From contig NZ_MWPH01000003.1 in the NCBI RefSeq assembly GCF_002177135.1, forward strand, positions 186,001 to 250,000: DNA of 64,000 bases, given 5' to 3'. This DNA is from Natronolimnobius baerhuensis. Its GTDB lineage: Archaea > Halobacteriota > Halobacteria > Halobacteriales > Natrialbaceae. The notes beneath the pieces were generated by a model. It was not told the DNA's origin and made no database searches. It was given only the letters and a program-made list of their open reading frames with translations. The position numbers and the translations under genes were made by a program. The stretch's first letter is position 1; the number at the start of each line of letters is the position of its first letter. This document shows positions 1 through 64,000 of this stretch, in pieces.

Positions 1-1596
1 GATACGCGGTCGCTCGCTGTTTTTCGGATCTTCGCGGCCTTCCTAATCCTCGCAGATCTCGCACTGCGCTCGCGGAACTTTACGTACTTTTACACCGACG
101 AGGGCGTCGTGCCGCGCTCGCTCGTCTTTGAGGCGACAAGCGATCCCGGCTGGTCGATCTATCACCTGACGACGGATCCAACGCTCATCGCGGGGCTGTT
201 CGTCCTGCAAGCGTTGTTCGCGATCCAGTTGCTCGTCGGCTACAAGACGCGCATCGCGACGATCATCTCGTTTCTGTTCGTCATCTCGCTCGATCATCAC
301 AACCCGTTCGTCCTGAGCTACGCCGACACGCTGTTTCGGCTGTTGTTGTTCTGGGCGATCTTCCTCCCGCTGGGCGAACGCTGGTCGATTGATGCCGTCC
401 ACAACGACCGTGATCCCCGCGTGGCCGTCTCGAGTCTCGCCAGCGCGTTCATCCTCGGCCAGATGCTCTACATGTACATCACGAACGGGCTGATCAAGTC
501 CCAGTCCGACGTCTGGGGCACCGTCGACGCAGCCCCGCTCGTGCTCGGCCTCGACGAAATGACGTACCTGCTCGGCGATACGATCCGCGAGTTCCAGACC
601 CTGCTCGGCTTCGGCGGCGTCCTGTGGTACTACATGCTCGTGTTCGCGTGGCTACTGCTCTTCCTGCGCGGACGCCTGCGGATGGCGATGGTCGGCCTGT
701 TCGTCGGCGGCCACCTCTCGTTCGCGCTCACGGTCCGCATCGGCGCGTTCGCCTACGTCGCACTCGCTGGCCTCGTCCTGTTCCTCCAGCCGCAGTTCTG
801 GCGGGACACAGCCGCCCTCTGCGAACGCCTCGGACTCGAGACCGAGCGATTAGCCGCGCGAACGGAGCCACTCGAGCGACTCGCGGCTCGCGTCCCCAAC
901 CCCCGAATCGGCGGCGAGCGCGCAACTCGACTGCGCGAATCCGCCTACACGGTAAGCATCGGACTCGTCCTCGTGACGATCCTGTTCGTCGCCGTGATGA
1001 TGGTCGCAAACATCGGCTTCGTCGTCGCCGAGTCAGCGACCGGTACCGACGAACCCGACCGCGCACTCGAGTATCAGGTCGAAGACGCGGTTCAGGAGAC
1101 GTTAACGGAGACGGCGGGCGTGACACAGGTCGAATCGACGGCGTCGAAACTGGGGATCGATCAGCCGATTGGCTGGGGTGTCTTCGCCGGGCCCGATCCG
1201 CGGACAACGGATCGATATCACGTCTTCGCCGCGGAGACGGCAAACGGCGAGCGCCTCGACGTCTACAACGACCGGCCGCTCTCTTACGAGCGCCCCGGCC
1301 AGGAGTTACAGACTCAACACGGCACCTACCGCGAGCGCTTCTACATGAACAGCGTCCGTCGCGGCGGCACGACCGATCCGGTCGCCGAACACTTAGCCGC
1401 CCACCTCTGTGAGCAGTGGGCCGCCGACAACGGCGAGGAACTCGAGGCGATTTCGATGTACGTCGTCAACGAGGAGGTCACCCGCGAGACGATCACCGAT
1501 CCGACGGATCGCGACCGCACGGCATCGTATTTCTACCGGCACGGCTGTGGCGAGAACTCGCCGCGAATCATCCAAGAGCCGGGCGACGGTCTGTAG
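1..1596 (+). CDS. HTTM-domain membrane protein, 5' end outside the window
   Basis: The frame is open from base 1, so the N-terminus is missing; about 531 residues are visible. It is a multi-span membrane protein of the HTTM family (horizontally transferred transmembrane, related to vitamin K-dependent gamma-carboxylase). The first visible residues (DTRSLAVFRI) match residues 23-32 of the paralogue at 4379-5986, and the two stay similar to the end, including QPQFWRD and YRERFYMNSVRRGG. The C-terminal third is hydrophilic after one more membrane segment. Known family members are membrane enzymes or redox-linked proteins, but substrate and reaction cannot be read here. hef lies between the two copies. 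Confidence 0.85.
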   Translation, partial: DTRSLAVFRIFAAFLILADLALRSRNFTYFYTDEGVVPRSLVFEATSDPGWSIYHLTTDPTLIAGLFVLQALFAIQLLVGYKTRIATIISFLFVISLDHHNPFVLSYADTLFRLLLFWAIFLPLGERWSIDAVHNDRDPRVAVSSLASAFILGQMLYMYITNGLIKSQSDVWGTVDAAPLVLGLDEMTYLLGDTIREFQTLLGFGGVLWYYMLVFAWLLLFLRGRLRMAMVGLFVGGHLSFALTVRIGAFAYVALAGLVLFLQPQFWRDTAALCERLGLETERLAARTEPLERLAARVPNPRIGGERATRLRESAYTVSIGLVLVTILFVAVMMVANIGFVVAESATGTDEPDRALEYQVEDAVQETLTETAGVTQVESTASKLGIDQPIGWGVFAGPDPRTTDRYHVFAAETANGERLDVYNDRPLSYERPGQELQTQHGTYRERFYMNSVRRGGTTDPVAEHLAAHLCEQWAADNGEELEAISMYVVNEEVTRETITDPTDRDRTASYFYRHGCGENSPRIIQEPGDGL

Positions 1597-1690
1597 CGCC
1601 CGCATCTCACGCAGATCATAACCGCGACGGCGGCTTCACTTTCACCGCGGTTTCTCAACGCTTAACCTCGCCCGTAGTGAATCACCGCCA

Positions 1691-4144
1691 ATGGCAACGA
1701 CGGACGAGAGTGGGGATCCGCCCAAGATCGAGCACCCGCTCCTCGAGCCCGATTTTCTCGAGCGGCGTCTCTACCAGTTGAAACTCGCGGGCACGGCCGC
1801 GAACCACCACACGCTCGTCTGTCTTCCGACCGGACTGGGGAAGACGACCGTGAGCCTCCTCGTGACGGCCCGCCGGCTCGAGGAAGTCGGCGGAAAGTCG
1901 GTGATGCTCGCGCCGACGAAACCGCTCGTCCAGCAACACGCCGAGTTCTACCGCGAAGCCCTCCAGATCCCCGATGAGGAAATCGTCGTCTTTACTGGCG
2001 ACGTGAGCCCCGACGACCGCGCTGCCCTCTGGGAGGAGGCGACGGTCATCATGGCGACCCCGCAGGTGATTGAAAACGACCTCGTCGGCAGTCGCGTCTC
2101 GCTTGCCGACGTGACCCACATCACCTTCGACGAGTGCCACCGCGCGACCGGCAACTACGCCTACAACTACATCGCCGAGCGCTACCACGACGACGCCCGC
2201 CAACCGCTCGTGACAGGCATGTCGGCCTCGCCCGGCGGCGACGAAGAGGCGATTCTCGAGGTCTGTGAAAACCTCGGCCTGCAAGAGGTCGAGGTGATGA
2301 CCGAAGACGACGCCGACGTGGCCGAGTTCACCCACGACACCGACGTCGAGTGGGAGCGAATCGACCTCCCCGAAGCCGTCCTCGAGATCCGTGACGCGCT
2401 AAACGAGGTCATTAAAGACCGCCTCGAGTCGCTCAAAGAGCTAGGAATCGCTGCCTCGACGCAACCGGATCAGTCCCAGAAGGACCTCAATCGGATGCGG
2501 GCGGAACTCCAGCAACTGATCAACAGCGACCAGTCGGAAGGGTTCGAGGGAATGTCGATCCACGCCGAGGTGATGAAACTCCGCCAGGCCGTCACGCTCG
2601 TCGAAACCCAGAGCGTCGAAGCCCTTCGGCGGTACTTCGACCGCCAGCGCAACCAGGCCAGATCCTCAGGTGCGTCGAAAGCGAGCCAGCGGATGGTCTC
2701 AGATCCCCGCGTCCGCGAGTCCATGCGCAAAGCCGAAAGCTTCGACGAGCTACACCCCAAATACCGCAAAACGCGGATGCTCCTTGCGGAGACGCTCGGC
2801 CTCGAGGGTGGCGAGCGCGTGATCGTTTTTACCGAATCGCGCGACACTGCAGAAGCGCTCACCGACTTCTTGAGCGAGAGCTTCGACGCGAAGCGCTTCG
2901 TCGGGCAGGGTGACCGCGAAGGCAGCGACGGGATGACCCAGACCGAACAGAAGGACGTCCTCGATGACTTCCGCGCGGGCGAGTTCGAAGTGCTCGTTTC
3001 CACCTCCGTCGCCGAGGAGGGACTGGACGTCCCCGAAGTCGACCTCGTGCTCTTTTATGAACCCGTGCCGACGGCGATCCGATCCATCCAGCGCAAGGGC
3101 CGAACGGGTCGCCAGTCAGAAGGCCGCGTCGTCGTCCTCATGGCCGAAGACACCCGCGACGAGGCGTACTTCTGGATCTCCCAGCGCCGCGAAAAGGAGA
3201 TGGAGTCAGAGTTGCGCGAACTCAAGGGGATGGCCGACGACCTGAAAGACGAACTCGACGACTCCCAGCAGGCGCTCTCGGATTTCGACGGCGAAACCGG
3301 CACGGACGACGAGAGCGAAGTGAAAGTAGACACTAGACAAGTCGAAGTCGACGCAGTCGGCGATTCTTCCAGTGGAAATGAGGGGGTTTCGACACAGCCC
3401 GGACTCGAGGATTACGCTGGTGATGCAAACTCGAGCGACGCCGAAGACGACAGCAGCGATGTCGAAACCCACGAACCGGCCGCCGAGGGCGACCAGATTG
3501 CAATCGTCGCCGACCAGCGCGAGATGGACGCCACCATCGCCCGCGACCTCTCGAGGCGCGACGAGATCGACATCACGCTCGAGACGCTCGAGGTCGGCGA
3601 CTACGTGCTCTCGGATCGTGTCGTCGTCGAGCGAAAGTCGGTTGCGGACTTCGTCGACTCGCTGGTCGGCAGCGACCGCTCGATGTTCGAGCAGGTCGGC
3701 TCGATGGCGCGTCACTACTCCCGACCACTCGTCGTCGTCGAGGGCGACGGCCTGTACGAACAGCGCGACATTCACCCGAACGCGATTCGGGGCGCGCTCT
3801 CGAGTCTCGCGGTCGATTTCGACGCGAGCATCCTCCGGACCGAGGGCGAAGACGAGACGACCGAACTGCTCGCAGTGATCGCCGGGCGCGAACAGCAAAC
3901 GAGCGACCGCGAGGTGTCCGTCCACGGCGAGAAACAGGCCAAGACGCTCGCCGAGCAACAGGAGTACGTCGTCTCCTCGATTGCCGAAATCGGCCCTGTC
4001 ACGGCGCGCTCGCTGCTTGAGGAGTTCGGCACCGTCGAAGCGATCATGATCGCGAGCGAAGACGAGTTACAGGCGGCCGACGGCGTCGGGCAGGTGACCG
4101 CCGAGCGCATGCGCGAAGTGATTGGGAGCGACTACAGCGGGTAA
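1691..4144 (+). CDS. hef: Hef helicase/nuclease (XPF/FANCM family)
   Basis: An 817-residue archaeal Hef, which unwinds and cleaves branched DNA at stalled replication forks. The SF2 helicase part comes first: Walker A PTGLGKTT near residue 48, DECH box near 147, and a C-terminal helicase lobe ending QRKGRTGR near 470. An acidic, Ser/Asp-rich linker covers roughly residues 520-600. The XPF-type nuclease follows with the ERKSVADF active-site motif near 648, then tandem helix-hairpin-helix DNA-binding segments. Both helicase and nuclease motifs look intact. The linker carries an origin-box-like DNA motif at 3367-3386. It sits between two paralogous HTTM genes with which it has no obvious functional link. 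Confidence 0.96.
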   Translation: MATTDESGDPPKIEHPLLEPDFLERRLYQLKLAGTAANHHTLVCLPTGLGKTTVSLLVTARRLEEVGGKSVMLAPTKPLVQQHAEFYREALQIPDEEIVVFTGDVSPDDRAALWEEATVIMATPQVIENDLVGSRVSLADVTHITFDECHRATGNYAYNYIAERYHDDARQPLVTGMSASPGGDEEAILEVCENLGLQEVEVMTEDDADVAEFTHDTDVEWERIDLPEAVLEIRDALNEVIKDRLESLKELGIAASTQPDQSQKDLNRMRAELQQLINSDQSEGFEGMSIHAEVMKLRQAVTLVETQSVEALRRYFDRQRNQARSSGASKASQRMVSDPRVRESMRKAESFDELHPKYRKTRMLLAETLGLEGGERVIVFTESRDTAEALTDFLSESFDAKRFVGQGDREGSDGMTQTEQKDVLDDFRAGEFEVLVSTSVAEEGLDVPEVDLVLFYEPVPTAIRSIQRKGRTGRQSEGRVVVLMAEDTRDEAYFWISQRREKEMESELRELKGMADDLKDELDDSQQALSDFDGETGTDDESEVKVDTRQVEVDAVGDSSSGNEGVSTQPGLEDYAGDANSSDAEDDSSDVETHEPAAEGDQIAIVADQREMDATIARDLSRRDEIDITLETLEVGDYVLSDRVVVERKSVADFVDSLVGSDRSMFEQVGSMARHYSRPLVVVEGDGLYEQRDIHPNAIRGALSSLAVDFDASILRTEGEDETTELLAVIAGREQQTSDREVSVHGEKQAKTLAEQQEYVVSSIAEIGPVTARSLLEEFGTVEAIMIASEDELQAADGVGQVTAERMREVIGSDYSG
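3367..3386 (+). repeat. Origin-box-like motif inside hef
   Basis: TTCCAGTGGAAATGAGGGGG fits the pattern shared by the origin boxes of this window (TCCA, then GAAA, then a G-run). It lies in the part of hef encoding the disordered linker near residue 558. Unlike the copies in orc1 and polD1 I see no inverted partner close by. A chance match is possible. Confidence 0.45.
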
Positions 4145-4227
4145 CCGGTACCCACGGCTCTGGTGTGCTCAGCAGACTGTATACCCGTCACGAACGCTGT
4201 CGCTCGAGTTCGTTGAAACAGAAGGCA

Positions 4228-4235
4228 TTTATAAT
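4228..4235 (+). promoter_or_regulatory. TATA-like box, probably for the second HTTM gene
   Basis: TTTATAAT stands out in the 234-base gap after hef. A start about 25 bases downstream would leave a 5' leader of roughly 115-120 bases before the ATG at 4379, which is long for a haloarchaeon. The leader holds CCGGTTCAACCGG, a nearly perfect palindrome. No riboswitch class is recognised. Confidence 0.4.
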
Positions 4236-4378
4236 TAGAATAACGAGTCGACGGAACGACCAGTACGGCCCGCGGTTCGCCAGTTCGATTCCCCCGGTTC
4301 AACCGGTGAGCGTTCGAGATTCAGACCGAACTGACAACATCGAGACGACCACGAGGGCCGTCGACACTCTACAGCAGC

Positions 4379-5986
4379 ATGTCACGCGAACTCTCACAAC
4401 AGGCTCGAGCCATCGGCGAACGGGTTCAGACGAATTTCCGTGACTGCATCCGGATCGATACGCGGTCGCTCGCCGTCTTTCGAATTGCTCTTGGGCTGCT
4501 CGTCCTCGCTGATCTGGCCCTACGGTCGCGAAGCTTCGCCTTCTTCTACTCGGGCGAGGGCGTCGTCCCCCACGAACTCGCGGTCGATATGGTCCCCGAG
4601 AACGCGGTTTCGATCTACTACTACGCCTCGAGTCCGACACAGATTGCGGCGTTGATGGTGCTACAGGCGCTGTTTGCACTGCAGTTGATCGTCGGCTACA
4701 AGACGCGGCTGGCAACGATTATCTCGTTTCTGTTCGTCGTCTCGCTCGACTACCACAATCCGCTCGTGTTGAGCTACGCCGATACGCTGTTTCGCCTACT
4801 CTTCTTCTGGGCCATCTTCCTCCCGCTCGGCGAGCGCTGGTCGGTCGACGCCGTCCACGCTGACCGCGAGCCGCGAGGATCGTTCGCTGGTATCATCGCT
4901 TTCTTCGCGATGGGACAGATGGTCTACATGTATTTTCTCAACTGGTATCACAAGTCTCAGGATAGCCTCTGGACCAGCGGTGAGGCAACGCCGCTGATCA
5001 TGGGGCTCGACGATATGACCTTCCTCCTCGCAGAGTACGTCCGCGAGTACCCGGCGCTGCTCGAGTACGGCGGCTTGTTGTGGTACTACATGCTCATGCT
5101 TTCGCCGCTGCTGATTATCCTGATCGGCCGTCAGCGCTATCCGCTGATCCTACTGTTCGTCGGCGGCCACGCGATGTTCGCGCTGACGGTCCGCATCGGC
5201 GCGTTCCCGTACGTCGCGTTCGCTGGACTTATCCTGTTCCTGCAGCCGCAGTTCTGGCGAGACGCGACGACACTCACACGCTGGGTGAGCACTCGAGCCG
5301 AGTTCGATCCACCGTCGCTGTCCCGCCAAACTGAACGACTCGAGCGACTCGCTGCTCGCGTTCCCCGATTACGGATCGACGAGGCGCGGGTGCAGGCGGC
5401 GAAACCACATCTCTACAACGTCGGCGTCGGCGTCATCGTGTGCTCGTTGCTCATCTTCACACTCTTTACGTATCTTCCAGCTGGAAACGTCGTCGCAGAC
5501 GCCGTCTCGCCGGACGAGCGCATCGAAGACAGCGCCTCGGCGCTGAACATCGACCAACCCGAGTGGAGCGTGTTCGCGCCGACACCGCGAACCAGCGATC
5601 ACTACTTCGTCTTTGCCGCCGAGACGACCGGTGGCGACTACGTCGACGTCTACAACGACGGCCGAGAAGTGACGAGGGAGCGGCCCTACGACCAGTTACA
5701 GAAACAGTACAGCACCTACCGTGAGCGCTTCTACATGAACAGCGTCCGCCGTGGCGGCCTCCACGACAGAAACGACGCTCCCTCCCATCTGGCGGCCCAC
5801 TACTGCGAGACCTGGGAAGGTAACGACGGCGAAGAACTCGAGCAACTCACCATGCACCGGATCGTTGAGTCGATTACGATGGACACGATTTCCGACCCGG
5901 ATGCACGCGACTCCCGCAGCGGCAACGTCTACGAGTATCACTGCCACGGTGACGAGCCAGAGACGATTGACCTGCCCTACGAGTAA
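4379..5986 (+). CDS. HTTM-domain membrane protein, paralogue of the gene at 1-1596
   Basis: A 535-residue multi-span membrane protein of the HTTM/gamma-carboxylase-like family. The region from about residue 20 to 310 is mostly hydrophobic helices, with a charged segment around 295-325, one more helix near 345-365, and a hydrophilic C-terminal domain containing FAPTPRTSDHYFVFAAET. Many segments are nearly the same as in the upstream paralogue, so the pair probably arose by duplication. The DCC-family gene starts 59 bases downstream; HTTM and DCC proteins often occur together, so the two may work as one membrane redox unit, which is an inference. Reaction unknown. Confidence 0.88.
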   Translation: MSRELSQQARAIGERVQTNFRDCIRIDTRSLAVFRIALGLLVLADLALRSRSFAFFYSGEGVVPHELAVDMVPENAVSIYYYASSPTQIAALMVLQALFALQLIVGYKTRLATIISFLFVVSLDYHNPLVLSYADTLFRLLFFWAIFLPLGERWSVDAVHADREPRGSFAGIIAFFAMGQMVYMYFLNWYHKSQDSLWTSGEATPLIMGLDDMTFLLAEYVREYPALLEYGGLLWYYMLMLSPLLIILIGRQRYPLILLFVGGHAMFALTVRIGAFPYVAFAGLILFLQPQFWRDATTLTRWVSTRAEFDPPSLSRQTERLERLAARVPRLRIDEARVQAAKPHLYNVGVGVIVCSLLIFTLFTYLPAGNVVADAVSPDERIEDSASALNIDQPEWSVFAPTPRTSDHYFVFAAETTGGDYVDVYNDGREVTRERPYDQLQKQYSTYRERFYMNSVRRGGLHDRNDAPSHLAAHYCETWEGNDGEELEQLTMHRIVESITMDTISDPDARDSRSGNVYEYHCHGDEPETIDLPYE

Positions 5987-6045
5987 GATGACTCCCCCTG
6001 TCGCCATCGGAACGCTGAATTGGTGAGACCACATACGCACACCCA

Positions 6046-6492
6046 ATGAGCGACGAGATTCCGACGGATGCGCCAATCATCCTCTTTGACGGCGTCTGCA
6101 ACCTCTGTGCCGGGTTCGTGCAGTTCATCGTCCCGCGTGATCCTGAGGGAATCTTTCACTTTGCCTCCCTGCAGTCCGAGGTCGGACAGGAGTTACTCGC
6201 AGCCCACGGCCTCGTGGATCACGACCTCGATTCTATCGTCTTACTCGAGGGCGACGACGCCTACGTCAAATCGGATGCCGTCTTTCAGATCGCCGAGCGA
6301 CTCGGCGGCATCTACGCGCTCGCTCGCCCGTTGAAGTACCTCCCACGGCGACTGCGCGACTGGGGCTACGACGTCGTCGCCGCCAACCGCTACCGGATTT
6401 TTGGGCAGAAAGACCAGTGTATGATGCCGACCGGCGACGTGCAGACGCGATTCCTCGAGCGAGAATCCAGTCCAGGAACGGGCTCGGAGTAG
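6046..6492 (+). CDS. DCC-family (DUF393) thiol-disulfide oxidoreductase-like protein
   Basis: A 148-residue protein with the diagnostic N-terminal motif LFDGVCNLC at about residues 13-21, where the DxxCxxC pattern gives the family its name. The fold is thioredoxin-like and the family is predicted to carry out thiol-disulfide exchange. It directly follows an HTTM membrane protein in the same direction, an association seen in many genomes, so it may supply or remove electrons for that partner. Length is normal for the family. The natural substrate is unknown. Confidence 0.88.
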   Translation: MSDEIPTDAPIILFDGVCNLCAGFVQFIVPRDPEGIFHFASLQSEVGQELLAAHGLVDHDLDSIVLLEGDDAYVKSDAVFQIAERLGGIYALARPLKYLPRRLRDWGYDVVAANRYRIFGQKDQCMMPTGDVQTRFLERESSPGTGSE

Positions 6493-7194
6493 TTATTGCA
6501 GCGCCTCGAGGGCCTCGCTCGCTTCGCGTGCAGCCTCGAGACAGTCTTTCGCGTATCTCGGGTCGTCCGCTCGAGCGGCTTCGTCGGCCCACTTCTCGAG
6601 TGCCTGGACCAGCGAGTCGTGAGCGGACTCGAGGTCGCCGCTGGGACTGGCTGTCGACGGGGCGGATTGCGCGGGTGTGCGTTCCGAACTGCGGGACGTC
6701 GACGATGGCTGGCGTGAGTCGTCACGAGTCGACGCAGCGCCGGTCTGCTCGCGGTCGGTTGGCTCACTGGTAGCTGGCTCGCTGGTGGCCGGTTCTGGCT
6801 CAGTCGAGTGCTGCTGTGCGTCGTGAGTCGCGGCGTCAGACTCGTCACTCGAGTCCGCACTGCTCGGCTGACGGTCGTCGTCGGACGGTGTCGACTGCTG
6901 ACGGTCCGACTCACGGTGCTGTGCAGGCGCGGCTGACGCCTCAGCGTCGTCGGCCGGCTGGGCCTCGAGGTCAGTTCCGTCGACGGCGTCCGGATTCCCG
7001 TGACAGCTGGGACAGAACGTGGTCCCGTTTTCCTGAAACAGCGGGTCGCCACAGGTTCCACAGTGGGAGTTCGTCATCGTTGCGCCCTTGAGCAACAGAT
7101 CGCTCATGCGCTGGGTGGCCTCCCGTTCGGCCTTATCGCGCTCGTACTTCTTCCGGAGTTTCTCGCGCTCGGCTTCCTTGTCGAAATCGCTCAT
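6493..7194 (-). CDS. Sjogren's/scleroderma autoantigen 1 (p27) family zinc-ribbon protein
   Basis: A 233-residue protein of the autoantigen p27 family found in archaea and eukaryotes. Residues 1-35 are a charged helix (KLRKKYERDKAEREATQRMSDLLLKGATM), followed by a zinc ribbon with CGTCGDPLF and CPSCHG near residues 45-64. A low-complexity Ser/Thr/Asp/Glu-rich stretch then runs to about 175, and a short helical segment ends the protein. The biochemical role is unknown. It is convergent with the DCC gene: its stop codon abuts that gene's stop with no spacer. Confidence 0.85.
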   Translation of the reverse strand: MSDFDKEAEREKLRKKYERDKAEREATQRMSDLLLKGATMTNSHCGTCGDPLFQENGTTFCPSCHGNPDAVDGTDLEAQPADDAEASAAPAQHRESDRQQSTPSDDDRQPSSADSSDESDAATHDAQQHSTEPEPATSEPATSEPTDREQTGAASTRDDSRQPSSTSRSSERTPAQSAPSTASPSGDLESAHDSLVQALEKWADEAARADDPRYAKDCLEAAREASEALEALQ

Positions 7195-7257
7195 ACTCGT
7201 CTCATGGAGACGGACCGTCGAAAAAGCTGCGACAACGCGGTTGTGTTGAATCGCCCC

Positions 7258-7683
7258 CTACTCGGTCCGACGATACATGCCCTTCGAGGCTGGCTGGACT
7301 TCCTCGTAGCCAAACCGCTCGTAGAAGTCGTCGATATCCGCGATGAGGTTTACGTACGCGTCCGGCGGGGCTTCCTCCTCGAGATAGGTCTCGAGGCGTT
7401 CCATAATCTGCGTTCCGAGCCCCTGGCCTTGGTGGTCCGGGTGGACAGCCATATCCGTAATCTGGTAGACGGTGCCGCCGTCGCCGACGATTCGACCCAT
7501 GCCGACAACCTCGTCGGTCGGGTCGTGAACCACGACGACGCCGTACAGGGAGTTTGGCAGGCCGCGTTCGATGCCCTCGAGCGAGCGCGGGGGCATCCCG
7601 GCAGCCTCGCGCAAGCGGGCGAACGTTTCGGGATCAGGGAGTTCTTCGCGAACGGCGTAGCGATCCGAAGCAGCGTCGTCCAT
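7258..7683 (-). CDS. GNAT-family N-acetyltransferase
   Basis: A 141-residue single-domain GNAT enzyme. The acetyl-CoA-binding signature is seen as MAVHPDHQGQGLGTQIMERL (motif A, near residues 90-109), followed by FYERFGYEEV, the usual C-terminal loop of the fold. The family transfers an acetyl group from acetyl-CoA to an amine; the substrate cannot be told from sequence. Start is an ATG (MDDAASDRY). It may share a transcript with the LOG-like gene upstream, from which it is separated by 45 bases. Confidence 0.88.
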   Translation of the reverse strand: MDDAASDRYAVREELPDPETFARLREAAGMPPRSLEGIERGLPNSLYGVVVVHDPTDEVVGMGRIVGDGGTVYQITDMAVHPDHQGQGLGTQIMERLETYLEEEAPPDAYVNLIADIDDFYERFGYEEVQPASKGMYRRTE

Positions 7684-7728
7684 ACCATTCCCTCTCAGAA
7701 GTCGCCAAAGGAGATGTCGATTGTCAGG

Positions 7729-8193
7729 CTACTGCTCGAGCGCGGCTTCAATTGCATCGACGGCTTCCGTGGGCGTTTCGACTGTCTCGAGGTCGATGTT
7801 TGCCTCGAGTGTCGATAGATCGTGGCTCTCGAGGCTGACAACGGGGCGGTCGTAGATACCCGCAAAGCCGATTTCGGTTAGCGTGCCGACGCCGCCGGCC
7901 AGCGCGATCACCGCGTCGCCGTTCAGCGGAACGAGCGCGTTTCTGGCGTGGCCCAGCCCGGTCGCAATCGGGATATCGACGTAGTCGTTGGCCGCCTCAG
8001 GATCGGCGGCAGGGAGGATCCCGATTGTCGTACCGCCTGCCGCTTTGGCACCGCGACAGACGGCTTCCATCGTCCCGCCGCGCCCGCCACAGACGACCGT
8101 GTGGCCTCGAGCACCGAGTTCGCGACCGACGGCGTCGGCCCGCTCGCGCTGTTCGTCCGTGATCGTTCCGCCGCCGATAACGCTGATTCGCAT
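7729..8193 (-). CDS. TIGR00725/LOG-like Rossmann-fold nucleotide-binding protein
   Basis: 154 residues from the ATG at 8193 ([15 protein letters not shown]), the start that places the first beta strand correctly; a longer in-frame start at 8247 adds 18 unlikely residues. Motifs are [20 protein letters not shown] and [10 protein letters not shown], close to the PGGxGT signature of the LOG family of lysine decarboxylase-like folds. LOG proteins release cytokinin-type bases from nucleotides, but the TIGR00725 branch has no established reaction. It is divergent from mdh across about 140 bases. Confidence 0.85.
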
Positions 8194-8297
8194 GCTCGAG
8201 CCGTGGGGCGCACCGACCATGGAGTGCCCGGTTTTTTGGTTCGACAATCATCGAAAATTGTGAACGTTTCAGTCAGTAACACGGCTGTTTCCGACGG

Positions 8298-8305
8298 ATT
8301 TAACG
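8298..8305 (+). promoter_or_regulatory. TATA-like box for mdh
   Basis: ATTTAACG lies about 28-30 bases before the ATG at 8332, the spacing expected when transcription starts at or next to the start codon. This supports the ATG at 8332 over the long in-frame extension that begins at 7948. Confidence 0.6.
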
Positions 8306-8331
8306 CTTCCCGTGGTAGAGTATTACGTGAC

Positions 8332-9246
8332 ATGACGAAAGTTAGCGTGGTCGGCGCGGCCGGAACCGTCGGGGCCGCCGCAGGCTACAACATCGCGCTT
8401 CGGGACATCGCAGATGAACTCGTCTTCGTGGACATTCCGGACCAGGAAGACACGACAATCGGACAGGCCGCAGACACCAATCACGGGGCTGCCTACGACT
8501 CGAACACGACGGTCCGCCAGGGTGGCTACGAGGACACCGCGGGCTCGGACGTCGTCGTCATCACGGCCGGCATCCCGCGCCAGCCCGGCCAGACCCGCAT
8601 CGACCTCGCGGGCGACAACGCGCCGATCATGGAGGACATCGGCTCCTCGCTCGCCGAGTACAACGACGACTTCGTCACCGTCACCACCTCGAACCCCGTC
8701 GACTTGCTGAACCGGCACCTCTACGAGGCCGGCGACCGCGCCCGCGAGAAGGTAGTCGGCTTCGGCGGCCGACTCGACTCCGCGCGCTTTCGCTACGTGA
8801 TCGCCCAGCGCTACGACGCCCCCATCCAGAACGTCGAAGCGACCATCCTCGGCGAACACGGCGACGCCCAGGTCCCCGTCTTCTCGAAGGTCCGCGTCGA
8901 CGGCCAAGACCTCGAGTTCACCGACGACGAGAAGGAAACGCTGCTCGAGGAGCTCCAGGCCTCGGCGATGAACGTCATCGAAAAGAAAGGCGCCACCCAG
9001 TGGGGTCCCGCGACTGGCGTCGGCCACACCGTCGAGGCCATCCTCCGCGATACGGGCGAAGTGCTTCCGTGCAGCGTCCCACTCGAGGGCGAGTACGGTC
9101 AGGAAGACACCGCATTCGGCGTCCCGTGTAAGCTCGGTTCGAACGGCATCGAAGAGGTCGTCGAGTGGGACCTCACCGAGTTCGAACGCAACCAGCTCGG
9201 CGAGGCCGCCGAGAAGCTCTCCGAACAGTACGACAAGATCGCCTGA
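8332..9246 (+). CDS. mdh: Malate dehydrogenase
   Basis: A 304-residue NAD-dependent malate dehydrogenase of the LDH-like haloarchaeal type, interconverting malate and oxaloacetate in the TCA cycle. The N-terminus [14 protein letters not shown] is the dinucleotide-binding loop. [13 protein letters not shown] is the active-site loop, with the Arg that selects a dicarboxylate. The catalytic His lies in [10 protein letters not shown]. Length agrees with the family. The frame is open upstream to 7948, but that part overlaps the divergent gene and has no conserved content, so the start is the ATG behind the TATA-like box. Confidence 0.97.
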
Positions 9247-9338
9247 GTCGGCCGAGACCGGATTCGATCCATCGACCTTTTCGAGCGCGTGACGACCGAC
9301 CGAAACGATCACGTCGCTGTTCTGAGTAGTCACGCCGC

Positions 9339-10013
9339 GTGACAGCCTACGACGCGGTCCTGTTCGACAGCGATGGCGTCCTCGTCGAGCCACCGCCGCG
9401 AGAAACACAGACCGAGGCCACACGCGAGGCGTTCCGCGCGGTCGGCGTCACCGACCCTGATCGACGACACGTCGCCGCCGTCGTCGACGGCGTGACCGTC
9501 GAGGGCCTTCACGAGATCTGCGCGGCGTACGACCTCGAGCCGGAGGCGTTCTGGGCGGCCCGTGAGCGCCACGACGAGCGGTCGCAACTGGTCGAGTTCA
9601 GAGACGGTACCCGAACGCGATACGACGACGTCACCGCGCTTTCCGGCCTTCCAATGGAGGTGAACTGCGGCGTCGTCAGCAACAATCACCACAGCACTAT
9701 CGAGTTCGTTCTAGAACACTTCGAACTCGGCCCGTTCTTCGACACCTACTACGGCCGCGAGATGACGATTGAGAGCCTCGAATTGAAGAAGCCGAACACG
9801 CACTACCTCGAGCGTGCGCTGGACGATCTATCCGTCTCTGTCGAGTCAACGCTCTACATCGGCGACAGCGAGAGCGATATCGTCGCCGCAGAACGAGCGG
9901 GACTCAAGTCAGTCTTCGTCCGCCGGTCGCACTGTCACGAGGTCGAACTCGAGACGGCACCGACCTACGAGGTGGAGGATTTGTACGGCATCGCGGAACT
10001 CGTCAATAGCTGA
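9339..10013 (+). CDS. HAD-superfamily hydrolase (phosphoglycolate phosphatase-like)
   Basis: A 224-residue HAD phosphatase starting at GTG. Motif I is FDSDGVLVEPP with the nucleophilic Asp near residue 9, motif II is in VVSNNHHST, and motif IV is IGDSESDIVAAERAG near residue 170. A helical cap lies between motifs I and II. Members of this branch hydrolyse small phosphate esters such as 2-phosphoglycolate; the substrate here is not defined by sequence. It follows mdh by about 90 bases. Confidence 0.87.
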   Translation: MTAYDAVLFDSDGVLVEPPPRETQTEATREAFRAVGVTDPDRRHVAAVVDGVTVEGLHEICAAYDLEPEAFWAARERHDERSQLVEFRDGTRTRYDDVTALSGLPMEVNCGVVSNNHHSTIEFVLEHFELGPFFDTYYGREMTIESLELKKPNTHYLERALDDLSVSVESTLYIGDSESDIVAAERAGLKSVFVRRSHCHEVELETAPTYEVEDLYGIAELVNS

Positions 10014-10145
10014 GACGAACGCCACAGACGAGCGCTATCGGTTCTGAATGGGGACCTCGAGCGGGCCTGGATCCAACGTTACGCCGAGCGACGGCTCGAG
10101 TCTGAACCGGACAGCGCGACGACGCTGAACACAGCCAGTACCGGT

Positions 10146-10391
10146 TCAGGGAATCAACTGCTCGCCGTCATCATCGTAGATTCTGATTGCATCAACGGGA
10201 CAGGTTCGGGCGGCGAACTTTGCGTCGAGTTCGGCGTCCTCAGGGACCTCGCGGGAGAACACGCCGTCTTCGACTTCCTCGCTGTCCTCGAGAATCGCCT
10301 TGCCGCGCGATTTGTCTTCTGTGAAGGCATCCCACTCGGCAACGCACTGGTACATCCCGATGCAGGTGTCCTCGTCGAATTCGACTCTCAT
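10146..10391 (-). CDS. Ferredoxin-like iron-sulfur protein, three visible cysteine ligands
   Basis: 81 residues from the ATG at 10391 (MRVEFDEDTC). Cysteines are at 10, 16 and 64 in CIGMYQC and CPVDAI. Classical [4Fe-4S] ferredoxins have CxxCxxC plus CP; here the middle cysteine position is Met13, which suggests a [3Fe-4S] cluster or a non-cysteine fourth ligand. The middle of the protein is acidic (EDSEEVEDG). It probably carries electrons to an unidentified oxidoreductase. It is divergent from the phosphate permease, and a longer reading frame upstream is only that gene's shadow. Confidence 0.85.
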   Translation of the reverse strand: MRVEFDEDTCIGMYQCVAEWDAFTEDKSRGKAILEDSEEVEDGVFSREVPEDAELDAKFAARTCPVDAIRIYDDDGEQLIP

Positions 10392-10524
10392 AGACGAGTG
10401 TTTCGCGTATCCGCGTAAATTTGTGACGGGTCCAGCTGCGGGCACGCGGCGAACGGACACGCGACCCTCGAGTTCGGCCGCGTACATACCCTTTTCAGTC
10501 ACGTCGTCGAACGTCGAGAAAGGG

Positions 10525-11733
10525 ATGGTTGCACTGTCGTTCGCGCTGCTGGTTGGGATTGCCGTACTCACCTGTTTGTTCATGGCGTGGGTGCTCGGGG
10601 CGAACAGTAACTCGCCGCCGTTTGCGCCCGCAATCGGAGCGAACGCGATTTCGACGATGCGGGCCGCGTTCGTCATTGGGATTCTCGCTGCTGCGGGAGC
10701 GCTCATGCAAGGCGGGAGCATCTCCGAAACTGTCGGTGCGGATCTAATCGACGGCGTCGCGATCACGCCGCTTGCTGCAACGGCGGGATTGCTCACCGCA
10801 GCGGGCTTTATGGCCATCGGAATCTACACCCGCTATCCGATCCCCGCTGCGTTCGCGACGACGGGCGCAATGGTCGGTGTTGGCCTCTCACTCGGGGGAG
10901 ATCCGGCGATAGCGACCTACCAACGACTCGGGACGTTCTGGATCATGGTTCCGTTCATGTCCGGTGGATTGGCGTATGTGACCGCAATCACGCTTCGGCG
11001 CGACGATATTCCCGAAGCCGTCGGCGTCCCGCTGCTTGCGGGTATCGTCGGTGCCATCGTCGCGAACATCCGTCTCGGAGTTATTCCAGATACCGCCGCT
11101 GACCAGGGGACAATTGCCCGATTCGTCTCCCAACAAGTCATCAGTGGCCCGACACTCGTCGCAGACGTCACAGTGGGAATCGTCGTCGTGACGATTCTCT
11201 TCGGTGCGCTCTGGTTTTACTGGGTCCGAACGCAAGTCCTCGAGTCCGTCGAGACCGGGATTCGCTCGTTTCTGCTCGTCCTCGGCGGTATCGTCGCGTT
11301 CTCCTCCGGCGGTTCACAGGTCGGACTCGCGACCGGCCCGCTCGAGAATCTCTTTCGTGTCGAACTCGGGCTGCCGGGCATCGTCCTGCTCTCGATTGGC
11401 GCGACAGGCATCCTCGCGGGTGCCTGGATGGCCGCCCCGCGATTGCTACAGGCGACCTCGAGGGAGTACGCCCAACTCGGCGTTCGGCGCTCGATTGCCG
11501 CGCTGGTTCCCGGCTTCATCATCGCGCAGTTAGCAATCGCACTCGGCATTCCGATTTCGCTGAACAACATCATCCTCTCGGGCGTCATCGGCGGCGGGCT
11601 GGCAGCCGGATCAGCCGGCGTCTCCCGGCGGAAAATTGGCTTTACGATTACATTCTGGCTGCTGACGCTCGGCAGTTCCATCGTCGTCGGCTACGGACTG
11701 TATCAGGTTCTTGCGTTCGTGATAGGGGGCTAA
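10525..11733 (+). CDS. Pit-family inorganic phosphate transporter
   Basis: 402 residues from the ATG at 10525, where the first hydrophobic helix begins (MVALSFALLVGIAVLTCLF). About ten membrane helices are visible. The Pit signature, usually GANDxAN, appears as GANSNSPPFAPAIGANAIS and is repeated in weaker form in the second half (SLNNIILSGVIGG), as expected for the internally duplicated fold. Family members import phosphate with H+ or Na+. No phoU or regulator gene is next to it. The frame extends upstream to 10300, but that part overlaps the ferredoxin gene and is hydrophilic. Confidence 0.9.
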   Translation: MVALSFALLVGIAVLTCLFMAWVLGANSNSPPFAPAIGANAISTMRAAFVIGILAAAGALMQGGSISETVGADLIDGVAITPLAATAGLLTAAGFMAIGIYTRYPIPAAFATTGAMVGVGLSLGGDPAIATYQRLGTFWIMVPFMSGGLAYVTAITLRRDDIPEAVGVPLLAGIVGAIVANIRLGVIPDTAADQGTIARFVSQQVISGPTLVADVTVGIVVVTILFGALWFYWVRTQVLESVETGIRSFLLVLGGIVAFSSGGSQVGLATGPLENLFRVELGLPGIVLLSIGATGILAGAWMAAPRLLQATSREYAQLGVRRSIAALVPGFIIAQLAIALGIPISLNNIILSGVIGGGLAAGSAGVSRRKIGFTITFWLLTLGSSIVVGYGLYQVLAFVIGG

Positions 11734-11820
11734 CGCGCTCAGACGGGGGCTGGTGGCAGTCAGGTCCAGGAAATCGAGGACGGCTCGCGGGTCGCCGGTA
11801 AATCGTGACAGGAGACCACC

Positions 11821-12255
11821 TCACTCGAGGACCGTCACTGGCCGCGGCGTTCGGTCGACGACCGTCGTTGCGACACCGCGGCCGAGAAATCGGTTGACGA
11901 GCCCGCTTGAGCGGGTGTCGTGGCCGTACATGACGACGTGGTCGACGTCGTGATCGGTCGCGTACTGCGGGACGACGGTTCCGGGTTGGCCGCCTGCGGT
12001 GTCGATTTCGACGCGGTCGGCTGCAGCCGGCTGGTCCACCCTAGCCACCAACTGACTCGCACGCTCGCGCGCCGCAGCCGTTCGGTCGTCGTCTCGCTCG
12101 AGGACGCCACCCTCGCTCATCCGGGCATCGAGCGGTGTGACGACCGCCAGGAGCGTCACGTCGGCGTCTGGAAACGTCTCGAGCGCGTAGGCGAGTGCCT
12201 CCTCTTCTCGAGGGCGGCCGAGCGTCGGGACGAGGACGATGTCGGGGTCGATCAT
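11821..12255 (-). CDS. Universal stress protein (UspA) family protein
   Basis: 144 residues from the ATG at 12255 (MIDPDIVLVPTLGRP); an ATG at 12282 would add nine residues and cannot be excluded. The UspA fold is indicated by the first strand DIVLVPTLGRP, the helix EEEALAYALETF, and HVVMYGHDTRSSGLVNRFLGRGVATTVVDRTPRPVTVL, where the G-2x-G-9x-G ATP-loop pattern is only partly kept. It is probably a nucleotide-binding stress protein of unknown specificity, divergent from the DUF6498 gene. Confidence 0.8.
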   Translation of the reverse strand: MIDPDIVLVPTLGRPREEEALAYALETFPDADVTLLAVVTPLDARMSEGGVLERDDDRTAAARERASQLVARVDQPAAADRVEIDTAGGQPGTVVPQYATDHDVDHVVMYGHDTRSSGLVNRFLGRGVATTVVDRTPRPVTVLE

Positions 12256-12373
12256 AGCGCGGTGTACGACATCGACGGTCATCGGTCTATCGCCGTGCAG
12301 GGGCCGGATGTCGCACAAACTGCACGCGAAACGGTAGAGACGACGAGAAAAATCAATACAGTAATAGGTCAGT

Positions 12374-13042
12374 GTGCGTGATGTCCCCCGTGTGTCCCCG
12401 ACATCGAAGCGATCGCAAACCGCGTTCGTCTGGGTCATTCTCGCGAACCTCGCCTCGCTGGCCGTCATCTGGTGGTACGACTGGCAGGCCCACGCCCTTC
12501 TGCTGGTCTACTGGCTGGAAACTGCCGTCATCGCGATGGTCTACGCCGCGAAGATCCGTCGAGCCGAGGGGACCGACGATCCCCGGGACAGTCGGTCGTG
12601 GACGAAGTTCGCCGGCCGGCCAGCCGAGTGGTACATCGGCAAGTCGAACGCGAAGGTCGCTGACGGGATCGTGTTGACCTTCATCGGCCCCTGGCTCCTT
12701 ACGGGCGCGGTTATCCTCGTGATACCGTTGATCGAGGACCTGACGGTCGAATTCGCGAGTCTCGAAGTCGTCGTCCTCGCCGCTGCCAGTCTCGTCGGCT
12801 ACCACTGTTTCTCCTACTGGATCACGTACGTCGGACGCCGAGAGTACGAACGACGAGGACCGGTCTCGTTGCTGGTCGAACCGGGACCGTATCTCTGGGC
12901 GCTCCTGGCGAGCGTCTTCGTCGGCCTGGGTGCGACCCAGTTTACTCGAAACCCGGCGACGCTGATCGGTAGCTTGGTGTTTTGCAAGACCTGTGCCGAC
13001 CTGCTGGCTCACAGGAGAGAACGGAAACGGATGCTGGAGTGA
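12374..13042 (+). CDS. DUF6498-type integral membrane protein
   Basis: A 222-residue protein with a GTG start. About six hydrophobic segments are visible, near residues 17-36, 40-58, 95-118, 127-150, 170-187 and 195-210. The family is a haloarchaeal membrane protein of unknown function; the assignment to DUF6498 is from memory of its layout, not a search. It has no clear operon partner, being followed by a 153-base gap and hel308. Confidence 0.72.
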   Translation: MRDVPRVSPTSKRSQTAFVWVILANLASLAVIWWYDWQAHALLLVYWLETAVIAMVYAAKIRRAEGTDDPRDSRSWTKFAGRPAEWYIGKSNAKVADGIVLTFIGPWLLTGAVILVIPLIEDLTVEFASLEVVVLAAASLVGYHCFSYWITYVGRREYERRGPVSLLVEPGPYLWALLASVFVGLGATQFTRNPATLIGSLVFCKTCADLLAHRRERKRMLE

Positions 13043-13164
13043 CGTCCTCGAGAAGCGAGGCAACCAATTCCTACGCACGACCGTATACTCGCCATCTACG
13101 TCGATCTAACGGATGGACAGCGTACCGCCTCGAGCGGTACAGATGGCGACTCGAGAGACGACAG

Positions 13165-13170
13165 TTTAAA
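13165..13170 (+). promoter_or_regulatory. TATA-like box for hel308
   Basis: TTTAAA is centred about 28 bases before the ATG at 13196, so the hel308-cgi121 transcript is probably leaderless. Confidence 0.55.
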
Positions 13171-13195
13171 CCACAGGACGCGCCAACTGCGGGTA

Positions 13196-15553
13196 ATGAA
13201 CGTCGAGGAGCTGTCGGGGCTCCCACCCGGTGCCGTCTCGCACTTTCGCGAGGAGGGCATCGAGGAGCTCTACCCGCCACAGGCCGCCGCCGTCGACGCT
13301 GGCGCACTCGAGGGGGACAATCTCGTCGCGGCCGTCCCCACCGCCAGCGGCAAGACGATGATCGCCGCCCTCTCGATGCTCTCGGCCGTGAACCGGGGCG
13401 GGAAAGCACTCTATATCGTCCCGCTGCGAGCCTTAGCCAGCGAGAAAAAAGCCGAGTTCGAAGCCTACGAGGCGTTCGGCGTCACGACCGGCGTCGCGAC
13501 GGGCAACTACGAGTCCAACAGCGAGTGGCTCGCGACGAAGGATATCGTCGTCGCCACCAGCGAGAAGGTCGACTCGCTCGTGCGAAACGGCGCGGACTGG
13601 CTCTCCGATCTCACCTGCGTCGTCAGCGACGAGGTCCACCTGATCGACGACCGGAATCGCGGCCCGACGCTCGAGGTGACGCTCGCAAAGCTCCGCAAGC
13701 TCAATCCCGGCATCCAGCAGGTCGCGCTCTCGGCGACGGTGGGCAACGCCGACGAAATCGCCGACTGGCTCGACGCCGAGTTGATCGACACCGACTGGCG
13801 GCCAATCGACCTGCAGATGGGCGTCCACTACGGCAATGCCTTAAATTTCGACGACGGCTCGACCCGCGAGATCCCCGTCGAAGGAAGCGAGAAACAGGAA
13901 GCCGCGCTCGTCCGCGATATTCTTCAGGAGGAGGGTTCGTCGCTCGTGTTCGTCAACTCCCGGCGCAACGCCGAGGCCGCCGCCCGCAGATTGGGGCAGG
14001 TCTCGAGCGAGGAACTCACCGACGAGGAGCGCGCCGACCTCGCCGAGTTGGCCGAGCAGATCCGCGACGACAGCGATACCGAAACGAGCGCGGACCTCGC
14101 CGAGTCCGTCGAACGCGGTTCGGCGTTTCACCACGCCGGGCTCTCGAGCACCCAGCGCTCGCTCGTCGAGGACGCCTTTCGCGACCGCCTGCTGAAGGTG
14201 ATTTCGGCGACGCCCACCCTGGCGGCAGGGGTCAACACGCCCGCCCGACGCGTCGTCGTGCGCGACTGGCGGCGCTTCGACCCCAGCGCAGGCGGGATGG
14301 CCCCGCTCGACGTACTCGAGGTCCACCAGATGATGGGCCGGGCGGGTCGGCCGGGACTCGACCCCTACGGCGAGGCCGTCTTGCTTGCGAAGAGCCACGA
14401 CGAGAGCCAGGAACTGTTCGACCGCTACATCTGGGCCGACCCCGAGGCCGTCCGCTCGAAACTGGCCGCCGAACCCGCCCTGCGGACCCACGTCCTCGCC
14501 ACCATCGCCTCCGGCTTCGCCCGCACGCGTGAGGGACTGCTCGAGTTCCTCGAGGCCACCCTCTATGCGAGCCAGTCGAGCGAGGCGGGCCGCCTCGAGG
14601 CCGTAACGGACAACGTGCTTGACTACCTCGAGCGCAACGACTTTATTGAGCGTGATGGTGGCGGTGGCGGCTCCGACGTGGGCGGCTTCACCTCTGCCGC
14701 CGACCTCGCTGACAACGACGGCAACGGCAGAAGCAGCGGTCCCGACGAAGACCTCGAGGCCACCAGCCTCGGCCACACCGTCTCGCGGCTCTACCTCGAC
14801 CCGATGAGCGCCGCCGAAATCGTCCACGGACTCGAGCGCGCCGACGAACGGCCCACCGCGCTCGGCCTCTATCAACTGATCTCGAGAACGCCCGACATGT
14901 ACGAACTCTACTTGCGCTCGGGCGAGGACAAGACGTTCGGCGAACTATTCTACGAGCGCGAGCGCGAACTGCTCGGCGACCCGCCCAGCGAGTTCGAGGA
15001 CGAACGCTTCGAGGACTGGCTCGCCGCCCTCAAAACCGGGAAACTGCTCGAGGACTGGGCCGAAGAGGACGACGAGGAACGGATCACCGAACGGTACAAG
15101 ATCGGTCCGGGCGACCTCCGCGGAAAAGTCGACACGGCCGAGTGGCTGCTCGGAGCCGCCGAGTCGCTCGCGCGCGAAACTGGCAGTGAGTGGACTGTTG
15201 CGGTGCGAGAAGCCCGTGCCCGCGTCGAACACGGCGTCGGCGAGGAGCTGCTCGAGCTCGTCTCCGTCGGCGGTGTCGGCCGCAAACGCGCCCGCCGGCT
15301 CCACGACGCAGGTATCGAGGAACCCGCAGACCTCCGCAGCGCCGAGAAGGGCGTCATTTTGAGCGTACTCAAGGGCGAGAAAACGGCCGAGAACATCCTC
15401 GAGAACGCCGGTCGCGAAGATCCGTCGATGGACGGCGTCGAACCGGACAAGAGTTCGGCTGCGAGCACCTCGAGCGGCGAGGACGCAGAGCGCACCGACG
15501 ACACGGCGACAGACGAGGATGACGAGAACCAAGCCAGCCTGGGTGATTTCTGA
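13196..15553 (+). CDS. hel308: ATP-dependent DNA helicase Hel308
   Basis: A 785-residue Ski2-like 3'-5' DNA helicase that acts on stalled replication forks and in recombination repair. Walker A is PTASGKTM near residue 50, the DEVH box is near 145, SATVGN is motif III, and [10 protein letters not shown] near 380 is motif VI. An insert rich in Gly, Asp and Ser at about residues 485-520 interrupts the winged-helix region. Helix-hairpin-helix [18 protein letters not shown] lies near 690, and the tail is acidic. The last codon overlaps the start of cgi121 (TGATG), so the two are translationally coupled. Confidence 0.96.
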
Positions 15554-16083
15554 TGGAGCTACTCGAGTGCCGTCTCCGAATCGACGATATCGACGCGTTC
15601 GTCGCCGACCTCGCGGAAATTGGCGACCGGTATAACGTGACGATTCAGGCGTTCGACGCACGCTACGTCGCCGACCGCGCTCACCTCGAGCAAGCCCTCG
15701 CGTTCGCGGATCGAGCCTTCGAGCGCGGCGAGAACGTCGCCCGCGACCGTGCCGTCGAAATCCTGCTATACGCTGCCGGCCGGCGACAGATCGACCGCGC
15801 CCTCGAGATGGGCGTTAGCAAGGGCGATAATCGGGCTGTGGTCCTCATCGACTGCGCTGGCACAGACGCTGGAGAGTCTGACAGCGAAGAAACAGAAACC
15901 GCGGCGCTCGAGGCCGTCACCGATCTCGAGGCGTTCGTCGAACGGACAGGGACGCTGGCACGGCAAGACAAGGACACGCTATGTGCGTTCTTCGACGTTC
16001 CACCGGCAGAGCGGGCCGCGACTGATGCCTCGCTGGCGGCACTCGTTCGCGAGCGAGTGGCCTTGCTCGAGGTCGAAAAGTAA
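15553..16083 (+). CDS. cgi121: KEOPS complex subunit Cgi121
   Basis: A 176-residue Cgi121, the KEOPS subunit that binds tRNA and helps Kae1-Bud32 make t6A at position 37 of ANN-decoding tRNAs. The family layout is seen in ALAFADRAFERGENVARDRAVEILLYAAGRRQIDRALEMGVS and in the hydrophobic strand NRAVVLIDC. Its ATG overlaps the hel308 stop codon. The Hel308-Cgi121 pairing is common in haloarchaea, although the proteins act in DNA repair and tRNA modification respectively. Confidence 0.92.
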   Translation: MELLECRLRIDDIDAFVADLAEIGDRYNVTIQAFDARYVADRAHLEQALAFADRAFERGENVARDRAVEILLYAAGRRQIDRALEMGVSKGDNRAVVLIDCAGTDAGESDSEETETAALEAVTDLEAFVERTGTLARQDKDTLCAFFDVPPAERAATDASLAALVRERVALLEVEK

Positions 16084-16139
16084 CGGCGCGATTTACTCCA
16101 ACCCAGTACGTTGATAACACGCCACAACCAGACCACCGT

Positions 16140-16448
16140 ATGGGATTGTTCGACAGTTTGCCAGCGGAACCGCTATCACGGGCACAGATCGGCCGACTCG
16201 AGCAGATGGATGCGGTCGGGGGAACGCACGCAATTTACAGCCAGTCGGAGCCGGATGCGGCCTACGGGCTCGTCATCCTGCTCAACGGATCGCTTCGGGC
16301 GTGGGCGTATTTCGACGAGCAAAAAGAGTGGGACGAAATCAACGCCACGCCACTCGAGACCAGCGAGGACGGGGAGTTCGACGACCATGATCTCGTCGAA
16401 GTGTTCCACGACGAGATACTTGCCGAACTCGGCGCAACCAAGGTGTAG
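16140..16448 (+). CDS. Conserved-looking hypothetical protein, 102 aa
   Basis: A soluble acidic protein with no motif I recognise. It has good haloarchaeal composition and a clean ATG start (MGLFDSLPAEPLSRAQ). The alternating pattern AYGLVILLNGSLRAWAYFDE suggests two beta strands. It ends with an acidic helix (DLVEVFHDEILAEL). It follows cgi121 by 56 bases in the same direction, so it could be co-transcribed. Function unknown. Confidence 0.7.
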   Translation: MGLFDSLPAEPLSRAQIGRLEQMDAVGGTHAIYSQSEPDAAYGLVILLNGSLRAWAYFDEQKEWDEINATPLETSEDGEFDDHDLVEVFHDEILAELGATKV

Positions 16449-16465
16449 GCGGCAACAGCGTCGCC

Positions 16466-17044
16466 TCAGCCCGGTAAGACGACGTTGAGCGCAGCAACGA
16501 CGATACCCGCGATCCCCATCCGGACGGCTGCGACGTACCACCGCTGTCTCGAGATCGATGCGAGATAGATCCCGAACGTCGCCAGAATCGCAATACCGAC
16601 GAGAATCGACGCGAGAACGGCCTGGAACATCGTGAAGACGACGCCCTCGAGTGCGAGCGGCGCGAGGACGAGCACGATTGCCAAAATGGGGCCGGTCGCA
16701 CTCGCCGTCGCGTGGACGATTTGGGCCGCCCGATTCTCGCGCTGGAGACGCGTATCCTCGAGTTCGGTGAGCATCGCCTGCTCGATGCGTTCCTGTTCGA
16801 CCAGCGCCTCGGCGCGTTCGATCTCCCAGACGCTCCAGACGCCGGAGGTACCGAGGCCGACAGCCGCGCCGAGGCCGATCATAATCGCTGTCATGCCGTC
16901 GCCGATGCCCGAGAGATACGCGCCGACGACGACGCCGATGCTAGTGAGCGTGCCGTCGAAGCCGTTCGCGATGAAGTACCGCCTCGAGATTGCGCGGACG
17001 TCGTCTTTGGCGATAACGCGTCGGATACGCTCGAGTCGCTCCAT
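16466..17044 (-). CDS. VIT1/CCC1-family membrane transporter
   Basis: A 192-residue protein of the VIT1/CCC1 family, whose members move Fe2+ or Mn2+ across membranes. The family start is visible in SRRYFIANGFDGTLTSIGVVVGAYLSG, where FDGTxTxxGVVVGA is characteristic. Helices follow near residues 52-75, 115-135 and 137-160, with a charged EIERAEALVEQERIEQ segment between them. It starts two bases after the stop of the DUF211 gene, so the two are very probably one operon. The metal specificity is not determined. Confidence 0.85.
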   Translation of the reverse strand: MERLERIRRVIAKDDVRAISRRYFIANGFDGTLTSIGVVVGAYLSGIGDGMTAIMIGLGAAVGLGTSGVWSVWEIERAEALVEQERIEQAMLTELEDTRLQRENRAAQIVHATASATGPILAIVLVLAPLALEGVVFTMFQAVLASILVGIAILATFGIYLASISRQRWYVAAVRMGIAGIVVAALNVVLPG

Positions 17045-17046
17045 CG

Positions 17047-17325
17047 CTACAGCCAGGGATCCTCGAGCGTTCGCGAGCCACAGGACACCTGATCGACCGA
17101 GTGGATCGACGCGCTCAGATCCTCGATTTCCGCGCGAATCCGCTCGAGGTCCAGGTTCTCGCCTTCGATGGTGACGCGCAGCGTCTTGACGCTCTCGTCG
17201 ACTTCGATGACCGTCGCAGTAGCAGCTTCGATGCTCTCGAGATCGCCCAGTTGCGTCGTGAACGTGACGACGCTCGGGTCGTGTGGTTTCAACACGTCGA
17301 GGACGAGCCGTCTAATCGGAGTCAT
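17047..17325 (-). CDS. DUF211 family protein
   Basis: 92 residues from the ATG at 17325 (MTPIRRLVLDVLKPH). The alternating strands and helices resemble a ferredoxin-like alpha/beta fold, and PHDPSVVTFTTQLGDLESIEAATATVIEVDE is the typical DUF211 central region. Function is unknown, though the fold resembles small ligand-binding domains. It lies two bases upstream of the VIT1-like gene, so it may regulate or assist that transporter. A longer frame to 17415 adds unlikely residues. Confidence 0.82.
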   Translation of the reverse strand: MTPIRRLVLDVLKPHDPSVVTFTTQLGDLESIEAATATVIEVDESVKTLRVTIEGENLDLERIRAEIEDLSASIHSVDQVSCGSRTLEDPWL

Positions 17326-17445
17326 GGCCAAAAAAAGGACAGCGCCTGTGAAAGGTCTACGGCTCGAGCGGGAGTCGCGAGAGGAGGGCCGGACCCTCAC
17401 GAACCCCGGCGTCACGCTCTTGGTTCGGCCCGTGATACCTCAGCC

Positions 17446-18801
17446 ATGACCTCCCTCGAGGACCCGCTCTCCATTGGCGACTGCGAGATTCCCAACCGGC
17501 TCTACCGGGCTCCCTTGCTCGAGTGTGCGGGCAACGGGCCGGACTCTGTCGACACGCTAATCGATGACCTCGAGCCAGCCGCCGAATCGGGCGTCGGCCT
17601 CATCTTTCAGGGCGCAACCATCGTCCGCGAGGACGGCGGCTGTGCCGCACCGGGGATGACCCGTGTCCACGACCCCGAGTTCGTCTCGCGCCTATCCCGG
17701 CTGACCGACCGCATCCACGACCACGGCGGGCGCATCTTCGTCCAACTCGAGCACGGCGGTCTCCGGAGTATGGAAACCTGGCACGCCGAACACCGCCAGG
17801 AGAATCCGAATCTCGAGCAGTTGGCAGTGTCGAAGCCACCCTGGCAGTTACGGCTCGCTGACCGCCTCGGCTTTCTCGAGTACGATCCACACGTCCTCTC
17901 GACCGAGGAAGTCTACGAACTCGCTGCTGACTTCGGCCGCTCGGCCGCTTACTGTACCGACGCAGGCTACGATGGCATCCACCTCTCGGGGGCGAACATG
18001 GGTATCATCCAGCAGTTTCTCTCGCCCTTCTATAATCGCCGGGACGACGAGTTCGGCGGCTCGCCCGAGGCCAGACTCGAGTTTCTCGCGCTGGTGCACG
18101 AGGAAATTCGCGACCGGGCGGGCGACGTGCCGCTGGTGACCAAAGTTCCGGCAGAGACACCCGCGCCGCCTGCACCCATCGTCCGGCGAAAACTCTCGCT
18201 CACGGACGGCATCGAAATCGCTCGACGACTCGAACGAATCGGCTACGACGCCGTCGTTCCCGTCCAGGCGTCGGTCGTCTGGGACATGAGCATCATCCGC
18301 GGAGAGTACCCCGAGCGCGCGTGGGCCAACGAAGCACTGCGGGAGGGCTACGACGCAGCGTTCGGGAGTCCGACTCGACGACGGCTGGTCGCGTTCGGCA
18401 ACTGGCTCGAGTCGCTACAGTATGATTTCGAGCCCGCCTGGAACGCCGAGTTCTGCCAGCGTGTGCGCGAGCAGGTGTCGATTCCCGTCCTCGCGGAAGG
18501 AGGGATTCGCGAGCGCGGCGAGATAGATCGGCTGCTGGGCGACGACTCGAACCCAGCAGCCTGCGACATGGTGGGGATGGCTCGTCCCTTCTACGCCGAA
18601 CCGCGATTGGGGGCACGATTGCTCGAAAGCGGTGAAACCGCAGCTATCGACGAAGAAACGCGAGTCCTCTGTGAGAGCTGTAACAACTGCACGGTGCCGC
18701 AGGCGACCGGCGCGCCCGGCATCTGTCGGACACCAGCCGTGTTACGTGAACGGGGAACCCTCGAGCGAGCGGGTGCGTATGATCGAAAGGACAGCGATTA
18801 A
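17446..18801 (+). CDS. NADH:flavin oxidoreductase (old yellow enzyme family)
   Basis: A 451-residue TIM-barrel flavoenzyme starting at the ATG at 17446 (MTSLEDPLSIGDCEIPNRLYRAPL). Visible landmarks are VQLEHGG, the catalytic-site region DGIHLSGANMGIIQQFLSP with FYNRRDDEFGGS, and phosphate-binding PVLAEGGIRERGE. Near the C-terminus LCESCNNC plus a later Cys in GICRTP resembles the four-cysteine cluster of 2,4-dienoyl-CoA reductase-type members, though no C-terminal FAD/NADH domain follows. Substrate unknown. Its stop codon overlaps the stop of the convergent rhodanese gene. Confidence 0.87.
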   Translation: MTSLEDPLSIGDCEIPNRLYRAPLLECAGNGPDSVDTLIDDLEPAAESGVGLIFQGATIVREDGGCAAPGMTRVHDPEFVSRLSRLTDRIHDHGGRIFVQLEHGGLRSMETWHAEHRQENPNLEQLAVSKPPWQLRLADRLGFLEYDPHVLSTEEVYELAADFGRSAAYCTDAGYDGIHLSGANMGIIQQFLSPFYNRRDDEFGGSPEARLEFLALVHEEIRDRAGDVPLVTKVPAETPAPPAPIVRRKLSLTDGIEIARRLERIGYDAVVPVQASVVWDMSIIRGEYPERAWANEALREGYDAAFGSPTRRRLVAFGNWLESLQYDFEPAWNAEFCQRVREQVSIPVLAEGGIRERGEIDRLLGDDSNPAACDMVGMARPFYAEPRLGARLLESGETAAIDEETRVLCESCNNCTVPQATGAPGICRTPAVLRERGTLERAGAYDRKDSD

Positions 18802-19565
18802 GCCGTAATAACGTCGCTCGTCGCCTCCTCGAGCGTCAGTTCGCGGGTGTAATCGGGCGCGTCGACCTCGAGCACGGAGTCGTCTACAAGGTTCGCAAAG
18901 TGAAGCGTCAGTTCGTAGCTGCCGTCCGGATCGACGACACTCATCTCTTCTTTGTCGCCGCTGGCCGTCCGGACGCTGATGTATTCGCCGGCGTAGGCGG
19001 GATCAGACTGCCCTTCGACGTGATAGGCTGGCAACTGCGCGGCCGCCTGACCGTCGACCTCATCGCCTTCGATTGGATACCCGTTGACGACCCACGGCTC
19101 GAGGCCATCATCCAGCGCATAGACGTCCTCGAACCCGGCATCGATGAGCGTCGCAGCGCGCTGGACTGCCATCGTGTGTGGGCAAACACAGTAGGTGACG
19201 ATGCGGTCTTCCTGTGGCCAGTCTGCGGTTGGGTCGTTGTCGAGTCCGTTGGGTGCGGTACTCAACGCTGCGCCGGTGATTCGGAGATCCTCGTAGGAAT
19301 TTTCTAGTCGCGTATCGACAATTCGCGCTTCTTGACGCAGATACCAGTATTCGACATCCTCGAGCGGTGCAAGCGGAACCTCCGTCCCGTTGTAGCTTGC
19401 CGTTTCGTAGCTGTCGGTGTCGATTGAACGCTCGTCTGGCGTCTCCTCGGAGTCCGGCCCGTAGCCATCCGCGGACGATCCCTGGCCGTCGTCGCCGCCG
19501 AGACAACCCGCGAGCCCAGCGGCCGTCACCGCTGTCCCCGCTGCAAGAAAGTGCCGTCGATTCAT
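18798..19565 (-). CDS. Tat-exported rhodanese-domain lipoprotein
   Basis: A 255-residue secreted protein. The N-terminus MNRRHFLAAGTAVTAAGLAGC is a Tat-type signal with a lipobox, so the mature protein is probably anchored by lipidated Cys21. A Ser/Asp/Glu-rich linker follows. The rhodanese domain spans about residues 70-170, with the loop YCVCPHTMAVQRAATL containing the presumed sulfur-carrying cysteine. The last 60 residues form a separate beta-rich piece. The family transfers sulfane sulfur or senses redox state; the acceptor is unknown. Confidence 0.84.
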   Translation of the reverse strand: MNRRHFLAAGTAVTAAGLAGCLGGDDGQGSSADGYGPDSEETPDERSIDTDSYETASYNGTEVPLAPLEDVEYWYLRQEARIVDTRLENSYEDLRITGAALSTAPNGLDNDPTADWPQEDRIVTYCVCPHTMAVQRAATLIDAGFEDVYALDDGLEPWVVNGYPIEGDEVDGQAAAQLPAYHVEGQSDPAYAGEYISVRTASGDKEEMSVVDPDGSYELTLHFANLVDDSVLEVDAPDYTRELTLEEATSDVITA

Positions 19566-19635
19566 TGACAGCCAGTAGGGCCGTCGCTCAAATAGGCGTT
19601 CTGGTGACGCTCCCGTTACCGGCGACAGTGACGAG

Positions 19636-19656
19636 ACCCCTTCGTTTCAACTGGAG
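19636..19656 (-). repeat. Origin-box-like motif, intergenic
   Basis: On the minus strand this reads CTCCAGTTGAAACGAAGGGG followed by T, matching the window consensus TCCAGTnGAAACnnAGGGGT at every fixed base. It lies between the rhodanese gene and tRNA-Gln, about 28 kb from the origin. Role unknown. Confidence 0.6.
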
Positions 19657-19705
19657 ATCACACTATAGCTCGAGGAGGATTCTCGAGTCGAAAGAACGGA
19701 AAGAG

Positions 19706-19778
19706 TAGTCCATCCTGGATTCGAACCAGGGTCGAAGCCCCCAGAAGGCTTCAGGATTGGCCACTACCCTAATGGACT
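19706..19778 (-). tRNA. tRNA-Gln (anticodon CTG)
   Basis: A 73-base cloverleaf on the minus strand. The acceptor stem AGTCCAT pairs with ATGGACT and the discriminator is A. The D arm is GGGTAGTGGCCAATCC. The anticodon stem AAGCC/GGCTT holds the loop TTCTGGG, giving anticodon CTG. The T arm is CCCTGGTTCGAATCCAGG. The terminal CCA is not encoded. A T-rich stretch follows the 3' end. I see no intron. Confidence 0.95.
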
Positions 19779-19909
19779 TGACATGTTTCGCCGGTCCGCG
19801 ATTACCGACGACGTACCAATCAGTAACGCGTGGTCATATTAGAGTGTTACGAACTGGATTGCAAGCGGAAACGGGGTACAATGTCGGGTGATTCTCAAGT
19901 GGGCAGTCC

Positions 19910-20707
19910 CTAATCGAGAAAACTCGTCCGTGGTGGCTCGAAGTGTTCCTTTCGGTGGCAATTCGCGCAGAGAACGGTACACTGTTCCATTTCAGTTCGA
20001 ATTCGGTCTTTCGCCCGATTATCTGCGACCAATCTGGTGATGGTTGTCTCCTTCGTATTGCTGTCGTGATGGAAATCGAGACAGGCAGGATCGGACACCG
20101 AGCAGCGATTGCAGCCCACGTCCTGTTTTTGATCGTGAATCCACCGACGACGCCCCTGTGTTGGTGATGTATAATGGTGCCTGCGGTGACAATTGGCACA
20201 GAGAACCACACACTTATCGATTTCGTCACGAAGTTTCTCTTTCCCGTATCCGTAGGTGACCATTCGCCCGACTGCCATCTCTTTCGTCGTTTCGTCGACG
20301 TGGTGGAAGTCAAGACACGCAGCAGCAACAACTCCGCACCGTGAACATCCTCGATTCCGCTTTAGATCATTGAGCCACGAACGAAGGCGTGAGCGACGAC
20401 GTAGCGATCGCTCTGTGTTCCACTCCGTGTTTCGATAATGCCATCGCTGATCAACGGAAAGTTCTTCCCAAACGAGATCAGCGGGAATTTCGACATCGTC
20501 AGGTTTTGGCTGGACACGAGATCCGGAGGATCGGGCCGTTTCTAACCCTGCCTTCTGCTTTGCATCGTTCCAGCCACCACACGTTCGAATAATCGTCGCT
20601 GATGCCGGCGTCAACCCCAACTCCTCGTACTGCGCTTTCGTCGGCGATTCGCCAAGCTGTTCGGCAGCCTCGAGCAAGGCCTCGAGACAGTCCGCTTCCG
20701 TCGTCAC
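19910..20707 (-). CDS. Tandem HNH-type nuclease-like protein with homing-endonuclease-associated repeat
   Basis: 265 residues from a GTG at 20707; a TATA-like box at 20731-20737 fits a leaderless transcript starting there. The N-terminal 50 residues ([20 protein letters not shown] and [17 protein letters not shown]) look like the helical repeat often found beside homing-type HNH nucleases. Two homologous zinc-binding HNH-like units follow: [19 protein letters not shown], then [19 protein letters not shown]. Both keep the His pairs and four cysteines. Such a tandem pair is unusual. It lies beside tRNA-Gln and could be a remnant of a mobile element or a DNA-binding factor; activity is unproven. 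Confidence 0.8.
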
Positions 20708-20730
20708 GCCCCGTTTGGGCGCACCATTGT

Positions 20731-20737
20731 ATATAAA
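20731..20737 (-). promoter_or_regulatory. TATA-like box for the tandem-HNH gene
   Basis: The minus strand reads TTTATAT, centred about 27 bases upstream of the GTG at 20707. This decides for the GTG over the longer in-frame ATG at 20797, which lies upstream of the box. Confidence 0.6.
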
Positions 20738-20825
20738 CCACAGCCACTCGCCCGCTGCTCCGGCGAATATCACCACTCGAGCCCAAACCGATACCACTTT
20801 TCCGTTCTCTCACGCAGCCTCGAGT

Positions 20826-21419
20826 ATGTACGTTGGACGATTCGTCGTTGTTGGACCCGAGGGTGGAGCCTACCGCGTCTCCTCGAGGTCGTTCCCGAAC
20901 CGGAAGATCAGCGAGCGCGAGGATGCACTGACCGTGGGGCCAACCGAGGACGCACCGGAGACGGACAATCCCTACGTTGCCTACAACTGCCTGCGTGTGG
21001 TCGAGACGCCAGCCGACGGTGAGACCGTCGCGTTCGGGAACGGCTCGCACGTCGACCCAATCGCGGAGAAACTCGAGTTGGGGTATCCCGCCCGCGATGC
21101 CCTCGCGGAGAGTTTGCTCGCGCTGGATTACGAGAAGGACGACTACGATACGCCTCGGATTGCGGCGACGATCACTGACGACGGCGAGGCACTGATCGGC
21201 ACCGTTCGCAAGGACGCCCTCATCGTCGAACCGGTCGAGGAGCCGACGCTGGTTGCGACCTACGAAAAAGACAGTCCCGAAGCAATCGAGTTCGCAGCCG
21301 AGAGCGCATCCGAGGCGGCACGCGAGGCCTACGACCTCGAGTTCGAACACGCGGTCTGTGCGGCCGGCGTCGCGCTGACCGACGATGGGTTCGAGACGGC
21401 GTTCGAGAACGGCGAGTAA
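20826..21419 (+). CDS. purO: Archaeal IMP cyclohydrolase PurO
   Basis: A 197-residue archaeal-type IMP cyclohydrolase, which closes the purine ring of FAICAR to give IMP in the last step of de novo purine synthesis. The family N-terminus is clear ([26 protein letters not shown]), with [24 protein letters not shown] and GNGSHVDPI. Length is normal. It is divergent from the HNH gene across about 120 bases. The frame is open to 20715 but the conserved start is the ATG at 20826. Confidence 0.94.
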
Positions 21420-21522
21420 CGGGCTTCGAACCGCGATACTGTCGTGATCGAGGCGAAGCCAAGGGTGTGATGTGCTTGCGCGTGCCAAACCTACAAACCG
21501 CTTGCAGTTGTACACATCGGGC

Positions 21523-22191
21523 ATGCAGGTGGGACTCATTTCGGACGTCCACGGCAACCGGGTCGCCCTCAAGGCCGTTCTCGAGGATATGCCCGGAGTC
21601 GACCGGCTGTTGTGTGCGGGCGACGTGGTGGGATACAACCCGTGGCCGGCAGACTGTATCGACACGCTGCGCGAACGGGAGGTCCCGACAGTAATGGGGA
21701 ACCACGACGCCGCTGTCGCCGCCGACACGCCGTTTCGATTCAACAGCATGGCCCGCGCAGGTGTCGACTACACCAAAGAGCGCCTCTCTGCGGATCACCA
21801 CGAGTGGCTGGCCGACCTCCCTACAGAGCGCCTCGCATGCGACGGTCGGATCAAACTCGTCCACGGTCATCCGGACGATCCGGATCGCTACACGCGATAT
21901 ACCTACCCTCGAGAGTTCTCACCCCGCCTGCTCGGCGACGAGGACGTGCTCGTCCTTGGGCACACCCACGTCCAGGGGGTCGAACGTTTCGCGGAGGGAA
22001 TCGTCGTCAATCCGGGCAGCGTCGGCCAACCTCGAGACGACGACCCGCGGGCGGGCTACGCGGTGGTCGATCTCGAGGCGATGACCGTCGATACGTATCG
22101 CGTCGAGTACGATATCGAGGCAGTGCAGGCGGCGGTCAGGGAGGCCGGGTTACCCGAGCAGATCGGAAGCCGGCTTGCGCGCGGGAAGTGA
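21523..22191 (+). CDS. Metallophosphoesterase (YfcE/calcineurin-like)
   Basis: 222 residues starting at MQVGLISDVHGNRVALKAV. All metal-binding motifs are present: DVHGN near residue 8, AGDVVGYNPWP near 32, GNHDAAV near 60, HGHPDD near 112, and LGHTHVQG near 145. Members hydrolyse phosphodiesters or phosphomonoesters with two metal ions; the substrate here is unknown. The in-frame extension to 21472 has no conserved content. Confidence 0.9.
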   Translation: MQVGLISDVHGNRVALKAVLEDMPGVDRLLCAGDVVGYNPWPADCIDTLREREVPTVMGNHDAAVAADTPFRFNSMARAGVDYTKERLSADHHEWLADLPTERLACDGRIKLVHGHPDDPDRYTRYTYPREFSPRLLGDEDVLVLGHTHVQGVERFAEGIVVNPGSVGQPRDDDPRAGYAVVDLEAMTVDTYRVEYDIEAVQAAVREAGLPEQIGSRLARGK

Positions 22192-22277
22192 CATTCCGCC
22201 AGATTGGACTGAGTATCGCTTTGAATCCGTATAGCCGCCGCTTGGTCTGACCGATACATTCTTATGCTGATATTTAA

Positions 22278-22718
22278 ATGGAGAATATAATGAGTGAAAC
22301 GCTGGAGTATGCCGACCGAACGTTCGAGTTGATCGGATACGGATTCGCCGTACCGGCGTTCGCCATCTTCGCCGCGTTAGGCGTCTACGTCCTCGAGAGC
22401 GTCGTCTACGGGACTATCATGGGCGTGTTCGCGGGAGGTGGAACGGTGCTGTATGCTCCGTGGCGGCTTCGGCTCTCAGCCGTTCAAAAAGAGTCGGACG
22501 AGACCGTCCCGTTTGCAGCGGCGGTCCGCCGGGCAGGGGGCAACGCACAGCTAGCCATGTTGGGTCAGGGCCTCTATCTCGGCGCGTTCGCGATGTTCAC
22601 CATCGCGTTCGTTTTCGCTGGCCCGAACCTGCTCGTTGGGCTCGCTGTAGCCGTTCCGATTGCGGTATTTGCCCCCTACGTGGGATCGACACTCATCGAG
22701 AGAACATCACATGAGTGA
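22278..22718 (+). CDS. Four-helix hypothetical membrane protein
   Basis: 146 residues with hydrophobic helices near 20-40, 42-62, 95-115 and 117-137 and a charged cytoplasmic-type loop between the second and third. A second in-frame ATG at 22290 (MSETLEYAD) may be the real start. An AT-rich TATTTAAA at 22271-22278 lies too close to either ATG to act as a standard TATA box. Its last eight bases overlap the next gene, indicating translational coupling. Family not recognised. Confidence 0.7.
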   Translation: MENIMSETLEYADRTFELIGYGFAVPAFAIFAALGVYVLESVVYGTIMGVFAGGGTVLYAPWRLRLSAVQKESDETVPFAAAVRRAGGNAQLAMLGQGLYLGAFAMFTIAFVFAGPNLLVGLAVAVPIAVFAPYVGSTLIERTSHE

Positions 22719-23190
22719 GCAATCAATCACCGACGAGGAAACCGAACGATGGGGCTCCCGTTTCCGCCCCGACACACTGGGAGGGCTGTTTAAGGCGCTC
22801 TTCGTCGCGTCGATAGTGTCGTTTTTTCTATCGGTGATGGGACTCATGGTGTACCTACTGTGGCTGCCCGAAGCAAATCCGACAGTGACGCTGGCCGATC
22901 CACCCGTAGCTGCGGCGGCTGGGTCGTGGATCGGTATCCCGGTCTCGCTGTTCTGTTATGGCAGCTGGTCTGCCTGGCAACTCCGAGGGCTGCCTCGAGA
23001 CCCAGATCAGTTGACCTCGAAAAACCCGGTGAAGATGTTGGCGTACATGATCGCGGTGTTTGTCGCGAACAAGGATGATCTGGACGCCTACGACAGGCGC
23101 CTGCGCACGACCACCTGGGCCTTCGTCGGGGTGGTGATCTGGGGTGTGTTCACCGCGGCCATGCTGTTCGGTGAGCCACGGGCAGCGTGA
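22711..23190 (+). CDS. Hypothetical membrane protein coupled to the upstream gene
   Basis: 159 residues from the ATG at 22711 (MSEQSITDEETER), which overlaps the preceding stop. Three or four hydrophobic helices lie near residues 28-50, 60-85 and 133-152, with a charged loop containing RGLPRDPDQLTSKNPVKMLAYM. It probably forms a two-protein membrane unit with the product of 22278-22718. No family recognised and no enzymatic motif seen. Confidence 0.7.
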   Translation: MSEQSITDEETERWGSRFRPDTLGGLFKALFVASIVSFFLSVMGLMVYLLWLPEANPTVTLADPPVAAAAGSWIGIPVSLFCYGSWSAWQLRGLPRDPDQLTSKNPVKMLAYMIAVFVANKDDLDAYDRRLRTTTWAFVGVVIWGVFTAAMLFGEPRAA

Positions 23191-23326
23191 CGGAGCAGAC
23201 GCTACTGGCGTATCTGGTCGGTATCCCGGCTGTTCCCAACTGGACAGTCGTCCGACGTCGCCCTCGTCTGTGTCCCGGCCACCACCCGACATCGAATCCC
23301 AAGCATACGATCCGGGAAGCGAACCC

Positions 23327-23333
23327 TTTTAGG
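23327..23333 (+). promoter_or_regulatory. TATA-like box before the cysteine-rich leader ORF
   Basis: TTTTAGG is centred about 28 bases before the ATG at 23358. The same heptamer at the same spacing lies upstream of alaS (minus strand, 60111-60117), which supports its use as a promoter element and a leaderless start of the 23358 ORF. Confidence 0.5.
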
Positions 23334-23357
23334 CGCCGTACTTCGCTACTCCCAGCC

Positions 23358-23528
23358 ATGGAAGACACCGGCGACACCGCGTGTACCGAGTGGAAGCGAC
23401 CCCCACACGCCGTGAACCGGTGTTGCTGCCGTTCCCTCGTTTCTCCCGCTCGAGTCACACGCTCGTGGCGTCACACTCTCAGTGCCCTCGCAGAACCCTC
23501 CTCAAGCAATGTTACGCCGACTGCGTGA
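23358..23528 (+). CDS. Putative cysteine-rich leader peptide upstream of cysE
   Basis: A 56-codon ORF from ATG to TGA that overlaps the cysE start at 23509 by 20 bases in another frame. It begins [20 protein letters not shown] and then has RCCCRS; the three consecutive Cys codons TGT-TGC-TGC are at 23421-23429, with a fourth Cys at codon 9. Haloarchaeal proteins are poor in cysteine, so this is striking directly before a cysteine-synthesis gene. After codon 30 the composition is Ser/Arg/Thr-rich and not protein-like. I infer a leaderless regulatory ORF, similar in idea to the polycysteine attenuators known in mycobacteria. Chance is the alternative. Confidence 0.5.
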
Positions 23529-24021
23529 GGACACGCGGGCGATGTGCGAACGCGACCCCGCCGCAAAGGGGTGTCTCGAGGTCGCACTCGCGTATCCCGG
23601 CGTGCATGCGGTCTGGGGCCACCGGCTTGCACACTGGCTCTGGAATCACGAGTTACAACTTCTCGCACGGGTGTTTTCACATCTCGTGCGCATGCTGACG
23701 GGCGTCGAAATTCATCCGGCGGCGACGATTGGTCGTCGGGTCACAATCGACCACGGTATGGGTGTCGTCATCGGCGAGACGGCCGAGGTCGGCGACAACG
23801 TCCACATGTACCACGGCGTGACGCTCGGCGGGAGCACGAACGAACCGATCAAGCGCCATCCGACGCTCGAGGACGGGGTACAAATCGGCGCGAACGCGAC
23901 GCTACTCGGTGATATCGTCATCGGAAAGGATGCAGCCGTCGGTGCTGGCTCGGTCGTCACTGCCGACGTCGAGTCGGGCACAACCGTCGCGGGCGTCCCG
24001 GCAGAGCGCGTTGACGAGTAA
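23509..24021 (+). CDS. cysE: Serine O-acetyltransferase
   Basis: 170 residues from the ATG at 23509 ([20 protein letters not shown]); a GTG at 23482 is an alternative. It acetylates L-serine to O-acetylserine, the first committed step of cysteine synthesis. The helical N-terminal part contains [18 protein letters not shown], followed by the left-handed beta-helix hexapeptide repeats with the signature [29 protein letters not shown]. The C-terminal tail is short. The overlapping Cys-rich ORF suggests control by cysteine supply. Confidence 0.94.
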
Positions 24022-24032
24022 CGACGGCCCGT

Positions 24033-24401
24033 CTATTGCTGACTCTCGTCGACCGTTCCATCCGTCCCCGGCGGCGACCCTTCGGCTGGAACACCCTCAC
24101 CCGTCTCAACGCTTTCCTCGGACTGCTCGGCGTCCGAGTCCGTTGCGCTCGGGTCCGGATCAGAGACGTACCCAAGCTCGAGCCAGAGTTTCGCCGTGCA
24201 GTCGAAAGACTCCTCGTCGAGTTCCGTCTCATCTTCGTACTGGTCGAGATAGCCGTTACAACGACCGTGTTTGACGACGTTCATCAGCGTCGCCACAGAG
24301 CCACACTCCGGACAGTCAAGAGAGTAGTTCCCCGCGTCATTTTGATGCCAGGCATCCGGTGTCAATTCCGTGTACGCGGCGTCCTCAGATTGGTTGCTCA
24401 T
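24033..24401 (-). CDS. Hypothetical zinc-ribbon-like protein with acidic tail
   Basis: 122 residues. Residues 1-80 contain CPECGS near 30, RCNG near 47 and DCTAKLW near 67, a spacing that could bind one zinc ion. The tail from about 82 is almost entirely Asp, Glu, Ser, Gly and Pro. No family recognised. It is convergent with cysE, with 11 bases between the stops. Confidence 0.7.
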   Translation of the reverse strand: MSNQSEDAAYTELTPDAWHQNDAGNYSLDCPECGSVATLMNVVKHGRCNGYLDQYEDETELDEESFDCTAKLWLELGYVSDPDPSATDSDAEQSEESVETGEGVPAEGSPPGTDGTVDESQQ

Positions 24402-24545
24402 GGGCCACTAGTGGGGAGCAAGCCCGGTAAACGAAAGCCCGGAGCACGCAACCCTCACCGGACCACCATATATCAAGGAGCTGTTACACCACATGTTTAG
24501 GAAGGGGGCTTAGACGTGTTGCTGTACAACGTTTTAGTGACTCAT

Positions 24546-25004
24546 ATGTCCAACCTCATCCCATCCGAGCCAGTCGAGATTCTGCTCATCGAGGACAACC
24601 CGGGCGATGTCCGTCTCACGAAGGAGGCATTCAACTCGATTGAGACGGAGACGACATTTCACGTCGTCAAAGATGGCGAGGAAGCAGCCGACTACTTCCA
24701 TCTGCGTGAGGACGAGCCCGGGTTGTCAGACGACAATCCCGATCTGGTACTGTTAGATCTGAATCTGCCGCGAATCGACGGGTTCAGAGTCCTCGAGTTG
24801 CTCGATACAAAACTCGATTACCCGCCACCACCAATACTCGTCCTCTCGAGTTCGTCGGCTGAAAGCGATATCTCTGAAAGTTACAAAAACGCCGCAAATG
24901 CGTATCTCACGAAACCCGATAATCTGGTCGAATATAACGAGATGGCGGGCGCTATCGAGGAGTTCTGGCTCGAGACGGCACACCATCCACCTGCACCGTC
25001 ATAA
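24546..25004 (+). CDS. Single-domain response regulator
   Basis: 152 residues from the ATG at 24546 (MSNLIPSEPVEILLIEDNPGDVRLTKEAF). A receiver domain occupies nearly the whole protein: acidic pair IEDNPGD near 15, phospho-acceptor Asp in LVLLDLNLPRIDG near 66, conserved Ser in VLSSSS near 96, and Lys in YLTKPDN near 118. It has no output domain, like the Rcp1/CheY-like phosphorelay receivers common in haloarchaea. No histidine kinase is adjacent. An in-frame ATG at 24516 is less likely. Confidence 0.92.
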   Translation: MSNLIPSEPVEILLIEDNPGDVRLTKEAFNSIETETTFHVVKDGEEAADYFHLREDEPGLSDDNPDLVLLDLNLPRIDGFRVLELLDTKLDYPPPPILVLSSSSAESDISESYKNAANAYLTKPDNLVEYNEMAGAIEEFWLETAHHPPAPS

Positions 25005-25037
25005 CGCAGCAACGACGGAGCGACAGCCGGCCTCGAA

Positions 25038-26432
25038 CTAGACGAGCGGCTCGACCAGCGCCGTTCCGGCCTCGAGCAGCGTCTCGACGCGGTCATCGAC
25101 GGTCGCCTCGGCGTAGACGCGCAACACCGGCTCGGTGCCACTCGGGCGAACGAGCAGCCACGAGCCATCCGCAAGTTGGAGTTTGAAGCCATCGGCCGTG
25201 TTGACACCCTCGACAGCGGTCCCAGCGACGGTTTCTGGAATTTCGTCCTCGAGGTCCTCGAGAACGCGTGCTTTCTCGTCATCGGGACAGGCGACGCTTC
25301 GTTTGTCCTGAACGACAGTGCCATGCTCAGCAAGCAGTCGGTCAACGCGCTCATCAAGTGGTTCTTCGGCGTGCATCGCGGCTGCGAGCAGGGCCATGAG
25401 AACGCCGTCTTTCTCGCGGACGTGGCCGCGAATCGTAAAGCCGCCGGACTCTTCGCCGCCGATTAGTGCGTCGTGGTCGGCCATCGCCTTCGCGACCCAC
25501 TTGAACCCGACTGGGACCTCGTGGACGACCTCGTCGTGAGCCTCGGCAACGCGGTCGATCAGGAACGTTGTCGAGACCGAGCGGACGACGGAGCCAGTCT
25601 CGCCTGCAAGCAGATAATCGTAGCAGGCGGCGAAAAACAGGTTTTCGTCGAGGTATCCGCGTTCTGGCGTGACGATTGCGATTCGGTCGGCGTCGCCGTC
25701 GTTAGCGATTCCCAACTCGGGGGCCGTCTCCTCGGCGGTGACGAGGTCGATTAGCTCCTCGAGATTCTCGGCTGCGGGTTCCGGTGCGCCGCCGCCGAAG
25801 TCGGGGTCACGAGTACAGCGCAGACACTCGAGTGAGGCACCCGCCTCCTCGAGAATAGCGTCAGTCGTCCCGCGGCCGCTGCCGTGCATGGCATCGTAGG
25901 CGACGGTGAGGGCAGAGAGGTCGACATCGCCGGTGATGCTGGTGACGCGCTCGTGGACGGCCTCGGCGTGGGGCGTCACGAGGTCGACCTCACGGACGCT
26001 GCCGTGTTCGGCCTCGGGCAGCGGGTCAGGCTCGGCGAGTCGCTCGGCGATGGCGTCAGTCACCTCCGGCAGGGCCGGCGCGCCGTCCTCGGGAATGAAC
26101 TTCACACCGTTGTACTCCGGTGGATTGTGCGAGGCAGTAATCGCGAGACCGCCCGCGAGGTCGCGCTCGACGATTGCGTGGGCGACGAGGGGCGTCGGGC
26201 GGTCGCGTTCGGGAATGAGCACGTCGAATCCGTTGACACAGAGTACGCGCGCCAGTTCCTCTGCAAAGCCACGCGACGTTTTCCGGGCGTCGTAGCCAAC
26301 GACGACGGGCGCGTCGTGGCCCTCGTCGGTCAGGTACGTCGCCACGGCCTGTCCGACCATCCGGACACGGGGTGCAGTAAACTCATCGAGCGTCGCCCGC
26401 CAGCCATCGGTACCGAAACGGATCGTCTCCAT
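25038..26432 (-). CDS. Phosphohexomutase (phosphoglucomutase/phosphomannomutase family)
   Basis: A 464-residue alpha-D-phosphohexomutase. All four domain signatures are intact: the active serine in ITASHNPPEYNG near residue 100, the Mg2+ loop DGDADR near 243, sugar-binding GEESGG near 325, and phosphate-binding RPSGTEP near 428. It interconverts hexose 1- and 6-phosphates for glycan or exopolysaccharide precursors; glucosamine, glucose and mannose specificities cannot be separated by eye. The N-terminus METIRFGTDGWRA fixes the start. Confidence 0.93.
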   Translation of the reverse strand: METIRFGTDGWRATLDEFTAPRVRMVGQAVATYLTDEGHDAPVVVGYDARKTSRGFAEELARVLCVNGFDVLIPERDRPTPLVAHAIVERDLAGGLAITASHNPPEYNGVKFIPEDGAPALPEVTDAIAERLAEPDPLPEAEHGSVREVDLVTPHAEAVHERVTSITGDVDLSALTVAYDAMHGSGRGTTDAILEEAGASLECLRCTRDPDFGGGAPEPAAENLEELIDLVTAEETAPELGIANDGDADRIAIVTPERGYLDENLFFAACYDYLLAGETGSVVRSVSTTFLIDRVAEAHDEVVHEVPVGFKWVAKAMADHDALIGGEESGGFTIRGHVREKDGVLMALLAAAMHAEEPLDERVDRLLAEHGTVVQDKRSVACPDDEKARVLEDLEDEIPETVAGTAVEGVNTADGFKLQLADGSWLLVRPSGTEPVLRVYAEATVDDRVETLLEAGTALVEPLV

Positions 26433-26534
26433 ACGTTACCATCACTGTCCCCCTCGAAAAAACCGACGCCGACTGGCAGCGTCCGCGCAAAAACCGAGCG
26501 CTGCAGTACGAACCGACTATCCAAGACGGCGGAG

Positions 26535-26541
26535 ATTTATC
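26535..26541 (+). promoter_or_regulatory. TATA-like box for the flavin reductase gene
   Basis: ATTTATC lies about 26-28 bases before the ATG at 26564, the leaderless spacing. The neighbouring gene on the other strand starts at 26432, so this is a divergent promoter region of about 130 bases. Confidence 0.5.
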
Positions 26542-26563
26542 GATAGAGACACTAGTTCGAGCC

Positions 26564-27154
26564 ATGAGTCAGTCGCCCTCCGTTCTCGCAGTCAACGGCA
26601 GTCTCCGCGAGACGAGTTACACGCGAACCGCACTCAAGTACACACTCGAGGCGGCTTCGGAAGCCGGTGCAGAGGCCTCGCTCCTCGATTTGGGCGAGTA
26701 CGATCTGCCGGTCTACAATCCGGATATCGACGGGCAAGGCGACGGGGCAGAAGTCAAACAGCTCATGCGCGAGGCCGACGCCGTCGCCCTCGGGACGCCC
26801 GTCTATCACGGCTCCTACTCGGGTGCGCTGAAGAACTTCCACGACTACTGCGGCTGGGACGAGTACGAAGACACGACTGTCGGCCTGCTCGCGACCGCCG
26901 GCGGCGGCAGCTACGGCTCGACGCTCGACCACCTTCGAATCACGGTCCGTGGCGTCCACGGCTGGGTGCTCCCCCACCAGGTCGGCATCCGCAGCGCCTC
27001 GAGCAAGTTCGTCGACGACCCCGACGCTATCGACGGCCGTGCGTTCACTGAGGACGCTCTCGAGGATCGAACGCGAAAGCTCGGGCGAATGCTTGCCGAG
27101 TATGCGTTCATCGAACCCAACGTGACCTCGCCGCGAACGACTGTTGACGACTAA
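26564..27154 (+). CDS. NADPH-dependent FMN reductase family protein
   Basis: A 196-residue flavodoxin-like protein. The FMN phosphate loop is NGSLRETSYTRTAL near residue 11, and TPVYHGSYSGALKNFHDYCG near 75 is the family signature around the isoalloxazine site. ATAGGGSYGSTLDHL follows as the second flavin loop. Members reduce FMN, quinones or azo compounds with NAD(P)H; the physiological acceptor is unknown. No partner gene is adjacent. Confidence 0.91.
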   Translation: MSQSPSVLAVNGSLRETSYTRTALKYTLEAASEAGAEASLLDLGEYDLPVYNPDIDGQGDGAEVKQLMREADAVALGTPVYHGSYSGALKNFHDYCGWDEYEDTTVGLLATAGGGSYGSTLDHLRITVRGVHGWVLPHQVGIRSASSKFVDDPDAIDGRAFTEDALEDRTRKLGRMLAEYAFIEPNVTSPRTTVDD

Positions 27155-27163
27155 TTGCGCGCG

Positions 27164-27427
27164 TTAGTCCCTCTCGAGACGTTCCTCGAGCAATTCTTCC
27201 TTCTTCGCGCGTGTGAACTGTTTGACCTCGTACTCGCGAGACATCGCTGCTGATTGTGTCTCATAGCGTTCGTGATGACGAACCTCGACTGGCGTGCGCC
27301 CGCGCGTGTACTTCGCCCCCTCGCCTGCGTTGTGCTCGCGGACTCGCCGCTCGAGGTCAGTCGTATAGCCGGTGTAAAACGTTCCATCGGCACACTCGAG
27401 GATGTAGACGATGTGCTCGTCAGCCAT
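27164..27427 (-). CDS. GIY-YIG nuclease domain protein (UPF0213/YhbQ type)
   Basis: 87 residues from the ATG at 27427 (MADEHIVYILECADGTFYTGYT). VYILECADGTFYTGYTTDLERRVREHN carries the GIY-YIG core strands (here VYI and YTG) and the conserved Arg, and EGAKYTRGRTPVEVRHHE gives the family pattern. This short form is a stand-alone domain like bacterial YhbQ, whose nuclease role is not well defined. It is convergent with the FMN reductase gene. Confidence 0.9.
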   Translation of the reverse strand: MADEHIVYILECADGTFYTGYTTDLERRVREHNAGEGAKYTRGRTPVEVRHHERYETQSAAMSREYEVKQFTRAKKEELLEERLERD

Positions 27428-27510
27428 AGCCAACGGTACGAACACGGCTGTAAAAAGCGACTCGTCCGCAGGGGTCCTGGGTGGTCATCAGTCGCGATTC
27501 TCAGGTGGGG

Positions 27511-27660
27511 TTACGAGCCACGAGCACGTTTTCTCGCGGCTTCGGAGATGCCGGCGTTTGCCGAGCAACTCACGCAGGCGTGGATGTCGCCGTACTCGTC
27601 GGCGAAGACGCGTGCAAAGCGCTCGGAAACGTGGGCATCGCAGTGGTCACAGGTGGGCAT
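27511..27660 (-). CDS. Small CxxC zinc-finger protein, 49 aa
   Basis: MPTCDHCDAHVSERFARVFADE and then CVSC near residue 29 form a minimal two-CxxC zinc finger, followed by a basic tail ending RKRARGS. It is too short for many gene finders. The spacing and composition match a widespread class of haloarchaeal micro zinc-finger proteins (I believe DUF7563), for which no function is established. Confidence 0.82.
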   Translation of the reverse strand: MPTCDHCDAHVSERFARVFADEYGDIHACVSCSANAGISEAARKRARGS

Positions 27661-27766
27661 TGGACACACCGGCAGCAGCCGGTATATGGCTCTTGCAGTC
27701 GAGTTGTTAAAAAGACTTGGCCAAACGCAGTAAGGTATTGTTGATATCAGAAGATTATTTTTGCTG

Positions 27767-28528
27767 TTATGGTCCATCGGATCGGGCGTTGGAAACCGTG
27801 CGAGCGAGTAGCGCAGCCTGTGCGCCAGCGACGAATCCGGCGTCGATGTTGACCACCGAGAGGACGGTACAGGACTGGAGCATTCCCGCAAGGGCGGCCT
27901 CGCCGTCGCCACCGTAACCGTACCCACTCGAGACCGGGACACCGATCACTGGCGTATCGACGAGGCCCGCGATGACCGTCGGGAGTGCACCCTCTCGCCC
28001 GGCAGCGACGATCAAGACGTCCGCCTCGCGAAAGCGCTCAACCTGATCGAGCGTGCGATCAAGTGCAGCAACGCCGACGTCGTCGACTCGGTCAATCGTC
28101 GCACCCGCATCCGCACAGACCGCCTCCGCTTCGTCCGCAACCGGCCCATCAACGGTCCCCGCAGTGACGATTCCGACTGTCGCCTCGAGCGAGAGCTGTT
28201 CGTAGTCCGGTGTTTGCATCAGAACCGTGGTTCCACGACGCTCGAGCGTCGTTGCCGTTGACTCCGAGTGGGACTCGAGGGCGTCAATCTGCTCGTCCGA
28301 AGCACGTGTAATGAGTGCTCGATCCGTCGTCTCGAGTGCGGTTGCAGCGAGTTCGACCACCTGTGCGACCGATTTTCCCTCGGCGAGGATCGCTTCGGGG
28401 ATGCCGCGGCGCTGCTGGCGAGCCGCGTCGAATCGGCCCGCCTCACCCGTGACGTAGCCGTTGAGTTCGGCCTCAGCCTGTGCCGGCGAAAGTGAGCCGT
28501 CAGCGACGGCCTCGAGAAGTTCGCGCAT
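27767..28528 (-). CDS. larB: LarB-like nickel-pincer nucleotide biosynthesis protein
   Basis: 253 residues from the ATG at 28528 (MRELLEAVADGSLSPAQAEAEL). LarB carboxylates and hydrolyses nicotinic acid adenine dinucleotide in the first step of nickel-pincer cofactor synthesis. The N-terminal part has RRGIPEAILAEGKS; the C-terminal half is related to AIR carboxylase (PurE) and contains VGIVTAGTVDGPVADEA, VAAGREGALPTVIAGLV and GVPVSSGYGYGGDGEAALAGML. larC, larE and larA are not next to it, so the rest of the pathway must lie elsewhere or the cofactor use differs. Confidence 0.9.
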   Translation of the reverse strand: MRELLEAVADGSLSPAQAEAELNGYVTGEAGRFDAARQQRRGIPEAILAEGKSVAQVVELAATALETTDRALITRASDEQIDALESHSESTATTLERRGTTVLMQTPDYEQLSLEATVGIVTAGTVDGPVADEAEAVCADAGATIDRVDDVGVAALDRTLDQVERFREADVLIVAAGREGALPTVIAGLVDTPVIGVPVSSGYGYGGDGEAALAGMLQSCTVLSVVNIDAGFVAGAQAALLARTVSNARSDGP

Positions 28529-28747
28529 ACTCGAGGTGGGTGACGTGACCACTCGAATCCGTCGACCGACTGCGAGAAAGAGAAAGCACGAGCGAGAGCG
28601 CCCGAACCGCGCGCGAGGCCCATTCGTTGCCCGAACACGGGTGAAACGACTGAGCGAGATTCATCCGACATATACTTTCCGGTGAGAACAGCCATCGAAA
28701 CGGACGAATCAACCCCTGAGGACCCCATATATCGTACTACAACCAAA

Positions 28748-28755
28748 GAATTTAT
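28748..28755 (+). promoter_or_regulatory. TATA-like box for the DUF1931 gene
   Basis: ATTTATAT lies about 30 bases before the ATG at 28784, consistent with a leaderless or nearly leaderless mRNA. A second AT-rich spot, CATATATCG, lies at 28726-28734. Confidence 0.6.
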
Positions 28756-28783
28756 ATGAGGGAAAGAGGAACAAAGACATCGT

Positions 28784-28951
28784 ATGGCAGACCTTATCGT
28801 CAAAGCCGCCGTGAAGGAAGCGCTCGATGACAAAAACGTTGCCTCGGACTTCTACGACGCACTCGACGAGGAAGTCGACGAACTCCTCGAAGACGCAGCC
28901 CGACGCGCCGAAGCAAACGACCGGAAGACGGTCCAGCCCCGCGACCTGTAA
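28784..28951 (+). CDS. DUF1931 family, histone-fold-like small protein, 55 aa
   Basis: MADLIVKAAVKEALDDKNVA starts a 55-residue acidic protein that ends RKTVQPRDL. The last part resembles the end of helix 2 and the following strand of archaeal histones (RKTVxPxDI), while the third histone helix is absent. I recall this family as DUF1931. The role is unknown; DNA binding would be unusual with so many acidic residues, although haloarchaeal proteins are acidic in general. It has its own promoter. Confidence 0.83.
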   Translation: MADLIVKAAVKEALDDKNVASDFYDALDEEVDELLEDAARRAEANDRKTVQPRDL

Positions 28952-28989
28952 GGAACGCCAGCTGACAACCGTTTTATCGACGCTACAGT

Positions 28990-29007
28990 CCATACCGACA
29001 GGTATGG
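28990..29007. terminator. Hairpin after the DUF1931 gene
   Basis: CCATACC, a four-base loop GACA, and GGTATGG form a perfect seven-base-pair stem 38 bases after the stop codon. The T-run TTTT at 28973-28976 precedes it rather than follows it, so its action as a terminator is uncertain; it may instead stabilise an mRNA end. Confidence 0.4.
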
Positions 29008-29108
29008 TCTGATTACTGCATGCGAAAAGATAGCATACCGAGAGTGTTCCGTACGTCTTCCGTTCTCGAGGAACTGGCGAGTCCCGAACAGGCCTGAACC
29101 CATCGTCC

Positions 29109-30164
29109 CTATCGCTGCTCGAGATACTCGTTCGTCCGCCCGCAAACGACATATTCTGCCTCTTGGAGATCCGCAACCGATGCCGACCCAGTGACGAACA
29201 TCGCCGTTCGTAACTCGAGTGCGAGCGTTTCGATCAGATCGACGACTGCGTCCGTTCCCTGCCCTGCCGGTCGGAGGAACGGTTTCGCGAGGCCGCCTGC
29301 CTGTGCGCCGAGGGCGATTGCCTTCGCGATGTCTAGCCCGGAGCGAACGCCACCGCTCGCGATGACTGTCTCGTGAGCGGACGCCGCTTCAGCCGTGCTG
29401 ACAGCGGTTGGGACGCCCCACGCGCGAAACAGTTGGCCGATTGCTTCCTGTCGGTCTGCACCGACGGCGGCCGCTCGGTAGGACTCGATTCCGGACCACG
29501 TCGTCCCACCCTGGCCAGCGACGTCAATTGCGTCGACACCAGCGTCAGCGAGTCGCTCGGCTGTTTCCCGCGAGATGCCGTTACCCGTCTCCTTGACGAG
29601 TACCGGCACCGAGAGGTCGGCTGCAACGTGTTCAATCGCCTCGAGACAGCCACGCGCGTCGATATCACCTTCCGGCTGGACGGCCTCCTGTAAGAAGTTG
29701 AGGTGAATTGCCATCGCGTCCGCGTCGATCATCTCGACGGCTTGCTCGACATCGTCGACGTCGTACTCGAGCAACTGTGCTGCGCCGACGTTTCCATAGA
29801 GGAAGGCATCGGGGGCCACGTCACGGACGACGGTATAGGACTCGAGTAAGGCCTCGTCCTCGAGTTCGATTCCGGCGCGCTGGCTCCCGACGCCCATCGC
29901 AATGTTGGTCTCCTGGGCGGCTTCAGCGAGCGCGCGATTGATTTTCGTCGTGTTCGGGTGGCCGCCGGTCATGCTCTCGATGACGATGGGGGCAGCCAGT
30001 TCCTGGCCGAACAGTGTGGTCGTCGTGTCGATTTCGTCGCGGTGGATCTCCGGCAGTGCCTCGTGAACGAGGTCGATATCGGCGAATCCCGCGCCGGTCG
30101 TCTCGACGTCTTCCTCCTCGATGATGCGGATGTGATCGTCTTTCCTGTCGGATGTCTCGGGCAT
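29109..30164 (-). CDS. fni: Type 2 isopentenyl-diphosphate delta-isomerase
   Basis: 351 residues from the ATG at 30164 ([20 protein letters not shown]). This FMN- and Mg2+-dependent enzyme interconverts IPP and DMAPP for archaeal isoprenoid lipid synthesis. Landmarks are [11 protein letters not shown] near 65, [11 protein letters not shown] near 90, [14 protein letters not shown] near 148, VKETGNGIS near 187 and [18 protein letters not shown] near 265. Length is normal. Upstream in-frame codons to 30305 do not resemble the family. Confidence 0.95.
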
Positions 30165-30258
30165 CGAATCGTCTCTAGGGGAGAATAGAACGAGGTCATT
30201 GAAAAGGTGTCCATCCCTGTCGCCGTCGAAACACGGCTGGCAGAACGTGGGGCTCGAG

Positions 30259-30266
30259 TTTTTTAG
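30259..30266 (+). promoter_or_regulatory. TATA-like box for the gene at 30293
   Basis: TTTTTTAG lies about 30 bases before the ATG at 30293, giving a leaderless-type promoter. Confidence 0.5.
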
Positions 30267-30292
30267 TCCGTGGGGTCGTACCTGTTGTACCG

Positions 30293-30715
30293 ATGAAACG
30301 CGCACTCGCGGTTGGCTTCGGACTACTGTACGTTCTCGTCCCCGATAAAATCGTCAACGCGACCGAACAGGCCGCATTCGAGAATCCCGACGACGGGCAA
30401 TTACGGTCGATAACAATTCCAATCGCACGACTCGAGGGGCTGGCGTTCTGTACGTTCGCGCTCCGCGGGCAGTTCCCAAAACCGTTGCGTGCACCGCTTA
30501 CCCTCCTCGGCTTCATGCTCGCGGCGATTCCCCAGCAGATGCTCGCGTACGGCCTCGCCATCGCCTACGAGAACCCGACCGACCTCGAGGTGAAGCCATG
30601 GGTGGTGCCGGTCGCTCGAGTCATCGGCGTGCTGTACGTGATTCTCGGACTATTCGTCGGGCGGGTGGATGCGCCGACGGACGACGGCGGAGAAACTGAG
30701 CCGCTTGAAGGATAA
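30293..30715 (+). CDS. Hypothetical membrane protein, 140 aa
   Basis: Hydrophobic segments lie near residues 5-20, 48-60, 68-92 and 105-122, with a polar loop [12 protein letters not shown] and an acidic C-terminus. The start [18 protein letters not shown] has a positively charged end followed by a helix, which suits an inner-membrane protein. No family recognised. Its stop is immediately followed by the last base of the convergent rpiA gene. Confidence 0.72.
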
Positions 30716-31423
30716 TCAGTACACTCGAGTCTCGACACCCTCCTCGAGGCCGACGTAGGTCACGTCCGCGCAGTCGACGAACAGCCCGTGCTCGAGGACG
30801 CCTGGAATCCGCGATAGCTGCGTTGCAAGTTCGTTCGGATCCGAAATCGGCCCGAACGCGCAGTCGAGCACCAGATTCCCGTTGTCGGTCACGATGGGGC
30901 CGTCCTTGTGTTCAGCATCGCGCAGCGTCGGCTCGCCGCCCAGATCCTGCACGCGGTCGGCGACGACGGTGTGGGCGTCGGGGATGACTTCCACCGGCAC
31001 CGAGCGCTCGAGTCGGTCGGCGAGTTTCGAGGGATCGGCGACGACAACGAATCGCTCCGCGGCTGCATCAACAAGCTTCTCGCGCGTGTGCGCCGCGCCG
31101 CCGCCTTTGATCAGCGCGCCGTAGCCGCTCGCATCTGGATCGTCGACGACCTGATCCGCGCCGTCGATTGCGAGATCGACCGTTTCGACTGCATCGAGAT
31201 CAGTCAGCGGGATGCTCGCCTCGAGCGCGCGCTGGCGCGACTGGAATGAGGTGGGGATACCCTGTACCTCGAGGCCGTCGCTGACAGCCTCCCCGATGGC
31301 GTCGATGGCGTAGGCGGTCGTTGACCCGGTTCCAAGCCCGACGACGTCGCCGTTGTCGACCTCTTCGGCTGCGCGTTCGCCCGCTCGTCGCTTCGCGGCG
31401 TCGGTGCCGCCTGCCGTCTTCAT
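30716..31423 (-). CDS. rpiA: Ribose-5-phosphate isomerase A
   Basis: 235 residues from the ATG at 31423 (MKTAGGTDAAKRRAGERAAE). It interconverts ribose 5-phosphate and ribulose 5-phosphate. The conserved motifs are GLGTGSTTAY near 31, AIDGADQVVD near 84 and LIKGGGAAHTREKLV near 99, where Asp, Glu and Lys residues of the active site lie. The C-terminal half keeps LDCAFGPI and VPGVLEHGLFVD-like sequence (IPGVLEHGLFVDCAD). Archaea use this enzyme to make pentoses. Confidence 0.95.
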   Translation of the reverse strand: MKTAGGTDAAKRRAGERAAEEVDNGDVVGLGTGSTTAYAIDAIGEAVSDGLEVQGIPTSFQSRQRALEASIPLTDLDAVETVDLAIDGADQVVDDPDASGYGALIKGGGAAHTREKLVDAAAERFVVVADPSKLADRLERSVPVEVIPDAHTVVADRVQDLGGEPTLRDAEHKDGPIVTDNGNLVLDCAFGPISDPNELATQLSRIPGVLEHGLFVDCADVTYVGLEEGVETRVY

Positions 31424-31533
31424 ACTCCAACGGGTGCGGGGCGACGGGAAAAAGGTGTATCTCTCGGTCGCCCCCGACGCAATATTCGCCACGACGAGAG
31501 ATTCGATTGATCAGTGAGACGAACCTAGGATAG

Positions 31534-31713
31534 ATGACCGAATCGTTTCTGCACCGAATCGCCGTTCTCACAGTGCTGTTCGGTGGGTTCGTCACGTATA
31601 TCGGCAGTGAGCCGGCGAATCCCGACCTCTTCGTACTCGGCCTCCTCATCGCACTTGGTGGCTTTCTCGTCGGCTTCGTCGGACTCGTCATCGAAGCCAG
31701 GGCGCGGTGGTAA
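31534..31713 (+). CDS. Small two-helix membrane protein, 59 aa
   Basis: MTESFLHRIAVLTVLFGGFV starts a 59-residue ORF with hydrophobic segments at about 8-22 and 32-54 and a basic C-terminal end EARARW. It lies in the divergent space after rpiA and before a DUF5788 gene. Composition and codon use agree with its neighbours. Function unknown. Confidence 0.65.
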   Translation: MTESFLHRIAVLTVLFGGFVTYIGSEPANPDLFVLGLLIALGGFLVGFVGLVIEARARW

Positions 31714-31789
31714 GAATCAGGACGGGCACGACGCCGCGTCCCCTCGAGCAACCGCAACTGATTTTTCGCTCACATTCATTGCCGCCGGT

Positions 31790-32197
31790 ATGGACACCGC
31801 CGAACGACGGTCCCTCCTCGAGCGGGCCAACCGCCAGAGTGCGACTATCGGGCAGGAACTCCCCGAGACGATCACCGTCGGCGACGACGAGCTCCCACTC
31901 GAGGAGTTCCTCATCGAGACCCGCAAGGTGGAGGGGATTCCGGACGACGCGAAACCGCTGCTACACGAGACGCGCAAGGAACTCACGGCAGAGCGCAAAC
32001 GCCTCGTCCAGCGCCTCGAGTCGGCACCAATCGACCGCGAGGAGGGCGACGAAATCGTCGAGGCCATCGCCGGCATCGACCGCGCCGCGAACGCCCTTCA
32101 GAGTCTCCGGCGCGGCCGGTTCGGGTCCGAGGCACGCTCGGCAACGCTCGAGGATCACGAGCGCTGGCTCGAGTTTGTGGATACGATCCGCCGATAG
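31790..32197 (+). CDS. DUF5788 family protein
   Basis: 135 residues from the ATG at 31790 (MDTAERRSLLERANRQSATIG). It is soluble and highly helical, with long charged stretches such as ETRKELTAERKRLVQRLES, suggesting a helical bundle or coiled coil. The family is haloarchaeal and without known function; the DUF number is from memory. It precedes the ABC transporter genes by 64 bases in the same direction. Confidence 0.75.
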   Translation: MDTAERRSLLERANRQSATIGQELPETITVGDDELPLEEFLIETRKVEGIPDDAKPLLHETRKELTAERKRLVQRLESAPIDREEGDEIVEAIAGIDRAANALQSLRRGRFGSEARSATLEDHERWLEFVDTIRR

Positions 32198-32261
32198 AGC
32201 GCAGACGACCCATCGACGCTGCTCGGCGAACCTTTTTCCCCGTCTCCGTGGTCGACCACCT

Positions 32262-33083
32262 ATGACATCGGGTGCAGGCGGGCAGTCGGGGCCAGCGGCG
32301 GAACCCGCGTCAACTGCGGAGTCGGCGGGAACGGGAAGCGCAGTTACCCTCGAGAACGTGCGCAAGACCTACCAGCTCGGCGAGCCGGTTCACGCGCTGG
32401 ATGGCGTCTCGCTCGAGATTCCACGCGGCTCGTATACGGCGATTATGGGGCCGAGCGGCTCCGGGAAGTCGACGCTGATGAACCTCGTGGGCTGTCTGGA
32501 TACGCCCACGGAGGGTACCGTCGTCGTCGACGGCGCGGACGTGGCCCAGTTGAGCGACCGCGAGCGGACCCGACTGCGTGGGACGACGGTTGGGTTCGTC
32601 TTCCAGACGTTCAATCTGATGCCGCGACTAAACGCCCTCGAGAACGTTGCACTCCCCCAGTTGTTTCAGGGAATCGACCGTGGTGAGCGCCACGAGCGGG
32701 CGCGAGAGTTACTCGAGCGCGTCGGATTAGGTGATCGGACGGACCACATGCCAAACGAGTTGTCCGGTGGCCAACGCCAGCGGGTGGCACTCGCTCGCGC
32801 GCTGGTGAACGACCCCGCAATCGTGCTGGCCGACGAGCCCTCGGGCAATCTCGACACCGAGACCGAATCGGACGTCCTCGATCTCTTCGCGGAGTTTCAC
32901 GACGCCGGAACGACGATGGTCGTTGTCACTCACGAACGCCACGTCGCCGAACGGGCAGAACGAATCGTCCACGTGCTCGATGGACAACTCGAGCGGATCG
33001 AGTCGCTCGACGGCGGGGAATCGACAGCACCGAAGAGCGACTCGGCGACAGACGACGACCCGCCGGAGACGGGTGGAAAGTAA
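32262..33083 (+). CDS. ABC transporter ATP-binding protein (MacB/LolD type)
   Basis: 273 residues from the ATG at 32262. The conserved part begins at VTLENVRKTYQLGEPVHALDGVSLEI; Walker A is GPSGSGKSTLMN, the Q-loop is FQTFNL, the signature is LSGGQRQRVALARAL, Walker B is IVLADEPSGNLD, and the H-loop is VVTHER. A Gly/Ala-rich 26-residue lead precedes it and an acidic tail follows. It overlaps the permease gene by one base. MacB/LolD-type systems work on extracytoplasmic substrates without a classic transport path. Confidence 0.93.
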   Translation: MTSGAGGQSGPAAEPASTAESAGTGSAVTLENVRKTYQLGEPVHALDGVSLEIPRGSYTAIMGPSGSGKSTLMNLVGCLDTPTEGTVVVDGADVAQLSDRERTRLRGTTVGFVFQTFNLMPRLNALENVALPQLFQGIDRGERHERARELLERVGLGDRTDHMPNELSGGQRQRVALARALVNDPAIVLADEPSGNLDTETESDVLDLFAEFHDAGTTMVVVTHERHVAERAERIVHVLDGQLERIESLDGGESTAPKSDSATDDDPPETGGK

Positions 33084-34417
33084 TGGGGCCACTCGAGTTG
33101 CTGGGGCTGGCCTGGCGGTCGATCCGCGGACACAAACTGCGCTCGGCGCTGACGACACTTGGCGTCGTGATCGGCATCGCCGCCGTCATCGCCTTCGTCA
33201 CGCTCGGTGCGAGCCTGCAAGCGGGCGTCATCGGCGATATCAGCCCGGACGACCAGCGCAACGTCTACGGCTGGGCGTCCGATCCAGATACCGAAGGCGG
33301 TCCGCTCGCGGGCGCACAGCCAGTGGTAAGCGAACGTGATCTCGAGACGCTCGACGGGGAGGCCGATATCGACGCGGCCTACGGCTACATGCCGTTGTCC
33401 ACGCAGGCGCTCATCTTCGAAGACGAAATTTCCCCGCAGAGCGACGCGCTCGTCGCTGCCGGGCCGCCCTATATCAGGGAGGGGACGCTCGAGGAGGGTC
33501 GCCAGTTTGAGCAGGGCGAACAGGAGGCGGTGATCAACCCGGCCGTCGCCGAGCAGTTCGAGGAGAACGTCTCCGTCGACGACGAATTGACGATTGCGCT
33601 CCAGGGTGGCGAGACGACGACCGTCACGGTGGTCGGGATCACCGAGAGTTCGGAGGGGCTGAGCCCGTTCGAAGGCTTCGAGCCATCGCCGCGGGTGTAC
33701 GTGCCCACCGACCCCTTCTACACCGAGGCGGGCGGTGACATGGTCCCTGTTCCAGGCGACGATGACGGGGCGGACGGCGATGACGACGCTGCGGAAAACG
33801 GCGATGACACAGCAGCAGCCGACGATACAGACAACGACGATGCGCTCTTTCTCGCCATCGTCGTCCAGGCCGACTCTGCCGACGAGGACGACATCGACGC
33901 CGCTCGAGAGCGCGCAGTTGCCTATCTCGAGAGCGACGACTCCGATGCAGGCGAGTTGCTGGGTGATGATCTCGAGATGACGCTGCAGACGAGTACTGAA
34001 CTGCTTCAGCAACTCGAGGATATACTGGGGTTACTGCAGAACTTCATCGTCGGCATCGCGGCGATCTCGCTGGTCGTCGGCTCGATTGGCATTGCAAACA
34101 TCATGCTGGTCTCGGTGACCGAGCGCACGCGTGAGATCGGGATTATGAAAGCCGTTGGCGCGCAGAATCGCGACGTCCTCGGACTGTTCCTGACGGAAGC
34201 CGTGATCCTCGGGGCAATCGGTGCGGTACTCGGGACTGTGCTGGGACTTGCCGTCGGCTATTTGGGCGCGTGGTACATCGAGTTGCCGCTAGTCTATCCC
34301 TACGAGTACGTCGCACTCGCGATTGCCGTCGGCATCCTCGTCGGCGTCGCCTCCGGGCTGTATCCCGCCTGGCAGGCCGCGCGAACCGATCCGATAGACG
34401 CGCTTCGGTACGAGTGA
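33083..34417 (+). CDS. FtsX/MacB-type ABC permease
   Basis: A 444-residue permease. Helix 1 is near residues 20-42 (LTTLGVVIGIAAVIAFVTLG), followed by a large extracytoplasmic MacB-PCD domain and three C-terminal helices near 325-345, 370-395 and 410-430. TERTREIGIMKAVGAQNRDV is the FtsX coupling-region signature. The external domain has an insert almost wholly of Asp, Ala and Gly at about residues 220-255. No membrane-fusion partner is encoded nearby. The exported substrate is unknown. Confidence 0.92.
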   Translation: MGPLELLGLAWRSIRGHKLRSALTTLGVVIGIAAVIAFVTLGASLQAGVIGDISPDDQRNVYGWASDPDTEGGPLAGAQPVVSERDLETLDGEADIDAAYGYMPLSTQALIFEDEISPQSDALVAAGPPYIREGTLEEGRQFEQGEQEAVINPAVAEQFEENVSVDDELTIALQGGETTTVTVVGITESSEGLSPFEGFEPSPRVYVPTDPFYTEAGGDMVPVPGDDDGADGDDDAAENGDDTAAADDTDNDDALFLAIVVQADSADEDDIDAARERAVAYLESDDSDAGELLGDDLEMTLQTSTELLQQLEDILGLLQNFIVGIAAISLVVGSIGIANIMLVSVTERTREIGIMKAVGAQNRDVLGLFLTEAVILGAIGAVLGTVLGLAVGYLGAWYIELPLVYPYEYVALAIAVGILVGVASGLYPAWQAARTDPIDALRYE

Positions 34418-34451
34418 GCGCTGTCCGTTCGGTCGAAACAATTCTGGTGCG

Positions 34452-35216
34452 CTACTCGCGGTCGCGTTCCGTCTCGTGGTTTCGCTCCGTCTCTGTATCC
34501 GCATCCGATTGTGCGTCCGCGTCCGTGTTCGTGGTCGCGTCAGTTGCTTCGTTCACCTCGTCAGTCTCGAGCCAGCGCTCCGGCTCGAGTCGGTCGTTCG
34601 GGTCCGGCTGAAACGTCTCCGTTGTGCTATCTGGGCGGTCAGCCCTGGGCTGGTCGTCCGCCCGCGAACGAGGGTCTCGAGGCTGTGCTCGAGCGTCGTC
34701 GCTCCGCCATCGATCTCGGTTGGCCGTGCGCTCGCGGTCACGGGCGCGTGGAGAGTGTTCGTGAGCGGTCCACGACTCCGGCCTCGAGTGGTGTCCAGAC
34801 GATGCGCGAGAGTCGGCTCCGAGCGAGCCACGTGTTCGGGCGTACTGATCGGGATACTGTCCTGCGAGGTACGCGCCGAGGTAGCCGCCGAGCAGCGCCA
34901 ACCCGACGGTGTAGAGCAAGACGATCATCGAGAGGAATCCCATCACGATCAGCGCGAGTGCACCCCCCTCGAGTGGAATCGCGGCGACGCTGACACCGAG
35001 TCCGAGCACCGCCGCGACGAGGAACACACCGCCGAGGATCGGTACGAACGTGATCGCGCCGGCAAGCGCGCCGGCGACGGTGCCATCACGACTATCCGGC
35101 CCCTCGAGAAAGCCCGCGACTGCGCCACCGATGACGGTCGAAAACGGGATGAACGAGAGGACGACGCCGACGAGTGCACCGACGAGCGCGTGAACGAGGG
35201 TTCTGCCAGTCACCAT
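34452..35216 (-). CDS. DUF5518-like membrane protein with long charged C-terminal tail
   Basis: 254 residues from the ATG at 35216 (MVTGRTLVHALVGALVGVVLSF). The first 125 residues form glycine-rich membrane helices (GGAVAGFLEGP, GALAGAITFVPILGGV), typical of the haloarchaeal DUF5518 domain. Residues 130-254 are a disordered Arg/Asp/Ser-rich tail ending in repeated TNTDADAQSDADTETER. Function unknown. It is convergent with the permease gene. Confidence 0.78.
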   Translation of the reverse strand: MVTGRTLVHALVGALVGVVLSFIPFSTVIGGAVAGFLEGPDSRDGTVAGALAGAITFVPILGGVFLVAAVLGLGVSVAAIPLEGGALALIVMGFLSMIVLLYTVGLALLGGYLGAYLAGQYPDQYARTRGSLGADSRASSGHHSRPESWTAHEHSPRARDRERTANRDRWRSDDARAQPRDPRSRADDQPRADRPDSTTETFQPDPNDRLEPERWLETDEVNEATDATTNTDADAQSDADTETERNHETERDRE

Positions 35217-35270
35217 AGCCGGACTCACGACGAGCACCGTGAAAAAATAGGTGTGGCGACTACTCTGTGG

Positions 35271-36470
35271 TTAATCGTCAGCGAGCGGCGGGTCGGGCGG
35301 GGATGCGTCGGGATCACCAGTGTCTGTCTCAGCATCGGAAGATGCTGATCCACCTTCGAGTGCGTCCTCAGCCAGCGCCTCGAGCGTGACGTCGCCGTTG
35401 ACCTCGTCGGCGAGGAGGTCAACGGCTTCGACGAAGACAGCGACGATCAGCGGGCCAACGACGATGCCGATTGCACCGAGCGTAAAGAGGCCGCCGGTAA
35501 AGCCGACAAAGTAGAGGCTGCCAGCTAAGCCGGCCGAGCGCTGGGCAAGTCGCGGTCGGACGAAAATGTCGGGGAACCAGGCGATGAGCGAAATGCCAAG
35601 GACGCCGACCAGCACTGCCGCGGCGAGTTCGCCCGCAGCGATGTGATAGACTGCAATCGGGACGATCAACAAACTCGGACCGATGATCGGCACGAACTGC
35701 AAGATGGCAGCGATCATTGCGAGCGTAAAGGCCATCTCGTAGCCAAGCGCCCAGAACAGCGGATAACCAAGCGCAAGCGTCGCCACGGACGTCGCCAGTT
35801 GCAAAACATAAATCGCATACAACGTCTCTCGAGCGCGTCGTGCGAGTGCGTAGACGATGTCCCGGTAGTCGTGGGGTACCGGCGCGATTGCGGCCCGGCC
35901 GGCGGCATCACCCTTTAGCAACAGCGCGAACAGCAGGATGACGAACAGCGCAAACTTGATCGCAAGCACGGGCAACGCGAGGGCGAGTGAGGCCCCAATA
36001 CTGCTCACGGTGTCGATGGCAAGCCCCTGCATCTCCGCGACATCGACGACGTAGGTCATATCGAAGGCAGCCACCGAAATCGGAATCTCCTCGGGCAGTC
36101 CTTCGATCAGTGCGATGATCTCCTCGAGTCGAAAGTAGAGGGTACCAATGATCGGCGAAAAGACGACGAGCGCACTGGCAAAGCCGATCATCGTCGCGGC
36201 GACAGCGCCCATCCACTCAGAGAGGCCACGCCGGACGAACCACCGCTGGACGGGCAAGAGGACGTATGCAACCGTCAACGCGAGCAAGATCGTACTGAGA
36301 ACCTCGAGCAAGATGGCCCCCGTGAGAAGTCCCAGCGTGAGGACGATCCCAGCGAGGACGTATCGACGAGTTCGCCCCGACTGGGTGTGTTCTGGTGGCG
36401 CTGTCGGTTGTGCCGCCGTCTCACTCGGAGGAGACTGGTCCGTCGTCCGCGTCCCACGCTCGTTCGACAT
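35271..36470 (-). CDS. AI-2E family transporter (PerM-like)
   Basis: 399 residues from the ATG at 36470 (MSNERGTRTTDQSPPSE). After a polar 35-residue lead the protein has about eight membrane helices. LALTVAYVLLPVQRWFVRRGLSEW near 60 and LQFVPIIGPSLLIVPIAVYH near 270 are the family's conserved loops. Members move small solutes or Na+/H+; the substrate here is unknown. A longer frame to 36782 is not protein-like. The C-terminal tail is acidic and proline-rich. Confidence 0.88.
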   Translation of the reverse strand: MSNERGTRTTDQSPPSETAAQPTAPPEHTQSGRTRRYVLAGIVLTLGLLTGAILLEVLSTILLALTVAYVLLPVQRWFVRRGLSEWMGAVAATMIGFASALVVFSPIIGTLYFRLEEIIALIEGLPEEIPISVAAFDMTYVVDVAEMQGLAIDTVSSIGASLALALPVLAIKFALFVILLFALLLKGDAAGRAAIAPVPHDYRDIVYALARRARETLYAIYVLQLATSVATLALGYPLFWALGYEMAFTLAMIAAILQFVPIIGPSLLIVPIAVYHIAAGELAAAVLVGVLGISLIAWFPDIFVRPRLAQRSAGLAGSLYFVGFTGGLFTLGAIGIVVGPLIVAVFVEAVDLLADEVNGDVTLEALAEDALEGGSASSDAETDTGDPDASPPDPPLADD

Positions 36471-36527
36471 CGACAGAAGACAGTCATTGGAGGCGTAAAA
36501 TTGTTCCCACCAACAGATCAGCATCGG

Positions 36528-36534
36528 TCTTAAG
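36528..36534 (+). promoter_or_regulatory. TATA-like box for the ThiB-like gene
   Basis: TCTTAAG is centred about 28 bases before the ATG at 36559 and favours that start over an in-frame codon at 36550. Confidence 0.45.
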
Positions 36535-36558
36535 CCATCGCGGGAGAATGTGGGTACA

Positions 36559-37800
36559 ATGAGACGACGGTCGTTCCTCAGGCGCGTCGGCGCAGGCTCG
36601 AGCGTCTGCGTCGCCGGCCTCGCAGGCTGTTTTACTCGCGAGGAGAGCGACGACCCGGAGGAAGACACCAGCAACGGAAGCATGGATGACGCCCTGCGTG
36701 TTGCAACCGATCCGTCGATGGTCACCGGCGACGCCTCCGCCGGCGCGTGGCTCAAAGAAACTTTTGAGGAGGAATACGACACAGAGATTCGCTGGCGCGT
36801 CCCCGAAGCCGGTATCGATCACTTCATCCGCCGCGGCGAACTCGAGGCCAGCCTTGGTGCGGACCTCTATCTCGGGCTGACCGCGGGCGACCTCGTCCGC
36901 GTCGATGACGCACTCGGCGCTGGCGCACTCTTTGAGAGTATCGACCGCGACCAGCTCGAGTACGACCAGCGGCTTCGAGGCGACCTCGCGTTCGATGATC
37001 CCGCGAACAGAGTTCTGCCGGTCGGGACAAGGTATCTCTCGCTCGTCTTCGACGAAGACGAACTCGAGGCCCCACCGACAACCTTCGAGGCACTGCTCGA
37101 GGAGGAGTACGCCGATGCGTTACTCGCACAGGACCCACGGACGTCTCCCTCCGGACTCGGCTTCTTGCTGTGGACGATTGTCGAATACGGCACGGACTTC
37201 CTCGAATACTGGCACGGACTGACAGAGAACGGCCTCGAGGTTCACGAGAACTGGATGGATGCCTACTGGACGTATCTCGCCGCAGAGCGCCCGATGCTCG
37301 TCTCCTACTCGACGGACCCCGTCAGAGCAGCCGCGGACGGCCGCGACCTGAGTCGGCATCAGACGACCGGACTCGAAGGCCAACACTTCCAGTTGACTGA
37401 GGGTGTGGCCGTCTTCGAGACGACGCCGCGGCCAGACGTCGCGTACGAGTTCATCGACTTTCTGCTCTCGGAGACGGCCCAGGCAGAACTCGCCCTGCGA
37501 AACGCCCAGTATCCCGCCGTTGAGGAGCCATACGTCGAGTTACCGGACGCCTTCGACCGCGTGGGTGAGGAGCCCCAACAGACCGTCACCGCAGACTACG
37601 ACGACCTCAGTGGCCACCTCCCCGGGTGGCTCGAGGAGTGGGACGCCGAGTTCGGCGACGAGTGGGCGGACGTGACTCCACCGGACCCACCCGATCCGGA
37701 TGACCCAGATGCCGAGACAACGGTTGAAGCGACCAGCGACGACGAAACCGAGTCAAATGAGAGTGAGCCAGCAAACGAAACGGCAGGCGAGCGTGAGTGA
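36559..37800 (+). CDS. ThiB-like ABC substrate-binding lipoprotein
   Basis: 413 residues from the ATG at 36559. MRRRSFLRRVGAGSSVCVAG then LAGC is a Tat signal with lipobox, so the protein is exported folded and anchored. The body resembles thiamine-type binding proteins (ThiB): LRVATDPSMVTGDASAGAWL, DPRTSPSGLGFLLW and PMLVSYSTDPV are family-like stretches. The tail of about 40 residues is Asp/Glu/Pro-rich. No permease or ATPase gene is adjacent, so its partners lie elsewhere. The ligand is inferred, not proven. Confidence 0.8.
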   Translation: MRRRSFLRRVGAGSSVCVAGLAGCFTREESDDPEEDTSNGSMDDALRVATDPSMVTGDASAGAWLKETFEEEYDTEIRWRVPEAGIDHFIRRGELEASLGADLYLGLTAGDLVRVDDALGAGALFESIDRDQLEYDQRLRGDLAFDDPANRVLPVGTRYLSLVFDEDELEAPPTTFEALLEEEYADALLAQDPRTSPSGLGFLLWTIVEYGTDFLEYWHGLTENGLEVHENWMDAYWTYLAAERPMLVSYSTDPVRAAADGRDLSRHQTTGLEGQHFQLTEGVAVFETTPRPDVAYEFIDFLLSETAQAELALRNAQYPAVEEPYVELPDAFDRVGEEPQQTVTADYDDLSGHLPGWLEEWDAEFGDEWADVTPPDPPDPDDPDAETTVEATSDDETESNESEPANETAGERE

Positions 37801-37865
37801 ACGGTTTGCGTCATTCTCACCAAATTCGAAGGGTAAACCACCTCACACGCGACTTCGCGTTACAG

Positions 37866-37872
37866 TTTTAAG
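37866..37872 (+). promoter_or_regulatory. TATA-like box for the gene at 37899
   Basis: TTTTAAG lies about 30 bases before the ATG at 37899, giving a leaderless-type promoter. Confidence 0.5.
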
Positions 37873-37898
37873 GTACCGAGCGTGGTACGTCGCGTCGC

Positions 37899-38264
37899 AT
37901 GGCACTCGGACGGTTACTCAGCGGCGACCCATCGAGAAGTTCAAAACTCTACCTCGCGATTGGCGGCCTCTCGCTCGTCAAGGCCATCGCGGTACGCAAC
38001 GACCAAGAGCGGTTTCGCCGAGAACTGCTCGACGCCGGTATGTTCATCGGCGTCGGCTTGCTGCTTCGTCAGTACAGCCAAATGAAAGAACAGAAGCGAG
38101 CCGAAATCGAATCGCAGGTTCCCGACTGGGCGATCAGCCTCGCTGGCTCCGAATCGGCGAAACACGGCGTCCGAACCGCAGCCCGACGGCTCCAAAGTCG
38201 TTCAGAACCCGAGCCGGACCCATCGATTCGCGACCGCGCACGCGCTGTCGTCTCGAGTCGCTAA
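37899..38264 (+). CDS. Hypothetical protein, 121 aa
   Basis: It starts MALGRLLSGDPSRSSKLYLA. One or two weakly hydrophobic helices (KLYLAIGGLSLVKAIAV and DAGMFIGVGLLLRQY) suggest membrane association; the second half is basic and polar. No family recognised. It has its own TATA-like box and is convergent with the tryptophanase gene. Confidence 0.68.
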   Translation: MALGRLLSGDPSRSSKLYLAIGGLSLVKAIAVRNDQERFRRELLDAGMFIGVGLLLRQYSQMKEQKRAEIESQVPDWAISLAGSESAKHGVRTAARRLQSRSEPEPDPSIRDRARAVVSSR

Positions 38265-38286
38265 CGGCTTCCTACTCCACTCCGTC

Positions 38287-39639
38287 TCAGGGCGACACCG
38301 GCTCGAGTCCCGCCGTAAAGTGACGCAACTCCGGAATCGCCGGATCGGTCGCGATCTCGAGGCCCGAGATCGCCCCACTGTTCTCGAGGACAGTCTTGAC
38401 CGTCTCAGCGACGTGTTCGAAGTGCTCGCGGTGATACGTTCGTCGCGGCACGGCGAGACGAACCAGTTCCGGCCGATCCGTGTCCGGAAACGCGAAACTC
38501 CCGAGTTCGACGCCGCGAACGCCGCCTTCGCGGTAGAGCGCACAGACCAGCGCTTGGCCCGGAAATGCCGTCGCCTCGAGATGGGGGAGCGCTTCAGCAG
38601 CGTCGAGATAGACTGCGTGGCCGCCGGTCGGGGTGTAGACCGGCGCGCCGACGTCGGCGAGCAGCGAGCCGAACGTTCGGACCTGTTCGACGCGGTCGGC
38701 GACGTACGTTTCCGTGACGGCTTCGCGCAGGCCGACGGCCATCGCGGCGAGGTCGCGCCCGGCCATCCCGCCGTAGGTCGGAAAGCCCTCGTAGAGGATC
38801 GCTCGCTGCTTGCAGCGGTCGAACAGGTCGGGATCGTTGGTCGCGACGAAGCCGCCGGTGTTGACCAGGCCGTCTTTCTTCCCGCTCATGACGATGGCGT
38901 CGGCGTAGCCGAGTTGCTCGCGCGCGATTTCCTCGATTGTGGCGTCCGAAAACTCGTCCTCGCGCTGGTGGACGAAGTACGCGTTCTCGGCGAACCGACA
39001 GGCATCGATGACGAACGTCGCGTCAATTTCCTCGGCGAACTCGCGCACCCGGCGGGTGTTGTCGACGCTCACCGGCTGGCCCGCCGCCGAGTTGTTCGTG
39101 ATCGTCTGGATCACCAGCGGAACCTGATCGGCCCCAACATCGTCGACGACCGCCCGAAGCTCCTCGAGCGAGGTGTTTCCCTTGAACGGCTCGTCGGCGT
39201 CCGGGTCGTGTGCGTCAGGTACCGGACAGTCGACCGGCGCTGCGCCCTGATTTGCGACGTGGGCGCGAGTGGTATCGAAGTGGGTGTTGTTCGGAACCAC
39301 GGCATCGGGGGTGTCGCCGAGAAGCGTGCCGTAGAGGACGTTCTCCGCCCCTCGGCCCTGATGGGCCGGGATAACGTGCTCGAAGCCCATCACGTCAGAC
39401 ACTGCCGACTCGAGGCGCTCGAAGCTCTGTGAGCCGGCGTAGGCTTCGTCGCCTCGCAAGAGTGCGGCCCACTGCTCGTCGCTCATTGCACCCGTCCCGC
39501 TGTCGGTCAGTAAGTCAATAAACACCGCATCAGCGGGGAGATTGAAGACGTTGTACTGGGCCTGCTGTAAGTTGCGCTCGCGTTCCTCCCTCGAGGGCAA
39601 AGAGATACGCTCGACGGATTTCGATTTGTAGCTGACCAT
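38287..39639 (-). CDS. tnaA: Tryptophanase
   Basis: A 450-residue PLP enzyme of the tryptophanase/tyrosine phenol-lyase family. The PLP lysine is in VMSGKKDGLVNTGGFVA near residue 255, AHQGRGAENVLYG near 93 binds the cofactor phosphate, and TNNSAAGQPVSV and DACRFAEN complete the family pattern. The product is probably indole, pyruvate and ammonia from tryptophan, though tyrosine phenol-lyase activity cannot be excluded by eye. No tryptophan permease or leader gene is adjacent. The start MVSYKSKSVERISLPSR agrees with the family. Confidence 0.93.
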   Translation of the reverse strand: MVSYKSKSVERISLPSREERERNLQQAQYNVFNLPADAVFIDLLTDSGTGAMSDEQWAALLRGDEAYAGSQSFERLESAVSDVMGFEHVIPAHQGRGAENVLYGTLLGDTPDAVVPNNTHFDTTRAHVANQGAAPVDCPVPDAHDPDADEPFKGNTSLEELRAVVDDVGADQVPLVIQTITNNSAAGQPVSVDNTRRVREFAEEIDATFVIDACRFAENAYFVHQREDEFSDATIEEIAREQLGYADAIVMSGKKDGLVNTGGFVATNDPDLFDRCKQRAILYEGFPTYGGMAGRDLAAMAVGLREAVTETYVADRVEQVRTFGSLLADVGAPVYTPTGGHAVYLDAAEALPHLEATAFPGQALVCALYREGGVRGVELGSFAFPDTDRPELVRLAVPRRTYHREHFEHVAETVKTVLENSGAISGLEIATDPAIPELRHFTAGLEPVSP

Positions 39640-39786
39640 ACACCCGCCACGCCGCCGGGATAGTTGAAATTGAGTGACGGAATGTGGTCTCTAACGGCAA
39701 GATTCGGCTGAAATCGGACAGTTCCGGAGAGGCGAGTACGGCTGCGTTTTGGCGGTCAAAAAAGCGGAGTCTGTTCTGCAACCGGT

Positions 39787-39930
39787 TCAGATTTCGCTAT
39801 CGGTGAAACGCTCCCCGCAGCCGAAACAGTGGCGCAATCCAGTCGTCGCCGGAACGCCGACGGTTCGTGCAGACGCACAGTGTGGACACTGCGTTCCGAG
39901 TCGTCGGACAGTCGCTTGAAGTCGGCCCAT
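39787..39930 (-). CDS. Small zinc-ribbon protein, 47 aa
   Basis: MGRLQATVRRLGTQCPHCAS begins a 47-residue ORF with CPHC at residues 15-18 and CFGC at 35-38, spacing typical of a single zinc ribbon; it ends ERFTDSEI. The positive N-terminal end and the two CxxC pairs make it a probable nucleic-acid- or protein-binding micro-protein of haloarchaeal type. No further function can be read. Confidence 0.72.
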   Translation of the reverse strand: MGRLQATVRRLGTQCPHCASARTVGVPATTGLRHCFGCGERFTDSEI

Positions 39931-40011
39931 GGCGTCTCTAACGGGATGCAACCAAAAATTCGTTGTGCACGAACACGGTCAACGCTCGAGAATCCGGCCT
40001 CGAGCAGGCGG

Positions 40012-41190
40012 TTAGAACAGGTCCTGTGTTAACTCGAGGGTCTTCTCGCGGTCGTCCCACTCGACGAACAGGGCGACGCTGGTTGCGCTCGTAACGACAT
40101 CCTGCAGGTGGATGCGCTCGTCGGCGATTGGCTTGACGATCTCGTTGATGATTCCCGGCTGATTGGGCAGTTCGCCACCCGTTACGCGGATAACAGCGGT
40201 AGGTGAGTCGACCGTCACACTCGAGAGTTCGTCGCGGGCGATAACCTCGCGGTGGAGGATGTTTTCGGCGCGTTCGGCTTCGGACTCGTCGATGTAGAAC
40301 GTGATCGTGTCCATGCCGCTGGCGACGGCGTCGATGTTGACGTCGCTCTCGCCGAGTGCTTCCGAGAGATGCTGGAAGATACCGGGTTCGTTGCGGATTG
40401 CGCGACCGGCAACAGTCAGGCAGGCCAGTGGGCGCTCGCGCAGGTCGACCAGATTCTTGAACTCGCCTTCGATGCTCGTCCCGCCGTCGAGCAAGTCGCC
40501 GTGTTGGTAGTGGACGACACGAACGTCGAGCGGGCCTTCCTTGTACGACAGTGCAGAAGGTGCAACGACCTCAGCACCGCGGAACGAAAGGTTTCGGAGT
40601 TCATCAACCGAAATCTCGCCGACGTTGCGAGCGCCTTCGACGACGTTCGGGTCGCCGGTCATGACTCCTTCGACGTCGGTCACGATGACGACCTCGTCAG
40701 CGTCCATATACTTGCCCATCATCACGGCCGTCGTATCACTCCCGCCGCGGCCGAGCGTCGTGATCGATCCGTCCGGCCCTTCCGCGAGGAAGCCTGTCAG
40801 GACCGGAACGACGCCGTCCATCTCCTCGGCGAGCGCGAGTGCACGTGCCTGTGTTTCTTCGACGTCGACCTCGCCGTACTCGTCGGTGATCACCGGCCAG
40901 CCCTCGCTGCCAGGCTCGAGGAAGCGAGCCTCGATGCCCCGCGATGCGAGGGCGGCTTTGAGCATCCGTACGGACGTTCGCTCGCCCATACTGACGATCT
41001 GGGCGCGGTCCATTTCGTCAGTCTCGAAGGTGATGTCCTCGAGTAAGTCGTCCGTGGTCGATCCCATTGCGCTGGCGACGACGGCGATTTCGTGGCCGTC
41101 TTCGACGGCTGCAGCGACGGAATCTGCAGCGCGGTCGATTCGGTCACCGCTGCCAAGACTGGTTCCGCCGAATTTAGCTACAACTCGCAT
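40012..41190 (-). CDS. lysC: Aspartate kinase
   Basis: A 392-residue aspartokinase, phosphorylating aspartate at the head of the threonine, methionine and lysine pathways. The kinase core has KFGGTSLGSGDRID at the N-terminus, VLTGFLAEGPDGSITTLGRGGSDTTA near 135-160 and VTDVEGVMTGDP near 193. Two ACT domains occupy about residues 255-392 (LACLTVAGRAIRNEPGIF and AVIRVTGGELPNQPGIIN), so feedback inhibition by an end-product amino acid is likely. Length matches archaeal single-function enzymes. Confidence 0.95.
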   Translation of the reverse strand: MRVVAKFGGTSLGSGDRIDRAADSVAAAVEDGHEIAVVASAMGSTTDDLLEDITFETDEMDRAQIVSMGERTSVRMLKAALASRGIEARFLEPGSEGWPVITDEYGEVDVEETQARALALAEEMDGVVPVLTGFLAEGPDGSITTLGRGGSDTTAVMMGKYMDADEVVIVTDVEGVMTGDPNVVEGARNVGEISVDELRNLSFRGAEVVAPSALSYKEGPLDVRVVHYQHGDLLDGGTSIEGEFKNLVDLRERPLACLTVAGRAIRNEPGIFQHLSEALGESDVNIDAVASGMDTITFYIDESEAERAENILHREVIARDELSSVTVDSPTAVIRVTGGELPNQPGIINEIVKPIADERIHLQDVVTSATSVALFVEWDDREKTLELTQDLF

Positions 41191-41306
41191 GCTGACACCT
41201 CACACGCAGATCGCATACCGGTGGCGTGGCTCATACACCGTCGTTACCAGAGCGTGCAAATAACTGTGTCCCATTGCGTGTTGCAGAGTGCCATTCGCGG
41301 GCGAGA

Positions 41307-41312
41307 TTTATT
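41307..41312 (+). promoter_or_regulatory. TATA-like box for the gene at 41339
   Basis: TTTATT is centred about 29 bases before the ATG at 41339, giving a leaderless-type promoter. Confidence 0.5.
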
Positions 41313-41338
41313 GTTATGGGAGTACATAGCATAGAACA

Positions 41339-41782
41339 ATGAACGTACGGGATGCCCTCGAGGCCGACGCTGATGCGCTCGCGGCCATTGCTGATTCTCC
41401 AACTGATGTGATGCGAAATCTCGTCCACGACCGGACAGTTCGCGTCGCCGAGGACGGCACCCACGACCCGAACGCCGATATCGAAAACTCACAGTACGAT
41501 GGCTCGAATCCCGAAGACCTGCTGGGATTCATCAGTTTTGACGCGCGCGAAGAAACGGTACACATCACACAACTCGATGGAACCGGGGACGCCTGCAAGC
41601 GACTGCTTGGCGAACCAGTCCGATTCGCCGAACGCGAATCGATGGCCGTCGAGGTGCTCGTTTCTCCGGAGACGGACGCAATCATCGGTGCCGCGGAAGA
41701 CCTCGGCTTCGAACGACAGGGACTGGGGCCGCGATTCAACGGTGCCCAGACGGTTCGATTTCGACTCGAGCCCTCGAGGTAG
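41339..41782 (+). CDS. GNAT-like domain protein, weak acetyl-CoA motif
   Basis: 147 residues starting MNVRDALEADADALAAIADS, the usual first strand and helix of GNAT acetyltransferases, with GFISFDAREETVHITQLDG and a C-terminal half VEVLVSPETDAIIGAAEDLGFERQG that matches the end of the fold (xLGFxRxG). The central Q/RxxGxG/A loop is not obvious, so catalysis is doubtful. It is divergent from lysC. Confidence 0.72.
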   Translation: MNVRDALEADADALAAIADSPTDVMRNLVHDRTVRVAEDGTHDPNADIENSQYDGSNPEDLLGFISFDAREETVHITQLDGTGDACKRLLGEPVRFAERESMAVEVLVSPETDAIIGAAEDLGFERQGLGPRFNGAQTVRFRLEPSR

Positions 41783-41793
41783 GGTCCCGACTC

Positions 41794-42546
41794 CTACAGT
41801 TTGTGTCGAAACGCCCGCAGCGCGTTCTCTCCCGTCTCGGTGAGGAGCACTTGCTTGGTCCGCCCAACCGATTCGACGTCAATATAGCCGATTTCGAGCA
41901 GCGGGTCGATGATTCGGTTGTTCAACAGGGCGAATTTCGCCTTGTCGTTGGCCGGTTGGGATTTCGTCATAAAGGTGAGATCGTTTTCTTCAGCGAAGTC
42001 GATTAGATCGCTCTTTTTCGGCGTGTAAGACGCTGTATCCTTGTTCTCGATGAAGTTCAGAATGCGGACCTGATCCGCTGTCGGCGTCTCGAGTGGATAG
42101 GATGGTAACTGTTCGGCGACCGTCATCCCTGCCGTTCGTGGCGTGTCAGTGACCGGATGCGCTCGTTCCTCAGGGTGGACGTAGTAGCCGTTCGCGTCCG
42201 TCGCCATGCAGGCAAGCGCCGCACCAATATCAGCCAGTTTCGGCCCACTCGAGACATTGACGCGGACGATATCCTCGCGGTACTCGTCGACGATGGTCGT
42301 AATCTCGCCGAGGACATCGTACATATCGCCCAGGTCGATTTCGCGGACGTGGACCGCCACACCGTGATCGGAAAGTTCCTCGATCAGTTGGTCGTGATAC
42401 GGAACCGCCTCGCCGTCGTCGTCCTCGAGCAGATACAACAAATCAGCGCCGTATTCGAGGACAGGCTGGCAAATTCGGTCGTACTCGTACCCAAGCGGGG
42501 CGATATGGACCTCGACGATTGGCCGAAGCTCCGTGTCACCTGTCAT
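41794..42546 (-). CDS. HFX_2341-type transcriptional regulator: CARF-like domain plus winged helix
   Basis: 250 residues from the ATG at 42546 (MTGDTELRPIVEVHIAPLG). The N-terminal 130 residues are Rossmann-like; VRVNVSSGPKLADIGAALACMA near 100-120 resembles the ligand loop of CARF domains in Csa3 and Csx1-type proteins (NxTGGTK-like). The C-terminal part, ADQVRILNFIENKDTASYTP to the end, is a winged helix with LLNNRIIDPLLEIGYIDVESVG. Csa3-type proteins respond to cyclic oligoadenylates; whether this one does is open. No CRISPR array or cas gene is in the window. It is divergent from a second regulator across palindromes. Confidence 0.82.
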   Translation of the reverse strand: MTGDTELRPIVEVHIAPLGYEYDRICQPVLEYGADLLYLLEDDDGEAVPYHDQLIEELSDHGVAVHVREIDLGDMYDVLGEITTIVDEYREDIVRVNVSSGPKLADIGAALACMATDANGYYVHPEERAHPVTDTPRTAGMTVAEQLPSYPLETPTADQVRILNFIENKDTASYTPKKSDLIDFAEENDLTFMTKSQPANDKAKFALLNNRIIDPLLEIGYIDVESVGRTKQVLLTETGENALRAFRHKL

Positions 42547-42568
42547 TGTAGATAGTATACGTAGTACT

Positions 42569-42585
42569 GATACTATAGTAGTATC
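42569..42585. promoter_or_regulatory. 17-bp palindromic operator-like site
   Basis: GATACTATAGTAGTATC has perfect seven-base arms (GATACTA and TAGTATC) around TAG. Its centre lies about 30 bases upstream of the ATG at 42546, on the probable TATA position of the CARF-like gene. The neighbouring bases repeat the theme (GTATAC, GTAGTAC). An auto-repressor site is the simplest reading. Confidence 0.6.
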
Positions 42586-42596
42586 GATTGTATGCA

Positions 42597-42612
42597 TAGT
42601 TTCATGAAACTA
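42597..42612. promoter_or_regulatory. 16-bp perfect palindrome between divergent regulators
   Basis: TAGTTTCATGAAACTA is its own reverse complement. It lies in the 96-base space between the starts at 42546 and 42643, about 38 bases before the latter, which would place it over the B-recognition element of that promoter. It also contains an in-frame ATG upstream of the chosen start of the second gene. Confidence 0.55.
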
Positions 42613-42642
42613 CTGAATAGAACCCCCGATATAGAGGGATAT

Positions 42643-42975
42643 ATGGCACGACAGCATTACCGACAACAGAACCTCGAGGCGAACATCGATATCGATGTCG
42701 AGGCGGCACTGACCCTGCTTGGGGACGAGTACGTCCAAGAAATCTTCGCGGTGCTTCGCGAGGACCCAGCGACCGCTCGAGAGTTGACGGATCGCTGTCC
42801 GGGATCGAAGGTGACGATCTACCGCCGGCTGAACGATCTCACGGACGCCGGACTCGTCGAGTCAGAGCCACAGATTCGACCCGATGGCAATCACTGCAAG
42901 CAGTACCGCGCCGTCGTCGACGAACTGACGATTTCGCTGACTGGAGACGAATTCGAAGCGACGGTCGAGGCGTGA
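42643..42975 (+). CDS. Winged-helix transcriptional regulator (ArsR-like)
   Basis: 110 residues from the ATG at 42643 (MARQHYRQQNLEANIDIDVE); upstream ATGs at 42592 and 42604 are in frame but lie in the palindromic region. The core LTLLGDEYVQEIFAVLREDPATARELTDRCPGSKVTIYRRLNDLTDAGLVESE is a helix-turn-helix with wing. It is common in haloarchaea as a small DNA-binding protein. Divergence from the CARF-like gene with palindromes between suggests joint or cross regulation. Confidence 0.82.
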   Translation: MARQHYRQQNLEANIDIDVEAALTLLGDEYVQEIFAVLREDPATARELTDRCPGSKVTIYRRLNDLTDAGLVESEPQIRPDGNHCKQYRAVVDELTISLTGDEFEATVEA

Positions 42976-43005
42976 GCAGGCTCCATCCTGAACTCGAGGC
43001 GGCTC

Positions 43006-44580
43006 TCAACTGAACTTCTGAACTGTGACATCGAGCGTATCGAGGTCGACGATTGGCGCAAAGCCTGCGTCAGGATCGATGTTGACGCTCTTCTGGAAAT
43101 CCGTCTGTGACTGCCAACAGCCCGAGTTGATCGCGAGCACGTTGTGATACTTGCCAAAGCCGAGTTTGTGAACGTGGCCCGTGTGGAAAATGTCGGGCAC
43201 CTCATCGATGACGAGATAGTCTTTCTCCTCGGGTGCCAGTCGGGTGTGACCACCAAACTGCGGGGCGACGTGGCGCTTTTTCAAGAGTTGGTACATCGCC
43301 TTGTGTGGCTCGTCATAGTTCGCTTTCTCCTCAGGAAGTTCTGCGATGACCTCGTCCAGTGAAACCCCGTGATACATCAGGACGGAGACGCCCTCGAGCG
43401 TGACCGTCGAGGGATTGCTCACGATCTGTGGGTCGTGGGCGGACATAATCCCCCGCAGTCTCTCGTCGAATCCAGGTTGAGGTTCGGCCAGTCGAACCGC
43501 GTCGTGGTTGCCCGGAATCATGACGATGTCGAGATCGCCTGGCACCTGCTTGAGCCGTTCGTTGAACGCCTCGTACTGTTCGTAGATGTCGATAATCTCG
43601 AGTTCGTCGTCCTGATCCGGGTAGACGCCGACGCCTTCGACCATATCGCCAGCGAGGAGCAGGTATTCGACGTGTTTGGCTTGCTCAGTATGAAGCCAGT
43701 CGGCAAAGTCGTTCCAGGCATCGGCCATGAACTCGTCGCTGCCGACGTGGACGTCGCTGATCAGTGCGGCCTGGACGTGGCGATCAGCCGTTGATGGCTC
43801 GTGTGTTCGGGGCACGTCCGGGAAGTACATCGAATCGACGAACGCGATGCCGGCATCATCAGACAGTGTCCCTTCCATCGCCAGCGCCTCATCACAGAGC
43901 AGTTCGTTGACCAGATCGGCGTACTCCCGATCTTTCATCACAAGCCACGGGAAGGTTCCAGTGGCATCCTCGAGTTCGACCAGCCAGTGACCGCTGGCCG
44001 TCGAGCGAACGTCGTTGACCAACCCGACCATCGCGACCTCGCTCCCGCCCGGCATGCTCTGAATCGCCGTCGCCGGCCGGTGATTGATCCGCCCGCGAAG
44101 CTTCGATCCGAGTCGCTCGAGGCGGTCCCGAAAGACGGTCACAAAATCCGAATACTCGCCCGTGCCGGTACTCTGGCCGGTCATATCGCCTGCAATCTCG
44201 AGGTCGCGCAGGTCGTGATCGACGCTCCGCTCGATGGGCTGAGACCCCTCGGTTTCGACTGGAGTTTCAGCCCCAGAGCCACTCGCCGTGGGCTGGGTCG
44301 TTCCAGTCGAAACAGAGGGGGTGGAGTCAGTCTGTGCGGCGGAGTCGGGAGCGGCAGGATCCGGGTTCGCCGCGGCTGCGTCGGTCTCGAGGGCCGAGCG
44401 CGCCGATTCGACGTGAGCAGAGCGAACAACCAGTGCATCAGCCGGCAGGTCCTCGAGGAGGAACTCGAGGACAGCCGCGGGCTGGTCTGTGGCAGCGAGT
44501 TGCGTCACGGCTTCGCGTTCGGCGTTGTAGCCGCGGCTAGTGAGTTCACTGACAATTCGGGCGTGGTCCTCGAGCGGCAC
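43006..44580 (-). CDS. polD1: DNA polymerase D small subunit DP1 (exonuclease)
   Basis: 524 residues from a GTG at 44580 (protein starts at VPLEDHARIVSELTSRGY), preferred because DP1 begins with this helical segment and the upstream 65 codons are not conserved. DP1 is the proofreading 3'-5' exonuclease subunit of the archaeal replicase. After a disordered linker at about 75-130, the OB fold is followed by the phosphoesterase domain: DVHVGSDEF near 274, AGDMVEGVGVY near 312, PGNHDAVR near 354 and TGHVHKLGF near 465. The linker DNA carries an inverted pair of origin-box-like motifs. In other haloarchaea polD1, signal peptidase and orc1 are neighbours as here. Confidence 0.95.
   Translation of the reverse strand: MPLEDHARIVSELTSRGYNAEREAVTQLAATDQPAAVLEFLLEDLPADALVVRSAHVESARSALETDAAAANPDPAAPDSAAQTDSTPSVSTGTTQPTASGSGAETPVETEGSQPIERSVDHDLRDLEIAGDMTGQSTGTGEYSDFVTVFRDRLERLGSKLRGRINHRPATAIQSMPGGSEVAMVGLVNDVRSTASGHWLVELEDATGTFPWLVMKDREYADLVNELLCDEALAMEGTLSDDAGIAFVDSMYFPDVPRTHEPSTADRHVQAALISDVHVGSDEFMADAWNDFADWLHTEQAKHVEYLLLAGDMVEGVGVYPDQDDELEIIDIYEQYEAFNERLKQVPGDLDIVMIPGNHDAVRLAEPQPGFDERLRGIMSAHDPQIVSNPSTVTLEGVSVLMYHGVSLDEVIAELPEEKANYDEPHKAMYQLLKKRHVAPQFGGHTRLAPEEKDYLVIDEVPDIFHTGHVHKLGFGKYHNVLAINSGCWQSQTDFQKSVNIDPDAGFAPIVDLDTLDVTVQKFS
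44244..44322. repeat. Inverted pair of origin-box-like motifs inside polD1
   Basis: The left copy (44244-44264, minus strand) reads CTCCAGTCGAAACCGAGGGG plus T; the right copy (44301-44322, plus strand) reads TTCCAGTCGAAACAGAGGGG plus GT. They are 36 bases apart and point away from each other. In the polD1 frame they encode STPSVSTG and TPVETEGS in the disordered linker. orc1 has the same arrangement with similar peptides. Confidence 0.7.
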
Positions 44581-44696
44581 ACGAATCGCATTCGTGAGGG
44601 TGGCAAAAAGAATAGCGATGGCGCGGGCTCGGGCGCGAGTGCAAAACCGTGAGCATGAGCAGAAGGTTGATTTTCGCCCCCGGCAAAGGACGGACA

Positions 44697-45596
44697 ATGA
44701 GCGGGCCCGATGCCGGCAGGGTTGACGATGACGACGACTGGTCTGGCCAAGAGGACCAGTCGACTCGGCAGCCACCGGACGACGCCAATACAGCGGACGA
44801 TGTGACGGTCGCAGACGATGGCTACGTTCGCTGGTTTCTCAACACCAGTGACGAACGAGTCGCCATCACGCGAGATATTTTGAGTAGCGTCGCCATCGTC
44901 GCTGTGGTCGGCCTCCTGTTGTTCGGAATCAGTGGCGTCTGGCCCCCACTGGTCGCTGTCGAAAGCGGAAGCATGCAACCGAACATGGAGCGTGGCGATC
45001 TCATCTTTGTCGTCGACAACGAGCGCTTCGTGGGTGACGATCCCATCGACGGCACCGGCGTCGTGCCAATGGATAACAGCGACGGCCACGACAAGTTCGG
45101 ACAGGATGGTGATGTCATCATCTTCCAACCCGACGGCAGCGAGTTCCAGACACCGGTGATCCATCGTGCCCACTTCTGGGTCGATGAGGGCGACGACTGG
45201 GTCGAACGGGCAGACGAGGATATCATTGGAGACACGACCTGTGAGCAAGTCAGCACCTGTCCCGCAACCCACGCCGGCTTCATCACGAAAGGCGACGCCA
45301 ACAGCGGCTACGACCAGCATCGGGGCCACGTCAGCGACGTCGTCAGACCGGAGTGGGTCACCGGCAAGGCCTCGTTCCGCATCCCATGGCTCGGGCACGT
45401 CCGACTGGCCTTCGAGGACTTCTTTGCTGGAATGGCCGCTCCAGCACCCGTAATCGACGTTCCAGCGTCTGCGTTTGACGGGTTGAACCCCGCCGGGCTG
45501 TCAGCCAGCACCCTCGGCGCGACCGGCGTCGCCGGCGTCGGTGCCAGTGCAAGCGTTGGACTCGCCGTTGCCGCGGGCCGAACTCGAGACCGATAG
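44697..45596 (+). CDS. sec11: Signal peptidase I (S26 family, archaeal Sec11 type)
   Basis: 299 residues from the ATG at 44697 (MSGPDAGRVDDDDDWSGQED). A disordered acidic 45-residue head precedes helix 1 near 67-85 (ILSSVAIVAVVGLLLFGIS). The catalytic serine is in ESGSMQPNMERGDLIF near 97, and His in TPVIHRAHFW near 155 replaces the bacterial lysine, as in ER-type enzymes. A second hydrophobic segment closes the C-terminus. It removes signal peptides from exported preproteins. A second ATG at 44649 is less likely. It is divergent from polD1. Confidence 0.93.
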   Translation: MSGPDAGRVDDDDDWSGQEDQSTRQPPDDANTADDVTVADDGYVRWFLNTSDERVAITRDILSSVAIVAVVGLLLFGISGVWPPLVAVESGSMQPNMERGDLIFVVDNERFVGDDPIDGTGVVPMDNSDGHDKFGQDGDVIIFQPDGSEFQTPVIHRAHFWVDEGDDWVERADEDIIGDTTCEQVSTCPATHAGFITKGDANSGYDQHRGHVSDVVRPEWVTGKASFRIPWLGHVRLAFEDFFAGMAAPAPVIDVPASAFDGLNPAGLSASTLGATGVAGVGASASVGLAVAAGRTRDR

Positions 45597-45623
45597 CTCT
45601 CATCCTGTCCGGCACAGCCCACA

Positions 45624-46103
45624 TTATTCGGTCGCCAAAATCTCGAGCAGGAGATCATCCCCGTCGTGTAGCTCCGTCGTTGTCGGATCGACGTCCTCGC
45701 CGTTGCGCTCGAACGACAGGTCGGTGTCGTCATCGCGGCCGTCATAGACCGTCCCATCGTAGGTGATGACATCCGCGCCCTCGAGTCGGTCGTACTCGAA
45801 GAGTGGCAACAGGTCGATGCCCTCCGCGAACGTCACGCGGTCCCGGTCCATATACCACCGGTCGTCGCCCTCGTGAAAGTGAAAATCAAGCGAAACGTTC
45901 TCCGCGTGTTCGGACTGAAATCGGTCAGCGTTCAGGTCGACGGCCTCGCCGTCGATGACGATCTCGAGGTCACCGGATTCGTAGCCATCGATATCTCCCT
46001 CGAGGTCTCGAGCCTCGTGGCCACTGCCGTCTTCATTCTGGAAGAGACAGCCCGCGAGTCCAGTGAGGGCGACGCTCGAGACGAGAACCGCTCGTCGCTG
46101 CAT
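45624..46103 (-). CDS. Hypothetical Tat-type lipoprotein
   Basis: 159 residues; MQRRAVLVSSVALTGLAGCL is a signal with twin Arg and lipobox. The mature part is strongly acidic (DLEGDIDGYESGDLEIVIDG) with several short beta-strand patterns and an FHFHEGDDRWYMD stretch that could hold a metal. No family recognised. It lies between the signal peptidase gene and orc1, convergent with the former. Confidence 0.75.
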   Translation of the reverse strand: MQRRAVLVSSVALTGLAGCLFQNEDGSGHEARDLEGDIDGYESGDLEIVIDGEAVDLNADRFQSEHAENVSLDFHFHEGDDRWYMDRDRVTFAEGIDLLPLFEYDRLEGADVITYDGTVYDGRDDDTDLSFERNGEDVDPTTTELHDGDDLLLEILATE

Positions 46104-46145
46104 ATCGTATCACGCGCGCCGAGACGTATCGGTCCTTCGCTGCCG

Positions 46146-46166
46146 GTCCACCCGAAACAGGGGGCC
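46146..46166 (+). repeat. Origin-box-like motif downstream of orc1
   Basis: GTCCACCCGAAACAGGGGGC plus C matches the box pattern with a shortened spacer before the G-run. It lies in the 83-base gap between the orc1 stop and the start of the lipoprotein gene, so it could affect that gene's promoter. Confidence 0.5.
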
Positions 46167-46186
46167 ATGAACAGAAATTGCTGCGA

Positions 46187-47917
46187 TCAGTTCTCGAATC
46201 GCGCCTGAACGAACGGCTGGACATCGTCGATATCCGAGAGGCGCGAATCCGAGAGCAACACGGCTTCGGTCTCGTCGATTGGCACCGAGAGACTGATCTC
46301 TTTGGTGCGGCCGTACCGTCCCTTCGAGACGACGACAGCGTTGACGATCCCCAGCATATCGAGTTCGCTAATCAGATCCGTCACCCGTCGCTGGGTGAGC
46401 ACATCAGCGTCGATCTCCTCACAGAGTCGCTTGTAGATGTTGAACACCTCGCCCGTGTTAATGCTGTGTACGCCGTTTTTCTCGAGTAAGATGATCGAGA
46501 AGAGGACGAGTTTCGACTGCGTGGGAAGGGTACGCACGACTTCGACGACGCGGTCAAGTTCGATCTTGTCCTGGGCCTCGCGGACGTGTTCTTCGATGAT
46601 CGTCTCAGCCTGCGAGCGCTCTGCGAGTTCACCAGCAGTCCGCAACAGATCGAGTGCACGACGAGCGTCGCCGTGTTCCTGAGCGGCAAACGCCGCACAC
46701 AATGGAATCACGTCATCCGAGAGTGCGTTCCCTTTGAACGCGACCTCAGAGCGGTGCTCTAAGATGTCTCGCAACTGATTCGCGTCGTATGGCGGGAAGA
46801 CGATCTCCTCTTCACCCAACGAGGACTTGACGCGCGGATCGAGAAAGTCCGTGAACTTCAGGTCGTTCGAGATACCGATGATCGAGACGCGCGAGTTCTC
46901 GAGTTCAGAGTTCATCCGTGAAAGGTTATACAGCGTGTCGTCGCCGCTTTTCTCGACGAGTTTATCGATTTCGTCGAGCATGATGACGACAACGCGCTCG
47001 TCGTAATCGACGGCGTCAAAGAAGACGCTGTAGACGCGGTCGGTCGGCCAGCCGGTCATCGGCACGTCCTCGAACGAGTCCTTGTCATCCTCGAGCGACT
47101 CGATCCGGTCGTCGATTTCCTCACGAGAGTCAAACGGCGTCGACTCGAGTGGATGGTCGGCCGCGTCGGGTGCAGTCGAAGCGGTGGGGTCCGAGTCAAC
47201 GGACTCCGCTCCGGTATCGATTGCCTCGGAATTAGTCGGATCCTCGCCCGATTCAGACCCCTCTGTTTCGCCTGGAGAATCGCTCTCTGTCTGCGTTTTG
47301 TCGGGTCCAGTTGAAACGCCAGGGGTGGACGACTCGGAAGTGGATTCGAACACCTCGGGATCGATCTCGAGGTCCGCTTGCTCCTCGAGATCAGCGTCGT
47401 ACTCCTCGAGTGCATCACGAAGCGTCTCGAGTGAGTCGATCTGGTCGTCGATACGGGCTTTGTTCTTCTCGATAAACTTGTTTGCGAGCTGTGCGAGGAC
47501 GCGATACTGGGTATCGGTCACTTCACAGTTGATGTACTCGACGTCACAGGGGACGCTGTACTTCTTGGACGTGCTCTCGAGTTCCTTGCTGACGAACTTC
47601 GCACTGGCGGTCTTGCCGGTTCCAGTTTTCCCGTAGATAAGGATATTCGACGGGGTCTCACCACGAAGCGCGGCAACGAGGATCGTTGCCATCTTGTTAA
47701 TCTGATCGCTGCGGTGGGGGAGTTCGTGTGGCGTATAGGACGGTCTGAGAACCTCCTTGTTCTCAAAGATTGGCTCGCCACTCAGAAGATCGTCGAACAA
47801 TCCCTGCTTGGGTTCGTCGCCGCCGAGATCAGTTCCCTCGAGATCTGCTGAAAACCCATCGCTATTGTCGATCTCGTCTGTCTCTGACTGTGTCGGTTCC
47901 GTATCGTCGTCTGACAT
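46187..47917 (-). CDS. orc1: Orc1/Cdc6 replication initiator
   Basis: 576 residues from the ATG at 47917 (MSDDDTEPTQSETDEIDNSD). It binds origin boxes and loads MCM. An acidic head is followed by the AAA+ core: Walker A LIYGKTGTGKTASAK near 95, Walker B VVIMLDEIDKL near 312, sensor 1 IIGISNDLKF near 345, and sensor 2 in EHGDARRALDLLR. The C-terminal winged helix ends the protein. Residues about 180-270 are an acidic, low-complexity insert that makes it much longer than the usual 400-420 residues. This gene is divergent from oapA across the origin, the conserved haloarchaeal order. Confidence 0.96.
   Translation of the reverse strand: MSDDDTEPTQSETDEIDNSDGFSADLEGTDLGGDEPKQGLFDDLLSGEPIFENKEVLRPSYTPHELPHRSDQINKMATILVAALRGETPSNILIYGKTGTGKTASAKFVSKELESTSKKYSVPCDVEYINCEVTDTQYRVLAQLANKFIEKNKARIDDQIDSLETLRDALEEYDADLEEQADLEIDPEVFESTSESSTPGVSTGPDKTQTESDSPGETEGSESGEDPTNSEAIDTGAESVDSDPTASTAPDAADHPLESTPFDSREEIDDRIESLEDDKDSFEDVPMTGWPTDRVYSVFFDAVDYDERVVVIMLDEIDKLVEKSGDDTLYNLSRMNSELENSRVSIIGISNDLKFTDFLDPRVKSSLGEEEIVFPPYDANQLRDILEHRSEVAFKGNALSDDVIPLCAAFAAQEHGDARRALDLLRTAGELAERSQAETIIEEHVREAQDKIELDRVVEVVRTLPTQSKLVLFSIILLEKNGVHSINTGEVFNIYKRLCEEIDADVLTQRRVTDLISELDMLGIVNAVVVSKGRYGRTKEISLSVPIDETEAVLLSDSRLSDIDDVQPFVQARFEN
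47257..47326. repeat. Inverted pair of origin-box-like motifs inside orc1
   Basis: The left copy (47257-47277, minus strand) reads CTCCAGGCGAAACAGAGGGG plus T; the right copy (47305-47326, plus strand) reads GTCCAGTTGAAACGCCAGGG plus GT. The spacing is 27 bases. In the orc1 frame they encode STPGVSTG and SPGETEGS within the acidic insert, almost the same peptides, in the same order, as in polD1. Confidence 0.7.
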
Positions 47918-47930
47918 TCCTCGTACACGC

Positions 47931-47951
47931 ACCCCTTGGTTTCAGGTGGAA
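47931..47951 (-). repeat. Origin recognition box A, before orc1
   Basis: On the minus strand it reads TTCCACCTGAAACCAAGGGG plus T. It lies 13 bases upstream of the orc1 ATG, so Orc1 binding here could also repress its own gene. Confidence 0.7.
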
Positions 47952-48253
47952 TCCCGAACCCAGAACAGGAATTATCGTGCATAGATGGGCCAAACAGCAC
48001 CATCTACGAGCGTCCGAGCCTGGTTCGGGTCCAGTTGATGCAAACGAAACAAAGGAAGACGGACGTATTAAATTCTTCCCTTCATTTCAGGACCGATTTC
48101 TCCCATCACTCCGAGAGTGTTGCAGTGCTGGGTAGAATGTAGCGTCTCGAATTCACGATCAGACTGACCCCGGCAAAACGTATCAGGTTCCAGAGAGTGA
48201 TTCAGACTCGAGAGGTTATGGAGTGTGTTACCTCGTGTCGTGGTAATCAATAC

Positions 48254-48276
48254 AGGGGTGGGAACCCCCCACCCCT
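48254..48276. repeat. G-string inverted repeat in the origin
   Basis: AGGGGTGGG, a five-base spacer, and CCCACCCCT form a perfect nine-base inverted repeat. The right arm is the G-string of origin box B, so two G-strings face each other here. Confidence 0.65.
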
Positions 48277-48292
48277 TTGTTTCGAGTGGAAC
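48271..48292 (-). repeat. Origin recognition box B
   Basis: On the minus strand it reads GTTCCACTCGAAACAAAGGG plus GT, nearly identical to box C on the other strand. Directly after it, 48293-48313 carries a degenerate copy in the opposite direction (GTGGAAACAGGAGGGCGGGG), giving a 50-base imperfect palindrome at 48264-48313 with 15 of 19 arm positions matching. Confidence 0.8.
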
Positions 48293-48370
48293 GTGGAAAC
48301 AGGAGGGCGGGGGGTAGCGATGGCATCTAGAACGGGAAGGTTTAGGTGGGTAGGCAAGAAACAGTATCCG

Positions 48371-48484
48371 CACTCCTAGCAAATAGAATAGTTTACTAGA
48401 GGAGTGTATTATTGTTACTAGTTCCTACTAGAATAGCTCTCTAGAGCGTCTCGAGTTACTAGACTTATCGCTATTGCTGAATTC
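48371..48484. other. AT-rich, CTAG-rich core, candidate duplex-unwinding element
   Basis: This stretch is far richer in A and T than the surroundings and lies between inverted boxes B and C, where duplex opening is expected. CTAG occurs at 48376, 48396, 48418, 48428, 48441 and 48459, with another at 48327; this tetramer is normally very rare in haloarchaeal DNA. Confidence 0.65.
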
Positions 48485-48508
48485 CCGTTCGAGAACACCG
48501 CTGCATCC

Positions 48509-48530
48509 GGTTCGAGGGGAAACACGGGTG
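48509..48530 (+). repeat. Weak origin-box-like motif
   Basis: GGTTCGAGGGGAAACACGGG plus TG keeps the GAAAC and G-run parts of the box but not the dyad half. It lies between the AT-rich core and box C, in the same direction as box C. Confidence 0.45.
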
Positions 48531-48576
48531 TTCACTCACCGACTCGAGTATCGACTGGGACCCACTCCCTTCTGTA

Positions 48577-48603
48577 GTTCCACTCGAAACGAAGGGGTGG
48601 GGG
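48577..48603 (+). repeat. Origin recognition box C
   Basis: It begins GTTCCACTCGAAACGAAGGG and continues with a G/T string to 48603. It is the near-identical inverted partner of box B about 300 bases away, with the AT-rich core between them. The dyad GTTCC-GAAAC followed by a G-string is the haloarchaeal origin-box layout. Confidence 0.82.
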
Positions 48604-48638
48604 TCTCGCAGCAACAGCGATTGGTGATATATCGGTCG

Positions 48639-48652
48639 ATAGATATATCTAT
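48639..48652. repeat. AT-rich 14-bp palindrome near oapA
   Basis: ATAGATATATCTAT is its own reverse complement, and a related GATATATC lies 13 bases before it. It may be a second easily melted site or part of the oapA promoter region. Confidence 0.45.
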
Positions 48653-48788
48653 AACTGGACCACTTCCGTGCTACTTTCTCGTCTGGTAGTTCACTCTTAT
48701 TGGTGAGTCGATAGGACAGACATAAGCTTAAGTGAATTCAGTCAGTAGTACGCGCAGATGCACCCCGCGGTGCTGGAGGCCCTTACAG

Positions 48789-49427
48789 ATGGGATTGTTC
48801 ACAGAACTCAAAGATAGTGTCTCTCGGGTTACGGACCGCCTGTTCTCAGAACAGGAACCCAAACGTATTGGTATCTATGGTCCGCCGAACGCTGGTAAGA
48901 CGACCCTCGCGAACCGTATTGCACGTGACTGGACTGGTGACGCCGTCGGAACGGAAAGTCACGTTCCACACGAAACGCGTCGCGCACGTAGAAAAGAAAA
49001 CGTCGAAATCGAACGCGACGGAAGCACGGTGACAATCGACATCGTCGACACGCCGGGTGTGACGACGAAAGTCGACTACGAAGAGTTCACCGACGAAATG
49101 GACGAAGACGACGCGATCCGTCGCTCTCGAGAAGCAACCGAAGGTGTCGCCGAAGCGATGCACTGGTTGCGCGAAGACGTCGATGGCGTGATCTACGTCT
49201 TAGATAGCGCAGAAGATCCGATCACACAGGTTAATACCATGCTGATCGGGATTATCGAATCTCGTGATCTTCCTGTTCTTATCTTCGCGAACAAGATCGA
49301 TCTCGACGACGCGAGCGTCAAACGTATCGAAGACGCCTTCCCACAGCATAAGACGGTCCCGCTGTCGGCCAAAGAAGGCGATAACATGGACGAAGTCTAC
49401 GATAACATCGCGGACTACTTCGGGTGA
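48789..49427 (+). CDS. oapA: Origin-associated GTP-binding protein OapA (Era-like)
   Basis: 212 residues from the ATG at 48789 (MGLFTELKDSVSRVTDRLFS). G1 is GPPNAGKTTLANR near 31, G3 is DTPGVTTK near 78, G4 is NKIDLDD near 163 and G5 SAKEGDN near 190. The order and spacing are those of small TRAFAC/Era-like GTPases, without a KH domain. It is the first gene beyond the origin, and oapB follows six bases after its stop. Its role is unknown, though neighbourhood to oriC is conserved in haloarchaea. Confidence 0.92.
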   Translation: MGLFTELKDSVSRVTDRLFSEQEPKRIGIYGPPNAGKTTLANRIARDWTGDAVGTESHVPHETRRARRKENVEIERDGSTVTIDIVDTPGVTTKVDYEEFTDEMDEDDAIRRSREATEGVAEAMHWLREDVDGVIYVLDSAEDPITQVNTMLIGIIESRDLPVLIFANKIDLDDASVKRIEDAFPQHKTVPLSAKEGDNMDEVYDNIADYFG

Positions 49428-49433
49428 TTTCCG

Positions 49434-49835
49434 ATGCCACAAGCAACCAACGATGACTCTGAGTCGCCCGAAAACGGTGTCCAGATCGATCTGATCAGCG
49501 GCGAGCGGATGCAAGGAATGGCCTCGATGGAGAAGATCCGCATGATCCTCGATGGCGTCCACGATGGCAACATCGTCATCCTCGAGGAGGGGCTGACGCC
49601 CGACGAGGAAAGCCGCCTCATCGAGGTGACGATGGCCGAAATCAGCCCGGACGAGTTCAACGGGATCGAAATCGAAACGTATCCCAAATCAGACTCGCGC
49701 GATTCGTCCCTGCTCGGCCGGATCATGGGAAGTGAGGAAGCAGATGCAAAACTCACGGTCATCGGACCAGCAAATCAGATCGAAACGCTTCACAAGGACG
49801 AAACGCTGATCAGCGCGCTCGTCTCCCGGGACTGA
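49434..49835 (+). CDS. oapB: Origin-associated protein OapB (DUF2073)
   Basis: 133 residues, starting MPQATNDDSESPENGVQIDL. The family core is LISGERMQGMASMEKIRMILDGVHDGNIVILEEGLTPDEESRLIEVTM, then a short strand pattern EIETYPK and a C-terminal INxxDQIExLxK-like stretch (TVIGPANQIETLHKDETLIS). It lies between oapA and oapC with only 6-7 bases on each side, so the three are one operon. No biochemical activity is established for the haloarchaeal family. Confidence 0.9.
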   Translation: MPQATNDDSESPENGVQIDLISGERMQGMASMEKIRMILDGVHDGNIVILEEGLTPDEESRLIEVTMAEISPDEFNGIEIETYPKSDSRDSSLLGRIMGSEEADAKLTVIGPANQIETLHKDETLISALVSRD

Positions 49836-49842
49836 TCTACTC

Positions 49843-51174
49843 ATGCCACACCAATGTACGAACTGTGGTCGGACGTTCCCTGACGGCTCCAAGGAGATGC
49901 TGTCGGGCTGTCCCGACTGTGGCGGGAACAAGTTCCAGTTTACGCCCTCGAGTGCAAGTTCGAGTTCGGCATCGAACGAACCCGCTCCCTCGAGTTCGAG
50001 TGCAGCCACATCCGACCCCGGTGACGCGGACTCAACAGGACCCGGCACGGCCGACGCCGCGGCGGATGACTCCGCACCCGCCACTGAACGCGAGAGCGTG
50101 ACCGCTCGTGCTGCGGAGACGGTTCGTGATTGGGTGTCGTCGGATGAGACGACCGAGGCGACCTCCTCGAGTTCGAGTGGAACCGACCCGGCGACAGACA
50201 CGCCAACTCGAGCAGACGAGACGTGGGCTGAGGGGGCCGCATCGTCGGAGGCCGATCAATCTCCAGCGACCGAAACGCAGTCTGCAACAGCGGATGCGTC
50301 CCAGTCTGCAGCAGACGCCGCCTCTCAGTCGGGGGGAGCCGATTCGTCCCAGCCTGCAGCAGATGAACCCACGCAGCCGGCAGGACGTAAGTCGTCCCAC
50401 GAAGCAGATGGCGACGACCATGCGTGGCCACAAACCGCGACTCCGGAATCGCTTCCCGATGACGCTCCAGACGAAATGGAGGCGTTCTCGGAGTGGCCGG
50501 AGACCGCACGCCGGCCAGAAGACCGCCGATCCACGCCTGACTCGAGTAAGCGTTCCGAGACAGACTCGAGCGAGCAGGCTGGCCCGACGGCTCCGTCCGA
50601 GTCGGCCACTCAATCGGAGACGTCATCCTCACACTCTGTGGACTCGAGTTCCAACTCGAAGGCACAGCCGACGACGACGTACGCAGACAGCGAAAACTCC
50701 GCGCAGGCGGATGCGCGAAGCGGCGTTGTCTCCGAGAACGAACTTCCGGTTCACTCACACTCGAGTGGCGATCACGCTGGGACAGACGCTCAAGACCAGA
50801 CTGAGCAGCCGTCGCCAGCCGAGTCTGCATCGACGGCTGAGATTTCGTCGGTGGCTCAGTCTCAAACCGGTGGGGCTGACACTGCCGAAGCGACACAGCC
50901 CGATTCCGACCCGACGGCCGACGCAACCGATACGCCACCGGAACACGGCCGCGTCGTGAGCGAACCGACCGGCGACGAGCCATCGATTGAGGATCTTCGG
51001 GAGGAACTCAACCAGCAGTTCGAGAGCATCAAGATCGTTCGCCCTGGACAGTACGAACTCAACCTGATGGAACTGTATAACCGCGAGGAGTACATTATTT
51101 CGCTGCAAGAGGATGGCCGATACGTGATCGACGTCCCTGACTCCTGGCGCGATGGCGACGGCGACGACGCGTAG
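49843..51174 (+). CDS. oapC: Origin-associated zinc-ribbon protein OapC
   Basis: 443 residues. An N-terminal zinc ribbon has CTNCGRTFPDG at residues 5-15 and CPDCGGNKF near 23. About 310 residues of Ser, Thr, Asp, Ala, Gln and Pro follow with no visible fold, including repeated QSAADAASQ-like units. A conserved C-terminal module starts EPSIEDLREELNQQFESIKI and runs through PGQYELNLMELYNREEYIIS. Only the ends look structured. It is the last gene of the oap operon. Function unknown. Confidence 0.88.
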   Translation: MPHQCTNCGRTFPDGSKEMLSGCPDCGGNKFQFTPSSASSSSASNEPAPSSSSAATSDPGDADSTGPGTADAAADDSAPATERESVTARAAETVRDWVSSDETTEATSSSSSGTDPATDTPTRADETWAEGAASSEADQSPATETQSATADASQSAADAASQSGGADSSQPAADEPTQPAGRKSSHEADGDDHAWPQTATPESLPDDAPDEMEAFSEWPETARRPEDRRSTPDSSKRSETDSSEQAGPTAPSESATQSETSSSHSVDSSSNSKAQPTTTYADSENSAQADARSGVVSENELPVHSHSSGDHAGTDAQDQTEQPSPAESASTAEISSVAQSQTGGADTAEATQPDSDPTADATDTPPEHGRVVSEPTGDEPSIEDLREELNQQFESIKIVRPGQYELNLMELYNREEYIISLQEDGRYVIDVPDSWRDGDGDDA

Positions 51175-51221
51175 CGCTTTTTCTCGACTCTCGAGGCCGG
51201 ACGAGCGGGGGAGACAGATGG

Positions 51222-51228
51222 ATTTAAG
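51222..51228 (+). promoter_or_regulatory. TATA-like box for the 29-aa ORF and its downstream gene
   Basis: ATTTAAG is centred about 28 bases before the ATG at 51253, so that tiny ORF would be the leaderless first gene of the transcript. Confidence 0.55.
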
Positions 51229-51252
51229 CGACGGCAGTGATTGCCCTCGAGT

Positions 51253-51342
51253 ATGAGCACTGCAACCAAGATCGTTCTCGCAACGGTCGCTGTCTCAGCA
51301 CTCCTGTCGGTCCTGCTCGTCTTCCAGAACGTCTTCGCCTGA
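51253..51342 (+). CDS. 29-residue single-helix membrane peptide
   Basis: MSTATKIVLATVAVSALLSV then LLVFQNVFA and a TGA that overlaps the next ATG (TGATG). The peptide is one transmembrane helix with a short polar start containing one Lys. A well-placed TATA-like box and the tight coupling to the downstream gene argue that it is translated. It could be a coupling leader or a functional micro-protein. Confidence 0.6.
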   Translation: MSTATKIVLATVAVSALLSVLLVFQNVFA

Positions 51343-52124
51343 TGTTCAGCGAACGAGACTGCTCGAGTGCCGTCGCGGCCGTTCGGGATGAGTATGCACC
51401 CGACGCGATGGTACTCGACTGTGACCGGGACTTTGAAACACTCGCACCCGCCCGCGCGGAGGGCCTCGGGCTCGTCGTCGAGGCACTCGAGCCGGCGAGC
51501 TATCCGTCGTCGTGGCTGCCAGATGCTTCACCGACGCTCCTCGAGCGCTACGTCGGCTCGGATCTCACGATAGGCATGCCAGGGGACGGTAGCATCGCCT
51601 GGACGCGCCAGACGACGCCACCAGTCGTGCTGGTCAAACCCCGCGTCGAGGGGACGCCAGAATCGTTTTTGAACTTCTTGCTCGCCGAGGCACTCGTCGA
51701 ACTCGGACTCGAGGTGCCCGAGCACTTCATTGGCTTCTTCGAGGACCAGTATCGCGAGCTCGATAAGGCGGTTGCGCTTGATCCGAACGACACCTATCAG
51801 GTCGCGGCAGCGCTGTTCGATGGGTGGGTTGGTCTGCAAACGCGCGACGAATTCGCGACGTGGCACGGCACCCATCCCGACCTCGCCGATGCCTGGCAGG
51901 ACGCCGGCACACGTCTCGAGGATCGGATCTCTGGGCTCCCGCGGGCGGTTGCACGCGGCGAAACGTCGTTTGCGGATGCGACCGAACTCGCCTGTTCGGG
52001 GCTCAAACACGCACTCGAGTTACCGGCTCCGTTTGCGGCGCTCGACACCGAGGCGTATGTCGAGCATGGCCCAGCCTACGCCGTTCAGTGGGCGGAGAAA
52101 ACGTTCGACTCACTCGCAGAATAA
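51342..52124 (+). CDS. Hypothetical haloarchaeal protein, 260 aa
   Basis: The start is the ATG at 51342 (MFSERDCSSAVAAVRDEYAP), overlapping the preceding stop; the frame is open upstream to 51237 but that part overlaps the small membrane ORF. It is a soluble acidic alpha/beta protein with PPVVLVKPRVEGTPESFLNFLLAEALVELG and FDGWVGLQTRDEFATWH as distinctive stretches. I think it belongs to a haloarchaeal DUF (perhaps DUF7089), without known function. No catalytic motif is visible. Confidence 0.78.
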   Translation: MFSERDCSSAVAAVRDEYAPDAMVLDCDRDFETLAPARAEGLGLVVEALEPASYPSSWLPDASPTLLERYVGSDLTIGMPGDGSIAWTRQTTPPVVLVKPRVEGTPESFLNFLLAEALVELGLEVPEHFIGFFEDQYRELDKAVALDPNDTYQVAAALFDGWVGLQTRDEFATWHGTHPDLADAWQDAGTRLEDRISGLPRAVARGETSFADATELACSGLKHALELPAPFAALDTEAYVEHGPAYAVQWAEKTFDSLAE

Positions 52125-52134
52125 GACGACGGAA

Positions 52135-52452
52135 TTACTGTTCGTCAACTCGCTCGAGGACGATCCCCTCTTCGAACCCGCCGCGCTCGGCCCGTTTCTC
52201 TCGACGAGCGCGCTCGAGTTCGGTTCGGTCGATGTCTCGATGTGCGAGTATCGCGTTGATGACCTCGAGAACGTCTGCTAGTTCCTCGAGCGTTCGGTCC
52301 TCGTCGAACTCGGCGGCTTCTTCGCAGAGTTTCGCTGCGAGTCGGTCTGCGTACTCTTCGTTCTCAACGGTGTGTGTTACTGGCTGCTCGTCGGTTGCTT
52401 CGATGATCGCTGGAATACGGTCGCGAACGAGTTTGTCGTATACTGTTGGCAT
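52135..52452 (-). CDS. Phosphoribosyl-ATP pyrophosphohydrolase-like (MazG-type) protein
   Basis: 105 residues. The start MPTVYDKLVRDRIPAIIEAT is typical of small house-cleaning members of the PRA-PH/MazG superfamily. The metal-binding pattern ExxE-n-ExxD is seen as CEEAAEF and EELADVLEVINAI. Such enzymes hydrolyse abnormal or excess nucleoside triphosphates to monophosphates and pyrophosphate. It is not the histidine-pathway HisE, because the neighbourhood lacks his genes. Convergent with the 51342 gene. Confidence 0.85.
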   Translation of the reverse strand: MPTVYDKLVRDRIPAIIEATDEQPVTHTVENEEYADRLAAKLCEEAAEFDEDRTLEELADVLEVINAILAHRDIDRTELERARREKRAERGGFEEGIVLERVDEQ

Positions 52453-52478
52453 CGCTCAGGAGTGTCGTCGAAGCGGAC

Positions 52479-53057
52479 TTAGAAGTCGGCGTCGACACTG
52501 CCGTCTTCGTCGAGGTCGATAATCCCAGCAAACTGCTCACGGAACGCGTCGACAACTGCATCGTCGTGTGGGTCTTCCGAGAGGTGGAAGAGGCCAACGG
52601 CGTCGTACTCCTCGAGCAGGTTGAGAATTCGTTCGACGGCCTCGAGTGCATCGTCGTCGCCGGCGTAGTAGGCGAGTTCGGTGACGGAGTCGAAGCTAAT
52701 GCGGAGTTTGCCGTCGTGTTCGCTCAGAAAGCCCTCGATGTGTTCGACGATGCCGTCGATGTCGTCGGGGGCGGCGACGTAGTGGACGGTGTCGGTTTTG
52801 CGTCGGGAGTAGCCGCGTTCGATTGAGAGCGTATCCAGAATTTCGGCGCGCTCTTCGTCGACGTCGTAGTACTCGAGTTTTTGTTTGACTTCGCGGGCAG
52901 TGGTTCGCGTGGAGACGACGAGGAAGTGATCCGTATCGACTTTCAGAAAGTCGGTATCGATGCGATCTGTTTCGCCTGTACTCGGATGGAGCAAGAGGAT
53001 TCCTGTCCCGCCTGCAATCGTTTCCGGCGTCTCGTCAATCTCGAGCGTGTACTCCAT
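52479..53057 (-). CDS. RecA/KaiC-superfamily-like protein with a degenerate P-loop
   Basis: 192 residues. The layout resembles the GvpD/KaiC-type RecA fold in short form: GGTGILLLHPSTGETDRIDT takes the place of Walker A but lacks the GK(T/S) lysine, KLRISFDSVTELAYY is Walker-B-like with Asp, and the end is acidic (DLDEDGSVDADF). ATP hydrolysis is therefore doubtful. I recall a haloarchaeal DUF (DUF7090) of this form; function unknown. It lies 26 bases upstream of the MazG-like gene and in the same direction, so the two may be co-transcribed. Confidence 0.72.
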   Translation of the reverse strand: MEYTLEIDETPETIAGGTGILLLHPSTGETDRIDTDFLKVDTDHFLVVSTRTTAREVKQKLEYYDVDEERAEILDTLSIERGYSRRKTDTVHYVAAPDDIDGIVEHIEGFLSEHDGKLRISFDSVTELAYYAGDDDALEAVERILNLLEEYDAVGLFHLSEDPHDDAVVDAFREQFAGIIDLDEDGSVDADF

Positions 53058-53122
53058 GGTGGCGTCAACAACTCTTGGAATCGACTTAATAGTGCGGATG
53101 TGTCGTGTCAGTGGGGTCCATA

Positions 53123-54748
53123 CTAACTGATCTTCCCGCCTTCCTGTCGGAGCAAGACGAGCATCGAGAACCCTGAAATGAGGATCAAGATGAGCGATGG
53201 GATAGCGGCGTACCGATAGGCCAGTGCATCCTGTGCGTCCCAGATAATCGACACGAGCGTATCCATCCCGACGGGTTGGAGCATGAGCGTCACTGGCAGT
53301 TCCTTCATCGTTGTCAGGAACACGAGGACGCCCCCGGCGACCAAACCCGGCATGATAGCCGGCAGGGTCACGCGGCGGAACGTCTCGATTCGGCCAGCGT
53401 TCAATGTGCGGGAGGCCTCGATTGTCTTGTCATCAACCTGGAGCACGGACGAGCGGACGGTCCCGACCGCCTGTGGCAGGAATCGAACGACGTACGCAAA
53501 CACGAGCAGCCACACGCCTTGGCGGTACAGCGAGGGCAGCGTTCGGGTGCCAAGAAACACCAGCGCGAGCCCGATGACGATTCCCGGGACGGCAAAGCCG
53601 ATGTAGGTCGCTCGCTCGAGGATACGCGAGACGAGAGAGTTCGCTCGGCCGGAGTAGTATGCGACTGGAATCGCGAACAGGCAGGCGATCAGCGCGGCCA
53701 GCAACGCGAGCCGGACCGAATTGTACGCGAACTCCCAGTGGAACTCGAGGGATGGAATGGGATCGCCTTGGCTGTGAATCAACCAGTTCGTAAAGATCGC
53801 AACTGGGACAACGAGTGTGAGAGCGCCGATTGCCGAGACGAACCCCATTGCTGGCCACTTCCAGTAGCCGAGTCGGATCGTACTTCCTGCGCGTGCACCG
53901 ACGCCGCCGCTTGCATCCTCGTCACTTCCGATTCCGGCTTCGATGACGAGGACGATGGCGACGATTGCGATCAGTTGTAAGGCAAGTAACGCGGCGTACT
54001 CGACGGCGAAACTACTGAACTCCCAGTAGATCATGCTCGTAAAGACGCTCGCTTGCATGAACGCTGGCGTTCCGAAATCGGAAATTGCGTAGAGACCGGC
54101 GAGCAACGCACCGGCTGCGATCCCTGGCCTGATCTGTGGGAAGGTTACGCGCCGGAATGCTTCGAACGGGCCGGCGTTGAGCGTTCGTGCGGCGTCAGCC
54201 AGCGAGCTGTCCATCGACAGGAGCGCTGCTCGAGTCGTCAAGAAGACGTACGGGTAGGTGTACAGCGTGATAATGAAAATCGCGCCGGAGAGGCCGTCGA
54301 CGCGCGGAATCGACATCCCCAGAAGTGAGTCGACTTGGCCGCCCGAGCCGAACATGCCGGTAAACGCAATCGCGCCGATGTAGCTCGGTATCACGAGCGG
54401 GAGCGCGGCGACGACCGTCCAGAACCGGGGATACGGAAGATCGGTCCGAGTGGTCAAGACGGCAAGTGGGACGCCAAGCAGGATCGAAAACAGCGTGACG
54501 AACCCCATCAGCCCGATGCTGTTGACTGTAATTCGTGCGGTCTCTGGCGAGAGAAGAAGATCAACCGACCGAGAGAGTTCAACTGTCGACGCCTGCCAGA
54601 GCAGCCAGAACATCGGCAACACGACCAAGAACGCGACGAACGCGCTTGCGCCGCCCAAAGCGACCACCCAGGGATCGGCGCGCTCGAGTCGCTCCGTAAC
54701 CGCGTCGACAGGCTGCGCGTTGTCGATGGCGTTTTTGAGTGATTTCAT
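53123..54748 (-). CDS. Iron-type ABC transporter permease (FbpB-like)
   Basis: 541 residues from the ATG at 54748 (MKSLKNAIDNAQPVDAVTER). It is an internally duplicated permease with about twelve helices. Each half has the inner-membrane coupling motif: AARTLNAGPFEAFRRVTFPQIRPG in the first and EASRTLNAGRIETFRRVTLPAIMPG in the second, the EAA loops that contact the ATPase. Such fused permeases serve Fe3+ (FbpB/SfuB) or thiamine. It follows the binding-protein gene by 210 bases in the same direction. No ATPase gene is adjacent. An in-frame TTG at 54928 is not needed. Confidence 0.9.
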   Translation of the reverse strand: MKSLKNAIDNAQPVDAVTERLERADPWVVALGGASAFVAFLVVLPMFWLLWQASTVELSRSVDLLLSPETARITVNSIGLMGFVTLFSILLGVPLAVLTTRTDLPYPRFWTVVAALPLVIPSYIGAIAFTGMFGSGGQVDSLLGMSIPRVDGLSGAIFIITLYTYPYVFLTTRAALLSMDSSLADAARTLNAGPFEAFRRVTFPQIRPGIAAGALLAGLYAISDFGTPAFMQASVFTSMIYWEFSSFAVEYAALLALQLIAIVAIVLVIEAGIGSDEDASGGVGARAGSTIRLGYWKWPAMGFVSAIGALTLVVPVAIFTNWLIHSQGDPIPSLEFHWEFAYNSVRLALLAALIACLFAIPVAYYSGRANSLVSRILERATYIGFAVPGIVIGLALVFLGTRTLPSLYRQGVWLLVFAYVVRFLPQAVGTVRSSVLQVDDKTIEASRTLNAGRIETFRRVTLPAIMPGLVAGGVLVFLTTMKELPVTLMLQPVGMDTLVSIIWDAQDALAYRYAAIPSLILILISGFSMLVLLRQEGGKIS

Positions 54749-54958
54749 CGTAGATGGTAAGGCAATCGAACCGGCGCTTCTAGGAATCGGTCGGCTCTCG
54801 ATTCTCTTGAACCTCCTGATTGGTCCCTCGAATCGGGACACCAGTGTCGGTGATCGGAATAAAAAGGTGTGGGTCGAGTGATGCCAGCGGGAACGACTCG
54901 AGTTCTTGCGGTCCGACTGTCGACCCAATTTGTGTCCACTTGTCAGCCGCGACGGTAC

Positions 54959-56197
54959 TTAGAGTGGCATCATGCCTTCGTCTTCCAGCACCTCGTTGGC
55001 TTCCTGGAGATCCATGTCGAACTCGCTGAGGTCGTACGTCGGCGAGTTGAGCTCGTCAGGGCCAGGCAGCGGGCCAACGTAGTCGACGCCGTCGACGACT
55101 GGGAACTCGCCGTTGTCGTCCATCATGAACTCTTGGCCTTCCACGGCGAGGAGGTGGCGTGCGAACTCGGCGACGAGTTCGGGGTCATCGACTTCGTTTG
55201 TCACGGCGATACCAGCGACGCTGAACAGGGCGCCTGCGTCGCCTTCAGTGAACGTCACACGGATCGGCGAGTCGGGGTCCTCGTTGACAAGGCGGGCGGC
55301 GTAGTAGCTGTTGCCGAGACCGATAATCGGGTCGTCGTCACCGCCTCGTTCGACGGCTGCAGCCTGGTCGCTCCCGCTCGGGAACAGATCTGGATCCTGT
55401 TCCATAAAGTCGCTGACCCACTGTCGCGTCGCGTCTTCGCCCTCGAGGTCGACCATTGCCTGGACGAACCCGCGGAACGTCCCGGAGTTTGGCCGCGTCG
55501 AGATGATGCCCTCGAATCGATCATCGGTCGCGTACTCGAAGATATCCGTTGGCAACTCGTCCCAGCTGTCGAACGGCGTCTCATCCAGTCGATCCTCGTT
55601 ATAAAAGACGGACCGAACCCGGCCGCTGACCCCAGTCCAGTAGCCGTCGGGTTCGCGGTAACTTTCGGGGACGGTATCGACGATGTCTTCCGGAAGCTGC
55701 TGAACGAGGCCCATGTCGTGAACGGCACCGAGTGCGCCCGGGTCCTGGGAATAGAAGACGTCTGCCGGCGTCGCCTCTCCCTCCTGTTGGATCTGGTTGA
55801 CCTGAACGTCGTTGTCGTCGTAATCGCGGAGAATCTCGAAACCGTCGTACTCGTTCTCGAGTTCTTCGAACACCAGGTCGATCTGGTCGCGTGTTCGGCC
55901 CGAGTAGACCGTGATCTCACCCTCGAGATCGCCGAGATCGTCCCAGGAAACGCCACTCGAGTCGACTGGACTCGCGAGTGGTTCGGCAGCGGCAACCGAT
56001 CCTGCTGCGTTGGACCCTCCGCCGTTGCCGTCGTCGCTGCCGTTGCCGCTAGCGTCTTCGTCGCCGTTCCCGTTGCCGCTGTCATCATCGCCAAGACAGC
56101 CTGCAAGGGCAGCGAGGCCCGCTGCAGAAAGCCCTGCGCTGGCGAGGAATGGTCGGCGGCCGAATCGATTCGTGTGATCGCTGTTTCGCTGTTGCAT
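54959..56197 (-). CDS. Iron-type ABC substrate-binding lipoprotein (FbpA-like)
   Basis: 412 residues. FGRRPFLASAGLSAAGLAAL then AGC is a Tat signal with lipobox (Cys near 34), and a Gly/Asp/Asn-rich linker follows to about 75. The body starts with GEITVYSGRTRDQIDLVFEELE, the iron-binding family pattern. TPADVFYSQDPGALGAVHDMGL, GRVRSVFYNEDRL and GIGNSYYAA-like sequence (GLGNSYYAARLV) are typical, with the tyrosine pair YY as candidate Fe3+ ligands. The DtxR-type operator over the promoter strongly supports iron uptake. Confidence 0.92.
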   Translation of the reverse strand: MQQRNSDHTNRFGRRPFLASAGLSAAGLAALAGCLGDDDSGNGNGDEDASGNGSDDGNGGGSNAAGSVAAAEPLASPVDSSGVSWDDLGDLEGEITVYSGRTRDQIDLVFEELENEYDGFEILRDYDDNDVQVNQIQQEGEATPADVFYSQDPGALGAVHDMGLVQQLPEDIVDTVPESYREPDGYWTGVSGRVRSVFYNEDRLDETPFDSWDELPTDIFEYATDDRFEGIISTRPNSGTFRGFVQAMVDLEGEDATRQWVSDFMEQDPDLFPSGSDQAAAVERGGDDDPIIGLGNSYYAARLVNEDPDSPIRVTFTEGDAGALFSVAGIAVTNEVDDPELVAEFARHLLAVEGQEFMMDDNGEFPVVDGVDYVGPLPGPDELNSPTYDLSEFDMDLQEANEVLEDEGMMPL

Positions 56198-56202
56198 ACT
56201 TG

Positions 56203-56220
56203 TTTTAGGCCGACCTAAAA
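56203..56220. promoter_or_regulatory. DtxR-family iron operator over the fbpA-like promoter
   Basis: TTTTAGGCCGACCTAAAA has perfect arms TTTTAGG and CCTAAAA. It lies 6-23 bases upstream of the ATG at 56197, next to a minus-strand TATA-like GGTATATG at 56223-56230, so a bound repressor would cover the transcription start. This is the typical haloarchaeal metalloregulator box. Confidence 0.85.
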
Positions 56221-56310
56221 CACATATACCTTCCGATTATTTTCGAGAAAACGGGAGAGAGGGCCAGACAGCGGTAGCTGTCCGTTCGACCGAGACCGAT
56301 GCCCACGGTA

Positions 56311-56326
56311 TTTCGGCCGACCTAAA
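56311..56326. promoter_or_regulatory. Second, degenerate iron-operator copy
   Basis: TTTCGGCCGACCTAAA keeps the right half of the first operator (CCGACCTAAA) exactly while the left arm is altered. It lies about 105 bases farther upstream. Confidence 0.55.
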
Positions 56327-56343
56327 CCTCTCAGCTACTTCTT

Positions 56344-56359
56344 TTTAGGCTATCCTAAA
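56344..56359. promoter_or_regulatory. Third iron-operator copy
   Basis: TTTAGGCTATCCTAAA has perfect six-base arms around CTAT. Its position between the binding-protein gene and the divergent methyltransferase gene leaves open which promoter it serves. Confidence 0.7.
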
Positions 56360-56472
56360 GAGCCTGTCGGTCGCTCTAGTTTGCCGGCATCTGTTTCTCC
56401 GCTGGCGCGCGGACACACCCTCCTCGAGTCGGAAGCCGAACCGACTTTGGCCGCTGAGACCGACATCTCCGT

Positions 56473-57153
56473 ATGAGCGTACGCGCAGAATTCGACGAGT
56501 GGGCGACGAGCGGACGCGATAAAGGGATGGAAGAGCGCCACTGGCATACCGCGAAACACGCACTCGCGCGCATGCCGGTCGAACCGGGAGAAACCGTCCT
56601 CGACCTTGGCTGTGGCAGCGGCTACGCCGGGCGTGCGCTTCGAGACACAAACGACGCCGGCCGACTGTATGGTCTGGATGGCTCGCCGGAAATGGCCCGC
56701 AATGCAGCCAGCTACACGGATGACCCAAACGTCGGCTACGTCGTCGGCGACTTCGACGCACTGCCCTTTGCCGACAACTCAATTGATCACGTCTGGTCGA
56801 TGGAGGCGTTCTACTACGCCGCAGACCCCGAACACACGCTCGAGGAAATTGCCCGGATCCTCCGCCCCGGCGGCACGTTCTACTGTGCGGTCAACTACTA
56901 CGAGGAGAACGTCCACTCTCACGAGTGGCAGGAGTTCATCGAGATCGAAATGACTCGCTGGGACCGAACTGAGTATCGCGAGGCCTTCCGCGAAGCCGGC
57001 CTCCACGTCGCTGAACAGGATACCATCCCCGACCGCGAGATCACGATCCCGGCCGCAGCCGAATTCCCACTCGAGGACTGGGACACTCGCGAAGCGATGG
57101 TCGAACGCTACCGTGAGTTTGGGACGTTGCTCACTGTCGGCGTCACACCGTAA
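56473..57153 (+). CDS. Class I SAM-dependent methyltransferase
   Basis: 226 residues starting MSVRAEFDEWATSGRDKGME. Motif I is VLDLGCGSGYAGRAL near 43, motif II acidic residue is in LYGLDGSPEM near 65, DFDALPFADNSIDHVWSMEAFYYA is motif post-II/IV near 95, and RILRPGGTFYCAVNYY is motif VI near 128. The family methylates small molecules, often quinones or similar; the acceptor is unknown. It shares its upstream region with the iron transporter, including two operators, so iron-dependent expression is possible. Confidence 0.88.
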   Translation: MSVRAEFDEWATSGRDKGMEERHWHTAKHALARMPVEPGETVLDLGCGSGYAGRALRDTNDAGRLYGLDGSPEMARNAASYTDDPNVGYVVGDFDALPFADNSIDHVWSMEAFYYAADPEHTLEEIARILRPGGTFYCAVNYYEENVHSHEWQEFIEIEMTRWDRTEYREAFREAGLHVAEQDTIPDREITIPAAAEFPLEDWDTREAMVERYREFGTLLTVGVTP

Positions 57154-57170
57154 GACTGTCACTGATTCCC

Positions 57171-57196
57171 GACCACTGTTTCCACTCGAGGTGGTC
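57171..57196. repeat. Hairpin-type repeat, copy 1
   Basis: GACCAC and GTGGTC form a six-base stem around a 14-base loop that contains GTTTCCACTCGAG. The same loop core recurs at 57250-57262 with a different flank. It lies in the 158-base gap between convergent genes, where transcription should end. Confidence 0.5.
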
Positions 57197-57241
57197 AGCA
57201 TGCCCGCTACCGGCGACTCGAGAAAATCTGTCCGTTTTGCA

Positions 57242-57262
57242 ACCCCCTGGTTTCCACTCGAG
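57242..57262 (-). repeat. Origin-box-like motif and hairpin-type repeat, copy 2
   Basis: On the minus strand it reads CTCGAGTGGAAACCAGGGGG plus T, matching the second half of the origin-box pattern (GTnGAAACnnAGGGG). On the plus strand ACCC at its left end pairs with GGGT at 57262-57265. It shares GTTTCCACTCGAG with copy 1. Confidence 0.5.
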
Positions 57263-57311
57263 GGTCGTTCGCGTCGTTTTCACGCTGACTACAAATCCGA
57301 ACTGAGACGGG

Positions 57312-60086
57312 TTAGGCGTCGAGTATCTGGCGCAACACATTGGGGGCGTCCTCGAGTGCGTCGTCCAGATCCTCGTCGTTGGGGCCGCCGCCCTGTGCGA
57401 AGTCCGGCGGGCCGCCACCGCCGCCGCCGACTTTGGCGGCGAGTTCGCCGACGACCTCACCAGCGTTGACGCCGACGCCGTCGGGGACGGAGACAACGAA
57501 TTGGGCACCGCTTTGGCCGGTTCCGAGGACAGCGATCTTGCCTTCATCGCTGATGGCGGTTGCAGTCGCCCGGAGTTCGTCCATATCCGCGTCGATGCGG
57601 TCGACGACAGCGACTGCGTCACCAATGTCGATCTCCTCAGCGCCGCCACCGCCGCTGGCGCGGGCTTCGGCGAGCTGTTCGGTGAGGTCGTCGATCTCCT
57701 TTCCTCGAGCCTTCCACTCCTCGAAGAAGCGTTCTGCGGTCTCGGGAACGTCCTCGGGCGAGACGTCGAGACTGTTAGCGGCCTCGTAGAGGGCGTCCTC
57801 GTTATCCTGGGTCGACTCGAGGGCGGCCTCGCCAGCAGCGAAGGTGATCCGCTCGACGCCGTCTTGAACGCGTTCGGTGTTCAGGATCTTGATCGAGCCG
57901 ATGTCGCCGGTTCGGGCGACGTGGGTGCCACCGCAGGCCTGGACGTCTTCGGCGACGTGGATGAGTCGGATCTGTTCACCCGGCGGGATGCCGCCCTGGT
58001 AGAGGTCGAAGCCGTGTTCGGCTTCTGCGTCGTGGCGGTCAGGCCACTCCTGCGTGACGCTGACGTTGTCCATCACGAGGTCGTTCGCGACGGCTTCGAT
58101 CTGTTTGACATGCTCGCGGGAGATTCGGTCGTAGTGGCGAACGTCGATTCTCGAGGAGTCGACGCCCTTCTGGGCACCGGCCTGGCGGATGTGGTCGCCG
58201 AGGACGGCGCGGGTGGCGTGCATGATGATGTGCGTCGCCGTGTGATGGCGCATGAGTTGGCGTCGTCGGCCAGCATCGATTTGTCCGTTGACGAACTCGC
58301 CTTTGCCGAGGCTCTCGTCGGTTCGGTGGAGGATCACGCCGTCTTCGATCTGGACATCCGTGACATCGACGGCAGTGTCGTCGGTTGAAAGCGACCCAGT
58401 ATCGGCAGGCTGGCCACCACCTTCGGGGTAGAACATCGTCTGATCGAGGACGATGTCGTAGCCCTCCTCGCGCTCGAAGACGTCGAGGACGATGGCCTCG
58501 AACTGGGTTCGCTGCTGGTCGTCGTAGTAGAGGCGCTCCGTTTTGGGGAGGTCCTCGAAGCGTTCGTCTTCGTCATCATCCGTCGCTGCCTCGGCGGCCT
58601 CGACAGTGTCGTGGCGGTCTGCAACGAGGCTGTAGAAGTCGTCGGGGACGTCAACCTCGGCTCCCGCCTCATCGGCGATTTCGGCGACCATATCCGGCTG
58701 AATGCCGTGGGAGTCATAGAGTTCGATCAACTCGTTGGTCGGAATCGCCTCGTCTTTCGTTGCGTACTCTTCAGCGAGACTCTCGACGCGTCGGCCGCCG
58801 CGCTCGAGCGTTTCACGATACTTTTCGACTTCGGTGCGGACGATGTCGCGGATGGTATCGCGGTTGTTGTACTCGAGGCGCTCGGCTTGCATGTCGACGA
58901 GTTCGTCGAGCGGGGCGTCGATCCCGACATTATCGCAGAGGCGTTTGGTGCGTCGGAGCACCATCCGCGCGAGATAGCCCGTGCCGACGTTCGACGGGAC
59001 GATGCCGTCGCCGAACATGTACGCGAGCGTCCGGCAGTGATCGGCGATGGCGTAGATGTCCTCGAGTGGTTCGACGAGGTCGCGTAGTTCTTCGACCGAG
59101 ACCTCGAGTTTGTCGGCAATCTCGCCGCGGGCTTCCTCGACGTCGTCGACGTCGTCGATGTCGAGATTCCCTGAGAGGCGGGCTGCGCGGGCAACGAGGG
59201 CGGACTGCTCGTCGGTGTGTTCGATTCCCGCGTTGTCCTTGAGGAAGTCGATCATCTCCGGGTAGATCGCCTCGTAGACGGTCGGCGTGCCCTGGCTCAT
59301 CCAGGTCCAGCGCTCTAAGCCGTAGCCGGTGTCGACGATGTAGGTGTCCATGTAGGAGTAGCGGTCCCCTTTGATCTCGTAGTCGCCGTCGGGGTCTTGC
59401 TCCATGCACATGAACACGAGCGTCGCCAACTCGAGGCCCTTGTAGATGACCTCGATTGCGGGGCCGGCGTTGCCGCCGCCGACCCACGGATCTTCGATGT
59501 AGGTGACGTCGGTGATGTCTGCGCCCAACTCCTCGAGCAGCGTATCACAGAGTTCGACGGTGCGGTCCTTCCAGTAGACCTCGCCCTCGTAGGCGTACTC
59601 CTCGTCGGCGTCCTCGCGGGTGTTAAACGCGTGATGGGCCATCATCTCGAAGGCCATGGTGTGTCGGCCGGTCTTGCCGACGTTGTCGATGTCCTGCATT
59701 CGGATACAGGGCTGTGAGACCGTCAGCGGGTTCGCTGGCGGCGGCGTCTCGCCCGACGTGACCAGCGGCTGGAAGTCATAAATCGACGCCTGGGTCAGCA
59801 GGACGTCATCACGCCAGCGGTTCGCCGCGACGGGGTAGGGGTCGATTCGGTCGTGGTCCTGGTCCTCGAAGTACGTGAGGAACGCCTCGCGCATCTCCTC
59901 GAGGCTGTATTCCGCTGCGAACCCGGGGCTCCCGATGAAGTCGTATTCTTCACAGGGCGGCTCGCCGCAGGTTTCCCGGTCCTCGTCGCGCGTCCAGAAG
60001 TGTGCCCCACACTCGGGACACTCCGTGCGCACGAATCCTTCCTCCTCGAAGTACTCGAGGCGGTACTCGTCCGCCAGTTCAGTCAT
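57312..60086 (-). CDS. alaS: Alanyl-tRNA synthetase
   Basis: 924 residues from the ATG at 60086 ([20 protein letters not shown]). It charges tRNA-Ala and edits mischarged Ser/Gly. The archaeal-type N-terminal zinc-ribbon-like start has CPECGAHFW near 22 and CGEPPCEEY; class II motif regions include [24 protein letters not shown] near 92. The editing domain has [11 protein letters not shown] near 610 and [13 protein letters not shown] near 715, the zinc and editing signatures. The C-Ala domain ends with a Gly-rich [20 protein letters not shown]-like TTTTAGG 28 bases upstream supports this start. Confidence 0.97.
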
Positions 60087-60482
60087 TATATCTGTGTTGG
60101 CCAGCCAGCGCCTAAAACAGTTCCGCAACGTTCACCACGGGAGAATTCGCCCTGAATCCGGGTCGATTGTCATCGACAGGACTGCCTGCTTGGGGATTGG
60201 TTCGGAAATCACCATTCGGAAACGAATACTGTCTGTAATGGGGGATGGTCAGACGAGAGACACTCTCGGGACACGTACCGATACGCTGCACAAAAGTATG
60301 TTCAATTGATATTTTCGCCTCGAATGCGACGATTCGGCCAGCAAATCTTTACCGCAGGTCTGCAGCACACTATGTATAGACTGCTCGCTGGGCGGACACC
60401 CGAACGGATGCGATCCCAGCGAGCCCCGACCGGACCCCCAGTCGCTCTGCCGACCGAACCCACTATCGACCGCTGATCACTG
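60087..60482. other. Intergenic region upstream of alaS and the pseudo-kinase gene
   Basis: About 396 bases without a supported gene. Near its left end, CCTAAAA at 60111-60117 is a minus-strand TATA-like box for alaS. CGAGAG-ACA-CTCTCG at 60254-60268 is a perfect six-base-pair hairpin. TATGTATAG at 60372-60380 may serve the plus-strand gene with a leader of about 80 bases. A 69-codon minus-strand ORF at 60302-60511 is not protein-like. Confidence 0.6.
60111..60117 (-). promoter_or_regulatory. TATA-like box for alaS
   Basis: The minus strand reads TTTTAGG, centred about 28 bases before the ATG at 60086. The same heptamer is found before the cysteine-rich leader ORF at 23327. Confidence 0.55.
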
Positions 60483-62849
60483 ATGGCACACTCGTCACCT
60501 CGCTCACGCACACACGCACGAACGATCCTCTACGTCGCGCCGACCGACGGGACAGCCCGTTCCGGGGCTGAGACACTCGCACGCGTCACCGCACAGACCG
60601 ACCCTGACCTCGAGTCCACTGTTCAAGCAGTCCAGTCACCTGAGCGCTTGCGCGAGCTAGCGCCGGACGCCGACTGCGTCGTGATCCACGAATCTACAGA
60701 CGAGGAGGTCTCTATGAGCGTCCTCGAGATCGTCTCTGTCTGCGGGGCGACGCCGCTCGTGCTCTTTACCGACGCATCCTACGCCTCCGCGGTCACGCGT
60801 TCGGCAGAGGGTATCGACGGCTACGTTCGCCGCGGCACCGACGACGCCGTTGTCCACCTCGCAGACGAGATTTCGAAGGTGTGTCACAACGAGGCCATCG
60901 GCGGCCCCACCGCGGAGTCGCCGCTCGAGCGGGCGGATTCGGACGCGACTGTCGAGGCTAGTCTCGAGGGTGTAGACCACGACGAGCAGGCCCAGCCAAC
61001 CGCGGACGCAGCTGACACAGCCGAGAGAGCGGACGAGAGCGGTCACGATGACGCCGACGCTGCTGGTGATTCCGGCGCAGGAACCGACACCGGCACAGGC
61101 ACCGACGCTGGCGCACTCGAGGAGTCCGTTGCCCACCCCGAGCAGACAATCGATGGCGGGGGTGCGGCTAGCGCTCCCCCTGTCATCGGCACCGACCGAC
61201 AGGCCATGCGCGCCGATCCCAGAACGGCGACCGCGCTGCTCGAGACGACTGCCAGAATCGTCGACTGCCGGGACCGGGAACTACTCTTTGGCCGCGTCGT
61301 CGAGGGCGCGGTCGGCGTTCTCGGCTTTCGTCACTGCTGGCTTTCGACCGTCCACTTCGGCGAACTGGTCCCGCGCGCTGCGTCGCCAGCGGTTCCGGGA
61401 CACGCCCTCGAGTCCACTGCCGTCGATGGCCCGCTCGGAACGGCGTTCAAGGCGGGTGAACCGACTCGTATCGACGACGTGCGCGACCATCCGGATATTC
61501 GGCTGCCGATTGAGGGTGCTCGCTCGCTGTGTAGCGTCCCGGTTGGCGATATCGGCGTGATTCGAATCGTCGCCGACACGGAGGCCGCGTTTGACGACAT
61601 GGACGTGGCGCTCTTGCAGGGCCTCTGTAACGCCGCAGCAGCCGTTCTCCAGCGCAACTGGGACGAGATGGGCGTCGTCAACGCTCGCAATCAACTGGAA
61701 CGGGAAGTCGAGCGCCTCGAGTCCGAACGCGAGCAGTTCGCCGCCGCCGCAGAGCAACTCGCGAGCGAGCGGGATCGAATCGCAGCCGAACGCGACCAGT
61801 TGCTCACGCTCGTCGAAGACGTCGCCAAACCGACGCTGCGTTATGACATCGCCGACGGCCAGGCCATCATCCGCGATGTCAACGAGGCCGTCGAAGCCGT
61901 CTTCGGTGACGACCCCGACGCCGTCCGCGGCCAGCCAGTCGAGGCGTACGTCGTCCCCGACGGCCTCGAGGAGCGAGCCGAAACGCTCGCCGACGCGCTG
62001 GCTGCGACCGAGCAGTACCAGATTCTCGACCAGCGCGACACCGTTGAGGGGGTCCGCGATTTCATGCTGACGATCATCCCACTCGAGCAGGCAGCCGACG
62101 CGCCAGCGGCCGCCGACTGCGAAGGCCTGCTCGTCTACGACGATATCACCGAGTCCAAGCGACGAGAACTCGAACTCGCCGCCGCGAACGCCCGTCTCGA
62201 GCGAGTCGCCGATCTGATCGACGACGACCTCGAGCAGCCGCTGTCGACGGCACGAAACTACCGTGAACTGGCCGCCAAGACGGGCAGTAACGATCACTTC
62301 GCCGTGATCGCGGAGGCCCACGAGCAACTCGCGGCGCGACTCGAGGATCTCGAGGCCGTCGCCGCGTGGGACGATGCCTCGGACGAGACGGAGCCGATTG
62401 CGCTGCAGGACGTTGCCCGACGCGCGTGGACCGATATCGACACGGGCAACGCGCAGTTAGTTGCAGAGGATGACCTCATTCTCGAGGCCGACAGAGCGGA
62501 CTTACGGGAGTTATTCGAGTACGTGCTTGACGCTGCGATTGACGACGACGGCAGGTCGGACACCGACGAGGAGACGCCGGCGACGATCACCGTCGGCGCG
62601 ACTGACGACGGCTTTTACGTGGCCGGTGATCGACCGACGGGCACTGAGAACGCAACTGGCGACGGCCGGCAGGACGCGCCCACACCCGGCCGATTAACTG
62701 CCTCCGATGGTGCCGGCGTGCAACTCGGGCTGGTCGAGCGAATCGCCGACCAGCACGGCTGGGACATCGGCGTCGCCGAAGACGATGACGGGACCGCATT
62801 CGCGTTCCGCGGGGTCGACGCGATCAGCGTGAACCGAAATCGAGTGTAG
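60483..62849 (+). CDS. GAF/PAS signal-transduction protein, degenerate histidine kinase
   Basis: 788 residues. Residues 1-135 look like a receiver-type fold (ILYVAPTDGTARSGAETLAR) with Asp59 in LAPDADCVVIHES of uncertain value; 140-240 is an acidic linker; a GAF domain spans about 255-395; a coiled coil (LEREVERLESEREQFAAAAE) spans 395-440; a PAS domain spans 445-560. The C-terminus matches haloarchaeal histidine kinases, but the box usually SHDLRNPL reads DDDLEQPL at residues 580-587, so the phospho-acceptor His is Asp581. The N box has Asp for Asn (YVLDAAID) and the ATP-lid glycines are altered, so it is probably a pseudokinase sensor. Confidence 0.85.
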   Translation: MAHSSPRSRTHARTILYVAPTDGTARSGAETLARVTAQTDPDLESTVQAVQSPERLRELAPDADCVVIHESTDEEVSMSVLEIVSVCGATPLVLFTDASYASAVTRSAEGIDGYVRRGTDDAVVHLADEISKVCHNEAIGGPTAESPLERADSDATVEASLEGVDHDEQAQPTADAADTAERADESGHDDADAAGDSGAGTDTGTGTDAGALEESVAHPEQTIDGGGAASAPPVIGTDRQAMRADPRTATALLETTARIVDCRDRELLFGRVVEGAVGVLGFRHCWLSTVHFGELVPRAASPAVPGHALESTAVDGPLGTAFKAGEPTRIDDVRDHPDIRLPIEGARSLCSVPVGDIGVIRIVADTEAAFDDMDVALLQGLCNAAAAVLQRNWDEMGVVNARNQLEREVERLESEREQFAAAAEQLASERDRIAAERDQLLTLVEDVAKPTLRYDIADGQAIIRDVNEAVEAVFGDDPDAVRGQPVEAYVVPDGLEERAETLADALAATEQYQILDQRDTVEGVRDFMLTIIPLEQAADAPAAADCEGLLVYDDITESKRRELELAAANARLERVADLIDDDLEQPLSTARNYRELAAKTGSNDHFAVIAEAHEQLAARLEDLEAVAAWDDASDETEPIALQDVARRAWTDIDTGNAQLVAEDDLILEADRADLRELFEYVLDAAIDDDGRSDTDEETPATITVGATDDGFYVAGDRPTGTENATGDGRQDAPTPGRLTASDGAGVQLGLVERIADQHGWDIGVAEDDDGTAFAFRGVDAISVNRNRV

Positions 62850-62927
62850 CCGGCGCTGGGACTCGAGTTGTACGTACGTAGCGCAGTGTTTGAGAAAATT
62901 CATGTATCCATCGTAACTTGTTCTGGT

Positions 62928-63098
62928 ATGAACCGCACAGAACTGTTCCTCGCGATTATCGCGTACACGCTCATCGTGCAGGTGTTCGTCGACGGCAGCG
63001 GAGACGTCTCGTTCGCGTACCTCCCGCTTTTCGTCCTCTTGTTTGCCCTCCCGATATTCGTCGTCCTCGACCTGCTGAAAAACCCGCAGTTCGAGTAG
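62928..63098 (+). CDS. Small two-helix membrane protein, 56 aa
   Basis: From the ATG at 62928 (MNRTELFLAIIAYTLIVQVF) the protein has hydrophobic segments at about 5-21 and 29-48 and ends LLKNPQFE. Composition and ending are typical of small haloarchaeal membrane proteins. It is convergent with rfcS, one base separating the two. Function unknown. Confidence 0.68.
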   Translation: MNRTELFLAIIAYTLIVQVFVDGSGDVSFAYLPLFVLLFALPIFVVLDLLKNPQFE

Positions 63099-63099
63099 C

Positions 63100-64000
63100 C
63101 TATTCGCCGTCGCCCTCGAGCGCCAGCGACGCGAGCAGCGCCTCGAGTTGCAGGCGCTCGTTTGCACCCTCAGTGATCCGGTAGTCGACCTCGCCGAGGC
63201 GCTCGAGGAGCCGAACTGTGGCTTGCTCGGAGATGTCGAACTCCCAGGCGGAGCGATGGAGTTGGTCAATCACGTCGCCGCCGGCCAGTCCGCGGTCCAT
63301 CAGCAGGTCCTCGAGTGCGGCGCGGGCGGCGGTGAAGTCGCCGCCGATGGCGTGGGTCACCATCTCCTCGACCTCCTCCGGGCGCGCGGTGGCGGTAATC
63401 GCGAAGACGGTTTCCTCGTCGACGGTTTCGCCCATCACGGCCGCGGCCTGCAGGGCGTTGATCGCCTTGCGCATGTCGCCGTCTGCCGCGTAGACGAGCG
63501 CGTCGACGCCGTCGTCGGTGACTTCGATATCTTGGTCGGCGGCGATTTCGCGCACCTGCGCCTCGATTGCGGTCTCGGTAAGTTGGGTGAATCGGAACAC
63601 CGCACAGCGAGATTGAATCGGATCGATAATCTGACTCGAGTAGTTACAGGAGAGGATAAAGCGGGTGTTGTTGGAGAACTGCTCCATCGTCCGGCGCAGC
63701 GCTGACTGAGCGTCAGAAGTGAGCGCGTCCGCCTCGTCCAGAAAGATGATCCGGTGGTCGTAGCCGCCGAAGGAGGAGCGCGCGAAGTCTTTGATCCGGT
63801 CGCGGACGACGTCGATGCCGCGCTGATCGGAGGCATTGAGCTCGAGGAAGTTCTCGCGCCAGTCGTCGTCGTAGACTTCGCGGGCGATAGCCTGTGCAGC
63901 CGTCGTTTTTCCTGTTCCGGCTGGGCCTGCAAACATGAGATGCGGCAAGTCGTCCTGCTCGACGTACCGTTGCAGGCGCGGGACGATGTTCTCGTGGCCC
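63100..64000 (-). CDS. rfcS: Replication factor C small subunit, N-terminus outside the window
   Basis: The frame is open to the last base, so about 300 C-terminal residues are visible and the first part is missing. It begins [20 protein letters not shown], then Walker [15 protein letters not shown], Walker [25 protein letters not shown], and the SRC motif in [15 protein letters not shown] small subunits load the PCNA clamp on primed DNA. The C-terminal helical domain ends [13 protein letters not shown]. All AAA+ motifs visible are intact. Confidence 0.95.

Follow-up and report, generated by a model that had tools for sequence, protein, structure and literature searches.

The window is the whole analysed stretch of 64,000 nucleotides from the genome of Natronolimnobius baerhuensis. 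It contains a gene for a CARF-winged-helix (CARF-wHTH) protein, referred to below as the CARF protein, and a divergent winged-helix (wHTH) gene, and a phased array of short units is located between them (Table 1). An earlier sequence-only reading had described the first gene on the minus strand with the loop VNVSSGPKLADIGAALACMA, as well as the divergent gene and a 96-bp gap (42547–42642), and all of these were found to be exactly present. The start of the wHTH gene in the list of open reading frames (42592) is probably too early; the ATG at 42643 was preferred since it fits the orthologues and the 96-bp gap. A small gene (41339–41782) adjoins the CARF gene, shows no Pfam or NCBIfam matches and keeps this position in the closest relatives alone (loci L003 and L004).

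Table 1. Features of the CARF-wHTH locus (window positions unless residues are given)
Feature	Position	Strand	Details
CARF-wHTH regulator gene	41794..42546	-	250 aa, ATG at 42546
HFX_2341_N (PF19810)	residues 12-127 of CARF protein		Pfam, 9.9e-44
DUF6293_C (PF22665), winged helix	residues 146-246 of CARF protein		Pfam, 8.5e-36
Six-unit phased array, candidate operator, unit consensus ATAGTAT (7 bases)	42552..42602		computed from sequence
Array unit starts	42552, 42561, 42570, 42578, 42587, 42596		9-bp steps, 8 bp at centre
Core inverted repeat ATAGTAT-N11-ATACTAT	42552..42576		orthologue alignment
Palindrome 1, GATACTATAGTAGTATC	42569..42585		array units 3 and 4, over probable CARF-gene TATA
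Palindrome 2, TAGTTTCATGAAACTA	42597..42612		overlaps array unit 6
TGAATAG stretch, probable TATA-like element of wHTH gene	42613..42619	+	placed by spacing
Divergent winged-helix gene, 110 aa, HTH_20 / HVO_A0261_N	42643..42975	+	start inferred from orthologues

The CARF protein belongs to the DUF6293 family, with Pfam scores of 149.1 bits for PF19810 (gathering score 30) and 122.9 bits for PF22665 (gathering score 27). The PADLOC profile CARF3 (PDLC01847) matches it directly over nearly the full length (1.2e-96); the profile itself is annotated with neither a function nor a ligand or operator. A search of PDB sequences using phmmer with the CARF protein gave no matches. Modeling using AlphaFold2 on an alignment of 30 orthologues led to a confident CARF fold (pLDDT 92.1) with 58 structural matches in the PDB at E ≤ 0.001, the best of which were CARF ring nucleases, Csm6, Csa3 with cA4, and Cam1. 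TM-scores normalised to the whole query were moderate (about 0.4–0.5), as expected if the superposition is mainly that of the CARF domain. Thus, the structure prediction and comparison with Csa3 that had been called for earlier bear out the proposed arrangement of an N-terminal CARF fold and a C-terminal winged helix, which is the domain layout of Csa3, in agreement with Pfam and PADLOC. A scan of genome contigs with the single CARF protein as a query found no relatives; an alignment-based scan yielded 79 named loci, and the relatives were haloarchaea. The gene product is best explained as a transcription regulator of CARF-winged-helix type, a member of the DUF6293 family that works without CRISPR.

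The divergent protein was previously described as ArsR-like. Its winged helix was confirmed as a generic HTH_20 / HVO_A0261_N domain (35.3 bits for HTH_20 against the Pfam cut-off of 27), but the score for the ArsR/SmtB metalloregulators was only 23.2 bits against the NCBIfam cut-off of 55. A search with the wHTH protein gave matches in 241 of 243 genomes, which says little about orthology because winged helices cross-match.

The array spans 51 bp of the intergenic gap, and a lag of 9 was prominent in the autocorrelation of nine orthologous gaps. Three array matches were found in the window compared with none in 100 shuffles of the window, and the three-unit array pattern with up to two mismatches has no other site in the 3.9-Mb genome. 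In 11 distinct in-register orthologous sequences, units 1 and 3 (ATAGTAT and ATACTAT, with 11 bp between the arms) are invariant, and the invariant central bases are common to several array units. The two palindromes reported in the gap by the sequence-only reading are both exactly present, but they turned out to be parts of, or to overlap, one six-unit array and not to be two separate elements. Palindrome 1 is imperfect (7 of 8 arm positions pair), and its ATACTAT half is the invariant one, whereas palindrome 2, correctly called perfect in the window, pairs at 6 of 8 positions in the sister species and usually at 2–4 of 8 elsewhere, so that it is not conserved as a palindrome.

To evaluate the distribution of the array, 243 genomes of the order were searched. 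With up to one mismatch, 63 separate sites were found in 62 genomes, compared with two matches of the reversed control pattern. At least 43 of the 63 sites had a DUF6293_C gene no more than 1.3 kb away, the chance expectation being about 0.2% (under 1%), and the same was true of at least 19 of the 21 exact sites. In the loci fetched by protein similarity, the array was present in 52 of the 79 named loci and the control pattern in none; 26 of 78 named DUF6293 loci were without an array at the threshold used. The best reading is that the candidate operator is a phased array of shared architecture across the DUF6293 family. The pairing of a DUF6293 CARF-wHTH regulator with such a dedicated candidate operator, common to the family and independent of CRISPR, is real.

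Three layouts were distinguished. In layout a, to which the window belongs, the array lies between the CARF gene and the divergent wHTH gene. In layout b, found in other Natrialbaceae, it precedes a convergent gene (gene X), mostly 500–900 bp past the CARF stop codon. In layout c (Haloarcula, Halosimplex, Halorussus, Haladaptatus, Halomarina and Halocatena) it follows the CARF stop codon, mostly within 320 bp and at about 900 bp in some Haloarcula; beyond the array come a TATA-like element and then a noncoding segment. Gene X (loci L078, L080, L084, L088 and others) encodes a protein of about 190–230 aa and has the array in its promoter region. No Pfam matches were found for this protein; the top structural matches of its model (pLDDT 82) were TFIIB and cyclins, all of them weak (best E 0.05), so that a TFB-like protein is only a suggestion. 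When 86 proteins were placed in a tree, all but one of the 16 layout-a rows fell into a single clade (support 100/99), which adjoins the layout-c Haloarculaceae. Since this clade spans Natrialbaceae, Haloferacaceae and Haloarculaceae, horizontal spread of the module is suggested. The layout labels required 20 changes on the tree, compared with 47 in shuffles; 26 rows had no detectable array.

Leaderless transcripts are common in haloarchaea. From the distance to the ATG, the TATA box of the CARF gene is probably located on array unit 3. On the other side, the wHTH start is preceded at a distance of about 25 bp by the TGAATA element, and a similar TGAATA is found in most of the in-register orthologues. 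The array thus covers the probable CARF TATA box and stops about 11 bp short of the wHTH TATA-like element. The autoregulation suggested earlier is supported by this conserved position, binding by the CARF protein itself being predicted. The CARF protein, probably a dimer like Csa3, would bind the array through its C-terminal winged helices, contacting the core inverted repeat and the further units between the two genes. Occupancy of the array would block TBP at the CARF promoter, leading to autorepression, and would also control the wHTH gene; DNA binding would change once the CARF pocket holds a ligand. Autorepression would be confined to this clade, since elsewhere the array does not lie upstream of the CARF gene. 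All these characteristics allow us to consider it likely that the array serves the CARF regulator as its operator, the regulator repressing itself in this clade and controlling its wHTH neighbour; binding, the direction of regulation and the ligand are predicted parts of this reading. Against it stands the description of Crr, a relative considered below, as a global regulator in PMC11434293, the array being a single site.

The array could instead be bound by the divergent wHTH protein, which would repress both genes, with the CARF gene as a target or co-regulator. Within the window clade, most orthologues retain the pair of CARF and wHTH genes, and in two genomes (G014 and G227) the array precedes a gene homologous to the wHTH partner (in G014, with 58% identity over 86 aa), with the DUF6293 CARF gene elsewhere in the genome. 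In a third genome (G069, locus L100, contig C37), an exact array was observed near a ParA-like gene, with no DUF6293_C among the matches listed. These arrays away from DUF6293 genes mean that the wHTH protein or another factor could be the binder, and the wHTH protein is a fair rival. However, in the layout-b Natrialbaceae, Haloarcula, Halorussus, Haladaptatus and others, the array stands beside the CARF gene with no adjoining wHTH homologue, and in Halopenitus the divergent gene looks by eye like a different wHTH and the array is still kept. Binding by the wHTH protein was judged to be rather unlikely. The gene after the array changes by lineage while the DUF6293 gene stays, which makes the DUF6293 protein the most economical binder.

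Two further alternatives concern the identity of the CARF protein. It could be a Csa3-type CRISPR regulator sensing a type III cyclic tetra- or hexa-adenylate. Csa3a of Saccharolobus (PDB 2WTE, 6W11, 6WXQ; PMC8699464) likewise combines a CARF domain with a MarR-like wHTH and has related pocket motifs and a palindromic promoter site, to which cooperative binding was reported (PMC8699464). The Csa3 pocket motifs are T-h-G-F-(N/D)-E-X4-R and L-X2-G-h-R, and the phosphates of cA4 are contacted by Gly96 and Arg98 in Csa3a (PMC8699464). The CARF protein contains the related, though not identical, motifs PLGYEYDR (G19, E21, R24) and V98-S-S-G101-P-K103, in which G101 and K103 take the positions of Gly96 and Arg98 in the phosphate-binding loop. 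Across the aligned orthologues, E21 and R24 do not vary and G19 hardly does; K103 is missing from the Natrialbaceae layout-b clade. A phosphate-bearing ligand is thus plausible from these residues, and the small nucleotide ligand envisaged earlier is possible. On the other hand, Csa3a is CRISPR-linked, binds cA4 and recognises TCCC-N8-GGGA, whereas the gene of the window has an ATAGTAT array and neither CRISPR nor Cas10. The observation that no CRISPR lies nearby holds and is extended by the lack of Cas1 matches in the whole host genome, so the association with cas genes that characterises Csa3 is lacking. A search for synthetases of cyclic oligoadenylates, proposed earlier, detected no Cas10 palm2 domain (PF22335) in 61 genomes (the host and 60 relatives), the five control genomes being positive. 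Because of the absence of Cas1 and of Cas10 palm domains, a type III cyclic oligoadenylate is unlikely as the signal. The CARF protein also falls below the cut-offs of the Csa3 models, narrowly for Pfam PF22662 (Csa3_N; 26.4 against 27 bits) and widely for NCBIfam TIGR01884 (33.8 against 60.2 bits), and a Csa3-type role was considered very improbable. PMC11434293 proposes diadenylate cyclase (DacZ) as a ligand source.

The CARF protein might also be Crr (HFX_2341) itself, the known global repressor. According to PMC11434293, Haloferax mediterranei Crr acts as a global regulator, and its overproduction lowers cas transcripts; Crr is encoded away from CRISPR and is a proposed nucleotide sensor; like the CARF protein, it has a CARF-type N-terminus (Pfam HFX_2341_N) and a winged helix. 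However, the CARF protein scored only 14.8 bits against the HFX_2341 equivalog model NF051475 (cut-off 500), and a true orthologue with 573.6 bits was found in the same genome (G000:C1:84898-85260; L002:949-1974). This refutes the identity with Crr at the orthologue level and leaves it next to no probability; the score and the separate orthologue allow us to regard the two proteins as distant paralogues. Moreover, the available part of PMC11434293 gives no operator for Crr and calls for ChIP-Seq, in contrast to the single dedicated array of the window gene. The host genome thus carries two CARF-type regulators.

The noncoding segments of layout c were also analysed. In Haloarcula and Halosimplex, the segment forms a single long closing stem, with both partners altered in 5 of its 11 consensus pairs, and in Halorussus a strong hairpin lies at the expected transcription start. 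A part of CCCCGCTGACGCTTCGGCCCTCC is found in most layout-c segments, and the 13-mer GCTTCGGCCCTCC is present in 241 of 243 haloarchaeal genomes. Several examined copies of the 13-mer belong to a conserved, RNA-like element located between genes, the 56-nt core of which hardly varies. A promoter-like CCGGTA-TTTTAAG suggests that this putative universal RNA is read in the opposite sense, to which the layout-c RNAs would be antisense. Antisense matches of 11–24 nt, or close to it, were found in 20 of 23 layout-c segments, compared with at most 13 nt in dinucleotide shuffles and at most 10 nt on the other strand; two of the 20 were reached by 1–2 of 200 shuffles. In some lineages, the array appears to switch on a putative small RNA complementary to a near-universal RNA. 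No credible Rfam match was found for the array-driven noncoding segments or the universal RNA; weak miRNA and guanidine-II matches below the gathering scores were set aside as chance. A description of the near-universal RNA is absent from Rfam and from the part of the literature searched, and sRNA132 was rejected as a candidate as it is restricted to Haloferax. Among 2.9 million viral contigs, 115 exact matches of the antisense motif and 18 of the array were scattered and were taken as chance.

More tentatively, and with the chances slightly below even, DUF6293 CARF regulators may act through one portable phased operator that serves different targets in different lineages. The target would be a wHTH gene in some, a TFB-like cyclin-fold gene in others, and elsewhere a small antisense RNA directed at an almost universal, apparently undescribed RNA of haloarchaea. 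If so, the CARF ligand signal would control an RNA sponge with CRISPR uninvolved. In the literature searched, neither a ligand nor a binding site is known for CARF regulators outside CRISPR, and the conserved array, a short exact pattern, provides a ready DNA probe for binding tests and ligand screens. If the antisense RNA of the related genera is real, CARF sensing would be linked to RNA-based control, and it would point to an RNA present in almost all haloarchaea and missing from Rfam.

Other copies of GCTTCGGCCCTCC lie outside this element; examples were seen within a coding-like stretch and in clusters of repeats. Three loci (L231, L232 and L233, in genomes G155, G085 and G136) contain clusters of 3 to about 10 copies or near copies away from the CARF gene, and these clusters are possible multi-site RNA sponges. 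A copy of the RNA-like element is also present in the host genome (G000:C1:1044447, locus L247), with the core UGACGCUUCGCUUGGAGGGCCGAAGCGUCAGCGGGGACCAAUUCAGGGCGGCAAGC.
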